DNA of 64,000 nt. Source: Myxococcaceae bacterium (GTDB taxonomy: Bacteria > Myxococcota > Myxococcia > Myxococcales > Myxococcaceae). This document shows, one piece after another, positions 1 through 64,000 of the stretch; the first letter of the stretch is position 1; the number at the start of each line of letters is the position of its first letter. The stretch is taken from contig JAEUJQ010000018.1 of the NCBI GenBank assembly GCA_016793095.1, positions 1 to 64,000 on the forward strand, read 5' to 3'. The position numbers and the translations under genes are program-made. The notes under the pieces are model-generated. The model was not told the origin of the DNA and did no database searches. It was given only the letters and a program-made list of their open reading frames with translations.

Positions 1-668
<668 letters not shown>

Positions 669-686
669 ACCCCAGCCACTCACTCC

Positions 687-723
687 CGGCCTCGCTCTCG
701 AAGACGTCTTCGGAGCGGGGCCG
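687..723. terminator. Hairpin between convergent genes
   Basis: The 71-bp gap between two convergent stops holds a long dyad. Its centre is the perfect 14-bp palindrome CGAAGACGTCTTCG (699-712), extended outward by CGCTC/GAGCG and a GC-rich outer stem with one bulged T and a G-T pair. There is no clear T-run, so a bidirectional terminator is inferred from position and stem strength. Confidence 0.5.
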
Positions 724-739
724 AGGTGCGTCTGGCGCT

Positions 740-3700
740 TCAGGGCGTGACGGTGAGCGGCGCGAGGCTCTGCAGCTCGAAGCCCAGGCCCGTGTTGCCG
801 CCGGAGCCGTCGGTGTCGCAGACCGTCCAGCTCACGCCCTGGTCGAGGCTGAAGCGGTAGGCGTAGCGGTAGCTGCCGACGGCGGGAGCGGTGAACGACG
901 CCTGGTACTCGTCGTTGTTGCCGACCTGCACGTTGTACGTCGCGTTCACCCACGTCCACGACTGGTACTGCGGGTTCGAGCCCACCGGCCCGTAGCCGAG
1001 CTGCGCACGAACGCTGGTGGGCGCTCCTGCGGCCTCGGTCGTGCCCGTCTCGAAGACCTGCCCGTACACCGTCGAGGTCGTCGTGCCAGTGGTGGCCGAG
1101 AGCGACGTGGGGAACTGCACCACGCAGTAGTCGGCCTCGACGAGCGGCGCCGACGTCTCGTTGAGCACCACGCACGCGCAGGCCTGGGCCGCGCTGGCCG
1201 TGTTCCGCGGAGCGGGTGTGCCGGCCACGAAGTCGACCGAGTTCGTGTTCACGTCAGCGCAGGTCTGACCCACGCGCTGAATCGAGGTCGTCGCCGACGG
1301 CGCTGGCGTGTTCGCTGCGCCTTCACGGCAGTTGGCGGTGGTGCCGTAGCCGACGAAGTCGACGACGGCGGCTCCCGTGGGGCAGGTGACGGCGCCGACG
1401 TTGGTGGTGGTGTTCAGCAGGGCCAGCTTGCCGGCCGCCTGCGCCATGTTGACGGCCGTGCTGCTGACGTCGGGGGTCGGCAACGCGGCGCCGACGCCTC
1501 CGACCGGGCCGACCTGAACGAGGAAGTAGCCGCCCGGCGCGATGGCGCCCGAGAGCGCGATGGTCGTCCACGTGGTGCCCGTCGTGCTCGCGTACTGGAG
1601 CGACCAGCCCGCGAGGCTCACCGTCGTCGTGCCGCGGTTGTGCAGCTCGACGAAGTCGGCGTTGTACGGAGCGCCAGAGCCCGCGCCGCCACCGAACAGC
1701 TGGCTGATGACGACCGACCCTTCACAGAGGTTGGGGCTGGTGGTGGTGAAGCCCGTCGCCTGCGTGAAGGTGCTGGCCAGCGCCGTGCCGCTGCTGCCCG
1801 TCGCGGCCGTGGTGACGCGCACGCGGTAGGTGGTGTTCACCAGCAGGCCCGGCGCGGGCGTGACGGTGGCGATGGTGTTGCCGGCGCTCATCACCGCGCT
1901 GGCCGACGAGAGCGCGATGCAGCTCGTGAAGTTGTCGAGCGAGACCTGAATCGAGCCCGAGCACGTGCCCGCCGTCGTCTGGGCCGTCAGCGTGGCCGGG
2001 TTCATCGACACGCTGAAGGTCACCGCAATGGTGGTGCCTGCCGGTCCACTCGTGCCATCGCCTGGGCTCACGCTCGAGACCGCCGCAGACGACACGCACG
2101 CGCCCACGCCGTCGCAGCTGGTGCCGCCGTTCTGGGTGCAGGCCACGCCGGCGCCGACGGGCGGGTTCGACGGCGTGCCAGTGGTGCAGACGTCGTCGGT
2201 GCACTGGTTGCCGTCGACGGGCACGTCGGAGTCCTTCGTCGCGTTCGTGGTGCCGCCCGAGCCGTCACACTGCTCCTCGTGGCAATCGCCAGGCGTCTGC
2301 GTCGGCACCGCGGTGCCCGAGCTCGTGTAGCTCATGCCGCAGGTGTTCGAGAGGCAGGTGCGCGACTGACAGGCGGTGTCGGAGCCGGGGCACTGCGTGG
2401 GCGTGTTGCAGGCCACACAGGCGCTGGCGCCGTTGCAGAACGCGCCGCCGTTCTGCGAGCAGCTCGTGTTCACCGCGGTCGGCGGGTTCGAGGGCGTGCC
2501 GCCGCTGCAGACGTCGTTCGTGCACTGGTTTCCATCGAGCGGCACGTCGGCGTCGTCGACGACGGTGGTGACCGCTCCGGAGCCGTTGCACTGCCTGACG
2601 TGACAGTCGCCGGTCGTCTGGCTCGCGACCACCGTGCCGACGGGAGTGAGCGCGACACCGCAGCTGCCGGTGGTGCACGTGCGCGTGCTGCACTCGGTGT
2701 CGGTTCCGCTGCACTGGCTGGCGACGTTGCAGGCGACGCAGACGCTGCTGCCGTTGCAGAACGAGCCGCCGTTCTGGTTGCACGTGGTGTCGATGGGCGC
2801 GGGTGGGTTCGACGGTGTGCCGTTGGTGCAGACGTCGTTGGTGCACTGGTTGCCGTCGACGGGAACGTCACCGGCGGTGTTCACGACGATGAGCGAGCCG
2901 AAGCCGTCGCACTCGTTCGTCTTGCAGTCGCCGCCGATCTGCGTGGGCACGGGCGTGAGCGCGGGCGTGTTGTCGACGCCGCAGACGCCCGAGTTGCAGG
3001 TGCGGGTGCGGCACTCGGTGTCGGAGCCCGCGCATTGTGAGGCCACGTTGCACGCGACGCACGCGCCGAAGGCGTTGCAGAAGGCGCCGCCGTTCTGCGT
3101 GCAGGCCGAGTTGATGGGCAGCGGCGGGTTCGAGGGCACGCCGTTGGTGCAGACATCTCCCGTGCACTGGCTGCCGTCGACCGGCACGTCGGAGTCGAGG
3201 ACGACGCTGACGATGGCGCCCGAGCCGTTGCACTGCGCCTGCCGACAGTCACCAGTGGTCTGGCTCGAAACTGGCGTTCCACTGGCCGTGAAGTCGACGC
3301 CACACGTTCCGCCGTTGCAGGTGCGTGTGCGGCATTCGGTGTCGCTGCCGCTGCACTGGCTGGCGACGTTGCAGGCGACGCAGGCGCTGCTGCCGTTGCA
3401 GAACGAGCCGCCGTTCTGCGAGCAGGTGGTGTCGATGGGCGCGGGTGGGTTCGACGGAGTGCCGTTCGTGCAGACGTCGTTCGTGCACTGGTTGCCGTCG
3501 ATGGGAACGTCACCGGCGGCGTTCACGACGATGGGCGAGCCGAAGCCGTCGCACTCGTTCGTCTTGCAGTCACCCGCGGTCTGGCTTGCGACGGGCGTCA
3601 GCGCAGGCGTGTTGGTGACGCCGCAGACGCCAGCGTTGCAGGTGCGGGTGCGGCACTCGGTATCGGAGCCCGCGCACTGGGTGGGCACGTTGCACGCGAC

Positions 3701-5575
3701 GCACGCGCCAGTGGCGTTGCAGAAGGCGCCTCCGTTCTGCGTGCACGCGGTGTTGATGGGCGCGGGAGGATTCGAGGGCACCCCGTTGGTGCACACGTCG
3801 CTCGTGCATTGGCTGCCATCGACGGGCACGTCGGAGTTCAGCGCGACGCTGACGATGACGCCCGCGCCGTTGCACTGCGCCTGCTGACAATCTCCGGCGG
3901 TCTGACTCGCGACGACCGTGCCGCTCGGAGCGAAGGTGACTCCACACACGCCCGCGCCGGAGCACGTGCGGGTACGGCACTCGGTGTCGCTGCCGCTGCA
4001 CTGGGTGGCGACGTTGCACGCGACGCACGAGCCAGTGGCGTTGCAGAACGAGCCGCCGTTCTGGTTGCACGTGGTGTCGATGGGCCTCGGTGGGTTCGAC
4101 GGCACGCCGTTGGTGCAGACGTCGTTGGTGCACTGGTTTCCGTCGACTGGCACGTCGCCCGCGGTGTTGACGACGATGGGCGAGCCGAAGCCGTCACACT
4201 CGTTCGTCTTGCAGTCTCCGGCCGTCTGGCTCGCGACTGGCGTCAGCGCAGGCGTGTTGTTCACACCGCAGACGCCCGCGTTGCACGTGCGGGTGCGGCA
4301 CTCGGTGTCAGAGCCAGGACACTGCGTGGCGACGTTGCACGCGACGCACGCGCCGGTCGCGTTGCAGAAGGCGCCTCCGTTCTGCGTGCACGCGGTGTTG
4401 ATGGGCGCGGGCGGGTTCGACGGCACGCCGTTGGTGCACACGTCGCTGGTGCACTGGTTGTTGTCGACGGGCACGTCGCTGTTGAGCACCACGAGCGCGA
4501 TGCCGCCCGAGCCATTGCACTGTGCGGCCTGGCAGTCGCCAGCTGTCTGCGTGGGCAGTGGCGTGCCGCTGGCCGTGAACGTGTTGCCACACACGCCCGC
4601 GGTGCACGTGCGCGTGCCGCAGAAGGTGTCGCTGCCGGGGCACTGTGAGGCGGTGTTGCACGCGACGCACTGCCCAGTCGTGTTGCAGACCGAGCCGCCG
4701 TTCTGCGCGCACACCGTGTCGACTGGTTCGGGTGGAAACGCCGGCATGCCGTTGGTGCAGGTCTGCTGCGTGCACGCGTTGCCGTCGTCGGCAGGGAGGT
4801 CTGCGTTGTCGTTGACGACGACCAGGGCACCCAGGCCGTCACAGCGCCGCACGCGGCAGTCGCCCGCAGTCTGCATTGCCGTCGGGCCGGCGCTTCGCGG
4901 CGTGACGACGCACATCGATGAGATGCACGCGACCTGCTGACACTCCGAGACGGCTGCGCAGTCGCCGACCGTCACGCAGGAGCCAGCGGAACCGCCCGCA
5001 GTCGAGCCACCCGCCGCTCCGCCTGCCGTGGATCCGCCTGCCGTGGATCCGCCTGCCGTGGATCCGCCTGCCGTCGAACCGCCTGCCGTGGATCCGCCCG
5101 CCGTGGACCCGCCTGCCGTCGATCCGCCCGCCGTGGACCCGCCTGCCGTGGATCCGCCCGCCGTTGATCCGCCTGCCGTTGATCCGCCCGCCGTTGATCC
5201 GCCCGCCGTGGATCCGCCTGCCGTCGAGCCGCCCGCCGTCGAGCCGCCCGCCGTCGAGCCGCCTGCCGTCGAGCCTCCTGCCGTCGAGCCTCCCGCCGTG
5301 CCGCCCGCTGTCGAGCCTCCCGCTGTCGAGCCGCCCGCCGTTCCCCCGCCCGTTCCGAAGGAGCTGCACGAGCCGTTGATGCATGCCTGATTGAAGGAGC
5401 AGCTGCCGCACGCGAGGCCCCCGATGCCGCAAGCCGTCGACAGACTCCCGGGGTTGCAGACTCCGTCGGCACCGCAGCAGCCACGACAGTTCGAGGTGTC
5501 ACACCGGGTCGGGCCAGGCGTCGTTCCGCAAGCCGCAGCCAGGCCGAGGATGAAGCCGATCGAGAGAGCGCGCAT
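740..5575 (-). CDS. Giant Cys-repeat lipoprotein with GGSTA stalk, Ig-like and lamin-tail domains
   Basis: 1,611 residues, exported: the N-terminus ends in a lipobox (LAAAC, Cys16). A compact Cys-rich cap follows (RCDTSNC, CRGCC, PGS, ACG), then about 22 GGSTA repeats forming a flexible stalk. Next come nine tandem Cys-rich modules of roughly 105 residues (each with QTAGDC, DVPVDGNQCT and NGG.FCN motifs), a Big_5-type Ig-like domain (around VSSVSPGDGTSGP), a lamin-tail domain (VVISQLFGGG, ADFVELHN, AGWSLQY) and a short beta-rich tail. The cap is shared with the lipoprotein at 18150-19433. It is probably surface-displayed; the ligand is unknown. It is divergent from the hybrid histidine kinase, with 183 bp between the starts. 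Confidence 0.8.
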   Translation of the reverse strand: MRALSIGFILGLAAACGTTPGPTRCDTSNCRGCCGADGVCNPGSLSTACGIGGLACGSCSFNQACINGSCSSFGTGGGTAGGSTAGGSTAGGTAGGSTAGGSTAGGSTAGGSTAGGSTAGGSTAGGSTAGGSTAGGSTAGGSTAGGSTAGGSTAGGSTAGGSTAGGSTAGGSTAGGSTAGGSTAGGAAGGSTAGGSAGSCVTVGDCAAVSECQQVACISSMCVVTPRSAGPTAMQTAGDCRVRRCDGLGALVVVNDNADLPADDGNACTQQTCTNGMPAFPPEPVDTVCAQNGGSVCNTTGQCVACNTASQCPGSDTFCGTRTCTAGVCGNTFTASGTPLPTQTAGDCQAAQCNGSGGIALVVLNSDVPVDNNQCTSDVCTNGVPSNPPAPINTACTQNGGAFCNATGACVACNVATQCPGSDTECRTRTCNAGVCGVNNTPALTPVASQTAGDCKTNECDGFGSPIVVNTAGDVPVDGNQCTNDVCTNGVPSNPPRPIDTTCNQNGGSFCNATGSCVACNVATQCSGSDTECRTRTCSGAGVCGVTFAPSGTVVASQTAGDCQQAQCNGAGVIVSVALNSDVPVDGSQCTSDVCTNGVPSNPPAPINTACTQNGGAFCNATGACVACNVPTQCAGSDTECRTRTCNAGVCGVTNTPALTPVASQTAGDCKTNECDGFGSPIVVNAAGDVPIDGNQCTNDVCTNGTPSNPPAPIDTTCSQNGGSFCNGSSACVACNVASQCSGSDTECRTRTCNGGTCGVDFTASGTPVSSQTTGDCRQAQCNGSGAIVSVVLDSDVPVDGSQCTGDVCTNGVPSNPPLPINSACTQNGGAFCNAFGACVACNVASQCAGSDTECRTRTCNSGVCGVDNTPALTPVPTQIGGDCKTNECDGFGSLIVVNTAGDVPVDGNQCTNDVCTNGTPSNPPAPIDTTCNQNGGSFCNGSSVCVACNVASQCSGTDTECSTRTCTTGSCGVALTPVGTVVASQTTGDCHVRQCNGSGAVTTVVDDADVPLDGNQCTNDVCSGGTPSNPPTAVNTSCSQNGGAFCNGASACVACNTPTQCPGSDTACQSRTCLSNTCGMSYTSSGTAVPTQTPGDCHEEQCDGSGGTTNATKDSDVPVDGNQCTDDVCTTGTPSNPPVGAGVACTQNGGTSCDGVGACVSSAAVSSVSPGDGTSGPAGTTIAVTFSVSMNPATLTAQTTAGTCSGSIQVSLDNFTSCIALSSASAVMSAGNTIATVTPAPGLLVNTTYRVRVTTAATGSSGTALASTFTQATGFTTTSPNLCEGSVVISQLFGGGAGSGAPYNADFVELHNRGTTTVSLAGWSLQYASTTGTTWTTIALSGAIAPGGYFLVQVGPVGGVGAALPTPDVSSTAVNMAQAAGKLALLNTTTNVGAVTCPTGAAVVDFVGYGTTANCREGAANTPAPSATTSIQRVGQTCADVNTNSVDFVAGTPAPRNTASAAQACACVVLNETSAPLVEADYCVVQFPTSLSATTGTTTSTVYGQVFETGTTEAAGAPTSVRAQLGYGPVGSNPQYQSWTWVNATYNVQVGNNDEYQASFTAPAVGSYRYAYRFSLDQGVSWTVCDTDGSGGNTGLGFELQSLAPLTVTP
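2270..4870. repeat. Higher-order tandem repeat, period about 640 bp
   Basis: Nine Cys-rich modules lie in tandem in the lipoprotein gene. Over most of the array two types alternate: type A contains DCKTNECDGFG and type B contains AQCNG.G. The A-type DNA recurs near 2892, 3538 and 4174, so the near-identical unit is the A+B pair of about 640 bp. This suggests recent amplification of a module pair by unequal recombination. The outermost modules are more divergent. Confidence 0.75.
4985..5362. repeat. 15-bp tandem repeat encoding the GGSTA stalk
   Basis: About two dozen in-frame copies of a 15-bp unit close to GATCCGCCTGCCGTG (plus strand) encode Gly-Gly-Ser-Thr-Ala on the minus strand. Copies differ mainly at third positions. 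The unit is a multiple of three, so copy-number change would alter stalk length without a frameshift. Confidence 0.9.
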
Positions 5576-5758
5576 GCGGGCGCTCTACGGGCGGAGCCTG
5601 AAGCCAGTCAAGCATCCAGGCCTCGCGTGCGTGACTCACGAGCTTCACGCTCCACGCGCGGCTCCCGGTGAGTGGGTACGCGTTGACCTGGTCCAAACGA
5701 ATCGCAGGGGCCCACCGCCGATGCTACCGTCAGCGCGCCGTCGAGCCCCGGAGCGCTG

Positions 5759-8248
5759 ATGTCGGAAGTCTCCTGCCGCGCCTTTTCGTTCTTCACCGAA
5801 GCGGAGAAGCGTGGCCTCGTCGTCATCGACGAGCTCCTCCAGAACCAGCGGCTCACCCGTCCGGAGCTCGAGGACCCGACCAACCGCGTGCGCTGGGACG
5901 ACTGGGCGGAGCTGTGCGACCGCTTCGCCGCGAAGCTGGGCTCCGACGACGCGGTGGTGCAATCGGGTGAGTTCGCGCTGGCCGAGGGGTTTCTGGGTGG
6001 GCTCCTCAAGGTCGTGGGCCTGGTCAGCGATCCCCGGCAGCTCTACGAGCTGGGCGGCCGGTGGACCGGACCGTCGCTCTACCGGAGCGTCGAGTTCGGG
6101 GTCGAGCCGCTCGCCGGCTCGCGCTCGGTCCTGTTCACCGCGCGGCTGAGGCCCGGGTTTCGTCCCTGCCGCTCGTGGTTCCTCATGGTGCAGGGCGCCC
6201 TCGCCTCGATTCCCCGGCTGCTGAGCCTGCCTGACGCGGTGGTGGAGCGGCTCGAGTGGACCGGCCACGGCGCCGCCTTCCGCATCACGCCGCCCCCGAG
6301 CCGCCCCGTCGGCTCGTTCTTCTCGCGCGCCCTGGTGGCGCTGCGCAGCCCGAACGTCATCTTCGACGAGCTGAGCTCGCAGCAGGTGCAGGTGACCGCC
6401 GCCCTCGAGGACATGCGGCGCTCGGCCCGCGCCTTCCGCAACACCCTCGATGCGCTGCCCTACCTCGTCGCCGTGCACGACAAGAGCCCCCGGGCCAACC
6501 TGCTCTATGCGAACCCGGCCTTTGCCAGCTTCTTCGGCCGCTCGCAGAGCTCGCTGGTCGGCGTCGAGCTGCCCTCGCTGTTCCCCGCGGAAGCCAGGCG
6601 CCTGGTGGGAGTCGCCGACGCCACCCCGCACGCCGTGCAGCTCGAGCTCGGCGGGGAGCGCTTCGAGCTCGAGGTGGCTGGCTTCGACAGCATCGAGTTC
6701 GGTGGGCAGCAGGCCGCCATCTTCCACGCGCGCGACCTCACCGCCACCCGCCGCGCCGAGCGACAGGCCGAGCGCAGCGAGCAGGCGCTCAAGTCACTGC
6801 TCGACGCCTTCCCTGACCTGGTGATGCGCTTCGACGAGCACCTGGTTCTGCGCTCCGTGCACGGCGGCATCGACGTACCGGAAGCGAGGCTCGTCAGCGA
6901 GCGCATCGGCCAGTCGCATCGCGACGTGGTGAAGCTCTTCACCTGGGTGCCTGGGGCCCTGAACGAAGGCTCGGCCGCGGTCCTCGAAGAGGTGCACCGG
7001 TCGGGGCGCGCGGCGAGTCAGTCGGCCTCGATTCCCGGCCCGGACGGGCGGCAGCAGGAGCTGCTCATTCGCGTCGTTCCGCTCGGTGAAGGGGTCGTCC
7101 TCATCGTGCACGACGAGACCGAGCGCCGGAACGTCGAGCGCCGCCTGCAGGTGGCCGAGCGCATGGCCTCGCTTGGCACGCTCGCCGCCGGGGTCGCCCA
7201 CGAGATCAACAACCCGCTGTCCTGGGTCCTCGCGAACGTCGAGCTGCTCCTCAGCCAGCTCGAGAAAGGCGAGTCGCCCCACGACGCCCGCGAGCTCCTC
7301 ACCGAGGTCCGCGACGGCGCCCGACGGATTCGCGACACCGTCTCGCGCATGAAGGAGTTCAGCCGCGTGCCGCCCTCGACGCGCGCACGCGTCGATCTCT
7401 CGAAGGCCTTCGAGCGGGCAGGGCGCATGACCCACCATGAGTTCAAGCACTGCGCCCGCCTCGAGCTCGACCTGCCCCCAGCGTTGCCCGAGGTGATGGG
7501 CGACGACACCGAGCTGACGCAGGTCTTCGTCAACCTGCTGTCCAACGCCGCCCAGGCGATGCCGCCCGGTGCCAGCCCCGAGACGCACGGGGTGACGGTG
7601 CAGGCGCGGCACGTCGAGCAGTCGGTGGTGGTGACCGTGACGGACACCGGCGTGGGGATCCCGCCCGAGGTCCGCGACCGCGTGTTCGACCCGTTCGTCA
7701 CGACGAAGCACACCAGCAAGGGAACCGGGCTGGGGCTCGCCATCTCGATGCGGACGGTCGAGAGCGTGGGCGGCACCATCACCGTCGAGAGCGAGCCGGG
7801 GCACACGGTCTTCACGGTGACGCTGCCCGTCGCGCGGCTCGAGACCCCGGTCCCGGCGCGCTCGCGCAACACGCCGGCGCCGCGGCCCTCGCGCGTCCTC
7901 ATCGTCGATGACGAGCCGCTGGTCGGGGCCAGCCTGGTGCGGCTGCTCGAGGGGCACGAGGTCGAGGTGGTGACGACTGCTGACGCGGCGCTCTCCCGCC
8001 TCGAGGCGGCCGCCTCACCCCCCGACCTCGTCCTCTGCGACCTGATGATGCCCGGGCGGAGCGGCATCGACGTCTACGAGCAGCTCGCCGCGAGCCGACC
8101 AGAGCTGCTCGACCGGGTGGTGATGATGACCGGCGGCACGTTCACCGCCCGCGCCGAGTCCTTCCTCGCCAGCACGCCCTGCCGAGTGCTGCAGAAGCCC
8201 TTCGGCGCGGACGAGCTGCGGCGCCTGCTCGCCGAGCGGAGCCCGTGA
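5759..8248 (+). CDS. Hybrid sensor histidine kinase/response regulator
   Basis: 829 residues. The first 200 residues are an unassigned sensory region without membrane helices. Two PAS domains follow (about 224-334 and 338-458), then HisKA with the phospho-acceptor His481 in GVAHEINNP, a HATPase domain (about 575-690, with NLLSNAAQAM as N-box and GTGLGLAIS as G2 box) and a C-terminal receiver (about 705-829) with phospho-acceptor Asp761 in LCDLMMPG. It is a cytosolic phosphorelay kinase. A GGAG lies just upstream of the ATG. No DNA-binding regulator is adjacent, so the output partner is unknown. Confidence 0.92.
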   Translation: MSEVSCRAFSFFTEAEKRGLVVIDELLQNQRLTRPELEDPTNRVRWDDWAELCDRFAAKLGSDDAVVQSGEFALAEGFLGGLLKVVGLVSDPRQLYELGGRWTGPSLYRSVEFGVEPLAGSRSVLFTARLRPGFRPCRSWFLMVQGALASIPRLLSLPDAVVERLEWTGHGAAFRITPPPSRPVGSFFSRALVALRSPNVIFDELSSQQVQVTAALEDMRRSARAFRNTLDALPYLVAVHDKSPRANLLYANPAFASFFGRSQSSLVGVELPSLFPAEARRLVGVADATPHAVQLELGGERFELEVAGFDSIEFGGQQAAIFHARDLTATRRAERQAERSEQALKSLLDAFPDLVMRFDEHLVLRSVHGGIDVPEARLVSERIGQSHRDVVKLFTWVPGALNEGSAAVLEEVHRSGRAASQSASIPGPDGRQQELLIRVVPLGEGVVLIVHDETERRNVERRLQVAERMASLGTLAAGVAHEINNPLSWVLANVELLLSQLEKGESPHDARELLTEVRDGARRIRDTVSRMKEFSRVPPSTRARVDLSKAFERAGRMTHHEFKHCARLELDLPPALPEVMGDDTELTQVFVNLLSNAAQAMPPGASPETHGVTVQARHVEQSVVVTVTDTGVGIPPEVRDRVFDPFVTTKHTSKGTGLGLAISMRTVESVGGTITVESEPGHTVFTVTLPVARLETPVPARSRNTPAPRPSRVLIVDDEPLVGASLVRLLEGHEVEVVTTADAALSRLEAAASPPDLVLCDLMMPGRSGIDVYEQLAASRPELLDRVVMMTGGTFTARAESFLASTPCRVLQKPFGADELRRLLAERSP

Positions 8249-8294
8249 AAAAAAAGCGACGGCGCCACGCGTCGGGGGAGCACGCAGCGCCGTC
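8248..8294 (-). terminator. Rho-independent terminator for minus-strand transcription
   Basis: Read on the minus strand, a perfect 8-bp stem (GACGGCGC at 8258-8265 pairing with GCGCCGTC at 8287-8294) is followed by a run of eight T. On the plus strand the run is A and precedes the hairpin. The element therefore faces the 3' end of the histidine kinase gene and would stop antisense transcripts entering it. No minus-strand gene is visible just upstream. Confidence 0.5.
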
Positions 8295-8399
8295 GGCGCA
8301 GTCGACAGCGATGACCGCGCATCAACTTCGTCTTTTCTGAGCACTGGAGTACGCAGCAGCCACACGTCGCGCAACTGAACCTTCGTGACGTTTTTTCGA

Positions 8400-11300
8400 A
8401 TGAACACCTCACTCCTTCTTGTCTCGTTGGTGCTGGGCCGGCTTGACAGCCCGGTGACGGAGCAGGCCGAGGCGCTGGCGAAGACGGCCCTCGCCCGGGC
8501 GCACGAGCCACGCGGCGGCGCCGCGCTCATCCGCCTCCACTCCCTCATCGACGAGGTTGACGACCTCAACCTGCTCGCAGAGCCCACCTTCACCATCGCG
8601 GCGCGGCGCTCGACGGATCCGAACGTTCGCGTGGTGGCGAAGCTGCTCCTCATCGACCTCGAGCGCGCGCGAGGCCGCACGGTGCGCGCGCAGGACCTCA
8701 CCAGAGAGCTCGGCTTCGTGCAGGACTGGTACCTCACGGGTGGCTTCGACAACGAGGGCAAGGGCGGCTGCGACACGGACTTCGGGCCTGAGTCGGCGAC
8801 CGATCTGAAGGCGAGCTACCCCGCCCAGGGGCGCGAGGTGACGTGGCTGCGGCCCGCAGCGAAGCGCCACGACGGGTACGTGGACCTCTCGGTGCCGCTG
8901 CGCCCGGCGACCGAGGCGGTCGGCTACGGCCTCACCTGGCTGCAGGCGTCGGCCGAGCTCAAGGCGGTGCTCTCGCTCGGCACCTCGGGCGGCTTCCGCC
9001 TCTTCGTCAACGGCGTGAAGGTGGCCTCGAGCGACCGCTACAACCAGCCGCGCGTCGATCAACACCGCGTCGAGGTGAAGCTCCGCAAGGGCTTCAACCG
9101 GGTGCTGCTGAAGGTGTGTCAGGAGCGCGGCCCCTTCGGCTTCCACCTGCGCGCCGAGAGGGCCGAGGGGCAGGGCGCTGCCGCCTCGTTCCAGGTGGCG
9201 CTGCCCGAGGTGGCGCCGCCGCTGGAGAAGGGTGGTGCGCCCGCGCCGCTGAGATTGCCGACGCTGGCCGAGGCCGTGCTGGCGAAGGTGGCCGCGCAGC
9301 CGGCCGACGCCGAGCTCCGCGCCGACGCCGCCGTCATCCTCGCGTGGACCCGCGCCTGGGAGGAGAAGGAGCGCACGCCGATGCTCGAGGCGGAGAAGGC
9401 CGCTGACGCGAAGCCCGGCGACGTCGAGCTCCAGCTCCTGGCCGCCCAGCTCCAGCTCGACGACGCCAACCACCGTCGCCGGTACCTCGAGCGGGGCCTC
9501 GCCCTCGACCCGAAGCACGCCCGGCTGCGGCTTGCCCTCGCGCAGCACGAGCTGGCCATGGAGCACCCGGCCCGCGCGCTCGAGCTCGCCACCGCGCTCC
9601 TCTCGGACAAGCCCGACTTCGCGGGGGCCTGGCAGGTGAAGATCCGCGCGCTCGAGGCGCTCGGTGAGCGCGTGGCGTCGCTCCGCGCCGTCGAGGAGGC
9701 CTTCGCGCGGCTCCACCTGGTGCCGCCCATCGGGCGTGAGGCCATCGCCGCCTCGCGCCGCCTCGATCGCGTCGAGGAGGCCATCGCGCGGGCGCGCATG
9801 GTGCTGTCCCTGCGCTTCGACGATGTCAGCACCCGGCGAACGCTGGCGGCCACGCTCGCCGACCTCGGCCGCCTCGACGAGGCCATCGACCAGTACAAGA
9901 AGGTGCTGGCGCTCGACCCGCTCGACGTCGGCACGGTGCTGCGCCTGGCCGAGCTCGAGGCCGCCAACGCCCGGCAGAACGACGCCAGGGGCCACTTCAG
10001 GCAGGCGAAGGCGCTGTCACCTGACGAGCCTGACGTGCACGAGCGCGAGGGCCGGGCGCTGCTGCACGTCGGCGAACGGGACGCGGCGCTGGCGGCCTTC
10101 ACCACCGCGCTCAAGCTGCGGCCGCAGAACCCCGCGCTGAAGGAGCTGGTGCGCACGCTGCGCGGTGACGAGCTCGACTCGGCCACGCCTCACGCGCTGG
10201 CGGTCGCGTCCCTGCTCCCCCAGGCGAAGGGCCTCACGGGCGAAGACGCGGTGACGCTGGCTGACGTCACCTTCGTGAAGGTGCAGACGAGCGGCCTCTC
10301 CTCCCGCTTCCAGCAGCTCGCGGTGAAGGTGCTGAACCAGCGCGGCGTCGAGGCCTTCCGCCAGCTGCCCATCACGTACTCGCCCGACCGCCAGGAGGTG
10401 CGCGTGTTGAAGGCGCGCATCACCAAGCCCGACGGCAGCATCGTGGACTCGTTCGGTGACGGCGAGCGCAACATCAACGAGCCGTGGACGGGCATGTACT
10501 ACGACGCGCGCGCGCGGGTGCTCACCTTCCCGGCGCTGGCGCCCGGCGACGTGCTCGAGCTGCAGTGGCGCCTCGACGACACGTCCCTCGACAACCTGTT
10601 GTCCGACTACTGGGGCGACGTGGACGCGGTGCAGGCGACGGTGCCGAAGCTGCGCTACCGCTACCTCGTCGAGATGCCCGCCGCGCGGAAGCTGGCCTGG
10701 AACGCGGCCACGCTGCCGGCCTGGGTGAAGGCGTCGCAGGAGACGAAGGGCGAGCGCACGCTGTACCGCTTCGAGGCAGACGACGTGAAGAAGGTGGTGC
10801 CCGAGCCGCAGATGCCGGGCTGGGCCGAGGTGGCCACGCCGCTCCACCTGTCCACCTACCAGTCGTGGGACGCGGTCGGCCGCTACTGGTGGGGCCTCGT
10901 TCGCGACCAGCTCACCACCAACGACGAGCTTCAGAAGACGGTGGACACGGTGCTCAAGGGCATCGACCGGAAGAAGCAGGCCGACGTGGTGGCCGCCATC
11001 TACGGCTTCGTCGTCACCAACACGCGCTACGTCGCGCTCGAGTTCGGCATTCACGGCTACAAGCCCTACCGGGTCGATCGCGTGCTGGCGCGGCGCTTCG
11101 GCGACTGCAAGGACAAGGCGTCGCTCATCGTCGCGATGCTGAAGCTGGCGGGCGTGGACGCACGGCTGGTGCTCCTGCGCATGCGGAGCCTCGGCGTCCT
11201 GCCGGCAGAGCCGGCGTCGCTGGCGGCCTTCAACCACGCCATCGCGTACGTGCCGGCGCTCGACCTCTGGCTCGATGGCACGGCGGACTTCCACGGCAGC

Positions 11301-12047
11301 CGCGAGCTGCCCTCGTCCGACCGGGTCGCCAACGTGCTGGTGGTGGAGCCGTCGGGCAACAGCCGCTTCCTCGTCACGCCCGAGGCGAACCCGGCCGACA
11401 ACCTCACCAGCATCTCCCTCGAGGTGACGCTCAAGGTCGACGGGAGCGCGACCGCGAGAGGCACCGTGCTGGCGCAGGGCCAGGCGGCGCCCGAGCTGCG
11501 GCGGCAGTACCAGACGCCCGCCACCCGGCAGGCCACCTTCGAGCAGGTCTGGGCGAACTCGTTCCCTGGCGTGTCCGCGAGCGACCTCGTGGTGACCGAC
11601 ACCACGAAGCTCGAGCAGCCGGTGAGCTTGAGCTTCAAGATGGCGATGCCGCGTTACGCGGAGGCGGGCGGCGGGCTGCTGCGCTTCTTCCCCTTCGGCG
11701 CGAGCCGGGCCTTCACCCAGGTGATGGCGCCGCTGTCGGAGCGGGCCACGGACCTCGTGTTCGCCGGCGTCTGGAGCAACCGCTTCGAGTACACGTACAC
11801 GCTGCCGCCCGCGTGGACGCCCGGTGAGCTGCCGCCGCGGCTGGTGGAGAGCTCGACGTTCGGCACCCTCACCATCGACACCGCGGTAAAGGACGGGAAG
11901 CTGAAGGTGACGGGCGAGCTGGTGATGGCGCAGGCGCGCATCGCCGCGAGGGACTACCCGGCCTTCCGGGACTGGCTGCAGCGGGTGGACCAGGCCTTCG
12001 CCCGCAAGCTCACCGCGCAGGCCGGTGGGCAGACGGCGTCGCGGTGA
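8400..12047 (+). CDS. Exported TPR protein with DUF3857 and transglutaminase-like domains
   Basis: 1,215 residues from the ATG at 8400, which gives a signal peptide starting MNTSLLLVSLVLG; a GTG at 8385 would add five residues. Neither start has a good ribosome site. The N-terminal half has a beta-rich segment (about 90-240) and a run of TPR repeats (about 290-560). A DUF3857 domain (about 620-730) precedes a transglutaminase-like core: Cys903 in GDCKDKA, then His in FNHAI and Asp in WLDGTAD, a plausible intact catalytic triad. DUF3857-transglutaminase proteins are usually periplasmic or surface proteins of unknown substrate. It stands alone downstream of the kinase. Confidence 0.85.
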   Translation: MNTSLLLVSLVLGRLDSPVTEQAEALAKTALARAHEPRGGAALIRLHSLIDEVDDLNLLAEPTFTIAARRSTDPNVRVVAKLLLIDLERARGRTVRAQDLTRELGFVQDWYLTGGFDNEGKGGCDTDFGPESATDLKASYPAQGREVTWLRPAAKRHDGYVDLSVPLRPATEAVGYGLTWLQASAELKAVLSLGTSGGFRLFVNGVKVASSDRYNQPRVDQHRVEVKLRKGFNRVLLKVCQERGPFGFHLRAERAEGQGAAASFQVALPEVAPPLEKGGAPAPLRLPTLAEAVLAKVAAQPADAELRADAAVILAWTRAWEEKERTPMLEAEKAADAKPGDVELQLLAAQLQLDDANHRRRYLERGLALDPKHARLRLALAQHELAMEHPARALELATALLSDKPDFAGAWQVKIRALEALGERVASLRAVEEAFARLHLVPPIGREAIAASRRLDRVEEAIARARMVLSLRFDDVSTRRTLAATLADLGRLDEAIDQYKKVLALDPLDVGTVLRLAELEAANARQNDARGHFRQAKALSPDEPDVHEREGRALLHVGERDAALAAFTTALKLRPQNPALKELVRTLRGDELDSATPHALAVASLLPQAKGLTGEDAVTLADVTFVKVQTSGLSSRFQQLAVKVLNQRGVEAFRQLPITYSPDRQEVRVLKARITKPDGSIVDSFGDGERNINEPWTGMYYDARARVLTFPALAPGDVLELQWRLDDTSLDNLLSDYWGDVDAVQATVPKLRYRYLVEMPAARKLAWNAATLPAWVKASQETKGERTLYRFEADDVKKVVPEPQMPGWAEVATPLHLSTYQSWDAVGRYWWGLVRDQLTTNDELQKTVDTVLKGIDRKKQADVVAAIYGFVVTNTRYVALEFGIHGYKPYRVDRVLARRFGDCKDKASLIVAMLKLAGVDARLVLLRMRSLGVLPAEPASLAAFNHAIAYVPALDLWLDGTADFHGSRELPSSDRVANVLVVEPSGNSRFLVTPEANPADNLTSISLEVTLKVDGSATARGTVLAQGQAAPELRRQYQTPATRQATFEQVWANSFPGVSASDLVVTDTTKLEQPVSLSFKMAMPRYAEAGGGLLRFFPFGASRAFTQVMAPLSERATDLVFAGVWSNRFEYTYTLPPAWTPGELPPRLVESSTFGTLTIDTAVKDGKLKVTGELVMAQARIAARDYPAFRDWLQRVDQAFARKLTAQAGGQTASR

Positions 12048-12125
12048 ACCTCGACGGCCACGGGCGAAGCTGGGGCTGAGGGCCGCTCCAACAGCCGGCA
12101 GTGCGCGAGTTCGACCTCGAGTTGA

Positions 12126-12335
12126 TCATCGAGAAGCCGTGACGGTGGGGCCGAGCAGGTCCTTCACGCGCTGCCCGAGCACGATCTTCATCGCCGCGAC
12201 CGTGCAGGCGTCGCAGAGGTGCCCACCAGCGGCGCCCGCCATGAGGTAGCGCACGTGCTCCGAGTCCTTCCCGCACATGGAGCAGCACAGGGTGTTGGGA
12301 GCAGCGACGTCGAGCGCGAGCGCGGGCAGAGCCAT
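12126..12335 (-). CDS. Orphan ClpX-type C4 zinc-finger protein
   Basis: 69 residues, almost all one zinc-binding domain. Cys18-x2-Cys21 (CSMCGK) and Cys41-x2-Cys44 (LCDACT), with the spacing and flanking residues (VRYLMAG) of the ClpX N-terminal zinc finger. There is no AAA+ module. In ClpX this domain dimerises and binds adaptors and some substrates, so a free copy could act as an adaptor or decoy; this is inference. A strong GGAGG lies six bases upstream of the ATG, supporting the short gene as real. Confidence 0.75.
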   Translation of the reverse strand: MALPALALDVAAPNTLCCSMCGKDSEHVRYLMAGAAGGHLCDACTVAAMKIVLGQRVKDLLGPTVTASR

Positions 12336-12393
12336 GGGTCCTCCGGTGAGGACCTCGAGTGTAGAGGAAGGCGCCCGCGGCGCACCTCACCGA

Positions 12394-12855
12394 TCAGCCG
12401 AGTCGCTTCGCGTCCACGGCCGCCCCGGTGACGAAGAAGTGGCCCTTCGACTGGTGATGCAGGCTGCGCAGCTCGTCGCTCGGGAAGACGAAGGCGCCGT
12501 GCTGCCAGACGGCGTCATCGGCCCAGGCCGCGACGACCTCGACGAGGAACAGGTCGTAGTCCTTCGCGAGGGCGGGCTGGGGCACCACCTTCGCTTCGAG
12601 CCAGGCGAGGCAGCCGTCGATGAGCGGCGCCCCGACCTTCGAGGCTGGTGAGGTGGCGATGGAGAACGCGTCGAACTTGTCGACGTCGCTGCCGCTCGTG
12701 GAGCCGACCGTCCAGGTGAGGTCGGCGAGGCGGCGCGGCGGCACCTGCACGACGAGCTCGCCCGAGACCTCAAGGAGCTCGCGGGTGAAGGTGTCCTGCG
12801 CGATGACGACGGCGAGCTTCGGCGGCTCGAAGTCGAGCACGACTGTGGCAGTCAC
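12394..12855 (-). CDS. Flavin reductase-like domain protein
   Basis: 153 residues from a GTG start. The middle and end match the flavin reductase-like split-barrel fold: PPKLAVVIAQ, then DKFDAFSIATSPAS, APLIDGCLAWLEAKV and DLFLVEVVAAW. The family binds FMN and either reduces free flavin for a partner monooxygenase or is a simple flavoprotein. The protein is at the short end of the family and the start is uncertain because the frame stays open upstream without a better codon. No monooxygenase gene is adjacent. Confidence 0.72.
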   Translation of the reverse strand: MTATVVLDFEPPKLAVVIAQDTFTRELLEVSGELVVQVPPRRLADLTWTVGSTSGSDVDKFDAFSIATSPASKVGAPLIDGCLAWLEAKVVPQPALAKDYDLFLVEVVAAWADDAVWQHGAFVFPSDELRSLHHQSKGHFFVTGAAVDAKRLG

Positions 12856-12935
12856 GTCACGGGGGAGGGCCGCCCGAGGTCGCGGCGCTTGTTCCCGCGG
12901 CGGGCCGGGAGCAGGGTCGCGGGCCAGGAGGGCAG

Positions 12936-14207
12936 ATGCGGCACCCGTTCCTCTTCCTCGGGCAGGGCGAAGGACCCGGCACGTTCGACGTGCTCGTGGG
13001 TCTCGAGTCGCCCACCGCTGACGTCGCCCCGCTGACGAGGGCGTTGGAGGTGTGGGGAGCGCCTCACGTCACCGTCGACGCCTGGGAGAACCTCGTCTCG
13101 GTCGAGGCGAAGCTGAAGCGCACCGCGACGCTGCACGAGACGCTGGCCCGCGCGCTCACGGAGGCGCACCACTCGAGCCCCATCGCGCTCGTCGTGCGGA
13201 AGAACCGCGTCAAGCCTGGCCCCTGGCACCACGAGTCGATCGCCGAACCGTCGGTGCTGCTCGACGTGCTCGAGCGCCAGGTCCGCGCCCGGGCGTCCCG
13301 GCCCTACCGCCACCTCGAGCTCGACACCGCGCGCACGAAGCAGAGCTTGTACGCGGCGGCCTGGGCGTCTCTGGGTGACGACGTCTCGCTTGGCGCGCTC
13401 GTGCAGGCCGCGTTGAAGCTGGTGACCGGCGCGCTCAAGCAACAGAAGGCCGCGCTCGTCTGGCAGGACCTGCTCATGAGCCGGCTGCCGACGTGGGTGG
13501 GCCACGACTTCGGCGTCGACCTCGCCATCGTGGAGCAGCTGTCAGCCGCGCGGGGCGTGGCGCCCACGACGGTCGAGATGCCCCCGCACTTCAAGGACAC
13601 GTTCGACGACATGGTGCGCGCCAGCCACGACCGGCGGAGGTGGGCCTCGGCGCCGAAGCTCGACTGGGCCGACCGTGCGGCCGTCGGCGCGGCCATGGGC
13701 GAGGGCCGGTGGACGGACCTGCAGACGAGCTTCGTCGAGACCAACCGCGACCACGTCGAGACGCTCTTCGCGCTGTCTCGAGAGGAGCGCGCCACGCTCG
13801 CCGGGCACGAGCGGCTCGCCACGCTGATGATGAACGTCGCCACCTTCCGTATGACGTCGGGCGACTTCCGCGGGGCGCTGACGCTGTACGACGACGCGCT
13901 CGAGGGCCACGTGGAGGCGTCGGCGGCGGCGAACCCCCTCTACGCGGTGGCCGACGACAACAACCACCTCGGCGTTGACCCGGCGCGAGCGCGCCACTAC
14001 CTCGCGAAGTGCCTGCCGCTCGGGCCCGAGAACCCGGCCATCTTCCTCAACGCGGCGTGCCTGGCGGCCGAGCTGGGCGCGCATGACGAGGCCCTGCGCC
14101 ACCTGGAGGCCGCGAAGGCCCACGGCTTCCCGGTGAAGGACCACCGGAACGAGCGCGTCTTCGTGCCGCTCCGGGAGCGAGCCGCCTTCAAGAAGGTCAT
14201 GCGCTGA
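12936..14207 (+). CDS. Unknown protein with C-terminal TPR-like repeats
   Basis: 423 residues, no signal peptide or membrane helix. I do not recognise the N-terminal 280 residues. The C-terminal part has helical pairs resembling TPRs (for example FRGALTLYDDALEGHVEAS and LAAELGAHDEALRHLEAAKA). A good Shine-Dalgarno (AGGAGGG) lies a few bases before the ATG. It is convergent with the GH71/99-like gene, with a repeated 16-bp sequence across both stop regions. Probably cytosolic; function unknown. Confidence 0.7.
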   Translation: MRHPFLFLGQGEGPGTFDVLVGLESPTADVAPLTRALEVWGAPHVTVDAWENLVSVEAKLKRTATLHETLARALTEAHHSSPIALVVRKNRVKPGPWHHESIAEPSVLLDVLERQVRARASRPYRHLELDTARTKQSLYAAAWASLGDDVSLGALVQAALKLVTGALKQQKAALVWQDLLMSRLPTWVGHDFGVDLAIVEQLSAARGVAPTTVEMPPHFKDTFDDMVRASHDRRRWASAPKLDWADRAAVGAAMGEGRWTDLQTSFVETNRDHVETLFALSREERATLAGHERLATLMMNVATFRMTSGDFRGALTLYDDALEGHVEASAAANPLYAVADDNNHLGVDPARARHYLAKCLPLGPENPAIFLNAACLAAELGAHDEALRHLEAAKAHGFPVKDHRNERVFVPLRERAAFKKVMR

Positions 14208-14302
14208 TCAGCGCGCCGCTGCGTCGAGGGGTTCCCGGTCAACGAACGCGGTGCGTGCGCTCCGCCCAGCGGGCCGGCTCCGAGACGGTCATGCGCTGAT
14301 CA
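14195..14302. repeat. 16-bp direct repeat across two convergent stop codons
   Basis: GGTCATGCGCTGATCA occurs at 14195-14210 and again at 14287-14302. The first copy contains the stop of the TPR gene; the second ends with the stop of the minus-strand hydrolase gene. The first copy is also part of the perfect palindrome GCGCTGATCAGCGC (14201-14214). The sequence between shows no other feature. Confidence 0.7.
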
Positions 14303-16351
14303 ACGCGCGCGCCAGTACGTCGCGTTCGCGTCCTTCACCACGAGCGCGCCGTCGTCGCCCAGCTCGAGCCAGGCGCCGCTCTTGCCCGCGGTGTTGCTCG
14401 CCCAGGCCGGTCGTCCATCGGCCGCGTAGACGACGAGGTTGCCGTCGCCCTGCAGCACCGCGCGGCCGGGCGCTCCACCCGTGTGGCTCGCCCACGTCGG
14501 TCCCTGGGGCCCGTACAGCACGAGGTTACCGTCTGCCTGGTACACGAGCGCCCAGCGGCCGTCCTTCGAGGTGAGCCGCGCGTCGGGCCCGAGCTGCTCG
14601 TTGGCGCCGAGGCGCGCGGGAGCAGTGGGCGTTGGAGTTGGAGTCGGCGTCGGGCCCGGCGTCGGCGTCGGCTGCGCCTGCGAGCGCGTCCACAGCACGG
14701 CCTGCCCGTCGGCGCGGTACACAGCGAGGCCTCCGTCCGGCAGCAGCGCGAGGAAGGCGCCCGGGTGGCCGTCGGTGTTGCTCGCCCAGACCGGCCGGCC
14801 GTCGGACGCGTAGACGACGAGGTTGCCGTCTCCCTGCATCGCCACGCGACCTGGGCTGCGGCCTGGCGTGTCGCTCGCCCACAGCGGTCCGGCGGGCCCG
14901 TACAGCACGAGGTTCCCGTCGCCCTGGTAGACGAGCGCGTAGCGGCCGTCACGGGTCACGAGGCGGGCGTCGCGGGCGAGGGAGGCTCCGGACGCGAGGC
15001 GCACCGCGTCGGCAGGCACCCCGGGAGATGGCGTCGGCGTCGGAGTGGGCGTCGGAGTCGGCGTCGGCGACGGGTTCTTCGGTACCGGCACCTGCTCGGT
15101 GAGCGCGCGCTTGCCTTCAATCATCTCCGTCGCCGCGCCCGCGAGGCGCAGGTAGAAGTCCGAGGAGACGCGCTCGCCATCGGCGTCGAGCGTGAGGAAG
15201 TACTGGTCGCGCGGCGCCTGGCTCGCGTCCTCGGCGGCCTTCGCGATGGCGGTGCCCTCGTCGTACTCGTCGAACATGGCGATGTACGCGCCCGTGCGGG
15301 CCCGCGCCGTGAGGTACGCCTGGCGCCAGAAGAAGCGCCCGGCCCGTCGGGGAATCGCGTTGCGCGCGCCGCCGTTCCAGTTCGCCCACGCGAAGCCGGC
15401 CCAGATGACGCGCTGGTACGCCTGGCCGCGGGAGCGGGTGAGCGCGAGGTCCTGCACGACGAGGTCGGCGAAGTGCCCGTCGGCGTCGCCCTCGGTGCCG
15501 AAGGTGCCCACGGCCCACGGCTGCACGAGGTCGAGCTCGGCGTACGCGCCGTCGAAGCCAGCCTTGCCGCCGCCGGGCTGGCGCCACCAGTACGGCACGC
15601 CGCCCGCGACGTAGACGTTGCGCGCCTTGAACCAGCGGATGAGGTCGATGGTCTGCTGCGCGGTGCCGGGGCGGTCTCCCACGCCGAGGCCCCACACGTT
15701 CACCACGGCCTTGCCGTTCTGCCGGGCGTACTGCGGCGAGTCGGTGACGCGCAGGTCGCGCAGCATCGTCTCCTCCCAGTCGCGCTTGATGGTCTCGGCC
15801 CAGTCGCTCTCCCTCGCGCCGGAGATGTCGTACATGACGTAGAAGATGCGGCCGTGGCGCTCGGCGGCGGCGCGCACGCGGCTGACGATGAGGTTGCCGT
15901 GCCGCTTGTCCCCGTACAGGCCGACGACGAAGCGCTGGAGTCCGACGCCGTCGATGCCGTACTCCTCCATCCACCGGAAGTGCGTCTCGATGACGCTCTC
16001 GGACGACGCGTTGTAGAGCCGCGAGCGCTGGCCATTGCCGAGCGGGCCGAGGTTGGTGTCGCAGAGCGCGCTCGCGTCGTACTCGCGCACGTCGGGGTAG
16101 AGGTCGAAGGTGATGCGCCCGGGCGCCGGCGTCTGTCCCGCCCAGTGCGTCCAGTGGCCGACGCCATCGGTGGGGCACGCGAACCAGGCCTGGTAGCCGG
16201 CCGTCACCTTGTCGGTGAAGGAGGAGGCGTCGACGCGGGTGGCGCGCTGAACCGTGGCGGTGGCCTCGGGTGGCTCCGTCGCCGCGGGGGCGCACGCCGA
16301 CGCGACGCTGATCAAGCAGGCGAGGGAGGTGGTGTGAACGCGGGTGCGCAT
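14300..16351 (-). CDS. GH71/99-like glycoside hydrolase with two B-lectin domains
   Basis: 683 residues from the ATG at 16351, chosen because it begins a signal peptide (MRTRVHTTSLACLISVASAC, possible lipobox ASAC); the longer open frame upstream has no signal. Residues about 40-410 resemble the GH71/GH99-like catalytic fold (VTAGYQAWF, HFRWMEEYGIDGVGLQRF, FDEYDEGTAI). A PT-rich linker leads to a bulb-type mannose-binding lectin domain, a second PT linker and a second lectin domain; both contain QxDGNLVxY motifs (QGDGNLVLY, QGDGNLVVY, QADGNLVLY). Related catalytic domains act on mannans or other alpha-linked glycans; the exact substrate is unknown. Probably secreted or surface-bound. Confidence 0.82.
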   Translation of the reverse strand: MRTRVHTTSLACLISVASACAPAATEPPEATATVQRATRVDASSFTDKVTAGYQAWFACPTDGVGHWTHWAGQTPAPGRITFDLYPDVREYDASALCDTNLGPLGNGQRSRLYNASSESVIETHFRWMEEYGIDGVGLQRFVVGLYGDKRHGNLIVSRVRAAAERHGRIFYVMYDISGARESDWAETIKRDWEETMLRDLRVTDSPQYARQNGKAVVNVWGLGVGDRPGTAQQTIDLIRWFKARNVYVAGGVPYWWRQPGGGKAGFDGAYAELDLVQPWAVGTFGTEGDADGHFADLVVQDLALTRSRGQAYQRVIWAGFAWANWNGGARNAIPRRAGRFFWRQAYLTARARTGAYIAMFDEYDEGTAIAKAAEDASQAPRDQYFLTLDADGERVSSDFYLRLAGAATEMIEGKRALTEQVPVPKNPSPTPTPTPTPTPTPSPGVPADAVRLASGASLARDARLVTRDGRYALVYQGDGNLVLYGPAGPLWASDTPGRSPGRVAMQGDGNLVVYASDGRPVWASNTDGHPGAFLALLPDGGLAVYRADGQAVLWTRSQAQPTPTPGPTPTPTPTPTAPARLGANEQLGPDARLTSKDGRWALVYQADGNLVLYGPQGPTWASHTGGAPGRAVLQGDGNLVVYAADGRPAWASNTAGKSGAWLELGDDGALVVKDANATYWRAR

Positions 16352-16599
16352 GCGACGCGCGCCGGCTGTCCACCCTGGTGAGGCGGCGTTGACAGCGTCG
16401 CGGGCGTTGCGTCGGGCACGTGCGCAGGGCGGCAGGATGAGGGTGGTTCTCGGCGGCTGAGAGAGGGCTCGAAGGTCCATGCGACGCCACGGAGCACGGC
16501 GGGTGCCAACGGCTGGTTGGAGCGCCCGGCTGTGGAGCACCTCCCTCGCCGGCTCGATGTTCTCGGACACGCACGAGTGGACGGAGTAAGTCCACGCGC

Positions 16600-16703
16600 A
16601 TGCCGGGCGAGCCCATCGTCGTGCTGGAGAACGCCGGGCGCACGTTCGGCTCGCGACCGGTGCTGGCCGGGGTGACCGTCTCCATCCGGGGCGGCGAGGC
16701 GAG
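16600..16703 (+). pseudogene. Displaced 5' end of the ABC ATPase gene (5-bp duplication)
   Basis: An ATG at 16600 with an upstream GGAG opens a typical ABC ATPase N-terminus (VLENAGRTFG, then VTVSIRGGE). Just before the Walker A segment the sequence GCGAG is present twice in tandem (16694-16698 and 16699-16703). This shifts the frame, which then stops at 16756-16758. Removing one copy joins the segment exactly to the ATPase frame at 16704. The lost part includes the region that normally carries the adenine-stacking A-loop aromatic. Confidence 0.75.
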
Positions 16704-17327
16704 ATGGTGGGCGTCGTCGGGCCCAACGGTGGCGGGAAGAGCACGCTGCTGCTGTTGATGGCGGGCCTCCTGCGGCCGACGAGCGGGCGGGTGACGGTCA
16801 GCGGCATCGACGCGTTCGCGCTCTCACTGACGGCGGCGGGGCAGGTCGGCCTGGTGACGGCGCGGCCGGGCCTCTACCCGCTGCTCACCGGCCGCGAGAA
16901 CCTGCGCCACTTCGGCGGCTTGTTCGGCCTCGAGGCGCACGAGGTGGACGCACGCGTCGAGCCGCTCGCCCGCGCGCTCGAGCTGGCCCGCCTCGACGAC
17001 CGGGTGAGCCAGCTGTCCACCGGCATGCAGCAGAAGCTGTCGCTCATCCGCGCGCTGCTGCTGTCGCCGAAGGTGCTGCTCTTCGACGAGCCGACCGCCA
17101 ACCTCGATCCGCTCGCCGCCACGGCGCTCTACGCCGAGGTGCGCCGGCGCGCCGACGCGGGGCTCGCCTGCGTGCTGGTGACGCACGACCTGCCGTCGGC
17201 CGAGGCCGTGTGCGATCGCGTGCTCGTGGTGGACGGCGCGATCAAGCGCGAGCTCACCTTCTCTGAGCACCGCGCGCCGCGCACCGGACCGCTGTTGAAG
17301 GCCTGGCAGGAGGCGGTGGGGCGATGA
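16704..17327 (+). CDS. ABC transporter ATP-binding subunit (frameshifted 5' end)
   Basis: 207 residues from an ATG that sits directly at the frameshift. It holds Walker A (GPNGGGKST, near residue 7), a degenerate signature (STGMQQK), Walker B (VLLFDEPTANLD) and the H-loop (VTHD). Without the 5-bp duplication upstream the protein would have about 240 residues. The downstream permease overlaps by four bases (ATGA). As it stands the gene either restarts at this ATG, giving an ATPase without its first strands, or is inactive, or the duplication is a sequence error. Confidence 0.8.
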   Translation: MVGVVGPNGGGKSTLLLLMAGLLRPTSGRVTVSGIDAFALSLTAAGQVGLVTARPGLYPLLTGRENLRHFGGLFGLEAHEVDARVEPLARALELARLDDRVSQLSTGMQQKLSLIRALLLSPKVLLFDEPTANLDPLAATALYAEVRRRADAGLACVLVTHDLPSAEAVCDRVLVVDGAIKRELTFSEHRAPRTGPLLKAWQEAVGR

Positions 17328-18100
17328 AGATGAAGCGACTCCTCCGCATCGCCCGCACCGAGGTGCTCGAGCACCGCCGCCAGCCGTGGATGCTGTTCAT
17401 CCTCTGCCTCAACTATGCGCTGTGGGGAGTGCTCTTCGGCCTCTTCTTCCTGATGCTCGACCGCTTCGCCGCGATGCCCGACCTCGACGCGCAGCTCCGC
17501 GCGCAGATGAAGGGCCTGGGCATCGAGTTCGACACGGTGCTGCAGGTGGCGACGTCGACGTACGCGTCGCTCAGCTTCACCAACCTCCCGCTCTACGTCG
17601 CCATCATGTCGGGCACGTCCGTCATCCACGATCGCGAGTCGGGCACCATGCCGTTCCTCATGCTGGCGCCCGTCACCCGCGCGCAGTTGCTGCTCGGCAA
17701 GCTGCTGGGCGCGATGGCGTTCCCGTTCGTGTTCCACGTCGTCCTGGTCGGCGTGTTCAGCCTCGGGCTCGGCCGACTGCAGTCGCTCGCGCCGTTCGCG
17801 CACAAGTTCGGCGCCTCGCCCGCGTGGTGGTTCGCGTTCCTCATCGGGGCGCCTGCCTCGGCCGCGTTCGTCGGGGCGCTCGGCGCCGTGATCTCGGCGC
17901 TCTCCCGTGACGTGCGCACCTCGATGCAGTTCACCTCGTTCTTCGTGGGCCTGTTGAGCCTCGCCTTCGGCGCCGTGCTGGTCGATGGCATCACCCAGGG
18001 ACTGTGGCTGCAGGTGGTGTTCGCCGTCGCCTGCTTCCTCGCCGCCGCGCTCACGCTGGCCATCGGAGCCCGGCTGATCAGCCGCGACGTGACCGCGTGA
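17324..18100 (+). CDS. ABC-2 type transporter permease
   Basis: 258 residues with about six membrane helices, the first near residues 22-45 and the last near 230-250. HDRESGTMPFLMLAPVTR is typical of the cytosolic segment of ABC-2 permeases, followed by LLLGKLLGAMAFPFVFHVVLV. The ATG overlaps the stop of the ATPase gene and has GGAGG upstream, so the two are one transcription unit coding an exporter. The substrate cannot be inferred. Confidence 0.87.
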   Translation: MKMKRLLRIARTEVLEHRRQPWMLFILCLNYALWGVLFGLFFLMLDRFAAMPDLDAQLRAQMKGLGIEFDTVLQVATSTYASLSFTNLPLYVAIMSGTSVIHDRESGTMPFLMLAPVTRAQLLLGKLLGAMAFPFVFHVVLVGVFSLGLGRLQSLAPFAHKFGASPAWWFAFLIGAPASAAFVGALGAVISALSRDVRTSMQFTSFFVGLLSLAFGAVLVDGITQGLWLQVVFAVACFLAAALTLAIGARLISRDVTA

Positions 18101-18149
18101 GCCTGCCCGCTTGCGAGGAGCGCCGTTCCCCTTGTAGGCACTCGCCCCC

Positions 18150-19433
18150 ATGAGAACGGTCTCTGGAGTCGTGGCGGTGCTCCTCCTCGTCGGGTGCGGT
18201 GGGCCACAGCGCAGGTGCGATCGGACCACCTGCGCCAGCGGCTGCTGCAGCAGCGACGGCCAGTGCCAGCCCGGCTCCATGAGCTCGGCCTGTGGCACCT
18301 CGGGGAACGTCTGTAGCGTCTGTTCGCTCGACGCGACGTGCTTCGCGGGCGCGTGCACCACGTTCGGCGGGTCCGGCGGCGGGAGCTCGTCATCGGGCGG
18401 CGGCGCGGCCATGGGCGGCGGTGCGGCCGTGGGCGGCGGCGCGGCTGGAGGCACGGCTGGCGGGGCGAGCGCGGGCGGAGCGAGCGGCGGGGGCGCAGCG
18501 GGCGGGAGCATCGGTGGAGGGGCGGCGGGCGGCGCCTCGCGGGTCGGCTGCGCCGGCATGCAGTACTCGGAGCCGCTGCCCACGACGTCGAGCCTGGGCG
18601 GGCTCGTCTACACCCCGGCGATGGCGCAGCAGTACCTCCTCTCGGCGCTCCAGCTCCGGTACCCCCACGGGGAAGCGGTGGTGCGCGGCGGCCTCGCCAA
18701 CCCCATCTCGCCGCAGCAGCCGAACTGCGTGACGGCGTTCCTGGGCGACACCTCCAGCGGGCCCGCGGTGCTGCGGCAGGCCTCGACGGTCGTGCACGAG
18801 TGCGGCCACTTCTGGGACCTGGGCACCTCTCGCGGTGCGTCGTCGGCCTACGTCATCGCGCCGAACCTGCAGCGCACCTGCGCCAACGGCGACACCACCA
18901 CCCGCGGCGGCCGCACCTTCGCCCGCAGCCTCATCAAGGGGGACGCCTGGTATGCGATGCGGCCCGCGTGCATGAACATGAGCTCGTCCACCTGTGACTT
19001 CTACGCGGACGTGTACCTCGACGGGAGCCCGACCAACGGCACCTTCGAGAGCGGCGACCAGGGGTTCAACTCGTTGCTCGAGGAGGCGAACCAGTACGTC
19101 AACTCGCTGGCCTCCGCGCTGGCGTTCCGCGACGCGTTCTCCGGTGGCAGCCGCGTGTCCGAGCGCGACGGCATCCTCACCTTCATGTGGTACCTCGAGC
19201 GCTACCTCGCGATGGCGCGCCTGCAGTACCCGACGGCGTACGCGACGCTCACGCAGGACGCGTGCTGGCGCGAGGCGATCCTCTCGGTGTGGGACCGCGG
19301 CTGGTTCTACCTGCAGGCGACCAACGCATACGCGTCGACGCTCGGCATCAACGACGCGCGGCTGCGGACGCTGGTGGAGACGCCCTCGCTGCTCGCGGAG
19401 ATCGACTCGGTGCGAGGGCTCCACTGCCCCTGA
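18150..19433 (+). CDS. Putative zinc metallopeptidase lipoprotein with Cys-rich cap
   Basis: 427 residues. Signal peptide with lipobox (LLVGC, Cys16). The next 45 residues are a Cys-rich cap that aligns residue for residue with the cap of the 740-5575 lipoprotein (RCD, GCC, DG.C.PGS, ACG, C..C, FG). A Gly/Ala/Ser-rich linker (about 75-130) leads to a globular domain carrying VVHECGHFWD: HECGH at 216-220 fits the HExxH zinc motif with catalytic Glu217. I do not recognise the peptidase family and cannot name the third zinc ligand. Likely outer-membrane or surface anchored. Confidence 0.72.
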   Translation: MRTVSGVVAVLLLVGCGGPQRRCDRTTCASGCCSSDGQCQPGSMSSACGTSGNVCSVCSLDATCFAGACTTFGGSGGGSSSSGGGAAMGGGAAVGGGAAGGTAGGASAGGASGGGAAGGSIGGGAAGGASRVGCAGMQYSEPLPTTSSLGGLVYTPAMAQQYLLSALQLRYPHGEAVVRGGLANPISPQQPNCVTAFLGDTSSGPAVLRQASTVVHECGHFWDLGTSRGASSAYVIAPNLQRTCANGDTTTRGGRTFARSLIKGDAWYAMRPACMNMSSSTCDFYADVYLDGSPTNGTFESGDQGFNSLLEEANQYVNSLASALAFRDAFSGGSRVSERDGILTFMWYLERYLAMARLQYPTAYATLTQDACWREAILSVWDRGWFYLQATNAYASTLGINDARLRTLVETPSLLAEIDSVRGLHCP

Positions 19434-19491
19434 CCTCGGCGTCGCGGCAACGCCGGACTGCGATCGCCACCAGCCGGCGGGGCCTTCGCCG

Positions 19492-19680
19492 TCAGCGCTC
19501 GACGCTGAGCTCCTGCAGCAGGTCGAGGTCTGTCGAGGAGTCCAGGTTCTCGAGCAGCTCGAGGTTCTTCACCACCTCGAGGTCCTCGGCCGAGAGCGCC
19601 TTCTGCGCGCTCGCGTCTGGCTTCTCCGTCACGCCGCCGTCGAGCGCGAGGAGCCAGCTCACCACCGCCGCGCGGATCAT
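19492..19680 (-). CDS. Small acidic Leu-rich protein, last gene of the ECF operon
   Basis: 62 residues. The start at 19680 is chosen because ATG overlaps the stop of the DUF3106 gene (ATGA). A short hydrophobic N-terminus (MIRAAVVSWLLAL) may be a signal peptide or anchor. The tail is a Leu/Asp/Glu run (EDLEVVKNLELLENLD) that echoes the C-terminal tail of the anti-sigma protein two genes upstream (MDVLEDLDL, EDLDVIEQL). No family recognised; a partner or competitor for the anti-sigma tail is speculation. Confidence 0.65.
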   Translation of the reverse strand: MIRAAVVSWLLALDGGVTEKPDASAQKALSAEDLEVVKNLELLENLDSSTDLDLLQELSVER

Positions 19681-20159
19681 GGCCGGCGCCGCTCCCGCAG
19701 GCGCTCGCGAAGCTGCTGCTTCTGCTCGTCGTTGAGCTGTCGCCACCGCTGCAGGTTCTCGCGCAGCTGCTCCCGCCGTTCGGGGTTCTCGCGAATCCAG
19801 TTGCGCAGCCGCTCCCGCAGCTCGCGGCGCTGCTCGGGGTCGAGGCGGCGCACCTCCTGCATGCGCTCGCGCAGGTCCGCGCGCTCCTGAGGCGACAGCC
19901 GCGAGAAGGCCTTGAAGTTCTCGCGCACGCGCTCGCGCTCCTCGGGTGGCATCGCCTTGAAGCGCTCCCAGTTCGCCCTGACGCGCTCGCGCTCTTCGGG
20001 CGGCATCGCCTTGAACGCCTTGAGCTTCTCGCGCAGCTCCTGCTTCTTCGCCTCGGGCAGCGCGTTGAAGCGCTCGATGGCCTCGGCGGACGGCTGCTCC
20101 TGGGCCTGGGCCGGCAGCGCGGCGACGAGCGCCACCAGCATCAGCGTGAGCGGCTTCAT
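19677..20159 (-). CDS. DUF3106-like Arg/Glu-rich periplasmic protein
   Basis: 160 residues. A cleavable signal peptide (ends LPAQAQEQ) is followed by a long charged helical region with repeats of the type MPPEERERVR.N...F and LSPQERADLRERM, typical of DUF3106 proteins. It starts by an ATGA overlap with the anti-sigma gene. Its likely place is the periplasm; heavily charged helices of this kind recall stress chaperones such as CpxP/Spy, but no family motif supports that here. Confidence 0.75.
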   Translation of the reverse strand: MKPLTLMLVALVAALPAQAQEQPSAEAIERFNALPEAKKQELREKLKAFKAMPPEERERVRANWERFKAMPPEERERVRENFKAFSRLSPQERADLRERMQEVRRLDPEQRRELRERLRNWIRENPERREQLRENLQRWRQLNDEQKQQLRERLRERRRP

Positions 20160-20623
20160 GGCTTCACCTCCAGGTCCTTCAACTGCTCGATGACGTCGAG
20201 ATCCTCGGGCGACGCGAGGCCGACGAGGTCGAGGTCCTCGAGCACGTCCATGTTCTGCGCGAGCACCACCTGGTCCTCCTCGAGGAACGACGGCGGCACC
20301 TCGCCACCGCGGCCGCGCAGCACCACCACCAGCACCGCGGCGGCGGCCAGCGCCATCACCGGCACCAGCTTCGGCCACGAGAACCACGGCGCCTTCGCGG
20401 CCGCCTCGTCGTCGAGCCGGCCCAGCACCGCCGCGCGCAGGTTCGCCGACGGCGCCGGCGCGGGCACCTTCGCCATCAGCGCCACCGTCTGTCGCAGCTT
20501 CGCCTCGAGCGCCTTGAGCTTCGGGTCCGCCGCGAGCTGCGCCTCGAGCGCCCTGCGGTCGGCCTCGGGCAGCTCGCCGTCGATGTACGCGGTCAGCTCG
20601 TCCTGCCAGTGCTTGTCACTCAT
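20156..20623 (-). CDS. Anti-sigma factor, single-pass membrane protein
   Basis: 155 residues. The N-terminus (WQDELTAYIDGELPEADRRALE) matches the helical anti-sigma domain, without the zinc-binding His/Cys set. One membrane helix lies near 92-108 (VMALAAAAVLVVVL). The periplasmic tail is acidic and Leu-rich. The ATG overlaps the stop of the sigma gene, so both are translationally coupled in the usual ECF arrangement; it should hold the sigma factor at the membrane until a periplasmic signal arrives. Confidence 0.82.
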   Translation of the reverse strand: MSDKHWQDELTAYIDGELPEADRRALEAQLAADPKLKALEAKLRQTVALMAKVPAPAPSANLRAAVLGRLDDEAAAKAPWFSWPKLVPVMALAAAAVLVVVLRGRGGEVPPSFLEEDQVVLAQNMDVLEDLDLVGLASPEDLDVIEQLKDLEVKP

Positions 20624-21222
20624 GCCAGACTCCTCGACGGCAGCACGCCCTGCTGCCACGCCTCGACGTGCTTCATGACGGTCACGGTCGCGCGGTGGAT
20701 GAGGCTCTTCACCGCCGACTCCGTCGACTCCAGGGCCTGCGCGATGTCGCGGTAGGCCATGCCCTCGAAGCGGCACATGGTGAAGGCCGCCTTCTCTCGT
20801 GCGCTCATCGCCGCCATCGCCGCCGCCACCGCGCGTTCCAGCTCCTTGCCCTCGAGCGAGAGCTGCGGGCTGTCGGTGGAGGCCTCGAGGTCGAGCGCCG
20901 TCTCGTGCTGCTCCTCGCTCATCTCGCGCGCCTCCTGCTGTCGCTTCTCGTCGAAGCGCCGCAGCTCGTTGAGGCAGTGGTTGGTGGCCACCCGGTAGAG
21001 GAACGTCTTGAACTTCGCGTCGGCGGAGTACCGGCCCGCCGCCTTGTACAGCTTGACGAAGACGTCCTGCGCGAGCTCCTCCGCCCGCGCTGCGTTGCCC
21101 ACGAAGCGGCCGCAGAAGCGCACCACCCCTGCCTGGTGCCGGTCGAAGAGCGCCGCGAACGCGGCCCTGTCACCGCGCCCGACCGCCACCATCAACCGCG
21201 CGTCGTCGTCGTCGGCCAGCAC
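20620..21222 (-). CDS. ECF RNA polymerase sigma factor
   Basis: 200 residues from a GTG. Region 2 is clear (AEELAQDVFVKLYKAAGRY, then FKTFLYRVATNHCLNELRR) and region 4 ends the protein (MSAREKAAFTMCRFEGMAY, then IAQALESTESAVKSLIHRA). It is first of four genes each joined by an ATGA overlap: sigma, anti-sigma, DUF3106 protein, small Leu-rich protein. I could not identify an autoregulatory promoter with confidence in the 121 bp upstream. An internal ATG at 21192 is a possible later start. Confidence 0.9.
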   Translation of the reverse strand: MLADDDDARLMVAVGRGDRAAFAALFDRHQAGVVRFCGRFVGNAARAEELAQDVFVKLYKAAGRYSADAKFKTFLYRVATNHCLNELRRFDEKRQQEAREMSEEQHETALDLEASTDSPQLSLEGKELERAVAAAMAAMSAREKAAFTMCRFEGMAYRDIAQALESTESAVKSLIHRATVTVMKHVEAWQQGVLPSRSLA

Positions 21223-21343
21223 GTGGAGTCAAACCCGCGCCGCGTCGCAAAGTCGCGCGGCCTGAAAGGATGAGGAACTTCAAGGGCCTGAGGCGCGCGG
21301 ACCCTCGCATGGAGCGAGCACGCTGTCACTGCGGGTGCCACCG

Positions 21344-22549
21344 TCATTGGCAGGCGGGGAACAGCTGCGTCGGCACAGTCAGCCGCGCTCCGGCCGTCGC
21401 GCTCACCTGGCCGTATTGGTCGTTGCCCCAGCACCACACCGAGCCGTCGCTCTTCACGGCGCAGGTGTGCGCCCCACCAGCCGAGGCCGCCGCGACCTGG
21501 TTGCCCAGCACGTCGGGAGCCACCTGAACCGGCAGCGTGCGCGCGTCGGTGTCTCCGAGGCCCAGCTGGCCAGAGCGGTTGTCGCCCCAACACCACAGCG
21601 TGCCATCCGTCTTCAACGCGCAGCTGTGCGAGCCTCCGGTGAAGACCTGGGTCACGACGCCCAGCATGCCGGTGCCGACCAGCGTCGGGGCCAGCCGGGG
21701 CATCGTGTCACCGACGCCGAGCTGACCGAAGCGGTTGTCGCCCCAGCACCACGGCGTTCCGTCGTTCGTGAAGGCGCAGGCGTGTGCGCCGCCGGCCGCG
21801 AGGCGGGCCACCTGGGTTCCCATGGAGACCACCCGGGTGGGGGCCGACCGTTGCTGGGTGTCGCCCAGGCCCAACGCGCCGGAGGTGTTCGCGCCCCAGC
21901 ACCAGAGGGAGCCGTCGGTGCCACGGGCGCAGGTGAAGTTGGTGCCCGTGGTGAGCCGATCGACGACGAAGCCCGTGGTGTCCACGCGCGCCGGCAGCGA
22001 CTGGGGCGTCGTGTTCCCCAGCCCGAGCTGGCCGTTGGCGTTCGCGCCCCAACACCAGAGCTGGTTGTCAGCCGTCTGCGCGCAGGTGTGCGAGCCGCCG
22101 TTGCTCGCCTTGGCGATCTCGCTGAAGAGCCCCCCGACCTGGATGGGCAGCGAGCGCGCCTCGGTCTCACCGGTGCCGAGCTGGCCCGAGCGGTTGGCCC
22201 CCCAGCACCGCAGCTTGTTGTCGGTCGCGATGGCGCAGGTGAAGAGCCCGACGTCGGCGCTCACCTCACCGTCTCCCGAGGGCAGGTAGACCTTCGAGAC
22301 GCCCAGCTCGTCGAGGGACACGCGCACGGGTGATCGGTGGGGCGCCACGTCGCCGACGCCGAGCTGCCCGAAGCGGTTGTCGCCCCAGCAGTACAGCGCC
22401 CCGTTGCTCATGCGCGCGCAGGTGTGGGTGGTTCCCGCGACGACGTACGCCACGCAGACCCCCTCGCCTTCCCACGAGGTGGAGAGCGACGCCCAGTCAT
22501 GGCAGGCGCCAAGCGGAAGACACGACACGAGGAGCAGCAGCCGGCTCAA
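21344..22549 (-). CDS. RCC1-repeat beta-propeller lipoprotein
   Basis: 401 residues from a TTG that overlaps the upstream stop (TTGA). This start gives a signal peptide with lipobox LPLGAC (Cys16); a longer open frame to 22732 has no signal and overlaps the upstream gene heavily. Seven RCC1 repeats follow, with CWGDNRFGQLGVGD-type motifs, enough for a closed seven-blade propeller. In bacteria such exported propellers are usually binding scaffolds; the ligand is unknown. It is the last gene of the kinase operon. Confidence 0.83.
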   Translation of the reverse strand: MSRLLLLVSCLPLGACHDWASLSTSWEGEGVCVAYVVAGTTHTCARMSNGALYCWGDNRFGQLGVGDVAPHRSPVRVSLDELGVSKVYLPSGDGEVSADVGLFTCAIATDNKLRCWGANRSGQLGTGETEARSLPIQVGGLFSEIAKASNGGSHTCAQTADNQLWCWGANANGQLGLGNTTPQSLPARVDTTGFVVDRLTTGTNFTCARGTDGSLWCWGANTSGALGLGDTQQRSAPTRVVSMGTQVARLAAGGAHACAFTNDGTPWCWGDNRFGQLGVGDTMPRLAPTLVGTGMLGVVTQVFTGGSHSCALKTDGTLWCWGDNRSGQLGLGDTDARTLPVQVAPDVLGNQVAAASAGGAHTCAVKSDGSVWCWGNDQYGQVSATAGARLTVPTQLFPACQ

Positions 22550-23481
22550 TACCTCACCTCGAACGACAGGTGCGCGGGGGCGAGGGTCACGCGGGCGGCG
22601 GTGCCTCCGCTCAGGAACCACCAGGTCAGCCCGGCGAGCGCGGTGGCGGCTCCAGCGGCGACGAGCAGCACACCAGCCACCTCTCGATCGCGAGAGCCAG
22701 CCCAGCGCTGAGGCGAGCACATCGTCCCGCATTGCTGCTGGAGGCGTGCGAAGTCAGCGCTCGAGGCGCCGAGGAGAATGCCTCCGATGAGCCCGGCGAC
22801 CGCGCCCCCGCCCACGACGACCCACGGCGGCCAGCGGGCAGGCGCGGGAGCCGGGAGCGGCTTCAAAACCTCAACGGGTGGAACAGGCGGGGCCGCCGCG
22901 ACGGGCGCGACGTCTGGCACCGCGACGAGGGGCGCGAGCTCCACCGTCCAGGACACGTCTTCTCCGGCGCGCAGCGCCTCCTGCTTCAACTGGTCCTGGA
23001 AGCCTGGCTTGCTGAAGTGGAACGCGTGGCGTCCGGGTTCGACGTAGAGGACCCAGGGCGCGGCGAGCGGTGTTCCGTCGAGAGACACGGCGAGGTCGCC
23101 TGGCACGAGGTCGAGGCGAACGACGGCGACGAGCGCGCGGACTGCACCCTGCGTGCGCAGCGCCTCGTCCCGTTCTTCCGTCGACAGGTCGCGGTCGTCA
23201 GCGAGGTAGCGGTCGATGGTTCGAAGGGCCTCGGCGTTGCGCTCGAGCTTCCGCAGACACGCGGCCGCGTTCCAGAGCAGGCGGGGGTCGCCTGACAGCC
23301 GGTGGGCCTTGAGGAAGCCCGCGAGGGCCTGCTGAAAATGGCTCGCCTTGAAGTCCACCCGCGCTGCTTCGTAGCTCGTCAGCGCGTCACCGCGCAGCAC
23401 CTGCGACAGCGGCGCGCGCGGCTTTGGCGCGGCGCTCGCGGACGGCATCGCCAGGAGCACGAGGAGGACGAGCGAGCGCAC
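22546..23481 (-). CDS. TPR/PEGA-type protein with a two-helix C-terminal module
   Basis: 311 residues from a GTG overlapping the kinase stop by one base (TAGTG). Signal peptide, then TPR-like helices (about 35-110), a PEGA-like beta domain (about 118-180, LVPGDLAVSLDGTPL and VEPGRHAFHFSKPGF) and a Pro-rich linker. The end has two membrane helices around a 30-residue loop, ending TWWFL and a short tail. The same C-terminal layout occurs in the protein at 31840-32625. PEGA proteins next to Ser/Thr kinases are frequent in myxobacteria and probably act in the envelope. Confidence 0.75.
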   Translation of the reverse strand: MRSLVLLVLLAMPSASAAPKPRAPLSQVLRGDALTSYEAARVDFKASHFQQALAGFLKAHRLSGDPRLLWNAAACLRKLERNAEALRTIDRYLADDRDLSTEERDEALRTQGAVRALVAVVRLDLVPGDLAVSLDGTPLAAPWVLYVEPGRHAFHFSKPGFQDQLKQEALRAGEDVSWTVELAPLVAVPDVAPVAAAPPVPPVEVLKPLPAPAPARWPPWVVVGGGAVAGLIGGILLGASSADFARLQQQCGTMCSPQRWAGSRDREVAGVLLVAAGAATALAGLTWWFLSGGTAARVTLAPAHLSFEVRY

Positions 23482-24947
23482 TACTTGAGCTCCAGGTCTG
23501 CGGGGTCTCGTGAGTCTCTCGGGGCCTTCGTCGCGCGCACCCGCGCGAACGTCCCCGCGTCACGGCCTGCGGGCATCGCCTCGGTCACCGCGTCCGTCGG
23601 CGCGGCGGCGTGAGCACCGGGCGAGGCGGTCTCAACGGGCGGGGTGGGGACGTCAGGTACGGGCGGGGCCGACTCCGGGGAAGCGGCGCGTGCGGTCGCG
23701 CCGGCGCTGGGTGGGGCGGTGCGCTCGGTCCTCGACGCCGCGAAGAGCACCACGCCGCCCGCGAGGGCCAGCGCGGTGGCGAACAGCGCGGGACGGCGCC
23801 AGGGGCTCGTGGGCGCCACCGAAGGCCGGGTGCGTTCGCTGGTGTGCCCGGCTGCCGTCATCGGCGGCGCCGCGAGAGGCGCACTCGTCAGCCGCTCACC
23901 GCTGGTGCCTGCCGGCGCGTCGGGGCGAGTCCCGGGCACGTCGTGCGAGAGCGTCCAGGCAGGGGCGATGGACGCCGGCGCAGCCACGGGCCCTGGCGCG
24001 GCCGCGACGGCAGCGCGGGCGACCGCCTCAGCGACGTGGACCCGCGCCGCGCTCCCGAGGCCGGCGGGCGCACGGAAGGGCTCGAGGGCATCGGCGAGCT
24101 CGAGCACGGAGGCGTACCGGTGGACCGGGTCCTTCTCGAGGCAGCGCATCACGATCGCCGAGAGCCCGTCAGGTAGACCGGTCACCACGTCGGTCAGCGG
24201 AGTGGGGGGCCGGGCAGCGATCTGCGCGGCCATCGCCGACGCATCCCCGGCGTCGAAGGGCGCGACGCCGGCGAGCCAGCGGTAGAGCGTCACCCCGAGC
24301 GACCAGACGTCGGTCCGACGATCGACCACGTTCGGTGTCAGCAACTGCTCTGGCGACATGAACAGCGGAGACCCCAGGGTCGACGCCGTCTGCGTCAGCC
24401 GCACCTCGTCGGTGACGATCTTCGAGATGCCGAAGTCGAGCAGCTTGATGAGCTCGACCCCGTCGAGGCGCCGCACCAGGAAGAGGTTGGCTGGCTTGAC
24501 GTCCCGGTGGACGACGTCGCGCGCGTGGGCCTCCGCGAGCGCGGCGCAGGTCTGGAGCGCCCAATCGACGGCGCGCGCGGGGGCCACGCGGCCCTGCCGG
24601 GCGAGCAGCTGCTCGAGGTCGGTGCCGTCGAGCAGCTCCATGACGAGGAACGGCGTGCCATCCGCTGCCTCATCGAGGTCCATGATGCGCACCACGTGCT
24701 CCCCGACCAGCCGCCCTGCCGCGCGGGCCTCTCGCATGAACCGCGCTGAGACGAGCGCGCGCTCCCTCCCCTCGAGGTTGACGAGCTTGATCGCGACGAG
24801 CCGGTCGAGCTTGAGGTGCGTCGCGACGACGATGGTGCCCATGCCGCCGCGCGCCAGCGTGCGCTCGACGCGGTACTTGCCGCACAAGACGGTGCCTGGG
24901 CGCGCTGCAGCCAGGCTGTTGGGCTCGGCCCCCGGCATCACTGGCAT
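23481..24947 (-). CDS. PknB-type Ser/Thr protein kinase, membrane-anchored
   Basis: 488 residues. The kinase domain (about 25-290) has the Gly-rich loop (LARGGMGTIV), Lys54 in VAIKL, catalytic Asp149 in HRDVKPAN and DFG at 171-173, so it should be active. A Pro/Ala-rich juxtamembrane region follows, then one membrane helix near 390-410 and a short periplasmic Pro-rich tail without PASTA repeats. It heads an operon with the PEGA and RCC1 proteins and is divergent from an FHA-containing sigma-54 activator, 61 bp between the starts. FHA domains bind phosphothreonine, so this kinase is the obvious candidate to control that activator. Confidence 0.92.
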   Translation of the reverse strand: MPVMPGAEPNSLAAARPGTVLCGKYRVERTLARGGMGTIVVATHLKLDRLVAIKLVNLEGRERALVSARFMREARAAGRLVGEHVVRIMDLDEAADGTPFLVMELLDGTDLEQLLARQGRVAPARAVDWALQTCAALAEAHARDVVHRDVKPANLFLVRRLDGVELIKLLDFGISKIVTDEVRLTQTASTLGSPLFMSPEQLLTPNVVDRRTDVWSLGVTLYRWLAGVAPFDAGDASAMAAQIAARPPTPLTDVVTGLPDGLSAIVMRCLEKDPVHRYASVLELADALEPFRAPAGLGSAARVHVAEAVARAAVAAAPGPVAAPASIAPAWTLSHDVPGTRPDAPAGTSGERLTSAPLAAPPMTAAGHTSERTRPSVAPTSPWRRPALFATALALAGGVVLFAASRTERTAPPSAGATARAASPESAPPVPDVPTPPVETASPGAHAAAPTDAVTEAMPAGRDAGTFARVRATKAPRDSRDPADLELK

Positions 24948-25008
24948 GGCCTATCGCAGGTTGAGCGTGAGGTGCTGCAGTTCAGCTCCGGTATGGGAGA
25001 GTGGCGTC

Positions 25009-26382
25009 ATGGCGCAGGACCCTCTTCATACCATCGACGCCGGTGCTCAGAAGGGCGAGCCAGCCACTCCAGTCCCACTGAAGGTCTCGGTCGTCGCCGG
25101 CCCGGACCTGGGGCGTGAGGTGGCGTTCGAGGGGGCGGTGGAGGTTGGCGCCGACCCGACCTGTGGCCTGGTGCTGCGCGATCGCTCGGTGTCTCGAAGA
25201 CACCTGCTCCTCGAAGCGAGCGGCGGGCGCCTGCGCGTGAAGGACCTCGGCAGCCGCAACGGCACGCACCTCGGCGCCACGCGAATCCACGAGGCAGAGA
25301 TTCCCCTCGGCACCGTGCTGCGGCTGGGGGACTCCTCCATCGCGGTGCAGCCCCGCTGGTACCTGCGCGAGATGACGCCCTCGACGGCCCGCGAGTTCGG
25401 CGACCTCTACGGCGAGTCGCTGGCCCAGCGCGAGGTCTTCGCCATCCTCGAGCGCGTCGCCCCATCGAACGTCACCGTGCTGCTCGAAGGAGAGAGCGGC
25501 ACCGGCAAGGAGCTGGCGAGCCGGTCGATCCACCGCGCCTCGCCACGCGCCCAGCGGCCCTACGTGGTGTTCGACTGCGCCTCGGTGCCGGGCGAGCTCG
25601 CCGAGAGCGAGCTGTTCGGCCACAAGAAGGGGGCGTTCTCGGGCGCGACGACCGATCGCCAGGGCGCGTTCCTGCAGGCCGACGGCGGCACGCTGTGCCT
25701 CGACGAGCTCGGAGAGCTGCCGCTCGATCTCCAGCCAAAGCTGCTGCGCGTGCTCGAGACGGGCGAGGTGCGGCCCGTCGGCAGCGACACCCCGGTGAAG
25801 GTCGACGTGCGGGTGGTGGCGGCGACGAACCGCGACCTGCACGCCGAGGTGAAGCGCGGGGCGTTCCGCGCCGACCTGCTCTACCGCCTCGAGGTGGTGA
25901 AGCTCCGCCTCCCGCCGCTCCGCCAGCGCCCCGAAGACATCGCCGGGCTCGCGACGCGCCTGCTCACCGGGATGCTGCCCGAGGGAGACGTCGTCGCCGG
26001 CCCGAACCTCGACCGGCTGCTGGCGTACGGCTGGCCCGGCAACATCCGCGAGCTGAGGAACGTGCTCACGCGCGCCGTCTCGCTCGCGCGGCCCCCGGGC
26101 CAACCGCCGGTGCCGTTCGCGCAGCTGGTGCTGAACCTCGGCCCCGCGTCGAGCGCGCCCGCCACCATCGGCTTCGAGTTCCCCGGCGTCACCCGGCCGC
26201 TCCCGTACAAGGCGGCCCGCGCCCAGCTGCTCGACAGCTTCGAGCGCGCCTACGTCGCCGCGCTGCTCGAACGTCACCCCGGAAACGTGTTGCGCGCCGC
26301 CGAGGCCGCCGGTGTCAGCCGGAAGCACCTCTACGAGCTGATCCGCAAGGTCGAGGGCACCTTGACCACCGAAGAGCCCTGA
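25009..26382 (+). CDS. FHA-type sigma-54-dependent transcriptional activator
   Basis: 457 residues from the ATG at 25009 (GGGAG upstream); the open frame extends far further 5' but that part lies over the kinase gene. The N-terminal FHA domain (about 25-115) keeps RSVSRRH and GSRNGT, the phosphothreonine-binding residues. The AAA+ domain has Walker A GESGTGKE (161-168), the sigma-54 contact loop as GAFSGAT (208-214, Ser replacing the usual Thr) and Walker B LCLDELGEL. A Fis-type helix-turn-helix ends the protein (AAGVSRKHLYELI). There is no receiver domain, so input is through Ser/Thr phosphorylation. Confidence 0.93.
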   Translation: MAQDPLHTIDAGAQKGEPATPVPLKVSVVAGPDLGREVAFEGAVEVGADPTCGLVLRDRSVSRRHLLLEASGGRLRVKDLGSRNGTHLGATRIHEAEIPLGTVLRLGDSSIAVQPRWYLREMTPSTAREFGDLYGESLAQREVFAILERVAPSNVTVLLEGESGTGKELASRSIHRASPRAQRPYVVFDCASVPGELAESELFGHKKGAFSGATTDRQGAFLQADGGTLCLDELGELPLDLQPKLLRVLETGEVRPVGSDTPVKVDVRVVAATNRDLHAEVKRGAFRADLLYRLEVVKLRLPPLRQRPEDIAGLATRLLTGMLPEGDVVAGPNLDRLLAYGWPGNIRELRNVLTRAVSLARPPGQPPVPFAQLVLNLGPASSAPATIGFEFPGVTRPLPYKAARAQLLDSFERAYVAALLERHPGNVLRAAEAAGVSRKHLYELIRKVEGTLTTEEP

Positions 26383-26700
26383 CTCGTCGGCGCGCTCGCT
26401 CTGGTTCGAAGGCCAGCCAGCCGCCCGCGAGTCGCTCGCCTGGGCTGAGCACTGTCACCTCGAGGTAAAACGCCGGCGCTGCTGGCACCTTGAGGTAACA
26501 GGCCGCGAGCCTCCGTCGATTCGCGAGGTTGTGACGCTTCGTCGGGGCGGCGGCTTCACTGCGCCCGGGCCGTGCACCTCGAGGTTCCACTCCGTTTCTC
26601 CCCGACGGCCAGAAGTCCGCCCACCTGCGAGCTGGCACGCGCCGTGCTCATGGCGCCGACATCGCAGGACCGATTCCTTCTGGGGGCACACGTGGATCAG
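26383..26700. other. 318-bp intergenic region before the 5'-nucleotidase gene
   Basis: No convincing gene was found here. A minus-strand open frame covering part of it is compositional only. The region holds three copies of a 10-bp palindrome, listed separately, and must carry the promoter of the downstream lipoprotein gene. I could not place -35/-10 elements. Confidence 0.6.
26457..26585. promoter_or_regulatory. Three copies of the palindrome ACCTCGAGGT
   Basis: ACCTCGAGGT at 26457-26466, ACCTTGAGGT at 26487-26496 and ACCTCGAGGT at 26576-26585. The first two are 30 bp apart, near three helical turns, and share flanks (CACCT[CT]GAGGTAA). They could be operator sites. The core is also common by chance in coding DNA here because CTCGAG is frequent, so confidence is low. 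Confidence 0.35.
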
Positions 26701-28701
26701 ATGACGAAGCGTTTCATGGTGGCGTGCATGGTGGCCGGGGCGTTCCTCGGCTGTGGCGAGAGCACGGTCGCCCTCGGTGGCGAGGAGCAGGACGACGGCA
26801 GCTTCCTCGAGTCGGATCTCGCCGAGCTCTCGTCCGTGCGTGATGGCACCCCGGCGGCGTGCGCGGTGCTCCGGCTCGCGTCGGAGGCCAGCCTCGACGT
26901 GCTCGACAACGCGGCCGCGCTCACCTCGACCTCGGCGAAGGCCATCATCGACGCGCGCAAGGGCCCCGACCGCGTGCTCGGCACCGACGACGACACCTGG
27001 TTCAAGGACCTGCGGGCCCTCGACGCGGTGAAGTACGTCGGGCCATCGACGATGAGGCGGCTGCTCGCCTACACGACGAGCAACTCCGCGTACGCGTGTG
27101 GCTCGGTGAACGTGCAGGTGCTCGCGTTCAACGACTTCCACGGCAACCTGAAGCCGCCCTCCGGGTCGAGCGGGAAGATCACCACCGGCCCCGTGCCCGC
27201 GACGGACTTCGTCGAGGCCGGCGGCGCGGAGTACCTCGCGACGCACCTCAAGGCGCTCGAGGCGACGAACCCGAACACGGTGGTGGTGGCCGCCGGTGAC
27301 GTCATCGGCGCCACGCCGCTCCTGTCGGCGCTGTTCCACGACGAGCCCACCATCGAGTCGATGAACCTGATGGGCCTCGACGTCGCCGCGGTCGGCAACC
27401 ACGAGTTCGACGAGGGCGCGGCCGAGCTGCTCCGCATGCAGCACGGCGGCTGCCACCCGACCGACGGTTGCCAGGACGGCACCCCGTTCGAGGGCGCGAA
27501 GTTCCGCTACCTCGCCGCGAACGTCACGAAGACGGCGACGGGCAAGACGATCCTCCCCTCGTACACCATCAAGCGCTTCGGCGGCGCGAAGGTCGCCTTC
27601 ATCGGGCTCACCCTCGAGGGCACCCCGCTCGTCACCACCGCCTCGGGCGTCGCGGGGCTCGAGTTCGGCGATGAGGCCGACACCATCAACGAGCTCGTGC
27701 CGGTCCTCAAGGGCAAGGGCGTGGAGACCATCGTCGTCCTCATCCACGAGGGCGGCGCGACGACGGGCCTCTACAACGAGTGCGCCGGCATCTCGGGCGC
27801 GCTGTTCAACATCGTCAGCGCGCTCGACCCCGAGGTCGATGCCGTCATCGCGGGCCACACGAACGCCGCGCACAACTGCAACCTGAACGGCCGCATCGTC
27901 ACCAGCGCCGCGGCCTTCGGGCGCATCGTCACCGACCTCGACCTCACCATCGACGAGCTCACCGGCGAGGTGAAGACGATGCAGTCGAACAACGTCATCG
28001 TCACCCGCACCGTGGCGAAGGACGCCGACCAGACCGCGCTCATCAGCCGGTACGAGGGCCTCGCGGCGCCCTTCGCGAACCGGGTGGTGGCGACCATCAC
28101 CGGCGACCTCGTGAAGGCCCCGGCGGCGAGCGGTGAGTCCACCCTCGGCGATGTCATCGCGGACGCCCAGCTCGAGGCGACGCGGGCCAGCGGGAACGCG
28201 GTCGCCGCGTTCATGAACCCGGGCGGCATCCGCACCGATCTGATCGCCTCGCAGATCAGCGGCGGCGAGCTGGTCGGCCAGGTCACCTACGGCGAGGCGT
28301 TCGCGGTGCAGCCGTTCAGCAACAACCTCGTCACCCTGACCGTCACCGGCGCGCAGCTCAAGACGATGCTCGAGCAGCAGTGGCAGCTGGTGGGCGGGGT
28401 GGAGAAGGCGAACATGCTCCAGGTGTCGTCGGGTTTCTCGTACGCGTGGGACTCGACGAAGCCGCTCGGGGACCGCGTGGACGCGGCGAGCCTCACGCTG
28501 AACGGCGCGCCGGTGCAGGCGACCCAGTTCTACCGCATCACGGTGAATTCGTTCCTCGCGGACGGCGGCGACGGGTTCGCCGTTCTCAAGAGCGGCACCG
28601 ACCGGCTCGGCGGCGCCATCGACGTGGACGCGCTCTCGACGTACCTGGCGGCCCGGTCGCCGCTCGCGCCCCCGACGCTCGGCCGCATCACGCGTCGCTG
28701 A
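26701..28701 (+). CDS. 5'-nucleotidase/UshA-type metallophosphatase lipoprotein
   Basis: 666 residues from the ATG at 26701, which opens a signal peptide with lipobox (AFLGC, Cys18). An N-terminal helical segment (about 50-135, LDAVKYVGPSTMRRLL) resembles a helix-hairpin-helix. The metallophosphatase domain has AFNDFHGN, GDVIGATP, GNHEFDEG and AGHTNAAHN, supplying the two-metal site. The C-terminal 5'-nucleotidase domain has NPGGIRTDL and PFSNNLVTL. It should hydrolyse nucleotides or nucleotide sugars outside the inner membrane for phosphate or nucleoside recovery. Single gene with its own upstream region. Confidence 0.92.
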   Translation: MTKRFMVACMVAGAFLGCGESTVALGGEEQDDGSFLESDLAELSSVRDGTPAACAVLRLASEASLDVLDNAAALTSTSAKAIIDARKGPDRVLGTDDDTWFKDLRALDAVKYVGPSTMRRLLAYTTSNSAYACGSVNVQVLAFNDFHGNLKPPSGSSGKITTGPVPATDFVEAGGAEYLATHLKALEATNPNTVVVAAGDVIGATPLLSALFHDEPTIESMNLMGLDVAAVGNHEFDEGAAELLRMQHGGCHPTDGCQDGTPFEGAKFRYLAANVTKTATGKTILPSYTIKRFGGAKVAFIGLTLEGTPLVTTASGVAGLEFGDEADTINELVPVLKGKGVETIVVLIHEGGATTGLYNECAGISGALFNIVSALDPEVDAVIAGHTNAAHNCNLNGRIVTSAAAFGRIVTDLDLTIDELTGEVKTMQSNNVIVTRTVAKDADQTALISRYEGLAAPFANRVVATITGDLVKAPAASGESTLGDVIADAQLEATRASGNAVAAFMNPGGIRTDLIASQISGGELVGQVTYGEAFAVQPFSNNLVTLTVTGAQLKTMLEQQWQLVGGVEKANMLQVSSGFSYAWDSTKPLGDRVDAASLTLNGAPVQATQFYRITVNSFLADGGDGFAVLKSGTDRLGGAIDVDALSTYLAARSPLAPPTLGRITRR

Positions 28702-28848
28702 GTCACCGCTGTCTCACGCCCATTTGCATCGAGCTGCGTTGCTGCGGCCGCCGCACCTCGACGGCATCGATTCAAGCGGGCTCGGCGCGAGCGGCTGGAG
28801 CCGCAGCGCGGTTTCGAATCACGAACGTTGGACCTCGGAGGCTGTGCC

Positions 28849-31713
28849 GTGAAGACGCGTTTCTCTCGAACTGTGGTGGTGGTGGGTGTGTCCGTTCTGC
28901 TGGCCTGTGGCCCGGCACCGAGCGGGTCGGACGGTGGCGCTGGTGGCGGCTCGGCAGCGGGCGGCTCCGCGGCGGGCGGCTCCGCGGCGGGCGGCTCCAC
29001 CGCGGGCGGTTCGACGGCAGGTGGCTCGACGGCGGGCGGCTCGACGGCGGGTGGTTCGACGGGCGGTGGCTCGACGGGCGGTGGCTCGACGGGCGGTGGC
29101 TCGACGGCCGGTGGCTCGACGGCCGGTGGCTCCGCAGGCGGTGGCTCGGCGTCCTTCACCATCACCGCCGTCTCTGCGCGCGTTGGAGGCTGCACTGCGA
29201 CAGTGCAGGCAACGGGCGCCGTCGTTCTCCTCCGCGAGAACCTCAGCAACGTGTGCCTCACGGTAACCGGCACGGGGTTCACCGGCGTCACGGCCGCGAC
29301 GCTTCAGGGGATGGGAGGGGTGCTTGCTTCCACCCTCGGCGCGGTGTCGGCGACCTCCGTCACTCTCACCACGTCCGTCCCCGTCGACATCCTGACGGCG
29401 AGCATGGGCCAGCAGCGGTATCTCGACTTGTGTCTCACGGCCGGCGCGGCGAACCTCGGCTGCACGCGCGCGGTTGAGATTGGCCCCATCACCGCGAGCC
29501 CCTCGGGTCAGGCGGGCGCGCTGGGGACCGAGCTGAGCCCGCTTCCGACCCTCGACGCCGCGCTCGCGGTCGGTGGTGCCGGGAGCACGTTCCAGGTGCT
29601 GGGCCCGACCCCGTGGGGCCCCACCCCGGTGCTGCGCCTGCCGCAGGGCGCATCCCTGCGTGGCGCTGGGAACGCGAACCTGGACGGGCAGTCGAACGCC
29701 TCGCGCGAGCTGCAGCTGCCTCCGGGAGCGACCGTCGCTGGCATCACCTTCACCAACTTCTCGGGGACGGCCCTGCGGACCGTCGTGATGGGCGCCTCCA
29801 CGGCGGACGTCCTCCTTGGAGACGTCGTGCTGTCCGGCAATGGCGTCTCGCTTCACGTCGAAGGGACGCAGGCGTCGTTGATTGGAGCCACCATGGGCGC
29901 CTGCGCGCTGAGAGACGGCACCGGCACGACCGGCATCCTCGTGCGCGGCGCGGGCCAACTCACCGTGCAGAACTGCACCCTCGCGAACAACCGCGGTGAC
30001 GCGATCCGCGTCGAGGCTGGTGGCACCGTGCGGCTCCAGGGCGTTGTCGGCACGTCTCATCTCGCGACGACTGGCATGGCGGGCGATGACGATGGCTATC
30101 TGGTCGTCGAGGGTGGCAGCGCCACCGTCGTCTCGAGCAGCTTCTCGGGCAGCCAGCGCTCGGCCATCGTGGTGAAGGGGACGGGGAACAGCCTCGTGGT
30201 CGGCGGTGGCACCAGCTTCACCACCAACGGCACCATGGGCCAGAGCTACTGCACCGGCATCGCCGTGCTGGGCTCCGGCACGACGCGCGTCGATCGCTCG
30301 CAGGTGATGATGGCGAACACGTTCACGGACAGCTGCGTCGGCGTCTACCGTGCACCCGGCGTCGCCAACGCCGTCACCATCGAAGACAGCACCTTCGTTC
30401 GCACCAACCTGCAGTTCGAGGGCGGCGTGGCCGGCTCGGCCGCGCAGGTCACCGTTCGCCGCTGCACGCTCACGAACCCGCCCAACGCCGCAGGCATCTT
30501 CTTCACCGCGGCCCCATCGGGACTTGCGCTTCTGAGCGTCGAGGACACCACCATCGACGGCGCGGTCGAGCACGGCGTCGCGCTCGTCGGGAGCGTCTCG
30601 GCAACCGTCAGCAGGTCGTCGCCGACCGCCACTTGCCTCGTCCGCGGGAGCGGGAAGTCGGGCGTCTATGCCGCGGCCGGCAGCGTGGCCCCCAACCACG
30701 AGCCCGTCCTCGACATGACCGGCTGCAGGCTCGAGGGCAACGGCTGGTGGGGGCTCGCGATCGAGAACGTGACAAACGCGCCGACGAGCATCGTGAGAAG
30801 CAGCGTCATCGAGGGCAACGGCACGAACCTGATGTCGTCGACGGGCGGCGTGCTGGTCCGCAGCAGCGACCTGCGCCTCCGGCAGTCACCGGTCTCGAAC
30901 AACCGGGGCTATGGCGTTCGCACCGATGAAACGGTGGGCGGAGAGACCGGCACCCTCTACCTGGAAGACACGGAGGTTTCCGGCAACCGCGGCAACGGAG
31001 TCGAGGCCACCTCGGGGGCCGTCGAGGTGACCGGCGTGGTGCCCGTGCGGAACAGCGGGCGCGACGCTGGCGTGACGGGCCACGGCGTCTTCCTTGCTGG
31101 CGCAGCGTTCCGGGTCGACGGCGGACTCCGGCTCGAAGCGAACACTGGCGACGGGCTCTTCGTCGATCGGTCCCAGCCGAAGACCCACACGGTGTCGGGC
31201 CTGGTCGTCGAGAACAACGCAGGTGCCGGCGTGCGACTCGGGAACGTGTCGCTGGCCCCGAGTCCGGCTGCCGCTTCGCTCACCTTGAGCTCCTACGGCA
31301 CTGGGCGGGCAGTGTTCGCGAACAACGCGGGTGGGCACATCGTGGACGACGGCGTTGCCCTCATGGCGGCTCAGAACGTCGAGTGGACGGTGAACGTCGG
31401 GCGGGCGACCGTCTCCGCTACGCCTCCCTTCGTCTCAGTGCGAAACAAGTGGACCCAGGTGAACGTGAACGACGCGATGATCACCCGGCCGCAGACCCCG
31501 ATGACGACCACCTTCTTCTCGTTCCGCGTGGGCACCAGCGCGCCCATGGCGACGAAGACGATCCGGCTCGTCGGCGTGCAGCAGAACGGCGAGGCCTATG
31601 TGGTGCCGTCTCCGGGCAACCGATGCGGGGCGCAGTCCATCGCCTTCCCGGTCACGCCAATGCTGATTCCGTTCATCGAGCTGACGGGTGGTGTGGACTG
31701 CATCGAGCCGTAG
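28849..31713 (+). CDS. Right-handed beta-helix lipoprotein with GGSTA stalk
   Basis: 954 residues. The GTG at 28849 is chosen because GGAGG lies eight bases upstream and it begins a signal peptide with lipobox (VLLAC, Cys20). A Gly-Ser-Thr-Ala stalk follows (about 30-100), then an Ig-like segment and a long parallel beta-helix (about 230-830) with repeated short strands such as LTVQNCTLANNRGDAI and LSVEDTTIDGAVEHGV. Such helices occur in carbohydrate-active enzymes and adhesins; no catalytic residues are recognisable. It is likely a surface-exposed binding protein. Confidence 0.8.
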   Translation: MKTRFSRTVVVVGVSVLLACGPAPSGSDGGAGGGSAAGGSAAGGSAAGGSTAGGSTAGGSTAGGSTAGGSTGGGSTGGGSTGGGSTAGGSTAGGSAGGGSASFTITAVSARVGGCTATVQATGAVVLLRENLSNVCLTVTGTGFTGVTAATLQGMGGVLASTLGAVSATSVTLTTSVPVDILTASMGQQRYLDLCLTAGAANLGCTRAVEIGPITASPSGQAGALGTELSPLPTLDAALAVGGAGSTFQVLGPTPWGPTPVLRLPQGASLRGAGNANLDGQSNASRELQLPPGATVAGITFTNFSGTALRTVVMGASTADVLLGDVVLSGNGVSLHVEGTQASLIGATMGACALRDGTGTTGILVRGAGQLTVQNCTLANNRGDAIRVEAGGTVRLQGVVGTSHLATTGMAGDDDGYLVVEGGSATVVSSSFSGSQRSAIVVKGTGNSLVVGGGTSFTTNGTMGQSYCTGIAVLGSGTTRVDRSQVMMANTFTDSCVGVYRAPGVANAVTIEDSTFVRTNLQFEGGVAGSAAQVTVRRCTLTNPPNAAGIFFTAAPSGLALLSVEDTTIDGAVEHGVALVGSVSATVSRSSPTATCLVRGSGKSGVYAAAGSVAPNHEPVLDMTGCRLEGNGWWGLAIENVTNAPTSIVRSSVIEGNGTNLMSSTGGVLVRSSDLRLRQSPVSNNRGYGVRTDETVGGETGTLYLEDTEVSGNRGNGVEATSGAVEVTGVVPVRNSGRDAGVTGHGVFLAGAAFRVDGGLRLEANTGDGLFVDRSQPKTHTVSGLVVENNAGAGVRLGNVSLAPSPAAASLTLSSYGTGRAVFANNAGGHIVDDGVALMAAQNVEWTVNVGRATVSATPPFVSVRNKWTQVNVNDAMITRPQTPMTTTFFSFRVGTSAPMATKTIRLVGVQQNGEAYVVPSPGNRCGAQSIAFPVTPMLIPFIELTGGVDCIEP
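28933..29152. repeat. 15-bp coding repeat, GGSTA/GGSTG type
   Basis: About fourteen in-frame copies of a 15-bp unit related to GGCGGCTCGACGGCG encode the stalk of the beta-helix lipoprotein. The codon choice differs from the repeat in the 740-5575 gene (here TCGACG, there mostly TCCACG), so the two arrays expanded separately. Confidence 0.85.
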
Positions 31714-31839
31714 CTCGTGCACCGATGCGGCGCGTGAAGCGGGCGCACGGGCTGCACTTCCGAAGTGGGGTCGCATGCAGAAGATTGGCATACAGTGCCT
31801 GGCTTGCTGCAGACCCGCAGCGGTCCGGAGACAGACTTC

Positions 31840-32625
31840 ATGATTGCTGCAGTGTTGTTGTCGGTCGTTTCCGCGAGCGCGGGCCCCGAGAAGGTGGTGG
31901 TGGTGAACCTCACGCCCTCCGAGGCCTCGCTCGAGCGCCTCGCTGCGTCCCTGAGTGAGGTGGTGCTCACGGAGCTGGGACGCTCCAAGGCCATCTCCGT
32001 CATCGGCCAGAACGACGTGGCGGCGATGCTGGGCGTCGAGCGGCAACAGCAGTTGCTGGGCTGCGGCGAGGCTCAGTCGTCGTGCCTCGCCGAGCTGTCC
32101 GGTGCGCTGGGAGCGCCGTGGCTCGTCACCGGGACCGTGGCTCGGCTCGGGAGCGCCTACAGGCTCGACCTCAAGCTGCTCAGCACCGCCGACGGCAAGG
32201 CGGCCTGGCGCGACGGGCAGACGACGCGCAACGACTCCGAGGTGTTCGAGCTGCTCGCTACGATGGTGAAGGGCCTGGTCCGCCACTTCGAACAGAGTCC
32301 GGTGAGTTCGGTCAGCGCCGCGCCCGTCGGCCCATTCGTTCTGATGGGTGCCGGCGCAGTCGTCGCCATCACAGGAGGCGTCCTCTCCGCCCTCGCAGCG
32401 TCCCAGTGGGGGGCGCTGCAGGACCCGAGCTGGCGTGCGACGAGGAGCTGGGTCGAGGTCGAGCAGACGGGGAGCGCCTTCAACCGGAACGTCATCGTTG
32501 GGCCAGTGCTGCTCGGCGCCGGGCTCGCAGCAGCGGCTGGGGGTCTGGTGTGGTGGCTGCTTGGAAAGCCGGCTGTCGCCGTCGTGCCGGCTGCCGGCGC
32601 ATTCGCGGTGGTGGGCTCATGGTGA
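31840..32625 (+). CDS. CsgG/LpoB-like envelope protein with two-helix C-terminal module
   Basis: 261 residues from the ATG at 31840 (GGAG upstream). A signal peptide (MIAAVLLSVVSASAG) is followed by a TolB/CsgG/LpoB-like domain (about 18-150). This includes VERQQQLLGCGEAQSSCLAE, nearly the same as a segment of the C-terminal part of the giant kelch protein (43919-51394). Two membrane helices follow (about 168-190 and 220-245) around a 30-residue loop, ending WWLL and a short tail, as in the PEGA protein at 22546-23481. Its stop overlaps the next gene by seven bases. Role probably in the envelope; ligand unknown. Confidence 0.72.
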   Translation: MIAAVLLSVVSASAGPEKVVVVNLTPSEASLERLAASLSEVVLTELGRSKAISVIGQNDVAAMLGVERQQQLLGCGEAQSSCLAELSGALGAPWLVTGTVARLGSAYRLDLKLLSTADGKAAWRDGQTTRNDSEVFELLATMVKGLVRHFEQSPVSSVSAAPVGPFVLMGAGAVVAITGGVLSALAASQWGALQDPSWRATRSWVEVEQTGSAFNRNVIVGPVLLGAGLAAAAGGLVWWLLGKPAVAVVPAAGAFAVVGSW

Positions 32626-34190
32626 TTCGCGTGAAGCTGGCGGTCTCGTTCGCGGTGTTCCTGGTCGCGTGTCAGTACCGCTTCGACGCGGATGGGGCTG
32701 GCTGTGAAGCGGATGGGGGCTGTCCTTCCGGCTATGCCTGCAGCGCCGAGCGGGTGTGCCGGACCATGCGGACCGATGGTGGGGGTGGGACTGGGGGCGG
32801 CTCGACTGCCGGTGGCTCGACCGGCGGCGGCGCGACCGGCGGCGGCTCGACCGGCGGCGGCGCGACTGCTGGTGGCGCGACTGCCGGTGGCGCGACTGCC
32901 GGTGGCGCGACTGCCGGTGGCGCGACTGCTGGTGGCGCGACTGCCGGTGGCGCGACTGCCGGTGGCGCGACTGCCGGAGGCGCGACTGCTGGTGGCGCGA
33001 CTGCTGGTGGCGCGACTGCTGGTGGCGCGACTGCTGGTGGCGCGACTGCCGGAGGCGCGACTGCTGGTGGCGCGACTGCTGGTGGCGCAACTGGCGGCGG
33101 TTCAGGCGCTTGCACTCCGAACCCCTGCACGGAGCTGAACAAGACGGTGTGCACCGACGTGAGCGGAACTGCCCTGTGCAGCTGCGTGCCGGGTCATGTC
33201 CTCGACCCACTGGCCCGATGCGTCGCTGCGGACGCCGGTCTGTACGAGTCCGCGCTGCTTCTCCACGACAGGGAGGGCGCCTCTGCCATCGCGTGGATCG
33301 ATGGAGCAGGCCTCCAGCGGCTCATGCCGATCATCCCGCCGGCTGACGCGGGGTTGGGCTTCTCCAACTGGCTTCGCGCGAGTGCGGTCATCACCGAACA
33401 GCGCGCCTACGTCCTGTACACGGGCCTGGGCGGAGGCGGCGGTTTCGTCTCCATCAGCACCTCGAGTGGCCAGGCGACCGTGCTCATCCCATCTTTGGCT
33501 TTCTCCGAGTGGGACGAGGTGTTCCCGGTGAGCTGCGCGGAGGCTTCGTGCTACCGGTTCGTCTTCCACAAACGCGCGCCGAGCACGGCCGCCGTCGTCG
33601 ACTTCGTCAACACCGCAGCCCTGGATGGCGGGAGCTGGACGCCGTACCAACGAGACATCATTTCTATCGACGCACCTCACTACACTCACTGGTGGCCGGC
33701 ATCGGTTGGTCGAGCACCCGGCAGCAACTCCGTCATCGGGCTCTACAGTCAGGGCGATGGAGGTGTCGCGACTCTCGAGGTGAACGTCGCAGGCGGCGAC
33801 GCGGGGATGTTCGTTCGAGGCGCTGGGGGCCCGCTCGTCACCGCTTGGGGCAATATGAGTGCTGGCTGGGACATTCTCGCTCCGACCTGGGCCGAGCGAA
33901 GCCCTGGTCCCGTCTTCGCCTATTCACAGGTGCAGACCGGCGCCAACTTCGTCGGGTTCACGGGAGGTGCGGCGAACGTCCTCGCGACCTGGCCGAATGG
34001 CTCGTACGCCTCGTGGCACGACCTCGCGTTCCTCGATAACGAGCTCATCGTCTTCTACCGACGCGACACGGGTGCGTCGGCGTGGGGCCACCTCAACCCG
34101 ACGTTGATGCCGCCGTTTCAGGCGCGAACCGGCACGCTTGGGCTCGATGCAGGCTACGACATGGTCGTCGCCCCGCTGCCCGTGCAGTGA
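32619..34190 (+). CDS. Stalk lipoprotein with EGF-like module
   Basis: 523 residues. The ATG overlaps the stop of the preceding gene, so the two are coupled. Lipobox FLVAC (Cys18), a short Cys-rich cap (GCEADGGCPSGYACSAERVC), then a GGATA/GGSTG stalk of about 115 residues. An EGF-like module follows (CTPNPCTELN, VCTDVSG, CSCVPGHVLD), then a roughly 330-residue domain with beta-propeller-like character (repeated Trp/Gly-rich strands) that I cannot assign. Predicted to be surface-displayed, possibly with the coupled CsgG/LpoB-like protein. Confidence 0.75.
   Translation: MVIRVKLAVSFAVFLVACQYRFDADGAGCEADGGCPSGYACSAERVCRTMRTDGGGGTGGGSTAGGSTGGGATGGGSTGGGATAGGATAGGATAGGATAGGATAGGATAGGATAGGATAGGATAGGATAGGATAGGATAGGATAGGATAGGATAGGATGGGSGACTPNPCTELNKTVCTDVSGTALCSCVPGHVLDPLARCVAADAGLYESALLLHDREGASAIAWIDGAGLQRLMPIIPPADAGLGFSNWLRASAVITEQRAYVLYTGLGGGGGFVSISTSSGQATVLIPSLAFSEWDEVFPVSCAEASCYRFVFHKRAPSTAAVVDFVNTAALDGGSWTPYQRDIISIDAPHYTHWWPASVGRAPGSNSVIGLYSQGDGGVATLEVNVAGGDAGMFVRGAGGPLVTAWGNMSAGWDILAPTWAERSPGPVFAYSQVQTGANFVGFTGGAANVLATWPNGSYASWHDLAFLDNELIVFYRRDTGASAWGHLNPTLMPPFQARTGTLGLDAGYDMVVAPLPVQ
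32776..33108. repeat. 15-bp tandem repeat encoding the GGATA stalk
   Basis: About twenty in-frame copies of GGCGCGACTGCTGGT or close variants (GCCGGT, GCCGGA) encode Gly-Ala-Thr-Ala-Gly. The middle copies are nearly identical, the mark of a recently expanding array. The length is a multiple of three throughout. Confidence 0.9.
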
Positions 34191-34324
34191 GGCATCCCAC
34201 CCGCGCTGAGACCGCGAGCCCCGCAGCTCCCTCGATTGTGCGGAGACGCTGAACGCAGGTGCCCGGCAGTCGGCGAGCCTCCGCGCGTCGAGGCCGGCGC
34301 TCGACCTCAGCAGCGTGGTTCTCG

Positions 34325-36730
34325 TCAGTCACGACCCGGGCTCACGGGCGCGAGCGCCACCTCGCGGGTCGTCCACCGCTCGACGTTCCACAGCAGCGAC
34401 TCGGCCTTGCCCAGCTCGGGGCCGTCGAGGTCGGCGCGCGTGGCGGCCATCTTCGACGCGAACACCAGGGGCACGACGCTGAGGCGCTTCGCCCACTCTT
34501 CGGAAAGCCGCGCCAGCAGGGCTTCGCGGCGCTCGTCGTACAACGTCGTCTTCAGCTTCGCGTTCAGCTCGAGCATCGGCGGCTCGTAGAAGCCGGGCAC
34601 GGGCGTGTCGGTCACGAAGGTGGCGCGCGCCTTGTCCCACGGGACGTTGAAGAAGCGCGCTGGCACCTCCACGCTCCGCGCGGTCAGGAGCAGCCCGCCG
34701 TGCGCGCGCGACAGGAACAGCGCGTTGCTGTCGGCGCCGCTGACGGCATCCACCTCGAGGCCAGCGGCGACCAGGTCGCTCGCGATTCGGCCGAGCAGGA
34801 GCGCCGGTGGGGTGCCCGGCTTCGCAGCCATCGACGACACCTTCACGCGCTTCAGCCCCGCCTCCGCGAGAGCCGCGCGCGCCGAGAGCGGATCATACGC
34901 GACGTCGAGCGCGCGCCCGTCTGGCGTCAGGCCGCGTGCGACGGAGGCGGGCACCGGTCGCAGCAGCGCCACGAGGGCCTCGCGGTCGATGGCCGAGAGC
35001 AGGGCGCGCCGCGTCGCCGCCGACTGGAGCCCCGGCACCGCGGGATCGACGTGCAGCACGTACAGCACCTCGCCGGGCTGGCTGTGCAGGGTGACGTCCG
35101 GGTTGTTCAGCAGGCCCTCCACGCCCTGCGCTCCGAGCCCCGGCGTGGCGTCGAGCTCACCAGAGGAGAGGCCGGGCCAGAGCTCGTCGCTCGAGCCGAA
35201 CACCGTCACCTCGACGCGCTCGAAGGCCGGGGTCGCGCCCGCGAAGAACGGGTTGCGCACGAACGAGGCCTGCTTGTCCGCTTCGAAGGTCTCGAGCACA
35301 TAAGGCCCCAGCGTCGGCGTGCCCGGAGTGGCCGAGGCCTGCGAGACCGCTTCGAGCCCGGCGTCGGTCGCCGCTGCGAGACGCAAGACGGGCGGGAGCA
35401 CGGTGAAGCCCTCGAGGTCGTCAGCGCGGCGGTCGGCGTACTCCACCTCGAGGGTGCGCTCGTCCACCACCCGGACGGAGCGGCGACGGGCGAGGGGCAC
35501 CACGGCCAGCGACGCCTCGAGGTCCTTCACCGTCAGCGGGGTGCCGTCGCTCCACTTGAGGTCGTTGCGAAGCCGCCAGCGGATGACGAGGCCGCCGTCA
35601 GGGAGCAGGCGCACGAGGCCGTTCGTCATCTGCGGCGCTTCCGTCACGAGCAGCGGCTCGAGCACACCCGCCGCCGTCCGGGTGACGAGGCCCCGACGCG
35701 TCAAGGGGAAGAGGCCCGCGCTCGTTGGCTGCTTCATGGCCCCTGCGAGGCCGAGGCGCAGCACCGTGCGTGCAGCCAGTCGGGTCGGAGGCGGCGGCCC
35801 GGGTTCGGGGAGGGGCGGTGGAGGCGGTCGCTCGAGCAGCGAGAGCACACCGAAGATCGCGACCAGCGGCGTCGCGAGCCCGAAGAGGCGGTCGACGCGG
35901 GCGACGGCGCGCGGGAAGCGCTCCTTCGCGTTGAAGCCCGCCACCGTCACCACGAGCGTCACGATGCACAGCACGTAGGCGCTGAGGAACAGCTTGTCGG
36001 CGATGACGAGGTACGAGACGTCGGGCAACGAGTCGGCCTGGCTGAAGTGGAAGGCGACGACCGACAGCAGGGCCGTCACGCCCATCGCCGAGCGCACCTC
36101 GAGCTCGCTGATGGGAAGGAAGAGGCCCAGCACGGCCATCAGCAGGATGACGCCGAGCGGCAACAGGAACTTGAGCAGGTACGGCGCCAGCGGCCGCGAG
36201 AGCTGGACGGTGAAGCGCACCCGCTCGAGCGAGGTGGTGTTTCCCTCGTGGGCGATGGAGCCGAAGTCCGAGCCGTAGGTGTGCGCGTCCACCCGTGGCT
36301 GAAACGAGCGCTCGTAGTCCCAGCCCGTGATGGAGAAGACCGGCGCCATGCCCGACGCCGCGAAGTCGGGGACGAGGTGGCCAGCCGTCGACGGGAGGGA
36401 CAGCTCGAGCGCCAGGGTCTGCGAATCGAACGGGAAGTCGTGGAGCGGGAACTCGCCGCGAAACGTCCCCTGCACCCGCCACTGCACCGTGCGCCAGTCG
36501 CCCTCGTTCTCCCGCGAGAGCTCCTCCTTCGAGTCCAGCTCGGCGTTGTCGAACAGGAGCGGCGGCGCGGTGTCGTCGCCCCTCCACTTGAGCCAGACGC
36601 GCGCGTCGCCCTTGAAGCGCCCGGCCTTCAGGTCGAGGTCCGAGACGTCGAGCAGGTACACCCCCACGTAGACCCGGCCCGGCTCAGCGGGCTGCGCTGC
36701 CAGCGCGGTCGCGAGCGCGAGGGTCAGCAC
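34325..36730 (-). CDS. Pentameric ligand-gated ion channel fused to a peptide-type periplasmic binding protein
   Basis: 801 residues from a GTG, with signal peptide. Residues about 18-180 are a pLGIC extracellular domain: VYVGVYLLDVSDLD (first strands), the cysteine-free Pro-loop FPLHDFPFDSQ (94-104) and ITGWDYERSF. M1 spans 181-206 with the conserved Pro191, M2 about 211-231, the M2-M3 loop has SLP (234-236), M3 237-265 and M4 281-300. M2 aligned to GLIC puts Glu211 at the -2' position and Leu222 at 9', pointing to a cation-selective pore with the usual gate. A Pro-rich linker (301-316) leads to a full SBP_bac_5 domain (about 342-801): DLKWSDGTPLTVKDLEASL, TLGPYVLETFE (474-483), AIDREALV (580-587). 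The pLGIC C-terminus faces the periplasm, so the binding domain is correctly placed to act as ligand sensor. No peptide ABC transporter genes are nearby. Confidence 0.9.
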   Translation of the reverse strand: MLTLALATALAAQPAEPGRVYVGVYLLDVSDLDLKAGRFKGDARVWLKWRGDDTAPPLLFDNAELDSKEELSRENEGDWRTVQWRVQGTFRGEFPLHDFPFDSQTLALELSLPSTAGHLVPDFAASGMAPVFSITGWDYERSFQPRVDAHTYGSDFGSIAHEGNTTSLERVRFTVQLSRPLAPYLLKFLLPLGVILLMAVLGLFLPISELEVRSAMGVTALLSVVAFHFSQADSLPDVSYLVIADKLFLSAYVLCIVTLVVTVAGFNAKERFPRAVARVDRLFGLATPLVAIFGVLSLLERPPPPPLPEPGPPPPTRLAARTVLRLGLAGAMKQPTSAGLFPLTRRGLVTRTAAGVLEPLLVTEAPQMTNGLVRLLPDGGLVIRWRLRNDLKWSDGTPLTVKDLEASLAVVPLARRRSVRVVDERTLEVEYADRRADDLEGFTVLPPVLRLAAATDAGLEAVSQASATPGTPTLGPYVLETFEADKQASFVRNPFFAGATPAFERVEVTVFGSSDELWPGLSSGELDATPGLGAQGVEGLLNNPDVTLHSQPGEVLYVLHVDPAVPGLQSAATRRALLSAIDREALVALLRPVPASVARGLTPDGRALDVAYDPLSARAALAEAGLKRVKVSSMAAKPGTPPALLLGRIASDLVAAGLEVDAVSGADSNALFLSRAHGGLLLTARSVEVPARFFNVPWDKARATFVTDTPVPGFYEPPMLELNAKLKTTLYDERREALLARLSEEWAKRLSVVPLVFASKMAATRADLDGPELGKAESLLWNVERWTTREVALAPVSPGRD

Positions 36731-36838
36731 GCGTCACCCAGGCTGCTGCGAGCGGCTCCGGTCGTTCGCCTCATGTCTGAGGTATAGCCGTCGCCCCGCG
36801 ATTGCGGCAGCGTCTCGCTCTCCACCAAAGGGGCTCCC

Positions 36839-37423
36839 GTGAAGGTGAAGGTCACGATTCCGAAGGCCGGGCTGCGCACGCGCAGGCTCGGGGTGATTCA
36901 GGGCGTCGCGGACGGCGAGTACGAGATCACCCTCGTCACCACGCTCGTGGACGAAGACGGCGAGAGCGTCGTGAAGAGCAGGACGTTCGAGAACGTGAAG
37001 CAGCACCAGCCCCTCAACCCCAGAGAAGCGATCGTGCTGGCGACCCACGAGACGGCCGACGGCGCGGTCACCGTCACCATCGCCGCGGCGATCTCTGGCG
37101 CGGGCTACGGCAAGGCGCTCAAGAAGGCCGCGGCCACGGCGGGCGATCTCTCGAAGGGCATCAAGACGGCCACCGCGCTCATCCCGGTGCTGAAGGAGGT
37201 GGGCGGAGTCGCCGCCACGACGCTCGAGGTGGGGCAGGCCGTGCTCGACTTCCTCGGGTCGTTCGTCGCTGGCCTCTCACCGCGCCGGACCCTGCTCGAG
37301 TCGCGGGTGATTCACCCGCAGGACGGGCTGACGCAGACCGTGAAGACGGGCACTCCGCGCCGTGGCGCAGCGGAGCCACCCAGCGAGCACTTCGTCCTCG
37401 AGTACGACGTGACGGCGAGCTGA
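36839..37423 (+). CDS. Unknown protein with Ala/Gly-rich amphipathic centre
   Basis: 194 residues from a GTG with AAGGGG upstream. No family recognised. The N-terminal 75 residues look beta-rich (KVKVTIPKAGLRTRR, YEITLVTTLV). The middle (about 75-145) is Ala/Gly-rich and helical (VTIAAAISGAGYGKALKKA, LEVGQAVLDFLGSFVAGLS) and could contact a membrane; the end is polar. There is no signal peptide. It is divergent from the channel gene with 108 bp between starts, so a shared promoter region is possible, but a functional link is only positional. Confidence 0.6.
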   Translation: MKVKVTIPKAGLRTRRLGVIQGVADGEYEITLVTTLVDEDGESVVKSRTFENVKQHQPLNPREAIVLATHETADGAVTVTIAAAISGAGYGKALKKAAATAGDLSKGIKTATALIPVLKEVGGVAATTLEVGQAVLDFLGSFVAGLSPRRTLLESRVIHPQDGLTQTVKTGTPRRGAAEPPSEHFVLEYDVTAS

Positions 37424-37433
37424 GCCGGCGCGC

Positions 37434-38006
37434 TCACCAGCGCAGCCGGAACGCGACCTCGGGCCGGTCGGTGGGGCCGTCGAGCGTCACCTCACCCTGC
37501 GTGGCGAAGGCCTCGAAGGTGCCCTCGAAGACGCCGATGCGGTACCCGTTGATGACGGCGAGCTGCGCGGGGGAGATGGCGCTGCGGAACTCGTGACGAA
37601 CGCGGGTCTTCACCACGACCTCCGTCGGCCCGACGTCTTCCGTGTCGACGTCGAGGTAGTTGCCGGTGGTGCGAAGGTTGCGGCCCATGCGCAGGAACGT
37701 GCGCTTGAGGCCGATGACGCGCGCCATCGTGAGCGTCGCGAAGCCGACGGTCGTGGCCTTGTAGCCAGCCATGAACTCGCGGCCGACCCGCCGAAGCTGT
37801 TCGTCGGTGGCCTGGTCGGGGAAGAGCTCGTCAGCGAGCACGCCGATCGCCTCGAGGAACGGGGCCAGGGCATAGGCGGGCTGGAGCTGCTCGAGGTCGA
37901 ACCCGACGGCCTTCAGCTTCGTCATCAGGGCAGGCGTGAGCCGGGGACCGAAGGCCTTCCGGGCGCCCTCGGCGACGGTGCTGAAGACGACGGGCTCCTC
38001 GGTCAC
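37434..38006 (-). CDS. DUF2378 family protein (myxobacterial paralogous family)
   Basis: 190 residues with the layout of DUF2378/TIGR02265, a family of about 180-200 residues expanded in myxobacteria: FSTVAEGARKAFG at the start, then a helical region, MARVIGLKRTFLRMGRNLRT and the C-terminal beta part VINGYRIGVFEGTFEAFA. The fold resembles heme-NO/V4R-type sensory domains, but the function is not established. It is cytosolic. It converges with the unknown 36839-37423 gene, only ten bases between stops. Confidence 0.85.
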   Translation of the reverse strand: MTEEPVVFSTVAEGARKAFGPRLTPALMTKLKAVGFDLEQLQPAYALAPFLEAIGVLADELFPDQATDEQLRRVGREFMAGYKATTVGFATLTMARVIGLKRTFLRMGRNLRTTGNYLDVDTEDVGPTEVVVKTRVRHEFRSAISPAQLAVINGYRIGVFEGTFEAFATQGEVTLDGPTDRPEVAFRLRW

Positions 38007-38038
38007 CCGCGCAGCTTAGCCCAGCCGTCGGCAGTCGC

Positions 38039-39736
38039 TCAGGTGGTGAGGCCGCCCAGGAACTCGGCCTGAGCCGCTCGGTCGAGCGGGTCGCGCTTCT
38101 CGCGCGAGCACCAGGACACGTAGGTCGTCAGCACCTCGAGCCCGCGGTGGAGCGTCGTGAGGGTCTCTGGGCCGTCCATCACGAACCACACCGTGCCGTG
38201 GCCGGCCGCGCGCGCGTCGCCGGACAAGAGCGCGAACGCCTCCATGAAGGCCTCGGCCCGCCTCGCGTTGGGCTGGCCGAACAGGCTCTTCTCCTTGAGC
38301 TGGCCCGCCAGCATGAGGCGAATGAGGCACGAGAACGCGCGCGCGTCGGCGTTCTGCCGCGCGTACGGCTCGGCGGCCTCGAGGTACTCGGTGAGCTTCT
38401 TGCGGTCGCCGCGCGTGTCCACGTTGAGCAGTCGCATCGGCGGCCGGGGCTGGCGCGGGTCGGGCAGGAGATCGAGCGTCTTGTTCGCGAACTGCCAGAA
38501 GGCCATCGTCGCCTGATCCGGGTCGTCTTCGTCGAGGACGATGTCGAGCAGCTGCCTTCGTGCCTTCGGTGGCGGAGGCGGTACGCCGTGCGCGGGGGTG
38601 GTCGTCGGCGGAGGTGGAGGCGGGCCCTCCTCGGCCTCGACGATCTCGATGTCACCGTCGGCGCCGGGCACCCATTGGCCTGGCGGGGTGAGATCAGGCG
38701 GCGCGGGTGGCGGTGGAGGCGCCTCGAGCGCCTCGATGATGTCCACCTCGTCGGTCGGCTCCGTCGTCTGGCCTGCGGGCGGGCCCTCGTGATCAGCCGG
38801 CGGCGTCACGCCAGGCGGGGGGAACCAGCTGCCGGGCGGCGTGGTGTCAGGCGGAGGCGGAGGCACGGCCCCCGACGGCGCCCTCTGCATCAGCGAACGG
38901 AAGCTGGGCACCGCAGGTGACTCCGCGAGCTCGACGATGAGCTCGGGCTCGATGGTGTCTGGAGGCGCCGTCACCGGCACGATGGGATCGGTCGGCTGGA
39001 AGTCGCGCGCCAGCTCGGGCACGCCGGCCGGTGGCGTGCGCTGAGAAGCGATCTCTGCCTCGGCGGCGGCGAGGGCAGCGGCGCGGGCGCGCTTCGCGGC
39101 CTGCTCTTCCATCATCTCGAAGAACTCGTCGAGGTAGGGCCGCAGGTCGCTCCACAGGTGCTCGAGGCCCTGGTCGTCAGCGACCAGCTCCTTCGCCACC
39201 TCGTCCGACTGGTAGGCCTCGCTCAAGAGTCCGGCGCGTCGCGCGAACTCGCCGCGGGAGGACTCGACGAACTGCCGCGCGAGCTCGAGGTGGTAGAGGC
39301 AGCGGGCGAACTCCACGCGCCGGTTGCCCGCGGGCTCGAGGTTCTCGATGGCCTCCTGCAGGAGCGTCGGGTTGGAGCGGTTCTCCCAGCACTCGGCGAG
39401 CGCCTTCTTGAAGCGCTTCTGCTCGAACGAGACGAGGAGCGAGGCGGCCGAGGCCCAGAGCTCCTCGAGCTCTGGGTGCATCTTCGCGAACTCGACGCCG
39501 CTGCCCTCGTGCCAGAAGACGAGCAGGCGATCGGCGACGTCGATGAGCTCGTTGCGCGCCTCGGGATCTCCACGACGGGCGCGGTCGAGGTCGAAGAGCG
39601 CGGTGGCGAACTGGGCGCGCGGGTCGGAGGAGAGGCGCAGCTGGTGCAGCTCGTCGCGCAGCCGATCGAGGTCGCCCATCGCCTCGACGCAGCGGGCGAC
39701 CGTGTCGGCGACGTCATCTGGCAGCGGGGACTCCAC
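38039..39736 (-). CDS. Unknown cytosolic protein with Pro-rich middle
   Basis: 565 residues, no signal peptide or membrane helix. Residues 1-230 are helical and acidic (repeated EFARCLYHLELARQF-type helices). Residues about 230-390 are low-complexity and Pro-rich (PPPPPDTTPPGSWFPPPG) with acidic patches. Residues about 395-565 are a second helical domain (LLDIVLDEDDPDQATMAFW, then FSCLIRLMLAGQLKEKSLFG). I do not recognise either domain. Good coding character and clear start. It lies in tandem with DUF2378, 32 bp apart, possibly one transcript. Confidence 0.7.
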   Translation of the reverse strand: MESPLPDDVADTVARCVEAMGDLDRLRDELHQLRLSSDPRAQFATALFDLDRARRGDPEARNELIDVADRLLVFWHEGSGVEFAKMHPELEELWASAASLLVSFEQKRFKKALAECWENRSNPTLLQEAIENLEPAGNRRVEFARCLYHLELARQFVESSRGEFARRAGLLSEAYQSDEVAKELVADDQGLEHLWSDLRPYLDEFFEMMEEQAAKRARAAALAAAEAEIASQRTPPAGVPELARDFQPTDPIVPVTAPPDTIEPELIVELAESPAVPSFRSLMQRAPSGAVPPPPPDTTPPGSWFPPPGVTPPADHEGPPAGQTTEPTDEVDIIEALEAPPPPPAPPDLTPPGQWVPGADGDIEIVEAEEGPPPPPPTTTPAHGVPPPPPKARRQLLDIVLDEDDPDQATMAFWQFANKTLDLLPDPRQPRPPMRLLNVDTRGDRKKLTEYLEAAEPYARQNADARAFSCLIRLMLAGQLKEKSLFGQPNARRAEAFMEAFALLSGDARAAGHGTVWFVMDGPETLTTLHRGLEVLTTYVSWCSREKRDPLDRAAQAEFLGGLTT

Positions 39737-39802
39737 GAGCGCGTGGAATCCTGCCTGTGGTGGCGGGGGCGCGCCACACGATTCGGGGCCCGCCGCCTGC
39801 GG

Positions 39803-40198
39803 TCAGAGCGCGGCTTCGATCGTCTTCTTCATCTGGTCCGCGTAGACGTAGCCGCTGCTCGAGCTGCCGAAGTAGGCGTGCCACTGAATGACGCCGCCCT
39901 CGAAGGTGAAGCGCGCCTGATCCGATGGCGCCGGCTTGATCACCACCTTCTTGAGCCCGGACTTCACCGCCTCCTTGCCGAGGTCGTCCACGGTGACCTC
40001 CTTGAGCGCCTTGATCAGGTTCGGCAGGCCGTAGCTGTCGTGAGAGATGTACTGGGCGTCGTCCATGTTCGCGCTGAAGGCGTCCCAGTCGATCTCCACC
40101 GGCACCTCGGCCTGGGCGACGGCCTTGAGCTGCGAGACGAAGGCCTCTTCGTCCGTCTTCTTGCGCTCCTGAACCCAACGCTTCTCGGCGAGTCCCAT
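39803..40198 (-). CDS. Small unknown protein, cytosolic
   Basis: 131 residues from the ATG at 40198; the frame is open further upstream but without coding character. No signal peptide. The sequence is mixed alpha/beta (WVQERKKTDEEAFVSQLKAV, PVEIDWDAFSAN, RFTFEGGVIQWHAYFGSSSS). No family recognised. It is 66 bp upstream of the 38039-39736 gene on the same strand. Confidence 0.65.
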   Translation of the reverse strand: MGLAEKRWVQERKKTDEEAFVSQLKAVAQAEVPVEIDWDAFSANMDDAQYISHDSYGLPNLIKALKEVTVDDLGKEAVKSGLKKVVIKPAPSDQARFTFEGGVIQWHAYFGSSSSGYVYADQMKKTIEAAL

Positions 40199-40375
40199 CG
40201 GCTGCTCCAGAGGAAAAGGGGAGTGTGGGGCGGAAGATGCCGGCACTCGCCGATTCGTGCAGCAAGGGAGTTCGCCAACCCGGCACACATGCACCCACGT
40301 GGGTTGACGCGAGTCGGCCACCGATGAGGCGCGAGGGGCTATCCTCCTCCGCTCCCCGCGGTCTGGACCCCGTCA

Positions 40376-42160
40376 ATGCGCGCCTGCGTCGCACTCCTCG
40401 TCGTGCTTGCGACGGCCTGCACCGGCTCGCTCGTCGGAGGCACGGTCGTTCCCCCGTCAGGCGGCGGCGGCGCTGGTGGCGGTGGTGCTGGTGGCTCCTC
40501 GCAGCCGTTCGAGCCGGTCCGCTTCACCTGTGATCTGCAGCAGGCGCCAGGCGAGCTGCCCCTCCGGCGGTTGTCACGCCGCCAGTACACGAACGTGGTG
40601 AACGAGCTCATCGGCCGCTCGGGCCTCGCCGCCGCCGACGCCACCGTGGTGCAGCAGGCGGTGCGTGACGACCTGCTCCCGTTCCCCGAGGACCGGGTCG
40701 TCGGCGTTCCAGGGGAGCGGCACGGCGGGTTCAGCCGCGTCGACCAGGCCCTGCAGCAGGGCCACATCGACGCCTCGTACAACGCGGCCCTCTCCGTCGG
40801 CGCCGAGCTCACCTCGACGGTGGCCCGCCGCCGCGCCGTGCTCGGGGCCTGCGCGACGGACACGAGCACCGCCAACGACGCGCAGTGCCTGCGGGACTTC
40901 GTCACGCGCTTCGGCCGGCTGGTGCACCGCCGTCCCCTCACGCCAGACGACGTCACCTTCTACACGGCGGTCGCCGGCTCGACGCCGGTAGACGCCGCCG
41001 CGCTCACCGACGTCATCGCGCTGCTCCTCACCTCGCCGCACCTGCTCTACCACGTGGAAGAGGGTGACCCGACGCGGGCCGGGCCGACGCCCCTCGACGC
41101 CTTCTCGCTCGCGAGCCGGTTGTCCTTCCACTTCTGGCAGACGATGCCCGACGACGCGCTGCTCGCCGCCGCCGAGAGCGGTGCGTTGCTCACCGATGAG
41201 GGCTACCGCGCGCAGGTGGAGCGGCTGTTCGGCGATGCGCGCACCGACGGCTCCATCGACGAGTTCTTCGCGCAGTGGTGGCGCCTCGACGAGCTGCCGC
41301 CCCTCAACACCCGCATCGGCACGCCCGTCTTCGACGCCTTCGCGGACCGCGACATCCCCACGGCGACGCTGCACGACGAGATGAACGCCGAGGTGGTGGA
41401 GCACGCCCGCGACGTCACCCGCCGGGCGGCGCCGCTCGCCGAGCTGTTGACCGGCCGCCGCTTCTTCGCGCGCACCGACGCGCTCGCCCGCCTCTACGGC
41501 CAGCCCACGTGGGACGGGCAGGGCACGCCGCCCGACTTCACGCAGCCGGAGCGCCACGGCCTGCTCACCCGCGCCGCCTTCCTCGCCACCGGCAGCGCCA
41601 ACACGCGCCCGGTGATGAAGGGCTACCGGGTGCGCAACGCGCTGCTCTGCATGCAGCTGCCGCCGCCTCCGCCCGGGGCTGGCGCGACCCCGCTGCCGCT
41701 GACGCCGGACCTCACCACCCGCGAGGTCGTCGAGGGCATCACCGAGCAGCCGGGCAGCGCCTGTCAGGGCTGCCACCGCGGGCTGCTCAACCCGCTCGGC
41801 TTCCTCACCGAGAACTTCGACGCCCTGGGGCGCCTGCGAACCACCCAGCGCCTCTTCGCTGACGACGGCACGCTGCTGGGCTCGAAGCCCGTGAAGACGG
41901 ACGGCGTGCCCAACGTGGCCGGCTCCACCGACGTCATCGACGACGTGGCCGCGCTGCAGGCGTTGATGCTGCAGGGCGAGTTCCAGACGTGCTTCGCCCG
42001 CCAGTACTTCCGCTACACCTTCCAGCGCATGGAGGACGACGCGAAGGACGGCTGCTTGCTGGCTTCGCTGCAGGCCGACGCCCTCGCGGGGAAGCCGGTG
42101 GCCGAGGTGCTGAAGGCCGCCGCGCTCTCGGCCGAGTTCAAGCGGAGGGACGTGCGATGA
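40376..42160 (+). CDS. DUF1592/DUF1588/DUF1585 lipoprotein
   Basis: 594 residues. Lipobox LATAC (Cys15) and a short Gly-rich spacer. The order of conserved blocks is that of planctomycete/myxobacterial PSD-type proteins: LPLRRLSRRQYTNVVNELIG (DUF1587-like), FSLASRLSFHFWQTMPDDAL (DUF1592), ERHGLLTRAAFLATGSANT (DUF1588) and the C-terminal FARQYFRYTFQR (DUF1585). A CxxCH motif (CQGCH) in the DUF1588 part could bind c-type heme. It is coupled by ATGA to the DUF1552 gene; the two families usually occur together. Function undetermined, exported. Confidence 0.85.
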   Translation: MRACVALLVVLATACTGSLVGGTVVPPSGGGGAGGGGAGGSSQPFEPVRFTCDLQQAPGELPLRRLSRRQYTNVVNELIGRSGLAAADATVVQQAVRDDLLPFPEDRVVGVPGERHGGFSRVDQALQQGHIDASYNAALSVGAELTSTVARRRAVLGACATDTSTANDAQCLRDFVTRFGRLVHRRPLTPDDVTFYTAVAGSTPVDAAALTDVIALLLTSPHLLYHVEEGDPTRAGPTPLDAFSLASRLSFHFWQTMPDDALLAAAESGALLTDEGYRAQVERLFGDARTDGSIDEFFAQWWRLDELPPLNTRIGTPVFDAFADRDIPTATLHDEMNAEVVEHARDVTRRAAPLAELLTGRRFFARTDALARLYGQPTWDGQGTPPDFTQPERHGLLTRAAFLATGSANTRPVMKGYRVRNALLCMQLPPPPPGAGATPLPLTPDLTTREVVEGITEQPGSACQGCHRGLLNPLGFLTENFDALGRLRTTQRLFADDGTLLGSKPVKTDGVPNVAGSTDVIDDVAALQALMLQGEFQTCFARQYFRYTFQRMEDDAKDGCLLASLQADALAGKPVAEVLKAAALSAEFKRRDVR

Positions 42161-43716
42161 CGGTCTTGTCCCGCCGGTGGGTGCTGCGTGGAATGGGGGC
42201 GACCGTCGCCATTCCCGTGCTGCCGTCGCTCCTCGGCGCGTCGGACGCGGCCGCCCAGGGGATGATGGAGCCCCGCTTCTTCGTCAACCTCGGCACCCAC
42301 CACGGCGCGGCGTGGGAGCGCTTCATGTTGCCCGCGGTGCCCACCACGGGCGTCACCCGGCAGCAGTACGCGGGTCGCGAGATCCGCAGCTTCCCGTTGA
42401 CGCGCGCGCTGGCCGGCGGTGAGGCGAGCCTGTCGCCTGTGTTGAGCGCGCCCGAGGGCCGCTTCACCGAGGCGCTCAAGAACAAGATGTGGGTGGTGCG
42501 CGGCTTCGACATTCCCTGGTACCTCGGCCACCACACCGGCGGCCACCTCGGCAACCTGGCGCGCAACGACGGCAACGGCGGCGACGGCACGACCGCGCAG
42601 ATGAACGCCGTGCGGCCCACCATCGACCAGCTGATGGCGTGGAGCTCGTCGTTCTACCCGGACCTCTCTGGCGTGCGCGAGCGCGTGCTCGTGCTGTCGG
42701 GCCGCATGTCGTACGCGTGGCAGAACCCCGAGACGCGCAGCGGAGCGATTCAGGAGATCACCTCGATCGCCGACTCGCCGCAGGCGCTGTTCCGCCGGCT
42801 CTTCCCCACCACCGGCGCCACGCCGCGCGCGCCCATCGTCGACCGGGTGCTCGAGAACTACCGGCGGCTGCGGGCGAACCCACGGCTCTCGCGCGCCGAC
42901 CGCGACCGCCTCGACGATCACCTGCAGCGGCTGAGCGAGCTGCAGCGGCGGCTCACCTCGATGGCGACGTGCGGCACTCCGACGGCGCCGGCGGCTCCCC
43001 ACGCGACGGCCACGCTGGGCGCGGTCACCTACAACCCGCCCTATGCGCGCAACCCGACCGAGCAGGCCGCCTGGTACCGGGTGATGAACGACGTGGTGGT
43101 GGCGGCGTTCGCGTGCGGGCTGTCGCGCCTCGCGGTGGCGCTCATCAACCCGCACCTGTCGACCTACGCCGGCGACTGGCACCAGGACGTCGCGCACCAG
43201 GCCGACGGTGCCGATGGCATGCGCCAGGACGTTCTCTGGCGCTCGTACAACACCTTCTTCAAGGACATCTTCCTCGACCTCGCCGCGAAGCTCGACGCGG
43301 TCAGCACCGGCACCGGCCGCACGCTGCTCGACCAGGCGATGGTGTGCTGGACCCAGGAGAGCGGCCCCCGAACGCACGACCTGCGAGACGCGGTGGTGGT
43401 CGGCTTCGGCGGCGCGGGCGGGCGGCTGAACACCGGGCTGGCGGTGGACTACCGGAACCTGAACCTGCGCTTCGAGCCGGCGAGCGAGACGAACCTCGTC
43501 ACCCGGCCAGGCCTGCTGTGGCAGCAGTGGCTCGGCACCGTGCTGCAGACCATGGGCATTCCGAAGAGCGAGTGGGAGCGCCCGGCCGTCAACGGCGGCT
43601 ACCCCGACTACAACTTCACCAACCTGCAGTGGCAGAGCATCAACGCCGCGACCGCCTGGCCGCAGCCCGTGTGGGGCGCCGCCGGGGAACGCCTGCCGCT
43701 GCTCTGTGGAGCGTGA
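42157..43716 (+). CDS. DUF1552 family protein with Tat signal
   Basis: 519 residues from the ATG overlapping the DUF1592 stop. The N-terminus has a twin-arginine signal (SRRWVLRGMGATVAIPVLPS, cleavage after DAAAQ), implying export folded. Family blocks include NLGTHHGAAWERFM, LSGRMSYAWQ and AMVCWTQESGPRTHDL. DUF1552 proteins lie in the alkaline-phosphatase-like DUF1501 relative group and are nearly always next to DUF1592 proteins. Reaction unknown. Confidence 0.85.
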   Translation: MTVLSRRWVLRGMGATVAIPVLPSLLGASDAAAQGMMEPRFFVNLGTHHGAAWERFMLPAVPTTGVTRQQYAGREIRSFPLTRALAGGEASLSPVLSAPEGRFTEALKNKMWVVRGFDIPWYLGHHTGGHLGNLARNDGNGGDGTTAQMNAVRPTIDQLMAWSSSFYPDLSGVRERVLVLSGRMSYAWQNPETRSGAIQEITSIADSPQALFRRLFPTTGATPRAPIVDRVLENYRRLRANPRLSRADRDRLDDHLQRLSELQRRLTSMATCGTPTAPAAPHATATLGAVTYNPPYARNPTEQAAWYRVMNDVVVAAFACGLSRLAVALINPHLSTYAGDWHQDVAHQADGADGMRQDVLWRSYNTFFKDIFLDLAAKLDAVSTGTGRTLLDQAMVCWTQESGPRTHDLRDAVVVGFGGAGGRLNTGLAVDYRNLNLRFEPASETNLVTRPGLLWQQWLGTVLQTMGIPKSEWERPAVNGGYPDYNFTNLQWQSINAATAWPQPVWGAAGERLPLLCGA

Positions 43717-43918
43717 CGGATGTCGGATGAGTCCTGGTACGGGAGCCGTCGGCGAAGCGGCAAGTCCCGTGCAGCTCGGCCCTCTGGTGGTGGTTGGCCC
43801 GAAGTCACCTCAGCACCTACATCGTCTGGGCTGAGCGACCTCGACCCGCCGCGCGCGCGTGTGGAGTAGGCTCGCCCACCGGACGGGGCTTTCCTTCAAG
43901 CAAGCGGGGTTCTCGCGA

Positions 43919-46900
43919 ATGCGGTCTTTGACCTGGTGGTGGGCGTGTGTTGCGGCGCTGCTGAGCGCCGCGTGCAGCGATCCAGGACGGCTCGGGACGC
44001 GGGACCTCGAAGACGCGCTGGCCTCCGAGCGGCTCGGCGTGCGCGTCGAGCTCTCGGCTGCGTCGCAGCTGACGCGCGTGCCAGACGGCTTCCAGCCGGC
44101 GCCGATGGCCAGCGGGTATGGCCGCCGGCTCGGAGCTCCGCGGGGCGAGGTCGTCATCTCGTCGGGCACCGGCGTGCAGGCGAAGCTGACTCCACGGTCG
44201 GGGCCGCTCGACTTCGCGGCGTGGGGGCCGGGCGTCGCCGCCGGCGAGGCGGTGGTGTACTCGTCGGCCGACGGGCGAGCCGCGCAGGTGCTCCGGCCAC
44301 AGCCCGACGGCGTGAAGGAAGACCTCGTGCTGACGGCGTCGCTCGGAGACACCGTGCGCTTCGAGTGGGCGCTCGAGGTCGCCGAGGGCCTCGTGGCCAC
44401 GCTCGATGACGACGGAGCCCTACGCGTGCGCGCGAAGACGGGCGAGCGGCAGGCGCGCTTCGTGATCCCCGCGCCCGTGGTGAGGACCCGCGCCGGCGCT
44501 ACGACGAAGCAGCCCGTTCGTTTCTCGCTGACAGGCGCCGGGCCCTGGACGCTCTCGCTCGAGGCGAACGGGCTCGACGCGCTCGGCTACCCGCTGAGCA
44601 TCGATCCCACCATCGTGGTGACGAGCACCGCCGAGCTGCTCGCGGGCACCCTCGAAGACTCGACCGTCGTGACGGCTGGCGCGGTCGTTCGAAGCGCACC
44701 GGCCACCATCGCCGCCAACCCCGTCTCGCAGATGGCGCCCACGGGCCTCTCGTCCATCGACAGCCACGCGGCCGTCGCGGCGAATGGCTTCGTGTATGTC
44801 CTGGGTGGCACCACAGGAGTGCTGTCGAATGACGTCTCGTACGCGACGCTCGCCCCTGGCGCGGTCGGCACGTTCACCTCGACGACGCCGTTCACGACGC
44901 CTCGCGTAGGACTTGGCGCCGCGGCCACCAACGGCTTCCTGTATCTGATGGGCGGTAGTGACGGCGGCACCGGCCAGCTGGGAGACGTGCAGTGGGCCCC
45001 CATCAACGCGAACGGAACGCTGGGGAGCTTCTCGGCGGTGACTCTTCCTGCTGCTCAGCGCCGCTCGGAACATTGCGTCGTCGCGTCCAACGGCTACCTC
45101 TACCTCGCAGGTGGCACCTCGCCCAGCGTCGGCGTTCCGCTCTCTGACGTTCAGGTCGCGCGCCTCAACGCCGATGGTTCCCCTGGCTCGTTCTCGGCGA
45201 CCAGCGCTTTGCCTGGTCCACGCAGCGGCCTCGCCTGTGTCATCACTGGAGGCCGCTTCTACGTGCTTGGTGGAGCAACGAGCCCATCGACGGTGATCAA
45301 CACCGTTCACTTCGCCGCCATTCTGCCCGACGGAACGCTCGGCCCGTTTGTGCAGACCACCTCCTTTCCGAACGCACGCTTCCGTCACGTCGTCGCAGCG
45401 GTCGACGGGCTCATGCTCGTCAGCGGTGGTCGTGCCGGTGTCGCCATCTTCAGCGATCTGCTGTTCGCGCGAATCAACGCCGACGGCACCCTCAGCGAGT
45501 TCCGCTCAGCAGGACTCGGTTTCCAGCAGCGCTTTGCGCACGCAGCGGTCTCGACCGGCGGTGTGCTGACCCTCCTGGGCGGCCGCGACTCCTCGACCCG
45601 CGTCAATGACGTTGCGCATGTGGTGACCAGCAGCCTGCCGACGATCCTCCCACCCAGCCCGTCATCGGTCGGGCTCTCGTCCGACCGCGCCGACGCTGTC
45701 GTCGTGCCGCATCGCGGCCGCCTCTATCTCATTGGTGGAACCCCGGCCGCGGATCTCGAGGTCGCACCGCTCTTGACCGATGGTGGTTTCGGCACGTTCG
45801 TCTCTGTCGCGACCAGCCCCAACGGGGTCTACGGGCACGCGGCCTTCATTCGAGACGAGTGGCTGTACTCGCTGGGGGGCGTTCGCGGCGCCAACCCCCA
45901 GAGCCTCGTCGAGCGGGTTGAGCTCTACCCCGACGGCGGTGCCGGGGTGTTCGCCGATGAGCCCACCTTCCTTCCCCAGCCGTTGCGTGAGCACACGGTC
46001 TCGGTTGCCGGGTCGACGATGTACGTCGTCGGCGGGCTCACGGGAGTCGGCATCACCACCGGCGAGACGCCCCGCGCGACCGTCTGGAGAGCACCGCTCG
46101 ACGGCGGTGCGTTCATCGATGCCGGGACGCTCCCTGGCACGCGCTGGGGCCACGCCTCGGTCGTCCACAACGGGAAGCTGTACGTGATTGGCGGGTCGGC
46201 TGGTGACGCCGGCACGCCTGGCGCCGTCGCTGATGTCTTCGTGGCGACCATCAACGCCGATGGCTCCCTCTCTTCTTTCGCCCCGACGACGTCACTGCCG
46301 GACGCGCGCCGCAACCACGTCGCCGTAGCGGCATCCGGCACGCTCGTGGTGTACGGAGGGGAGACCAACGCTGGCGGCGCGAGCAACGTCGCCTGGGTCT
46401 CGCGCTTCCTCGCCGATGGCGGGCTCGACAGCTTCGCCTCGCAGGGCGGAGTGATTGGGTTCGCCGCCCGCGCGAGCCAGGCGGGCGCGTTCGCTGACGG
46501 GAACCTCATCGTCCTGGGAGGGACGGGCAGCCTCAGTTCGACGCGTGAGGGGCGCGTCATGCCCATCGGCGGAACGCGCGGCATGCTGGCGCCGTTCACA
46601 GCGCAGGGCGCGATCTTCGATCCCCGCGCGCACCACGCGACGGTTGCGGCCAACGGTTGGCTGTATGTGCTCGGCGGGTCGAGGGGCTCCGTGCCCCTCA
46701 CTGACGTGCAGTACGCCCCCATTGCGGCGGACGGCCTGGTGGGAGCCGCCAGTCCAGACACGTTGCCTGCCGCGCTCGCGCGTGAAGGCCTGGGGGCCGT
46801 CGCGGTGCAGGGGCGCGTGTACCTCGTCGGAGGTCGCAACAGCACCGCTGCGTACAACGACGTGCAGTACGCCAGCATTCTCTCCGACGGCTCGCTGGGG

Positions 46901-49900
46901 CCATACAGCGCCGGCGCTTCCTTCTCCATCGGCCGCGACCGGCACGCCGTGGTTTCCTACCGAGGCTGGCTCTACGTCATCGGCGGGAGAGACCAGGCGC
47001 TCGCGCCGCTCAGCGACGTTCAGCGGGCCGCGATCAACACCAACGGCTCGGTCGGGACCTTCACGCCCACGACCCCGCTCACGTCCCCGCGGCACAGCCT
47101 CACGGCGGTGGCCCACGACGGCTGGCTCTACGTCATCGGCGGCGCCTCGAACGGCAACCGCCTGGCGATCGTCGAGGCTGCGCCCATCAACGCCGACGGG
47201 TCGCTGGGGAGCTTCTCGGCGCGAACGGCGCTCCCTGGTGCGCGGTCAGAGCACGCGAGCTTCGCGGCAGGGGGCTTCCTCTACGTGTTGGGAGGGACGG
47301 TCGGCTTCGCGGTCGATGACGTGCTCTACGCACCCATCTCGGCCGGCGGTTTGCTCGGCCCATTCCAGGTGACGAAGTCGTTCCAGTCAGCGCGACGTGG
47401 CCTGGCCGTTGCGACGTTGGCCGGGCGCGTCTACGTCACCGGCGGCTTGGACGACAACAGCGCTGAGTTGCTCGATGTGCAGGTCGCCAGCCTCTCCACC
47501 AGCCCCGCCGTCGGCACTTACTCGAAGCTCTTCGATACCAACGGGCGCTCGACGCTTGTGTCCCTCACCGTCGGTGGCACGAGCGCGGCGCGTGGGGCCG
47601 TGAGCCTGCGGACCGCCGCCGCGCCGCTGTCCGGCCTGTTTGGCGCCACTGCAGGACCGTCGGCGGTCACGCTCGGCACGCCCGTGCCACTTGGCCAGAC
47701 GAACCAGCGGTGGCTCTGGGCGCAGGTCACCCTCGATGACAGCGATGCGGTAGTGGTGAACCCCGACGCCCCACGGCGCGACGTGACGGACCTGAGTCTC
47801 CTCTACAATCCGAACCCGCAGTTGACACCACCCACTGCCACCTGTCCGCCCCGTGGCCTGGTGTCGTTCACCTGCTCAGGAGGGTCAGACGCTGGCTTTA
47901 CCTTCGCCGTCACCACCAACGCCTCCATGGGTGCCAGCGTCAACGCGAGCGGGCAGTACCAGGCTGGCGCGACCGGCAACGTGACCGACGTCGTGCAGTG
48001 CATCGACTCGGCGGGAGTGTCTGAGACGGCGCAGGTGTTGGTGGGGCCTGGTGTCTCCATCTCGCCCGGTGGGCCCAACGTTGCCCCGCGCGGCTCCCTC
48101 GCCTTCGTGGCCGACGGCGGCAGCCGGACTGGCTTCAACTGGTCGCTGCCGAGCAACGCGTCGAGCGGGGCCATCGTAGCGGCGACGGGCGCCTACACCG
48201 CAGGCGCGACAGGCAACGTCACCGACGTCGTCGCGGTCGTCGACTCGCTCGGCAACACCGCGCAGGTGAGCGTGGCGGTCGGCCCGCAGGTGTCCATCAC
48301 GCCGGCGACCGTCGCCGTGCCGCCGGGCGGCAGCCAGGTCTTCGGCGCCGATGGGGGCAGCCGCGCCTTCACCTTCTCTTTGCTGTTCAACAACTCCGAT
48401 GGGGGCCTCACCGGCAGCGCGTACACCGCTGGCAGCGTCGGCAACACCACCGACGCCGTGCGCGTCACCGACACCCTGGGCAACACGGCGACGGCGACCA
48501 TCACCGTGGGGCCCGGCGTGTCTGTCGCGCCGGCGAGCGTCATGCTGCCGCCTCGTGGGCGTCAGCAGTTCACCGCTTCGGGCGGCACCGACGCCGGCTT
48601 CGCCTGGAGCCTGTCGCCGAGCGGCTCCAGCGGCACGGTGTCGGCCACCGGCAGCTACCAGGCAGGTGCGGTGGGCAACAGCACCGACGTCGTGGTGGCG
48701 CGCGACAACCTCGGCAACGTCGGCGCCGCCACCGTCAGCGTCGGCCCCGGCATCTCGGTCTCGCCGTCGTCGCCGACGACCGCGCCGCGCGCGACCATCA
48801 CCTTCACCGCCATGGGCGGCAGCAACCTCGGCTTCATGTACGGCCTCGTCAGCACGCAGTCCGACGCCAGCATCACCGACGCCGGCGTCTACACCGCAGG
48901 CCCGGGTCGCCTGCAGGGCGACGGAGGCATCTTCGACATCGACACCGTGCGGGTCGTCGACTCGCTCGGCAACACGCTCGACTTCACCGTCGAGGTCACC
49001 AACGGCCTCGGCATCACGCCACGGGCCGTCTCGGTGCCCCCGCGCTCGCTCGTCAGCCTCTCGGTGACGGGTGGGAGCGCCCCGTATGGGTGGTCGGTTC
49101 CGACGAACCGCTCCGGCGGCAGCCTCGATGCGGGCGCGGCCTCCGCCGAATACCAGGTCGGTCCCGTCGGCTCCGTCGTCGACGAGGTGCGGGTGACGGA
49201 CGCGCTCGGCGAGTTCAGGACCTCCACCATCACAGTGACGGCCGGGGTGTCGGTGATGCCGGCGACGGCGTCGTCCCCGCCGAGAGGCAGCGTGTCCTTC
49301 ACCGCGAACGGCGGGGCGGGGGCGCCGTTCGCGTGGTCGCTCGCGACGAACGCCTCGGGCGGCTCCATCACGCCATCGGGCGTCTACACGGCGGGCAGCA
49401 CCGGCGCGGTGAGCGACGTGGTGCAGGCGACCGACCCGCTCGGCAACGTGGCGAGCGCGACGGTGATGGTCGGGCCCGTCATCTCCATCGTGCCCCCCAG
49501 CTCGTCGGTTCCGCCCCGCGGCCAGCAGGCCTTCAGTGCGTCGGGCGGCGCGGGCTCGTACTCGTGGACGGTGGTGAGCCCGTCGGGTGGCCTCATCAAC
49601 GGCGTCACCGGCGAGTACACGGCGGGCAGCCTCGGCGGCGTCACCGACATCGTGCAGGTGCGTGACCCGCTCGGGAACACCGCCAGCGCGAACGTCTCGG
49701 TGACGGGCTCGCTGTCGCTCATGCCCACGGCGCCGTCGGTCGCCCCGAATGGCCCGCTCACCTTCACGGCCCAGGGCGGAACGCCGCCGCTGCGCTGGGA
49801 GCTCATGCCGAACCGCTCCGGCGGCACGCTCGACATGCTGGGTGCCTATCGCGCTGGCGCCACGCCGTCGGTCACCGACACCGTGCGCGTCACCGACTCG

Positions 49901-51394
49901 CTGGGGAACTCGGTGTCGACGGACGTCGCGGTCGGCGTCGGGGTCTCCATCTCGCCGGCGAACCCCACCATCGGCGCGGGCGGCGCGGTCGTCTTCACCG
50001 CCTCGGGCGGGAGTGGCGAGGGCTATCAGTGGGCCATCACCTCAAACGTCTCGGGCGGCAGCATCCTCGCCGATGGCACGTTCACGGCCGGCCCGACGGT
50101 GGGGCTCGACACCGTGCAGGTGACGGACTCGCTGGGGAACACCGCGAGCACCTCGGTCTCGGTCATCTCCGGCGGCGTGGTGAACCAGGTGCCGTTCTCG
50201 CAGCGCCCGCCGGTCAGCGGCTGGTCGTGCGGCTGCAGCACCGGCGGTGACGCCCTCGGCGTCGTCGCGCTGGCCCTGCTGCTCGCCCGCGCCCGGCGGC
50301 GGAGGGGCGCCGGCCTGCTCGCGGTGGTGCTCGTCGCCTCGCTGCCCGCCCTCGCCGCGCCCGCCGGCACGAAGAAGAAGAAGGAGAAGCCGGCCGTGAC
50401 GAAGCCCGCCGTCACCCCGCAGCCGACGCCGCCGGTGACGCCGCCCGCGCCCGAGCCGCCGCCAGCCCCCGTGGTGACGACGCCCCCGCCCGCGCCGATG
50501 CCGAAGGACGGCAAGCTGTCCGTCGCGGTGCTCGACATCGACGTCACCGTGCCGAACGAGAAGCTCGACGGCGCCGCGTTCAGCGAGATGCTCGTCAACT
50601 CCATCGACGGCACGGGCATGTTCCGCGTCATCAGCTCGAAGGAGATCGTCACCCTCATCGGCCTCGAGCGGCAGCGGCAGCTGCTCGGTTGCTCAGAGGA
50701 CTCGAGCTGCATGGCCGAGATCGCCAACGCGCTGGGGTCCGAGCTGGTGGCGCAGGGCTCGGTCGGCAAGGTCGGCGCGACGTACCTCGTGTCGGTGCGG
50801 CTCATCGATGGCCGCACATCGCGCACCGCTGCGCGCGCGAACGCCGAGGTGACCGACCCGAACGCGCTCCTGCGGGCCGTGTGGACCTCATCGCAGGAGA
50901 TGCTCGACAAGTACGGCGCGAGCCTTCCGCCGGAGCAAGCGGCGAAGTGGGCGGCGCGCCCCAAGCAGCAAGCGCCGGCGCAGGTGGCGGTCGACACCAC
51001 CCCCAACTTCTTTGGCGTGCAGGCCGGCGCGGTAGCCGGGTACCAGGTGTTGTCGGAGGCGGGGAAGCGGGGCTCCATCGGGGCGCAGGTCGACGTCACC
51101 TTCCAGCGCGGGCGTCTCGACCTCGCGGCGGGCCTCATCATCGGCCCCAACCTCGGCGTGCGGCTCACCGCGACGTGGGCGCTCATCGCCAGCCGGTTTC
51201 GGCTCGGCGTCGGGCTCCGCGGGGCTGGCTACCCGGGCATCGGCCTCTACGGCGGCGGGCTGGTGACGACGGCGGAGTTCACCATCGTCTCGGTCTGGTC
51301 GGTGTTCGCCGCGGGCGGCGCGGAGGTCTCTCCCGGAGGAAGTGCGCCGGTCCTGGTGCTGCTCGGCACCGCCGGCACTGGAGTTCGTTTCTGA
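43919..51394 (+). CDS. Giant kelch/Ig surface protein with internal MYXO-CTERM tail and C-terminal CsgG/LpoB-like plus barrel region
   Basis: 2,491 residues from the ATG at 43919 (lipobox LSAAC, Cys19). After a beta-rich domain come 18 kelch motifs (about 280-1200, each with Y[VLI]xGG), enough for three six-blade propellers. About ten Ig-like repeats of near 80 residues follow (about 1300-2085, with VPPRG and SLGNTA motifs). Then comes a MYXO-CTERM-like tail: Cys2104/Cys2106, a hydrophobic stretch and RARRRR at 2124-2129. Instead of a stop there is a second signal-like segment (LLAVVLVASLPALAAPAG), a Lys/Pro-rich linker, a CsgG/LpoB-like domain (about 2195-2330) related to the 31840-32625 protein, and a beta-rich region ending in Phe that looks like an outer-membrane barrel. 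Either a polyprotein cut at the sorting tail, or two genes fused. Confidence 0.8.
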   Translation: MRSLTWWWACVAALLSAACSDPGRLGTRDLEDALASERLGVRVELSAASQLTRVPDGFQPAPMASGYGRRLGAPRGEVVISSGTGVQAKLTPRSGPLDFAAWGPGVAAGEAVVYSSADGRAAQVLRPQPDGVKEDLVLTASLGDTVRFEWALEVAEGLVATLDDDGALRVRAKTGERQARFVIPAPVVRTRAGATTKQPVRFSLTGAGPWTLSLEANGLDALGYPLSIDPTIVVTSTAELLAGTLEDSTVVTAGAVVRSAPATIAANPVSQMAPTGLSSIDSHAAVAANGFVYVLGGTTGVLSNDVSYATLAPGAVGTFTSTTPFTTPRVGLGAAATNGFLYLMGGSDGGTGQLGDVQWAPINANGTLGSFSAVTLPAAQRRSEHCVVASNGYLYLAGGTSPSVGVPLSDVQVARLNADGSPGSFSATSALPGPRSGLACVITGGRFYVLGGATSPSTVINTVHFAAILPDGTLGPFVQTTSFPNARFRHVVAAVDGLMLVSGGRAGVAIFSDLLFARINADGTLSEFRSAGLGFQQRFAHAAVSTGGVLTLLGGRDSSTRVNDVAHVVTSSLPTILPPSPSSVGLSSDRADAVVVPHRGRLYLIGGTPAADLEVAPLLTDGGFGTFVSVATSPNGVYGHAAFIRDEWLYSLGGVRGANPQSLVERVELYPDGGAGVFADEPTFLPQPLREHTVSVAGSTMYVVGGLTGVGITTGETPRATVWRAPLDGGAFIDAGTLPGTRWGHASVVHNGKLYVIGGSAGDAGTPGAVADVFVATINADGSLSSFAPTTSLPDARRNHVAVAASGTLVVYGGETNAGGASNVAWVSRFLADGGLDSFASQGGVIGFAARASQAGAFADGNLIVLGGTGSLSSTREGRVMPIGGTRGMLAPFTAQGAIFDPRAHHATVAANGWLYVLGGSRGSVPLTDVQYAPIAADGLVGAASPDTLPAALAREGLGAVAVQGRVYLVGGRNSTAAYNDVQYASILSDGSLGPYSAGASFSIGRDRHAVVSYRGWLYVIGGRDQALAPLSDVQRAAINTNGSVGTFTPTTPLTSPRHSLTAVAHDGWLYVIGGASNGNRLAIVEAAPINADGSLGSFSARTALPGARSEHASFAAGGFLYVLGGTVGFAVDDVLYAPISAGGLLGPFQVTKSFQSARRGLAVATLAGRVYVTGGLDDNSAELLDVQVASLSTSPAVGTYSKLFDTNGRSTLVSLTVGGTSAARGAVSLRTAAAPLSGLFGATAGPSAVTLGTPVPLGQTNQRWLWAQVTLDDSDAVVVNPDAPRRDVTDLSLLYNPNPQLTPPTATCPPRGLVSFTCSGGSDAGFTFAVTTNASMGASVNASGQYQAGATGNVTDVVQCIDSAGVSETAQVLVGPGVSISPGGPNVAPRGSLAFVADGGSRTGFNWSLPSNASSGAIVAATGAYTAGATGNVTDVVAVVDSLGNTAQVSVAVGPQVSITPATVAVPPGGSQVFGADGGSRAFTFSLLFNNSDGGLTGSAYTAGSVGNTTDAVRVTDTLGNTATATITVGPGVSVAPASVMLPPRGRQQFTASGGTDAGFAWSLSPSGSSGTVSATGSYQAGAVGNSTDVVVARDNLGNVGAATVSVGPGISVSPSSPTTAPRATITFTAMGGSNLGFMYGLVSTQSDASITDAGVYTAGPGRLQGDGGIFDIDTVRVVDSLGNTLDFTVEVTNGLGITPRAVSVPPRSLVSLSVTGGSAPYGWSVPTNRSGGSLDAGAASAEYQVGPVGSVVDEVRVTDALGEFRTSTITVTAGVSVMPATASSPPRGSVSFTANGGAGAPFAWSLATNASGGSITPSGVYTAGSTGAVSDVVQATDPLGNVASATVMVGPVISIVPPSSSVPPRGQQAFSASGGAGSYSWTVVSPSGGLINGVTGEYTAGSLGGVTDIVQVRDPLGNTASANVSVTGSLSLMPTAPSVAPNGPLTFTAQGGTPPLRWELMPNRSGGTLDMLGAYRAGATPSVTDTVRVTDSLGNSVSTDVAVGVGVSISPANPTIGAGGAVVFTASGGSGEGYQWAITSNVSGGSILADGTFTAGPTVGLDTVQVTDSLGNTASTSVSVISGGVVNQVPFSQRPPVSGWSCGCSTGGDALGVVALALLLARARRRRGAGLLAVVLVASLPALAAPAGTKKKKEKPAVTKPAVTPQPTPPVTPPAPEPPPAPVVTTPPPAPMPKDGKLSVAVLDIDVTVPNEKLDGAAFSEMLVNSIDGTGMFRVISSKEIVTLIGLERQRQLLGCSEDSSCMAEIANALGSELVAQGSVGKVGATYLVSVRLIDGRTSRTAARANAEVTDPNALLRAVWTSSQEMLDKYGASLPPEQAAKWAARPKQQAPAQVAVDTTPNFFGVQAGAVAGYQVLSEAGKRGSIGAQVDVTFQRGRLDLAAGLIIGPNLGVRLTATWALIASRFRLGVGLRGAGYPGIGLYGGGLVTTAEFTIVSVWSVFAAGGAEVSPGGSAPVLVLLGTAGTGVRF

Positions 51395-51942
51395 GATTCA
51401 GCCCGTGCGCTCTGCACCCGTCGAAGAGCGCCGACACTGCCTGCGCGCGGTGCGGGGGCTTCATCTGCGAGTGGTGCGTCAAGCTCGCGCCTGATTGGGG
51501 CCCGGGCCTGTGCGCCGACTGCCAGCAGCTCGTGCACTCGGGCCCTTCGCCGGGCACGCGAGAGGCTCGCACGCGCGGCGTCGCGTTCACCCTCTCGATG
51601 GGGTGGACGGTGCTGGTGCTCGCCCGGGACGTGGAGGCTGGCTTCGGGGCGCTCCCTTCGCTCGAGGGCGTCGTGATGCTGGTGCTGGGCCTGCCGCTGA
51701 TTGCCGGCGCGGCGGTCGCGATGATGGCGGTGCTGCTGCGTCGTCGCGAGGCGCCGCGCATCGCCCAGGTCGTCCTGGGAGGGTTCTTCGCCCTCGCGCT
51801 GCTCGAGCTCGCGGTGGACGACGAGCGCTCGAGCCACCTCCTCCGCCTGCTCCTGAACCTCGGCCTGCCGCTCGCGTGGCTCGCCTGGTTCTCGTTCTCA
51901 CCTGAGGTGCCGCGGCTGTTCGTGAACGGCCCACGTCGCTGA
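51391..51942 (+). CDS. Zinc-finger membrane protein (B-box-like)
   Basis: 183 residues if the start is the CTG at 51391, which overlaps the previous stop (CTGA) and gives MRFSPCALHP, the usual beginning of this type of protein. No ATG or GTG is available in the right place. The N-terminal zinc finger has paired Cys/His (CALH, CARCGGFICEWC, CADC). Three or four membrane helices follow (VVMLVLGLPLIAGAAVAMMA is the clearest). Function unknown. The start codon is the weak point. Confidence 0.65.
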   Translation: MRFSPCALHPSKSADTACARCGGFICEWCVKLAPDWGPGLCADCQQLVHSGPSPGTREARTRGVAFTLSMGWTVLVLARDVEAGFGALPSLEGVVMLVLGLPLIAGAAVAMMAVLLRRREAPRIAQVVLGGFFALALLELAVDDERSSHLLRLLLNLGLPLAWLAWFSFSPEVPRLFVNGPRR

Positions 51943-51950
51943 GTCGGCGC

Positions 51951-52838
51951 TCAGGGGCTCTTCGAGAAGAGCTCAGCGAACGCGTCGAACGCCGCGCGGA
52001 CGTTGGCCGAGGCGCGTCGCCCGGGGGCGCACACCGCGTGAACGTCTGGCCCGTCGGCGGCCTCGTCGGGCAGCAGCTCCACCAGGCGGCCCTGCTGCAG
52101 CAGGTCCTTCACCATGAAGTCGAAGGCCTGGCTCACGCCGAGGCCAGCGAGCACGCCCTCGAGCGCCGTCGGCCCGTGGTCCACCACCATCACCGGCCGC
52201 ACCGGCTTCGGCCCTGAGCGGAAGAGAAAGGGCCGCGGCCTGCTGTCGGGCGCGCGCACGACGATGGCGGGGTGCCCGACGAGCTCGTCGATGGTGCGCG
52301 GCGTGCCGTGCCGCGCCACCCAGCCGGGCGCCGCCACCGTGAGCAGGCGGGTCGCCCGGAGCCTCCGCGCCACCAGGGACGACTGCGCGAGGGAGCCGAT
52401 GCGCACCGCGACGTCGACGCGCTCCTCCGCGAAGCGCGAGAGCTGATCCGTCACCCGCACGTCGAAGGTGAGCCGGGGGAACCGCGAGCCGAGCAGCGCC
52501 AGCGCCGGCGTCAGCAACTGCGCCCCGATGAAGGGCACCGACACCACCAGCTCCCCCGACGGCTCCGTGTGCGCCGCAGCGAGCGCGTCGCGCCCACCTT
52601 TGACCGACGCCAGCGCCTGACGACAGCGCTCGAAGAAGAGCTCCCCGGCCGGCGTGAGGCCCACCGCGCGCGTGCTGCGCTGGAAGAGCGACTGGCCCAC
52701 GTCGGCCTCGAGCGCCTGCACCGCCTTGCTCACCGCTGCCGCGCTCACGCCCAGCCGGGCCGCGGCCTTGCGGAAGCTGCGCTCCTCGGCGACCGCGACG
52801 AACGGCACCACCCCTCGGAAGGTCTCGAGCTCTGCCAT
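51951..52838 (-). CDS. LysR-family transcriptional regulator
   Basis: 295 residues from the ATG at 52838. The winged helix-turn-helix is clear (SFRKAAARLGVSAAAVSKAV, then LEADVGQSLFQRSTRAVGLT). The effector domain (about 90-295) is of the subgroup common among regulators of short-chain dehydrogenases and oxidoreductases (SGELVVSVPF, ERVDVAVRIG). It is divergent from an SDR gene with 120 bp between starts, and that gap holds a LysR-type dyad. It probably controls the SDR gene and itself. Confidence 0.9.
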   Translation of the reverse strand: MAELETFRGVVPFVAVAEERSFRKAAARLGVSAAAVSKAVQALEADVGQSLFQRSTRAVGLTPAGELFFERCRQALASVKGGRDALAAAHTEPSGELVVSVPFIGAQLLTPALALLGSRFPRLTFDVRVTDQLSRFAEERVDVAVRIGSLAQSSLVARRLRATRLLTVAAPGWVARHGTPRTIDELVGHPAIVVRAPDSRPRPFLFRSGPKPVRPVMVVDHGPTALEGVLAGLGVSQAFDFMVKDLLQQGRLVELLPDEAADGPDVHAVCAPGRRASANVRAAFDAFAELFSKSP

Positions 52839-52847
52839 ATTGTTAAC

Positions 52848-52864
52848 CTCTGGTTGAATCAGAG
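52848..52864. promoter_or_regulatory. Candidate LysR binding site (T-N11-A dyad)
   Basis: CTCTG-N7-CAGAG forms a perfect interrupted palindrome containing the T-N11-A pattern of LysR-type sites. It lies ten bases from the regulator start codon inside an AT-richer stretch (two TGTTAA motifs nearby), in the divergent promoter region. Confidence 0.55.
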
Positions 52865-52958
52865 TGCAGAATGTCGGTGTTGTTAAGTGTTGGTTGTGTG
52901 CGCATCGTTGAGTCCATCGCTGGCCGCACTCCCGCGGCCGCGTGCGACGGAGACGACG

Positions 52959-53807
52959 ATGACGACGACGAAGACGGCGGTGGTGACGGGTGGCACGTCG
53001 GGGCTGGGTGAGGCGGCGGCGCTCGCGCTCGGTCGCGCTGGCTGGCGGGTGCTGGTGGTGGGCCGGGACGCGGAGCGCGGCGCGAAGGTGGCGGCGCAGG
53101 CGGGGAACGGCAGCGAGTTCGTCCAGGGCGACCTCTTCTCCCTCGACGACGTGCGGCGCCTCGCGTCCGAGCTCGCCCGGCGCGCGCCGGCGCTCGACCT
53201 GCTGGTGAACAACGCGGGGGGCGTCTTCAGCGCTGGCGCACCCACGGTGGACGGGCTGGAGCGCACCTTCGCGCTCAACGTCGCCGCCCCCTTCGTGTTG
53301 ACGAACGAGCTCGTCGAGCCGCTCGCCACCGCACAGGGCCGCGTCGTCAACGTCGTCACGGGCATCATGCACGGCTTCAAGACGACGCTGGAGCAGCTCG
53401 CCGGGCCGAAGGCGTCGGGAGGCATGATGGCGTACGTGCGCACCAAGCTCGCGCTCATCGCGCTCACCCGGCAGCAGCAGCACAGGCTCGGCGCGCGCGG
53501 CATCACCTTCGTGGCGCTGCACCCGGGCATCATTCCCACCACGCGCTTCGGGCACACGATGACGGGCCTCAACCCCTTCACCACGGTCGCGCCCTTCTTC
53601 GCGAAGGTGTTCCGCCTGGGGGTGACCGAAGCCGTGGCAGCCGCGCGCTACGTGAAGGTGGGGACCGAGGCGGTCGAGCCGGGCAGCTACTACTACGAAG
53701 GGGTCGTGCGTCCCGCGCCGGCCCTCGCTGCCGACGAGGCGTTCTCGAGCGCGGTGTGGAGCCTCGTCGAGCAGCAGACCACGCCCGCGCGCCGCGCCGC
53801 CGCGTGA
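52959..53807 (+). CDS. Short-chain dehydrogenase/reductase
   Basis: 282 residues from the ATG at 52959 (GGAG upstream). The NAD(P)-binding motif is TGGTSGLG near residue 11, NNAGG follows near residue 87, and the catalytic pair is Tyr-x3-Lys in YVRTK. The usual Ser of the triad appears as Thr (NVVTGIMHG), which could still support catalysis. It resembles retinol-dehydrogenase-type SDRs. Substrate unknown. Expression is likely under the adjacent LysR regulator. Confidence 0.88.
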   Translation: MTTTKTAVVTGGTSGLGEAAALALGRAGWRVLVVGRDAERGAKVAAQAGNGSEFVQGDLFSLDDVRRLASELARRAPALDLLVNNAGGVFSAGAPTVDGLERTFALNVAAPFVLTNELVEPLATAQGRVVNVVTGIMHGFKTTLEQLAGPKASGGMMAYVRTKLALIALTRQQQHRLGARGITFVALHPGIIPTTRFGHTMTGLNPFTTVAPFFAKVFRLGVTEAVAAARYVKVGTEAVEPGSYYYEGVVRPAPALAADEAFSSAVWSLVEQQTTPARRAAA

Positions 53808-53922
53808 GACCCGGGGAGCTGCGCGCTGGCCGGTCGCCGAGAATCTCCTCGAGCGCCCGGTTCCCCGCTCGCAGGCCGCCGCGCAGCCGTCGAGCGAACT
53901 CCACGCCGGCTGTCCGGTCGCG

Positions 53923-56598
53923 TCACGGGCAGCCCGAGCGGCTCGCCGCGGGGCTCACCACCGAAGCCGGGTCCACCGTGCACGCGCCGAACCCGTTGAG
54001 GCGGATGCGCCCGACCGCACCGCCGCCGCCTCCTCCGCCGTTGTTGTCGTCAATGCCCACCTGCGGCGCCGTGGCGCCGGCGCCACCGTTGCCGCCGTTA
54101 CCACCGTTGTTCCCTGAGCCTCCGCTCGCAGGCGTCGCCGTCGTCAGCGCGCCGTCGTTGCCGAAGTCGCCCGCGTTCCCGTCGTGCCCCTCGCCGCCAC
54201 CACCGCCGTTCGCGGTGAGCCGCGCGGTGCTGCTGAGGGTCATGGAGGCCGCCTCGAGCAGCAGGCCTCCGCCCGAGCCGCCACCGCCACCACCCGACGA
54301 GTTCGACGCGCCCTGCCGGCCGCCGCCGCCAGACACCGACACCACGCCGGAGACCCGCAGCGACGACGCCACCGACACCTGCAGCGCACCGCCGCCCGCG
54401 CCGCCGACGCCGAAGCCCATCGCCCCGCCGCCCCGGCCGCCCGAGCACCCGCCCCGCAGCGGCGCGAGCTCCACCCCGCCCAGCACCGCGCCTGCCGGGC
54501 CCACCGTGCCGCCGTTGTTGTTGCCCTGGCCGCCGGTCGCGCCCGCGGTGCCGAAGCCGCCGCCGCCGCCCCCGCCGCCCCGGTTGTTCGACACGCCGCC
54601 GTTGCCGCCCGTCGCTGGTCCGCACTGTGCTGCCGAGCCGCCCGCGCCCGGTGTGGTGGCCGTCGCGTTCGCCAACACCGGCCCCGCCAGCGTCGCCGTG
54701 TCGAAGACCGCGAAGATGACGGGCCGGCTGCCCTGCACGCGCAGGCTGCCCGCGTCGGGCGCGACGGTGAGGGCGTACATGCCGAGGACGACCGCCTCGG
54801 TACCGCCGTCGCCCTGCGGCACGGTGACGACGTTGGGCTGCGGCTGGCCACACCAGTTGACGAAGGGCGTCGACGCGTCGGGGGACGAGTCGAACACCGC
54901 TGCGCAGTTCAGGGTCACGCTGCCCACGAGGCCTGCCGCCGCCACGGCCGCAGGGTCGAAGTTGCTCGGCGCGTACGGGAACGCCGGCGCCGCGCAGCCG
55001 CCGTCAGCCCGGCAGGCGCCGCCGTCACACGGGGTGTAGACGGCGCTCACGGGGTACGCGCAGCCGCCGTCGCCCTGGCACGTGCCGCTCGCCGTGAAGC
55101 ACGAGGAGGGCGGGCTCGCGCACGAGTACGAGGTGCCCGCGCCGCAGCCGCCATCCGCGAGGCACGTCTCGCCAAAGGTGCACGAGTCGCCGTCGCTGCA
55201 GACCCCGCCGGTGTTCACCGAGAAGAGGCACCCTGCGTCCTGATCGCACGCGCCGCCGGTGAAGCAGGCAGACGGCGGCGTGCACGTGCGCGCCACCGCG
55301 TCGCAGCTCTGCGTCACCGAGCAGGTGTCGTTGGTGGTGCAGAGGTTGCCGTCGTCGCACGGCGAGCCGGCGTCGCGGGCGGGGTATGCGCAGCCGCCGT
55401 CGGCGAGGCACGCTCCGCTGCCGGCGAAGCACGTGTTGGGTGGGCTGGCGCAGGTGAAGGCCGTGCCGGTGCAGCCGCCGTCGGTGAGGCAGGTGTCGGC
55501 CAGCGTGCACGAGTCGGAGTCGTTGCAGCCCATGCCCGCGCTGACGAGGTAGAGGCAGCCGCCGTCGGTCGGGTTGCACATGCCCATCGCCCCGAAGCAC
55601 TGGCCCGGCGGGCTCGCGCACGTCACCGAGGTGCCCACGCAGGCGCCGTTCGCCGCGCAGCGGTCAGTGGTGGTGCAGGCGTTGCCGTCGTTGCAGACCA
55701 CCCCGGCGTCGAGGGGCGCGTAGACGCAGCCCGCGTCACCCATGCACGCGCCGGTCGCCGAGAAGCACGGGCCCGGGGGCGTCGAGCAGGCCGTCGTCGC
55801 GCCGCCGCAGCCCCCGTCCGCGAGGCACGTGTCGGTGCTGGTGCACGGGTTGCCGTCGTCGCAGGTCGTTCCCGCGTCGGCGAACACCGAGACGCAGGCG
55901 CCGTTGGCCGGGTTGCAGGTGCCGGACAACGCGCACTGGCCGGGCTGGCCGCCACACTGCCGCTGGGTGCCCGCGCAGGTGCCGCTGCCGCAGCGGTCCA
56001 TCACCGTGCACAGGTTGCCGTCGTCGCAGGTGAAGCCCTCGCAGGCGGGGGCCGCGCAGTCGGTGAGCCCGTCGCAGTCATTGTCGGCGCGGTCGCCGCA
56101 CAGCTCGGTGGCCGTCGGGTTCACCAGCGGCAGCGAGTCGGAGCAGTCGGGCCCGTCCCTGAACGCCGCGCGGAAGCCGTCGCTGTCGGCGTCGAGGGCG
56201 CGCGTCAGCGGCTTCACCTCGAGCGTGGCCTGCGGCACCTGGCCCTCGACGAACGCCGACTGCACCGGCGCGCTCTCGTCGTTCAAGGTGAGCGCTCCGT
56301 CACAGCCCGAGCGACCCCAGAAGCCACGCGCCGTCAGCGTCACCGCGCCCGAGAGCGCCTCGCTCGAGTACACCGCGACGACGAGCTGGTCCTTCCGTGG
56401 GACAGCCTCCGAGACGACCTCACCGCCGCCCGGGCTCTGCGCCACCACCCGGAAGCAGGTGCTCTTCACCACAGGGTCGACGGTGACGGTCACCTGAATG
56501 GCCGAGCGCGACGGCGGGCAGGCCGCGAACGAGACCGCGACCGCGCCCATGACGGCCTTCGGCGAGAGACTCCAGCGACGCGACGTTTGACGCTCCAC
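53923..56598 (-). CDS. Cys-rich repeat lipoprotein with MopE-like metal-binding motif and Gly-rich tail
   Basis: 891 residues from a GTG with a near-perfect Shine-Dalgarno (TAAGGAGG) just upstream; an ATG at 56550 is an alternative. Signal peptide with lipobox (FAAC). A beta domain is followed by a putative metal-binding motif (DADSDGF, DGPDCSDS, CGDRADNDCDG), then about eight Cys-rich repeats (for example TCDDGNPCTSTDTCLADGGC) and a Gly-rich beta region (about 600-880). The Cys repeats differ in sequence from those in the 740-5575 protein. Surface or secreted; ligand unknown. Confidence 0.77.
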   Translation of the reverse strand: MERQTSRRWSLSPKAVMGAVAVSFAACPPSRSAIQVTVTVDPVVKSTCFRVVAQSPGGGEVVSEAVPRKDQLVVAVYSSEALSGAVTLTARGFWGRSGCDGALTLNDESAPVQSAFVEGQVPQATLEVKPLTRALDADSDGFRAAFRDGPDCSDSLPLVNPTATELCGDRADNDCDGLTDCAAPACEGFTCDDGNLCTVMDRCGSGTCAGTQRQCGGQPGQCALSGTCNPANGACVSVFADAGTTCDDGNPCTSTDTCLADGGCGGATTACSTPPGPCFSATGACMGDAGCVYAPLDAGVVCNDGNACTTTDRCAANGACVGTSVTCASPPGQCFGAMGMCNPTDGGCLYLVSAGMGCNDSDSCTLADTCLTDGGCTGTAFTCASPPNTCFAGSGACLADGGCAYPARDAGSPCDDGNLCTTNDTCSVTQSCDAVARTCTPPSACFTGGACDQDAGCLFSVNTGGVCSDGDSCTFGETCLADGGCGAGTSYSCASPPSSCFTASGTCQGDGGCAYPVSAVYTPCDGGACRADGGCAAPAFPYAPSNFDPAAVAAAGLVGSVTLNCAAVFDSSPDASTPFVNWCGQPQPNVVTVPQGDGGTEAVVLGMYALTVAPDAGSLRVQGSRPVIFAVFDTATLAGPVLANATATTPGAGGSAAQCGPATGGNGGVSNNRGGGGGGGGFGTAGATGGQGNNNGGTVGPAGAVLGGVELAPLRGGCSGGRGGGAMGFGVGGAGGGALQVSVASSLRVSGVVSVSGGGGRQGASNSSGGGGGGSGGGLLLEAASMTLSSTARLTANGGGGGEGHDGNAGDFGNDGALTTATPASGGSGNNGGNGGNGGAGATAPQVGIDDNNGGGGGGGAVGRIRLNGFGACTVDPASVVSPAASRSGCP

Positions 56599-56621
56599 CC
56601 ATGCCTCCTTACGCTGTGAGC

Positions 56622-57401
56622 ATGGTGCTCACGCGACTGGCGGGACTGACCCTCATCGTCGCCGGAATCGGGGCGCAGGCACAGGTTTTCGAAGGCCTCG
56701 ACCTCACCCCGAAGAAGCCGAAGAAGACCTGGGTCTCCGTCAAGTTGACGGAGCCCGTCACCGGCGCCCAGCTCTTCATCGACGGCGAGGCCGCTGGCGA
56801 GCTGCCCGTCGTGGAGAAGGTGGTGAAGGCCGGGGAGCACACGCTGAAGATCGAGCGCCCCGGCTTCGCGACCCTCGAGGAGAAGGTGACCGTCGTCGCG
56901 GGGAAGAAGAACGAGCTGAGCTACACGCTCGTGGCCACCGGCGGCGTCATCACCATCGAGGGCACGAACGACGAGGTGAGCTGCTCCATCGACGGCGCCG
57001 CGCCCGAGCCCCTGCCGCTGACGAAGGTGCTGCTCCCGGGCCCGCACGTGCTGCTGGTCCGCGCTGGCGGCTTCAAGGACGAGCAGCGCACCATCGAGGT
57101 GAAGGCCGGCGTCGACGCGAAGGAGGCCTTTACCCTCGTCGCCTCGGCCGATCGCCCGACTGCGGTGAGCCTCGAGCCCGAGCCCGACAACGACCTCGAG
57201 GCCGAGCTCGGGACGAAGAAGACCGCCGCGTCGTCGCCCTCCCTCTTCAGCCGCTGGTACGTCTGGGCCGGCATCGGCGCTGTGGTGGCGGCGGGCGTGG
57301 TGACGGCGGTGGCAGTCACGCAGGCGCCCAGACCAACGGTGGACCCGTCGGTCGTCTGCGGGGGCATGTGTGACGCCACCATCGGCTGGCCCCCGCGCTG
57401 A
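56622..57401 (+). CDS. PEGA-domain protein with C-terminal membrane helix
   Basis: 259 residues from the ATG at 56622, preferred over one at 56601 because it starts the signal peptide directly (MVLTRLAGLTLIVAGIGAQAQ). Two PEGA-type repeats follow: TGAQLFIDGEAAGELP with AGEHTLKIERPGF, and VSCSIDGAAPEPLPL with PGPHVLLVRAGGF. A membrane helix near 217-240 precedes a short Cys-containing tail. PEGA domains are thought to mediate binding at the envelope. The start codons of this and the divergent Cys-rich gene are only 23 bp apart. Confidence 0.78.
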   Translation: MVLTRLAGLTLIVAGIGAQAQVFEGLDLTPKKPKKTWVSVKLTEPVTGAQLFIDGEAAGELPVVEKVVKAGEHTLKIERPGFATLEEKVTVVAGKKNELSYTLVATGGVITIEGTNDEVSCSIDGAAPEPLPLTKVLLPGPHVLLVRAGGFKDEQRTIEVKAGVDAKEAFTLVASADRPTAVSLEPEPDNDLEAELGTKKTAASSPSLFSRWYVWAGIGAVVAAGVVTAVAVTQAPRPTVDPSVVCGGMCDATIGWPPR

Positions 57402-57441
57402 GGCGCTTCGCCGGCGGCGCGTGCTCTGCTACGACGCACCC

Positions 57442-57768
57442 ATGCGCGCGCTCCTCCTCGGTGTCCTGGCCGTCGTCGCCTCGGGCTGCATCCGGACACC
57501 CATCGCGATGCTGACCTCGACGAGGCCGCTCGCGCCCGGCGGCTACACGGAGCTGGGGCCCGTCGAAGAGACCGACTGCCTCTGGTACCTCTTCGGAGCG
57601 CTCCCCATCTCGAGCGGCAACAACTTCCAGGACGCCATCAAGGACGCGATCCGCCAGCGCAGCGGCGACGCCCTCATCCAGGTGACGGCCGAGACGTACT
57701 ACCAGAACTTCCTCGTGGTGGCCCGGTACTGCACCATCGTGCAGGGCATCGCCGTGAAGAGTCGGTGA
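57442..57768 (+). CDS. Small lipoprotein of unknown function
   Basis: 108 residues. Signal peptide with lipobox VASGC (Cys16). The mature part has a compact alpha/beta pattern (CLWYLFGALPISSGNNFQDA, then IKDAIRQRSGDALIQVTAET) similar in layout to small TRL-like lipoproteins, but the family cannot be fixed. It lies 40 bp after the PEGA gene and may share its transcript; 116 bp separate it from recA. Confidence 0.72.
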   Translation: MRALLLGVLAVVASGCIRTPIAMLTSTRPLAPGGYTELGPVEETDCLWYLFGALPISSGNNFQDAIKDAIRQRSGDALIQVTAETYYQNFLVVARYCTIVQGIAVKSR

Positions 57769-57841
57769 CGGTAACTGCCTGGAATGACTCGATTCCTGAG
57801 GGAATGTCAGACCACTGGTCTATGACGGCCCAGGTCTGATA

Positions 57842-57858
57842 CGAAACAGGTGTTCAGG
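57842..57858 (+). promoter_or_regulatory. Candidate LexA (SOS) box upstream of recA
   Basis: The 17 bases match 15 positions of the Myxococcus LexA motif as I remember it (CTRHAMRYBYGTTCAGS), including the whole GTTCAGG half. It ends 26 bases before the recA ATG, where repressor would block transcription. A separate dyad, AGACC-ACT-GGTCT, lies at 57809-57821. Confidence 0.6.
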
Positions 57859-57884
57859 TTCCACCCGCGGGAGGGCAACAGGTC

Positions 57885-58964
57885 ATGGCGATGAATCCGG
57901 AGAAGGAAAAGGCAATCGAGCTCGCGCTGCAGGCGGTCGAGCGGCAGTTCGGCAAGGGCAGCATCATGCGCCTGGGCAACGACGAGCCCATGGCGAAGGA
58001 CATCACGACGATCCCCACGGGCTCGGTGTCGCTCGACATCGCGCTGGGCGTCGGCGGCGTGCCGCGCGGGCGCATCGTCGAAATCTACGGGCCGGAGTCC
58101 TCGGGTAAGACGACGCTCTGCCTCCACATCGTGGCCGAGGCGCAGAAGCGCGGCGGCGTCTGCGGCTACATCGACGCCGAGCACGCGATGGACATCGGCT
58201 ACGCGCGCAAGCTGGGCGTGCGCACCGACGACCTGCTCCTCTCGCAGCCCGACACCGGTGAGCAGGCGCTCGAGATCGCCGAGATGCTGGTGCGGTCCGG
58301 CGCCATCGACGTGCTCGTCATCGACTCCGTGGCGGCCCTCGTCCCCAAGGCCGAGCTCGAGGGCGAGATGGGCGACGCGCACATGGGCGTGCAGGCGCGC
58401 CTCATGAGCCAGGCCCTGCGCAAGCTGACCGGCACCGTGGCGAAGAGCCAGACGTGCCTCATCTTCATCAACCAGATCCGCATGAAGATCGGCGTCATGT
58501 TCGGCAACCCCGAGACGACGACCGGCGGTAACGCGCTCAAGTTCTACGCCTCGCAGCGCCTCGACATCCGCCGCATCGGCGCCATCAAGAACGGCGAAGC
58601 GGTGGTGGGCAGCCGCACCCGCGTGAAGGTGGTGAAGAACAAGGTGGCGCCTCCCTTCAAGGAGGTCGAGTTCGACATCATGTACGGCACCGGCATCTCG
58701 CGCGAAGGCGACCTCGTCGACCTCGCCAGCGAGTCGGGCATCATCGAGAAGTCGGGGTCGTGGTTCTCGTTCAAGGGCGAGCGCATCGGCCAGGGCCGCG
58801 AGAACGCGAAGGACTACCTGAGGGAGCACGCCGACGTGATGGCCGACATCGAGCGGCAGGTGCTCGAGAAGCACGGCGTGAAGGCGAGCGCGCCGGTGGT
58901 GCAGGCGGTGCCGGACCCGGACGAGGTCGAAGAGAAGCGGCCGCGCGTCAAGGCCGTCAAGTAG
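57885..58964 (+). CDS. recA: Recombinase A
   Basis: 359 residues, full length. Walker A is GPESSGKT (69-76); the central block ([20 protein letters not shown]), the L2-loop region ([19 protein letters not shown]) and the C-terminal [18 protein letters not shown] are all conserved. The N-terminus ([20 protein letters not shown]) and the whole sequence are closest in my memory to myxococcal RecA. It performs strand exchange in recombination and activates LexA self-cleavage. A GGGAGGG ribosome site lies about ten bases before the ATG, and a candidate LexA box lies upstream. Confidence 0.98.
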
Positions 58965-59007
58965 GCGCTGGGCTGCGAGGAGGCGGGGTGGTGCGGGCCT
59001 CCTCGGC

Positions 59008-59646
59008 TCAGCGCCCGGCCCCGGCCTTCCGCTGACGCAGCAACAGCGCGAGCGCCACCAGCAGCGGAGCACCGGGGCCGGCCGCGCAGCCCACGGGCGG
59101 GAGCGGCTCGTCCACCGGCGCCGTCGTCGGGTCGAGGCACACCGGCTGCGACCGCGGTCCGGCGTTCGCGTTCTCGTCGACCAGCCGCACCGAGAAACAG
59201 AAGCGCGGAGTCGCCTCGCGATCGACCAGGGCCGGGAGTCCCAGGGCCGGAAGCAGGAAGGAGGCGGGCTTCCCGAAGGTGTCACTGAGCCCCCAGGTGC
59301 GCTTCACCGGCGCCTGGGCCAGCGCCGCTTCGTCGGCAGCGACGAAGATCTGCGCGCGCAGGTTCCCCAGCGAGGTGACGTCGTCCGTTCCGTCGAGGTC
59401 GAAGGCCAGGGCGTCGACCGGCTCGCAGCTGGCGATGGGGCCGACGACCGGGGCCTGGTTGCGTGGCGCGAGTCGCAGCCTGACGTTGCTGATGGTGGGC
59501 GCACCAGGCGCGACCCCGTCTGTGGACGCCACCATCACCGGCGTGTCGGCTGACGCGCTACCTGGCCCCGCCAGCTGGCTGCACGCGAGGGCCGCTTCGG
59601 CGACGAGGGTGACTGTCAGGGTGACGCAGAGGAGGGAGGAGCGCAT
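59008..59646 (-). CDS. Exported protein with MYXO-CTERM tail
   Basis: 212 residues from the ATG at 59646; an earlier in-frame start adds ten polar residues. Signal peptide ([17 protein letters not shown]), a beta-rich domain ([46 protein letters not shown]), then a sorting tail: Gly-Cys ([10 protein letters not shown]), a hydrophobic stretch (LLVALALLL) and basic residues (RQRKAGAGR). Such tails direct proteins to the myxobacterial cell surface through cleavage near the Cys. The function of the body is unknown. The leader region is unusually structured. Confidence 0.8.
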
Positions 59647-59647
59647 G

Positions 59648-59844
59648 GGGCGGGGTGATTCACCGCCCGTGCCCACCGGGCTTCACGAAGTGACGCCCGG
59701 TTCGTGTTCCGGCTCCTCTCGCGCGCCACGGAATCCTGAGACGCGCACCTGGACGCACGTCTCAGGGCGCCCTCGCGACCTCGACGGGTCGCGTGACAGC
59801 GGGGACGCGCCTGTCAGCGGCCGGCTCGGCGCGCCGACGAGCCG
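59648..59844. other. Array of six GC-rich stem-loops
   Basis: Six inverted repeats follow one another: GGGCGG/CCGCCC (59648-59668), ACCGGGC/GCCCGGT (59675-59701), CCTGAGACG/CGTCTCAGG (59735-59766), CGCGACC/GGTCGCG (59774-59793), TGACAG/CTGTCA (59794-59816) and CGGCTCG/CGAGCCG (59822-59844). All arms are perfect. The region lies between the PilZ gene and the MYXO-CTERM gene, both on the minus strand, and the first hairpin sits right at the MYXO-CTERM start codon. It could be a structured leader, a terminator group or a small RNA. Confidence 0.5.
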
Positions 59845-59863
59845 TTGCTTCCGGGTGACCCGC

Positions 59864-60247
59864 TCAGTCGGCGACACCGTCGAGCCACTTCGCCAGCGCG
59901 AGCTCGGTCTTCGTGTCGAGCTCGGCGAACCTCACCTGCACGTGGCGCAGGGAGGTGCGGGCCGCCCGTACGGAGCTCACGGTACCCGGCAGCGAGAGCA
60001 CGGCGCGCCCAGGCTTCAGCTCCACGGTGACGGTGTCATTCGCCGGGCGTCGCGAGAGCGTGAACGACGCGCCGCCGAGGCCGAGGTCGCCGGACACCAC
60101 CTCGTGGGTGTCGTCGAAGCGCACGGTGAAGCTCGCGGGCTTGCGCAGCGACTCGCGGCGATCTCCCTGCCTGCGCTCCTTCTTCCGGTCCAGCGGCTCG
60201 GGCACGGCAGGGTTGGTGCGGCGGTCGCGGCGGCGGCGCTCAGGCAT
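59864..60247 (-). CDS. PilZ domain protein
   Basis: 127 residues from the ATG at 60247. A very basic N-terminus (MPERRRRDRRTNP, KKERRQGDRRES) leads to a PilZ-like beta barrel: RRESLRKPASFTVRF, a second motif DLGLGGASF (usual D/N-x-S-x2-G, here without the Ser) and KPGRAVLSLPGTV. PilZ domains of this type often bind cyclic di-GMP through the RxxxR element; RRESLR fits only partly, so ligand binding is uncertain. Confidence 0.75.
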   Translation of the reverse strand: MPERRRRDRRTNPAVPEPLDRKKERRQGDRRESLRKPASFTVRFDDTHEVVSGDLGLGGASFTLSRRPANDTVTVELKPGRAVLSLPGTVSSVRAARTSLRHVQVRFAELDTKTELALAKWLDGVAD

Positions 60248-60390
60248 GGCGAGCGCAGGGTGCCACGAGTCGGCGCGGACCGGAACGAAGCCAGCGCGGC
60301 GCACGACAGACGCCCTCTTGATTGCCGTCCACGTTTGGACGGGATGAGGTTCGTCCATACACGTGAGCTGAGGACCCTCGGAGGTGATCG

Positions 60391-61686
60391 GTGGCGACGA
60401 CCATCGTCTTTTCCACGACGCTCACGGCGCACGACGCGCCCCCCGCCGAGTTCGCCGCGATCTGGGCCCGGAAGGCGGGCGCGGTCTTGCGGCTGGTGCA
60501 CGTCTGCGAAGATGCCCGGGCGCCCGCAGTGCTGGGGACGAGTGAGGAGGGGCTGCTGGGTGACGTCCGCGCTCGGCTCGAGGCAGAGGCGGGGCGGCTT
60601 CGAACGCTCACCGAAGCCGACGTGCAGCCGTACCTTGCAGCGGGTACGCCCGTTCCCGCGCTCGCTGAGGTCGCCGAGCTCGAGCAGGCCGAGCTGGTCT
60701 TCCTGGGTGATGTCCGCCGCGCCGGAGGCCTCCTCGACTCCACCGCGGCCCGCGCCAGCCGGGCACTTCCGGCGCCGGTGGTGGTCTTGCGGGCGCACCA
60801 GCGCCTCACTGCCTGGCTCAACGGCTCGAGGCCGTTGCGGGTCCTCGTCGGCATCGACCTGGGACTCGCGTCCGACGCCGCGCGCGCGTGGACCGCGCGG
60901 CTCACGCAACTGGGCCCCTGCGAGGTTCACCTCGTTCACGTTTGCGAGCCCGCTGCGGTCCATGAGCGGCTCCACCTGCCACCGCCCTCCGACGAGCGCT
61001 CGCTCAGCGACGAGGCCCGGCTGGCCCTCGAGCGGGAGCTCGACCGGCGCAGCCCGGTGCCGGCCGGCTGGAGCCGTCGCGTCCTCGCCACGGTCGAAGG
61101 CGGGGAGACCGCCCTCGTCCGCCTGGCTCACCTCGAAGACGTCGACCTTGTCGTCGTCGGCCAGCGCCAGCGGTCGTGGCTCGACCGGCTGTGGACCGGG
61201 TCGGTGAGCGCCGGGCTCGTGAGCGACTGCCCGGTCAGTGTCGCGACGATTCCGTGCGGGCGCGTCGCCGACGCCCCAGTCACCCGCGCTCCGACCGTCA
61301 TCTTGACCGCCGTGGACTTCTCGCCCGCCGCGACCGAGGCGCTGCGCCAGTCCAGCGGTCTGGTGCCTCCCGGTGGCGCTCTCCACCTCGTCCATGTGCT
61401 CCCGCCAACCATGAGCCCCGACGCCGCGGTGCACGTGCGCGCTGAGGCCTGGCGACGCTTGACGGCGCTCCCGTTCGACGCGGCAGGTGGGCGAACCGTG
61501 CACCACCACCTCCTCGAAGGTGACGCCGCGGCGCAGGTGCTGGCCCTCGCGGCGCGGTGTGGGGCCGAGCTCGTCGTGCTCGGCACCTCGCAACAAGGGC
61601 TCGCAGGTCTGCTGGGCTCGGTGTCACGAAAGGTCTCCGAGCAGTCGCGCGTGCCGGTGCTGCTCGTGCCGGCGGCGTCGCCATGA
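60391..61686 (+). CDS. Triple universal stress protein (USP) domain protein
   Basis: 431 residues from a GTG preceded by GGAGGTGATC, an extended match to the 16S rRNA 3' end. Three USP-type domains in tandem: about 1-140, 147-285 (VLVGIDLGLASDAARAWTAR) and 300-431 (VILTAVDFSPAATEAL). The third has a good nucleotide-binding motif (GTSQQGLAGLLGSVSRKV); the second has a partial one (GQRQRSWLDRLWTGSVS); the first lacks it. Tandem USPs with one functional ATP site are common. It is coupled by ATGA to the antiporter gene, suggesting it regulates ion transport. Confidence 0.85.
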   Translation: MATTIVFSTTLTAHDAPPAEFAAIWARKAGAVLRLVHVCEDARAPAVLGTSEEGLLGDVRARLEAEAGRLRTLTEADVQPYLAAGTPVPALAEVAELEQAELVFLGDVRRAGGLLDSTAARASRALPAPVVVLRAHQRLTAWLNGSRPLRVLVGIDLGLASDAARAWTARLTQLGPCEVHLVHVCEPAAVHERLHLPPPSDERSLSDEARLALERELDRRSPVPAGWSRRVLATVEGGETALVRLAHLEDVDLVVVGQRQRSWLDRLWTGSVSAGLVSDCPVSVATIPCGRVADAPVTRAPTVILTAVDFSPAATEALRQSSGLVPPGGALHLVHVLPPTMSPDAAVHVRAEAWRRLTALPFDAAGGRTVHHHLLEGDAAAQVLALAARCGAELVVLGTSQQGLAGLLGSVSRKVSEQSRVPVLLVPAASP

Positions 61687-63329
61687 GCTTCCTCGTCGAT
61701 GGCGGCCTGCTCGCCCATCTCGTGACCGCGCTGGTCGCGGCGCTCGCTGGCGCTGCGCTGGCAGCGAGGCTGCGCCTGCCGTTGATTCTGGGCTACCTCG
61801 GAGCAGGCATCGCCATCGGCCCGTTCACGCCCGGCGTCATCGGGAACGCGGAGGCCATCGCTGAGCTCGCCGAGGTCGGCGTCATTCTGCTCATGTTCGC
61901 CATCGGCGTTCAGCTCTCGCTGCGGGAGTTGCTCGCGGTCGGGCGGGTGGCGGTCGTCGGCGGCCTGGTTCAAGTCGCGCTCATCGTCGGGCTGGGCGTG
62001 GCGGTCGGGGCGGCGCTGGGCTGGCCGCTCGCCGAAGCGTGGGCCTACGGGGCCGTGTTGTCGAACTCGTCCAGCACGGTGATGTCGCGGCTGCTGGCAG
62101 ACCGCGGCGCGCTCGAGAGCCCCGCAGCGCGCATCGGGCTGGCGTGGTCCTCGGTGCAGGACGTGTCGAGCATCGTGCTCGTCGCGGCGTTCCTCTTCAT
62201 CGTGCCGTCGTCGCAGAACGCGGGCCCGCTGCTGGGCAAGGCTGCCGTCTTCTTCCTCGTGGTGGTGCCGGCGGCGTTCTGGGTCGTTCCCCGGGTGCTG
62301 CGGCGGGTGTCGGCGACCGGCAGTCGCGAGCTGTTCGCGCTCTCGGTGATGGGCCTGGCGCTGGTGATGGCGCTTGGGGCGTCGTCGCTCGGCGTGTCCC
62401 TGGCGCTGGGCGCCTTCCTCGCCGGTGTCGTCGTCGGCGAGTCGGACCTCGCGCACCGGGTGCTCGGCGACGTGACGCCGATGCGCGACGTGTTCTCGGG
62501 GGTGTTCTTCGTATCCATCGGCATGCTGCTGGACCCGCGGGTTCTCGTGGATCAGCCGGTGCCCGTGCTGTTGACGCTCGGGTTGCTCGTGGGCGGCAAG
62601 GGCCTGGCGACGATCGCGGTCGGCCGTGGCCTGGGGCTGTCGCCGCGCGTGGCGACGTTGCTCGGAGGCGCCCTCGCGCAGTCGGCCGAGTTCTCGTTCC
62701 TGATGGCCGGCATCGCGCGCAGCGTGGGGGCCCTCTCGGCTCAGCTGTTCGACGTGTTGCTGGTCGCCAGCGTGCTGAGCATCGTCCTGGCGCCCGCGGT
62801 CAACGCCCTCGCCGCGCAGGTGGCCGCCCGCCTCCGACCAGGCGCGAGCGGTCCAGACGTCGCGCGTGAAGCGCCCCACGCCATCGTGTGTGGGCACGGC
62901 CGGGTGGGGCAGCTCGTCGTGGAGTTGATGCGTGCCTCAGGGGTCCGTGTGGTCGTGGTCGACGAGGACCAGCGCCTGGTGCGACGGCTCCGCGAAGACG
63001 GCGTCGACGCGGTGGTCGGGGACGCCGGCCACCAGGTGGTGCTCGAGCGGGCTGGAGTGCGACACGCCAGGCTCCTGGTGCTCTGCGTGCCCGACCGGCT
63101 GACGACCCGCCGGGCAGTCGAGCTCGCAAAGGGCGTCAACCCGGATCTCGCGGTCCTCGCGCGCACCCACACCTCGGCAGACCGCGAGGTCCTGAAGAAG
63201 AGCGGGGCGACCGACGCGGTGATCGGAGAGGTCGAGCTGGCGCTGTCGCTGTCCCGGCAGGCGCTCGGGCGCTTCGAGGTGCCGGTCGAGGTCATCGACG
63301 CCGCCATCGAGACCGCGCGTCGCGCGTGA
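61683..63329 (+). CDS. CPA2 cation:proton antiporter with TrkA-N domain (KefB/YbaL type)
   Basis: 548 residues. About twelve membrane helices form the CPA2 core (about 1-385; LPLILGYLGAGIAIGPFTPG near the start, LGAFLAGVVVGESD in the middle). The C-terminal cytosolic TrkA-N domain (about 397-510) has the Rossmann motif GHGRVGQ, which binds NAD(H) or related ligands. It is an inner-membrane K+ or Na+/H+ antiporter of the KefB/KefC/YbaL group; the transported ion cannot be set from sequence. The ATG overlaps the USP stop. Confidence 0.9.
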   Translation: MSFLVDGGLLAHLVTALVAALAGAALAARLRLPLILGYLGAGIAIGPFTPGVIGNAEAIAELAEVGVILLMFAIGVQLSLRELLAVGRVAVVGGLVQVALIVGLGVAVGAALGWPLAEAWAYGAVLSNSSSTVMSRLLADRGALESPAARIGLAWSSVQDVSSIVLVAAFLFIVPSSQNAGPLLGKAAVFFLVVVPAAFWVVPRVLRRVSATGSRELFALSVMGLALVMALGASSLGVSLALGAFLAGVVVGESDLAHRVLGDVTPMRDVFSGVFFVSIGMLLDPRVLVDQPVPVLLTLGLLVGGKGLATIAVGRGLGLSPRVATLLGGALAQSAEFSFLMAGIARSVGALSAQLFDVLLVASVLSIVLAPAVNALAAQVAARLRPGASGPDVAREAPHAIVCGHGRVGQLVVELMRASGVRVVVVDEDQRLVRRLREDGVDAVVGDAGHQVVLERAGVRHARLLVLCVPDRLTTRRAVELAKGVNPDLAVLARTHTSADREVLKKSGATDAVIGEVELALSLSRQALGRFEVPVEVIDAAIETARRA

Positions 63330-63360
63330 GGCGCTCGGGCGCTTCGAGGTGCCGGTCGAG
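63259..63360. repeat. 32-bp direct repeat at the antiporter 3' end
   Basis: A 32-bp sequence inside the last codons of the antiporter gene (63259-63290) is repeated exactly from 63329 to 63360, starting at the last base of the stop codon. The two copies are 70 bp apart; flanks differ. It looks like a partial tandem duplication of the gene end. The following 180 bp, up to 63540, show no gene. Confidence 0.85.
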
Positions 63361-63540
63361 CTGGCGCGCCTGCGGGCGTGCCGCTGACGCCCGAGCGTGG
63401 GGAGCGACGGTCCCACTACGGCTCGGCCTCGAGCTTGCGCTCGCGGTCGGGGGTAGATCCTGTGGGTGATGGTGGCGTCGGTGGGATCGCTCACCGCGCC
63501 GGCGTTGTCGGGGGAGGGCAGGGCCGAGGGTGGGCCCGGC

Positions 63541-64000
63541 TCAGGGCTCCTCAGGGGCGCGCCGAGCCAGCGCGAGGAGCCACTCGACGGCCTCCTGTGG
63601 GGTCGCGAAGAGCGTTCGCTCCGTGCCCTCTTCGTCGAAGGCGCTGAGCGAGCCCCGCTCCGTGATATAGGTGTGCGCCGGTCCCGGGGTGAGGTAGTCG
63701 CCTCGCTCGTGAGCGCGCCAGAGGGTCTCCTGCGGGGCTTCTGGTAGCGCGGAGAGGTGCTCCAGCACGTCGCGGTGTCCACCCCACCAGCCGTCATCCC
63801 CGGCGAGCGCGGTGAGCGCCGCGTAGCGGCCGAGCGTCACCGGGTCGTCGTGATCGAGCGCGTCGAGCAGGTCCCGCAGCCGGTCGCTGCCCGCAGCGAG
63901 CACCGGACCCAGGGAGGCCCAGGTCCCCGCAGGCAGGTCCGCGGTACGAGCGCGCGCAAGGGTCCGCTCGGCCTCGGGCGCATCGCGCGCGAGCACGAGC
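63541..64000 (-). CDS. Unknown protein, 5'-truncated by the window edge
   Basis: At least 151 residues; the frame stays open past the GTG at 63996 to the window end, so the real start probably lies outside. The visible part is helical and acidic, with Ala/Leu-rich stretches (LRDLLDALDHDDPVTLGRYA, EAVEWLLALARRAPEEP). No family recognised, no signal or membrane segment in the visible part. It is convergent with the antiporter gene, about 210 bp apart. Confidence 0.55.
   Translation of the reverse strand, partial: LVLARDAPEAERTLARARTADLPAGTWASLGPVLAAGSDRLRDLLDALDHDDPVTLGRYAALTALAGDDGWWGGHRDVLEHLSALPEAPQETLWRAHERGDYLTPGPAHTYITERGSLSAFDEEGTERTLFATPQEAVEWLLALARRAPEEP

Follow-up and report, generated by a model that had tools for sequence, protein, structure and literature searches.

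A pentameric ligand-gated ion channel with a C-terminal SBP_bac_5 solute-binding module in the Myxococcaceae

The fusion gene and its surroundings

The stretch of DNA analysed here, referred to as the window, covers positions 1 to 64,000 of contig JAEUJQ010000018.1 of a Myxococcaceae bacterium (assembly GCA_016793095.1). Its minus strand carries a single unbroken frame of 801 codons plus a stop, running from a GTG start at 36730 down to 34325 (34325..36730). As judged from domain matches and homologues, the encoded protein is a genuine pentameric ligand-gated ion channel (pLGIC) core joined to a genuine SBP_bac_5 solute-binding protein (SBP) domain. A sequence-only reading of this DNA had placed an uninterrupted 801-codon frame at these coordinates, leaving the strand unstated; translation showed both the coordinates and the frame to be correct, and every motif that it had quoted is found in the translated protein. 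Translation of the plus strand over the same interval gives another frame than that of the fusion gene. The GC content by codon position (0.73/0.49/0.93) is gene-like. All parts of the gene described below lie on the minus strand. The first 17 residues, VLTLALATALAAQPAEP (36680..36730), resemble a signal peptide, and the N-termini of the orthologues are equally short and hydrophobic.

Immediately upstream lies a putative leader ORF of 16 codons, MRRTTGAARSSLGDAC (36724..36774, minus strand), the stop codon of which overlaps the GTG start of the fusion gene (GTGCTGA). A −10-like box, TATACC (36781..36786, minus strand), is located 12 nt before the leader ATG. The box in the window precedes the leader ATG, and the boxes of the orthologues precede the GTG of the fusion gene itself; the arrangement in the window may be due to a difference of one base, or it may couple the translation of the two frames. 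Among the 15 fusion genes examined, nine carry a TANNNT motif 12–13 nt upstream of the GTG; in a tenth (L038), the motif is found 6 nt upstream of a CTG that was taken as the start. This placement of the box suggests a leaderless transcript made from the fusion gene's own promoter. No gene family was common to the neighbours of the fusion loci, save for the synteny of two loci of the same genus and a few scattered matches, and a Pfam scan of the window and of the orthologue neighbours revealed no ABC permease or ATPase nearby, a result that would be compatible with a partner encoded farther away. With no conserved neighbour and a TANNNT box before most of the starts, the fusion gene looks self-sufficient. 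As to individual neighbours, a TIGR02265/DUF2378 gene adjoins the fusion gene in the window (37437-38006, minus strand); it belongs to a family named for Myxococcus and, like the large high-GC genomes of the relatives, hints at a myxobacterial host. At one locus (L037:1597-3219(-)), the next gene after the fusion, within ~130 nt, is an MCP-signalling gene, and at another (L041:6491-7777(-)) it is a Na/H exchanger gene within ~53 nt; as single cases, these two are suggestive only.

The channel module

The ligand-binding (extracellular, i.e. periplasmic) domain of the channel (ECD) comprises residues 18-179 (36194..36679), as delimited by phmmer comparison with GLIC and by conservation in the fusion family, and is followed by a four-helix transmembrane domain (TMD; residues 180-300; 35831..36193). 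For the channel half, searches of the PDB retrieved GLIC and GLIC chimeras (E-values of 1e-9 to 1e-12), the main aligned stretch covering residues 81-299 and a weak additional one residues 16-51, and a profile built from the fusion family matched a GLIC/GABA-A chimera at 9e-18. The NCBIfam models LGIC_1 (3.5e-10, well under the curated cut-off of that model) and LIC (2.7e-10) also matched the channel half. The Pfam model Neur_chan_memb reached E=8.8e-4 in the window protein, which is under the curated cut-off, and both Pfam domains were matched at E<=0.01 in all 12 of the aligned fusion members. The assignment of a GLIC-type channel to residues ~18-300 is therefore significant by the PDB, NCBIfam and family-profile comparisons, the Pfam match to Neur_chan_memb being sub-cut-off; the domain search that the sequence-only reading had called for thus yielded matches to both modules.

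Several hallmarks of the prokaryotic Pro-loop receptors are invariant in the fusion family. These include F99, P100, F101, D102 and Q104 of the Pro-loop (FPxDxQ), R179 just before M1, and P236 of the LP motif between M2 and M3. The Pro-loop itself, FPLHDFPFDSQ (residues 94-104; 36419..36451), is cysteine-free, and its F94 and P95 are likewise invariant. The ECD as a whole shows a mean pairwise identity of 64%, with many invariant aromatic residues. Hydropathy analysis of the channel half gave three peaks plus an amphipathic M2, i.e. four transmembrane helices. The pore helix M2 (residues 208-232; 36035..36109), when numbered in primes by counting back from the conserved LP, has E/D at −2′, T at 6′, L at 9′, A at 13′ and F/Y at 16′, followed by an invariant D20′ and the LP turn. 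By analogy with GLIC-type channels, the acidic ring at −2′ suggests cation selectivity. The M3-M4 loop contains five Lys/Arg residues and the M2-M3 loop none, a distribution which, together with the four helices, places the C-terminus outside. From the known topology of pLGICs and this charge pattern, one expects the N- and the C-terminus alike on the periplasmic side, and hence the SBP would lie in the periplasm beside the ligand-binding domain. The helix count and loop charges thereby support the earlier suggestion that the topology allows a periplasmic binding protein after M4. A single-sequence AlphaFold model of the fusion (mean pLDDT 38.8) was too poor for use, and we therefore claim no contact between the SBP and the channel.

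The solute-binding module

A proline-rich linker of ~22 residues (residues 301-322; 35765..35830) connects M4 to the SBP module (residues 323-801; 34328..35764). Pfam SBP_bac_5 (PF00496) matched residues 378-676 of the fusion protein with E=1.2e-32 (114 bits against a cut-off of 32.4), and the best match of the fusion-family profile among solved structures was OppA (4e-24). The OppA alignment spans residues 74-475 of the 522 residues of OppA, and stand-alone SBPs align over residues 328-794 of the fusion. The sequence-only reading had described the binding protein as complete. This holds in that the module is aligned over nearly its full length (328-794), but the part preceding the VVDERT motif appears to be shorter than that of OppA.

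Asp419 of OppA is the residue that binds the amino group of the peptide. In the alignments with OppA and the fusion family, Asp occupies the corresponding column in nine of the 12 fusions aligned; one has Glu, L036 has Arg, and the window protein has Ser686 (34673..34675). The window protein thus lacks the OppA-like mark of peptide binding at this position, and because of this substitution the case for a ligand with a peptide amino-terminus is weaker for the window protein than for its relatives.

SBP_bac_5 domains were also met in another arrangement in the family. Proteins of ~1050-1120 residues encoded at L068:204-3377(+), L070:2297-5650(+) and L071:3218-6361(+) have two N-terminal transmembrane segments, an MCP signalling part and a C-terminal SBP_bac_5 domain (Pfam domains determined on L068 and L070), and most of the family's genomes have SBP matches in frames about as long. 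Since no transmembrane segment separates the MCP and SBP parts, the SBP is presumably on the MCP side of the membrane, that is, cytoplasmic, which is odd.

Distribution, origin and conservation of the fusion

The fusion was looked for first in 144 relatives and next in 96 genomes belonging to the same family, and the survey of the phylum comprised 195 genomes. Within the family, the fusion was found in 13 of the 96 genomes, at 15 loci in six genera, so that the fusion looked for in other genomes on the advice of the sequence-only reading is indeed present there. That reading had also raised the prospect of two separate genes in related genomes; what was found instead are uninterrupted fused genes at ten of the 15 loci (in eight genomes), four loci that are split at contig ends and for which both halves were recovered, and one locus, L047:5075-7415(-), in a draft genome that is 80% complete, where a frameshift near residue 453, either an error or genuine decay, breaks the fusion. 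The genome of the window carries a second full-length fusion on another contig, with 46% identity to the first. The most diverged copy, L036:914-3406(-), shares 37% identity with the window protein, has a Lys/Pro-rich C-terminal tail, and comes from a genome that also holds a further fusion, L035. Among the 195 genomes surveyed in the phylum, no fusion was found outside the family. In a scan of genome contigs with the window protein alone, the sole match was a weak one to the SBP, in a Clostridia contig, and no relative was found in the viral contigs searched. The fusion protein matched 313 plasmid records, none of them covering over 80% of it, and the ten that were listed are SBP-only.

A maximum-likelihood tree was computed from the 15 fused channels and 13 stand-alone pLGICs of the same family. 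All of the fused channels fell on one side of a branch with support of 100/99, apart from the stand-alone pLGICs. This single clade and the recurrence of the fusion in six genera point to a probable single origin of the fusion, followed by its retention. Among the stand-alone channels, one genome has two different pLGIC genes arranged head to tail and overlapping (L061:2943-5008(+)), which possibly form a heteromeric pair.

Conservation differs along the protein. Averaged over pairs of family members, identity peaks in M2 (0.78), is intermediate in the ECD plus TMD (0.63) and in the SBP (0.48), and is lowest in the linker (0.30); evolution is thus faster in the SBP than in the channel. Nei-Gojobori dN/dS values for pairs of close orthologues were 0.06-0.26 for the ECD, 0.11-0.19 for the TMD and 0.20-0.33 for the SBP (the comparison of the window protein with L035 was excluded, such estimates being unreliable at that divergence). 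In close pairs, both modules are under purifying selection, which is looser on the SBP, and these ranges indicate that the channel and SBP halves are both maintained.

Proposed mechanism and alternatives

On balance, we think it probable that the protein forms a homopentameric cation-conducting pLGIC in which each subunit bears a periplasmic SBP_bac_5 domain after M4 and ligand capture modulates gating, so that a single gene would provide a chemosensor. Gating controlled by the SBP is likely. A flexible linker of ~22 residues would keep the SBP close to the ligand-binding domain, and on ligand capture the two lobes of the SBP would close and alter its contacts with the extracellular domain of the channel. 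Alternatively, the SBP could concentrate the ligand around the inter-subunit site of the channel itself. By either route, the open probability would shift and lead to changes in membrane potential or cation entry. We weakly favour allosteric modulation over ligand hand-off. Speaking against modulated gating are the faster evolution of the SBP, the Ser that the window protein has in the Asp419 column, and the variable linker, which fits a tether better than a stiff lever. For bacterial pLGICs with N-terminal PBP-I fusions or operon-linked PBP-II proteins, it has been proposed that the binding proteins concentrate or sense the ligand (PMC549065). A more specific version of the proposed chemosensor would amount to a new receptor architecture. 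In it, five SBP_bac_5 clamps, tethered at the C-terminus and arranged about a single pentameric channel, would be the primary sensors, and their capture of ligand would open or close the pore, so that one gene would both bind a nutrient or signal and convert it into an ion current; the faster evolution of the SBP would let paralogues in the same genome sense different ligands. This version is quite possible but falls a little short of probable in our judgement.

Several other explanations can be considered. The SBP could hand its bound ligand to the orthosteric site of the channel, acting through local concentration without any lobe-driven gating. The flexible, poorly conserved linker would allow this, and the invariant aromatics and loop residues suggest that the ECD retains a binding site of its own, but SBPs of the SBP_bac_5 type usually bind ligands larger than the known pLGIC agonists, and we regard pure hand-off as unlikely, even though it is the role that has been proposed for fused and operonic PBPs (PMC549065). 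Slightly less probable still is a role of the SBP as an appendage, modulatory or structural, like the N-terminal lobes of DeCLIC, one that tunes kinetics or assembly and whose small-molecule binding was lost or never used. The extra domain of DeCLIC is highly mobile and modulates gating (PMC9897478), the SBP is less conserved than the channel, and the Asp419 column is Ser in the window protein. Against this, purifying selection acts on the SBP (dN/dS 0.20-0.33 between close orthologues), and Asp or Glu occupies the Asp419 column in ten of the 12 aligned members. Membrane-tethered SBPs are common in bacteria, and the channel half might then merely anchor the SBP in the membrane for an ABC importer. 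This would hardly explain why conservation in the protein peaks in the pore helix, nor the invariant ECD motifs, which are irrelevant to anchoring; with the pore conserved, neither an ABC permease nor an ATPase found by Pfam in the neighbouring genes scanned and no neighbour family common to the loci, we consider a mere anchor very improbable. Finally, a merger of two genes by sequencing or assembly error, which might be suspected from the 93-contig draft state of the window genome, the frameshift at residue ~453 in L047 and the four loci split by contig ends, is ruled out by the homologues at 15 loci, ten of which are unbroken fused frames in eight genomes that include the diverged paralogue of the window genome.

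Relation to known systems

With GLIC, ELIC and other prokaryotic Pro-loop pLGICs, the fusion shares the ECD and four-helix core, the cysteine-free Pro-loop, the acidic −2′ position and the LP motif between M2 and M3. GLIC-type prokaryotic pLGICs, ELIC included, are not known to have anything after M4, where the fusion has ~480 SBP residues. The SBP_bac_5 domain, which is of the PBP-II fold, is the same nearly end to end as that of OppA/DppA/NikA-type proteins; those, however, are secreted partners of ABC importers, whereas the SBP of the fusion is channel-bound and no ABC genes were found nearby.

The bacterial pLGICs described by Tasneem and colleagues include some that carry PBP-I domains at the N-terminus, some that carry MCP-N/Cache domains there, and some whose genes lie beside stand-alone PBP-II genes (PMC549065). 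As in the fusion, a periplasmic ligand-binding module is there coupled to a pLGIC, with the same proposed chemosensory logic, but the fused module sits at the N-terminus and is a PBP-I or Cache domain, and a separate gene encodes PBP-II, whereas here an SBP_bac_5 domain is C-terminal, after M4. DeCLIC also bears an accessory periplasmic domain, consisting of two β-rich N-terminal lobes, and is calcium-sensitive (PMC9897478). Its closed pore is constricted at L9′ and F16′ (PMC9897478), residues that the pore helix of the fusion shares; the DeCLIC lobes, unlike the module described here, are N-terminal and not an SBP. Within the window fusion, no accessory domain lies between the signal-peptide-like N-terminus and the ECD, which starts at residue ~18, the module being C-terminal. 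Ionotropic glutamate receptors, including prokaryotic ones, similarly combine a PBP-II-type domain with a ligand-gated channel (PMC549065, PMC2950845), but their unrelated tetrameric pore is inserted within the binding domain, whereas the fusion is a pLGIC with its own ECD.

The statement in the sequence-only reading that extra modules on bacterial pLGICs are N-terminal agrees with the published cases (PMC549065, PMC9897478). In a literature search of partial coverage, we found no C-terminal module and no SBP_bac_5 fusion on a pLGIC. The novelty consists in a known pLGIC core and a known SBP_bac_5 domain in a new order, and absence from the literature is not proof of it.

The C-terminal SBP breaks the pattern of N-terminal accessory modules on bacterial pLGICs, and the fusion has been kept in 13 genomes, some of which hold two divergent copies. 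Little is known of what bacterial pLGICs do in the cell or of which ligands they bind, and a recognisable SBP family gives a concrete handle on the ligand. The fusion would thus turn the operon-based proposal of cooperation between pLGICs and periplasmic binding proteins (PMC549065) into a testable case within a single protein.
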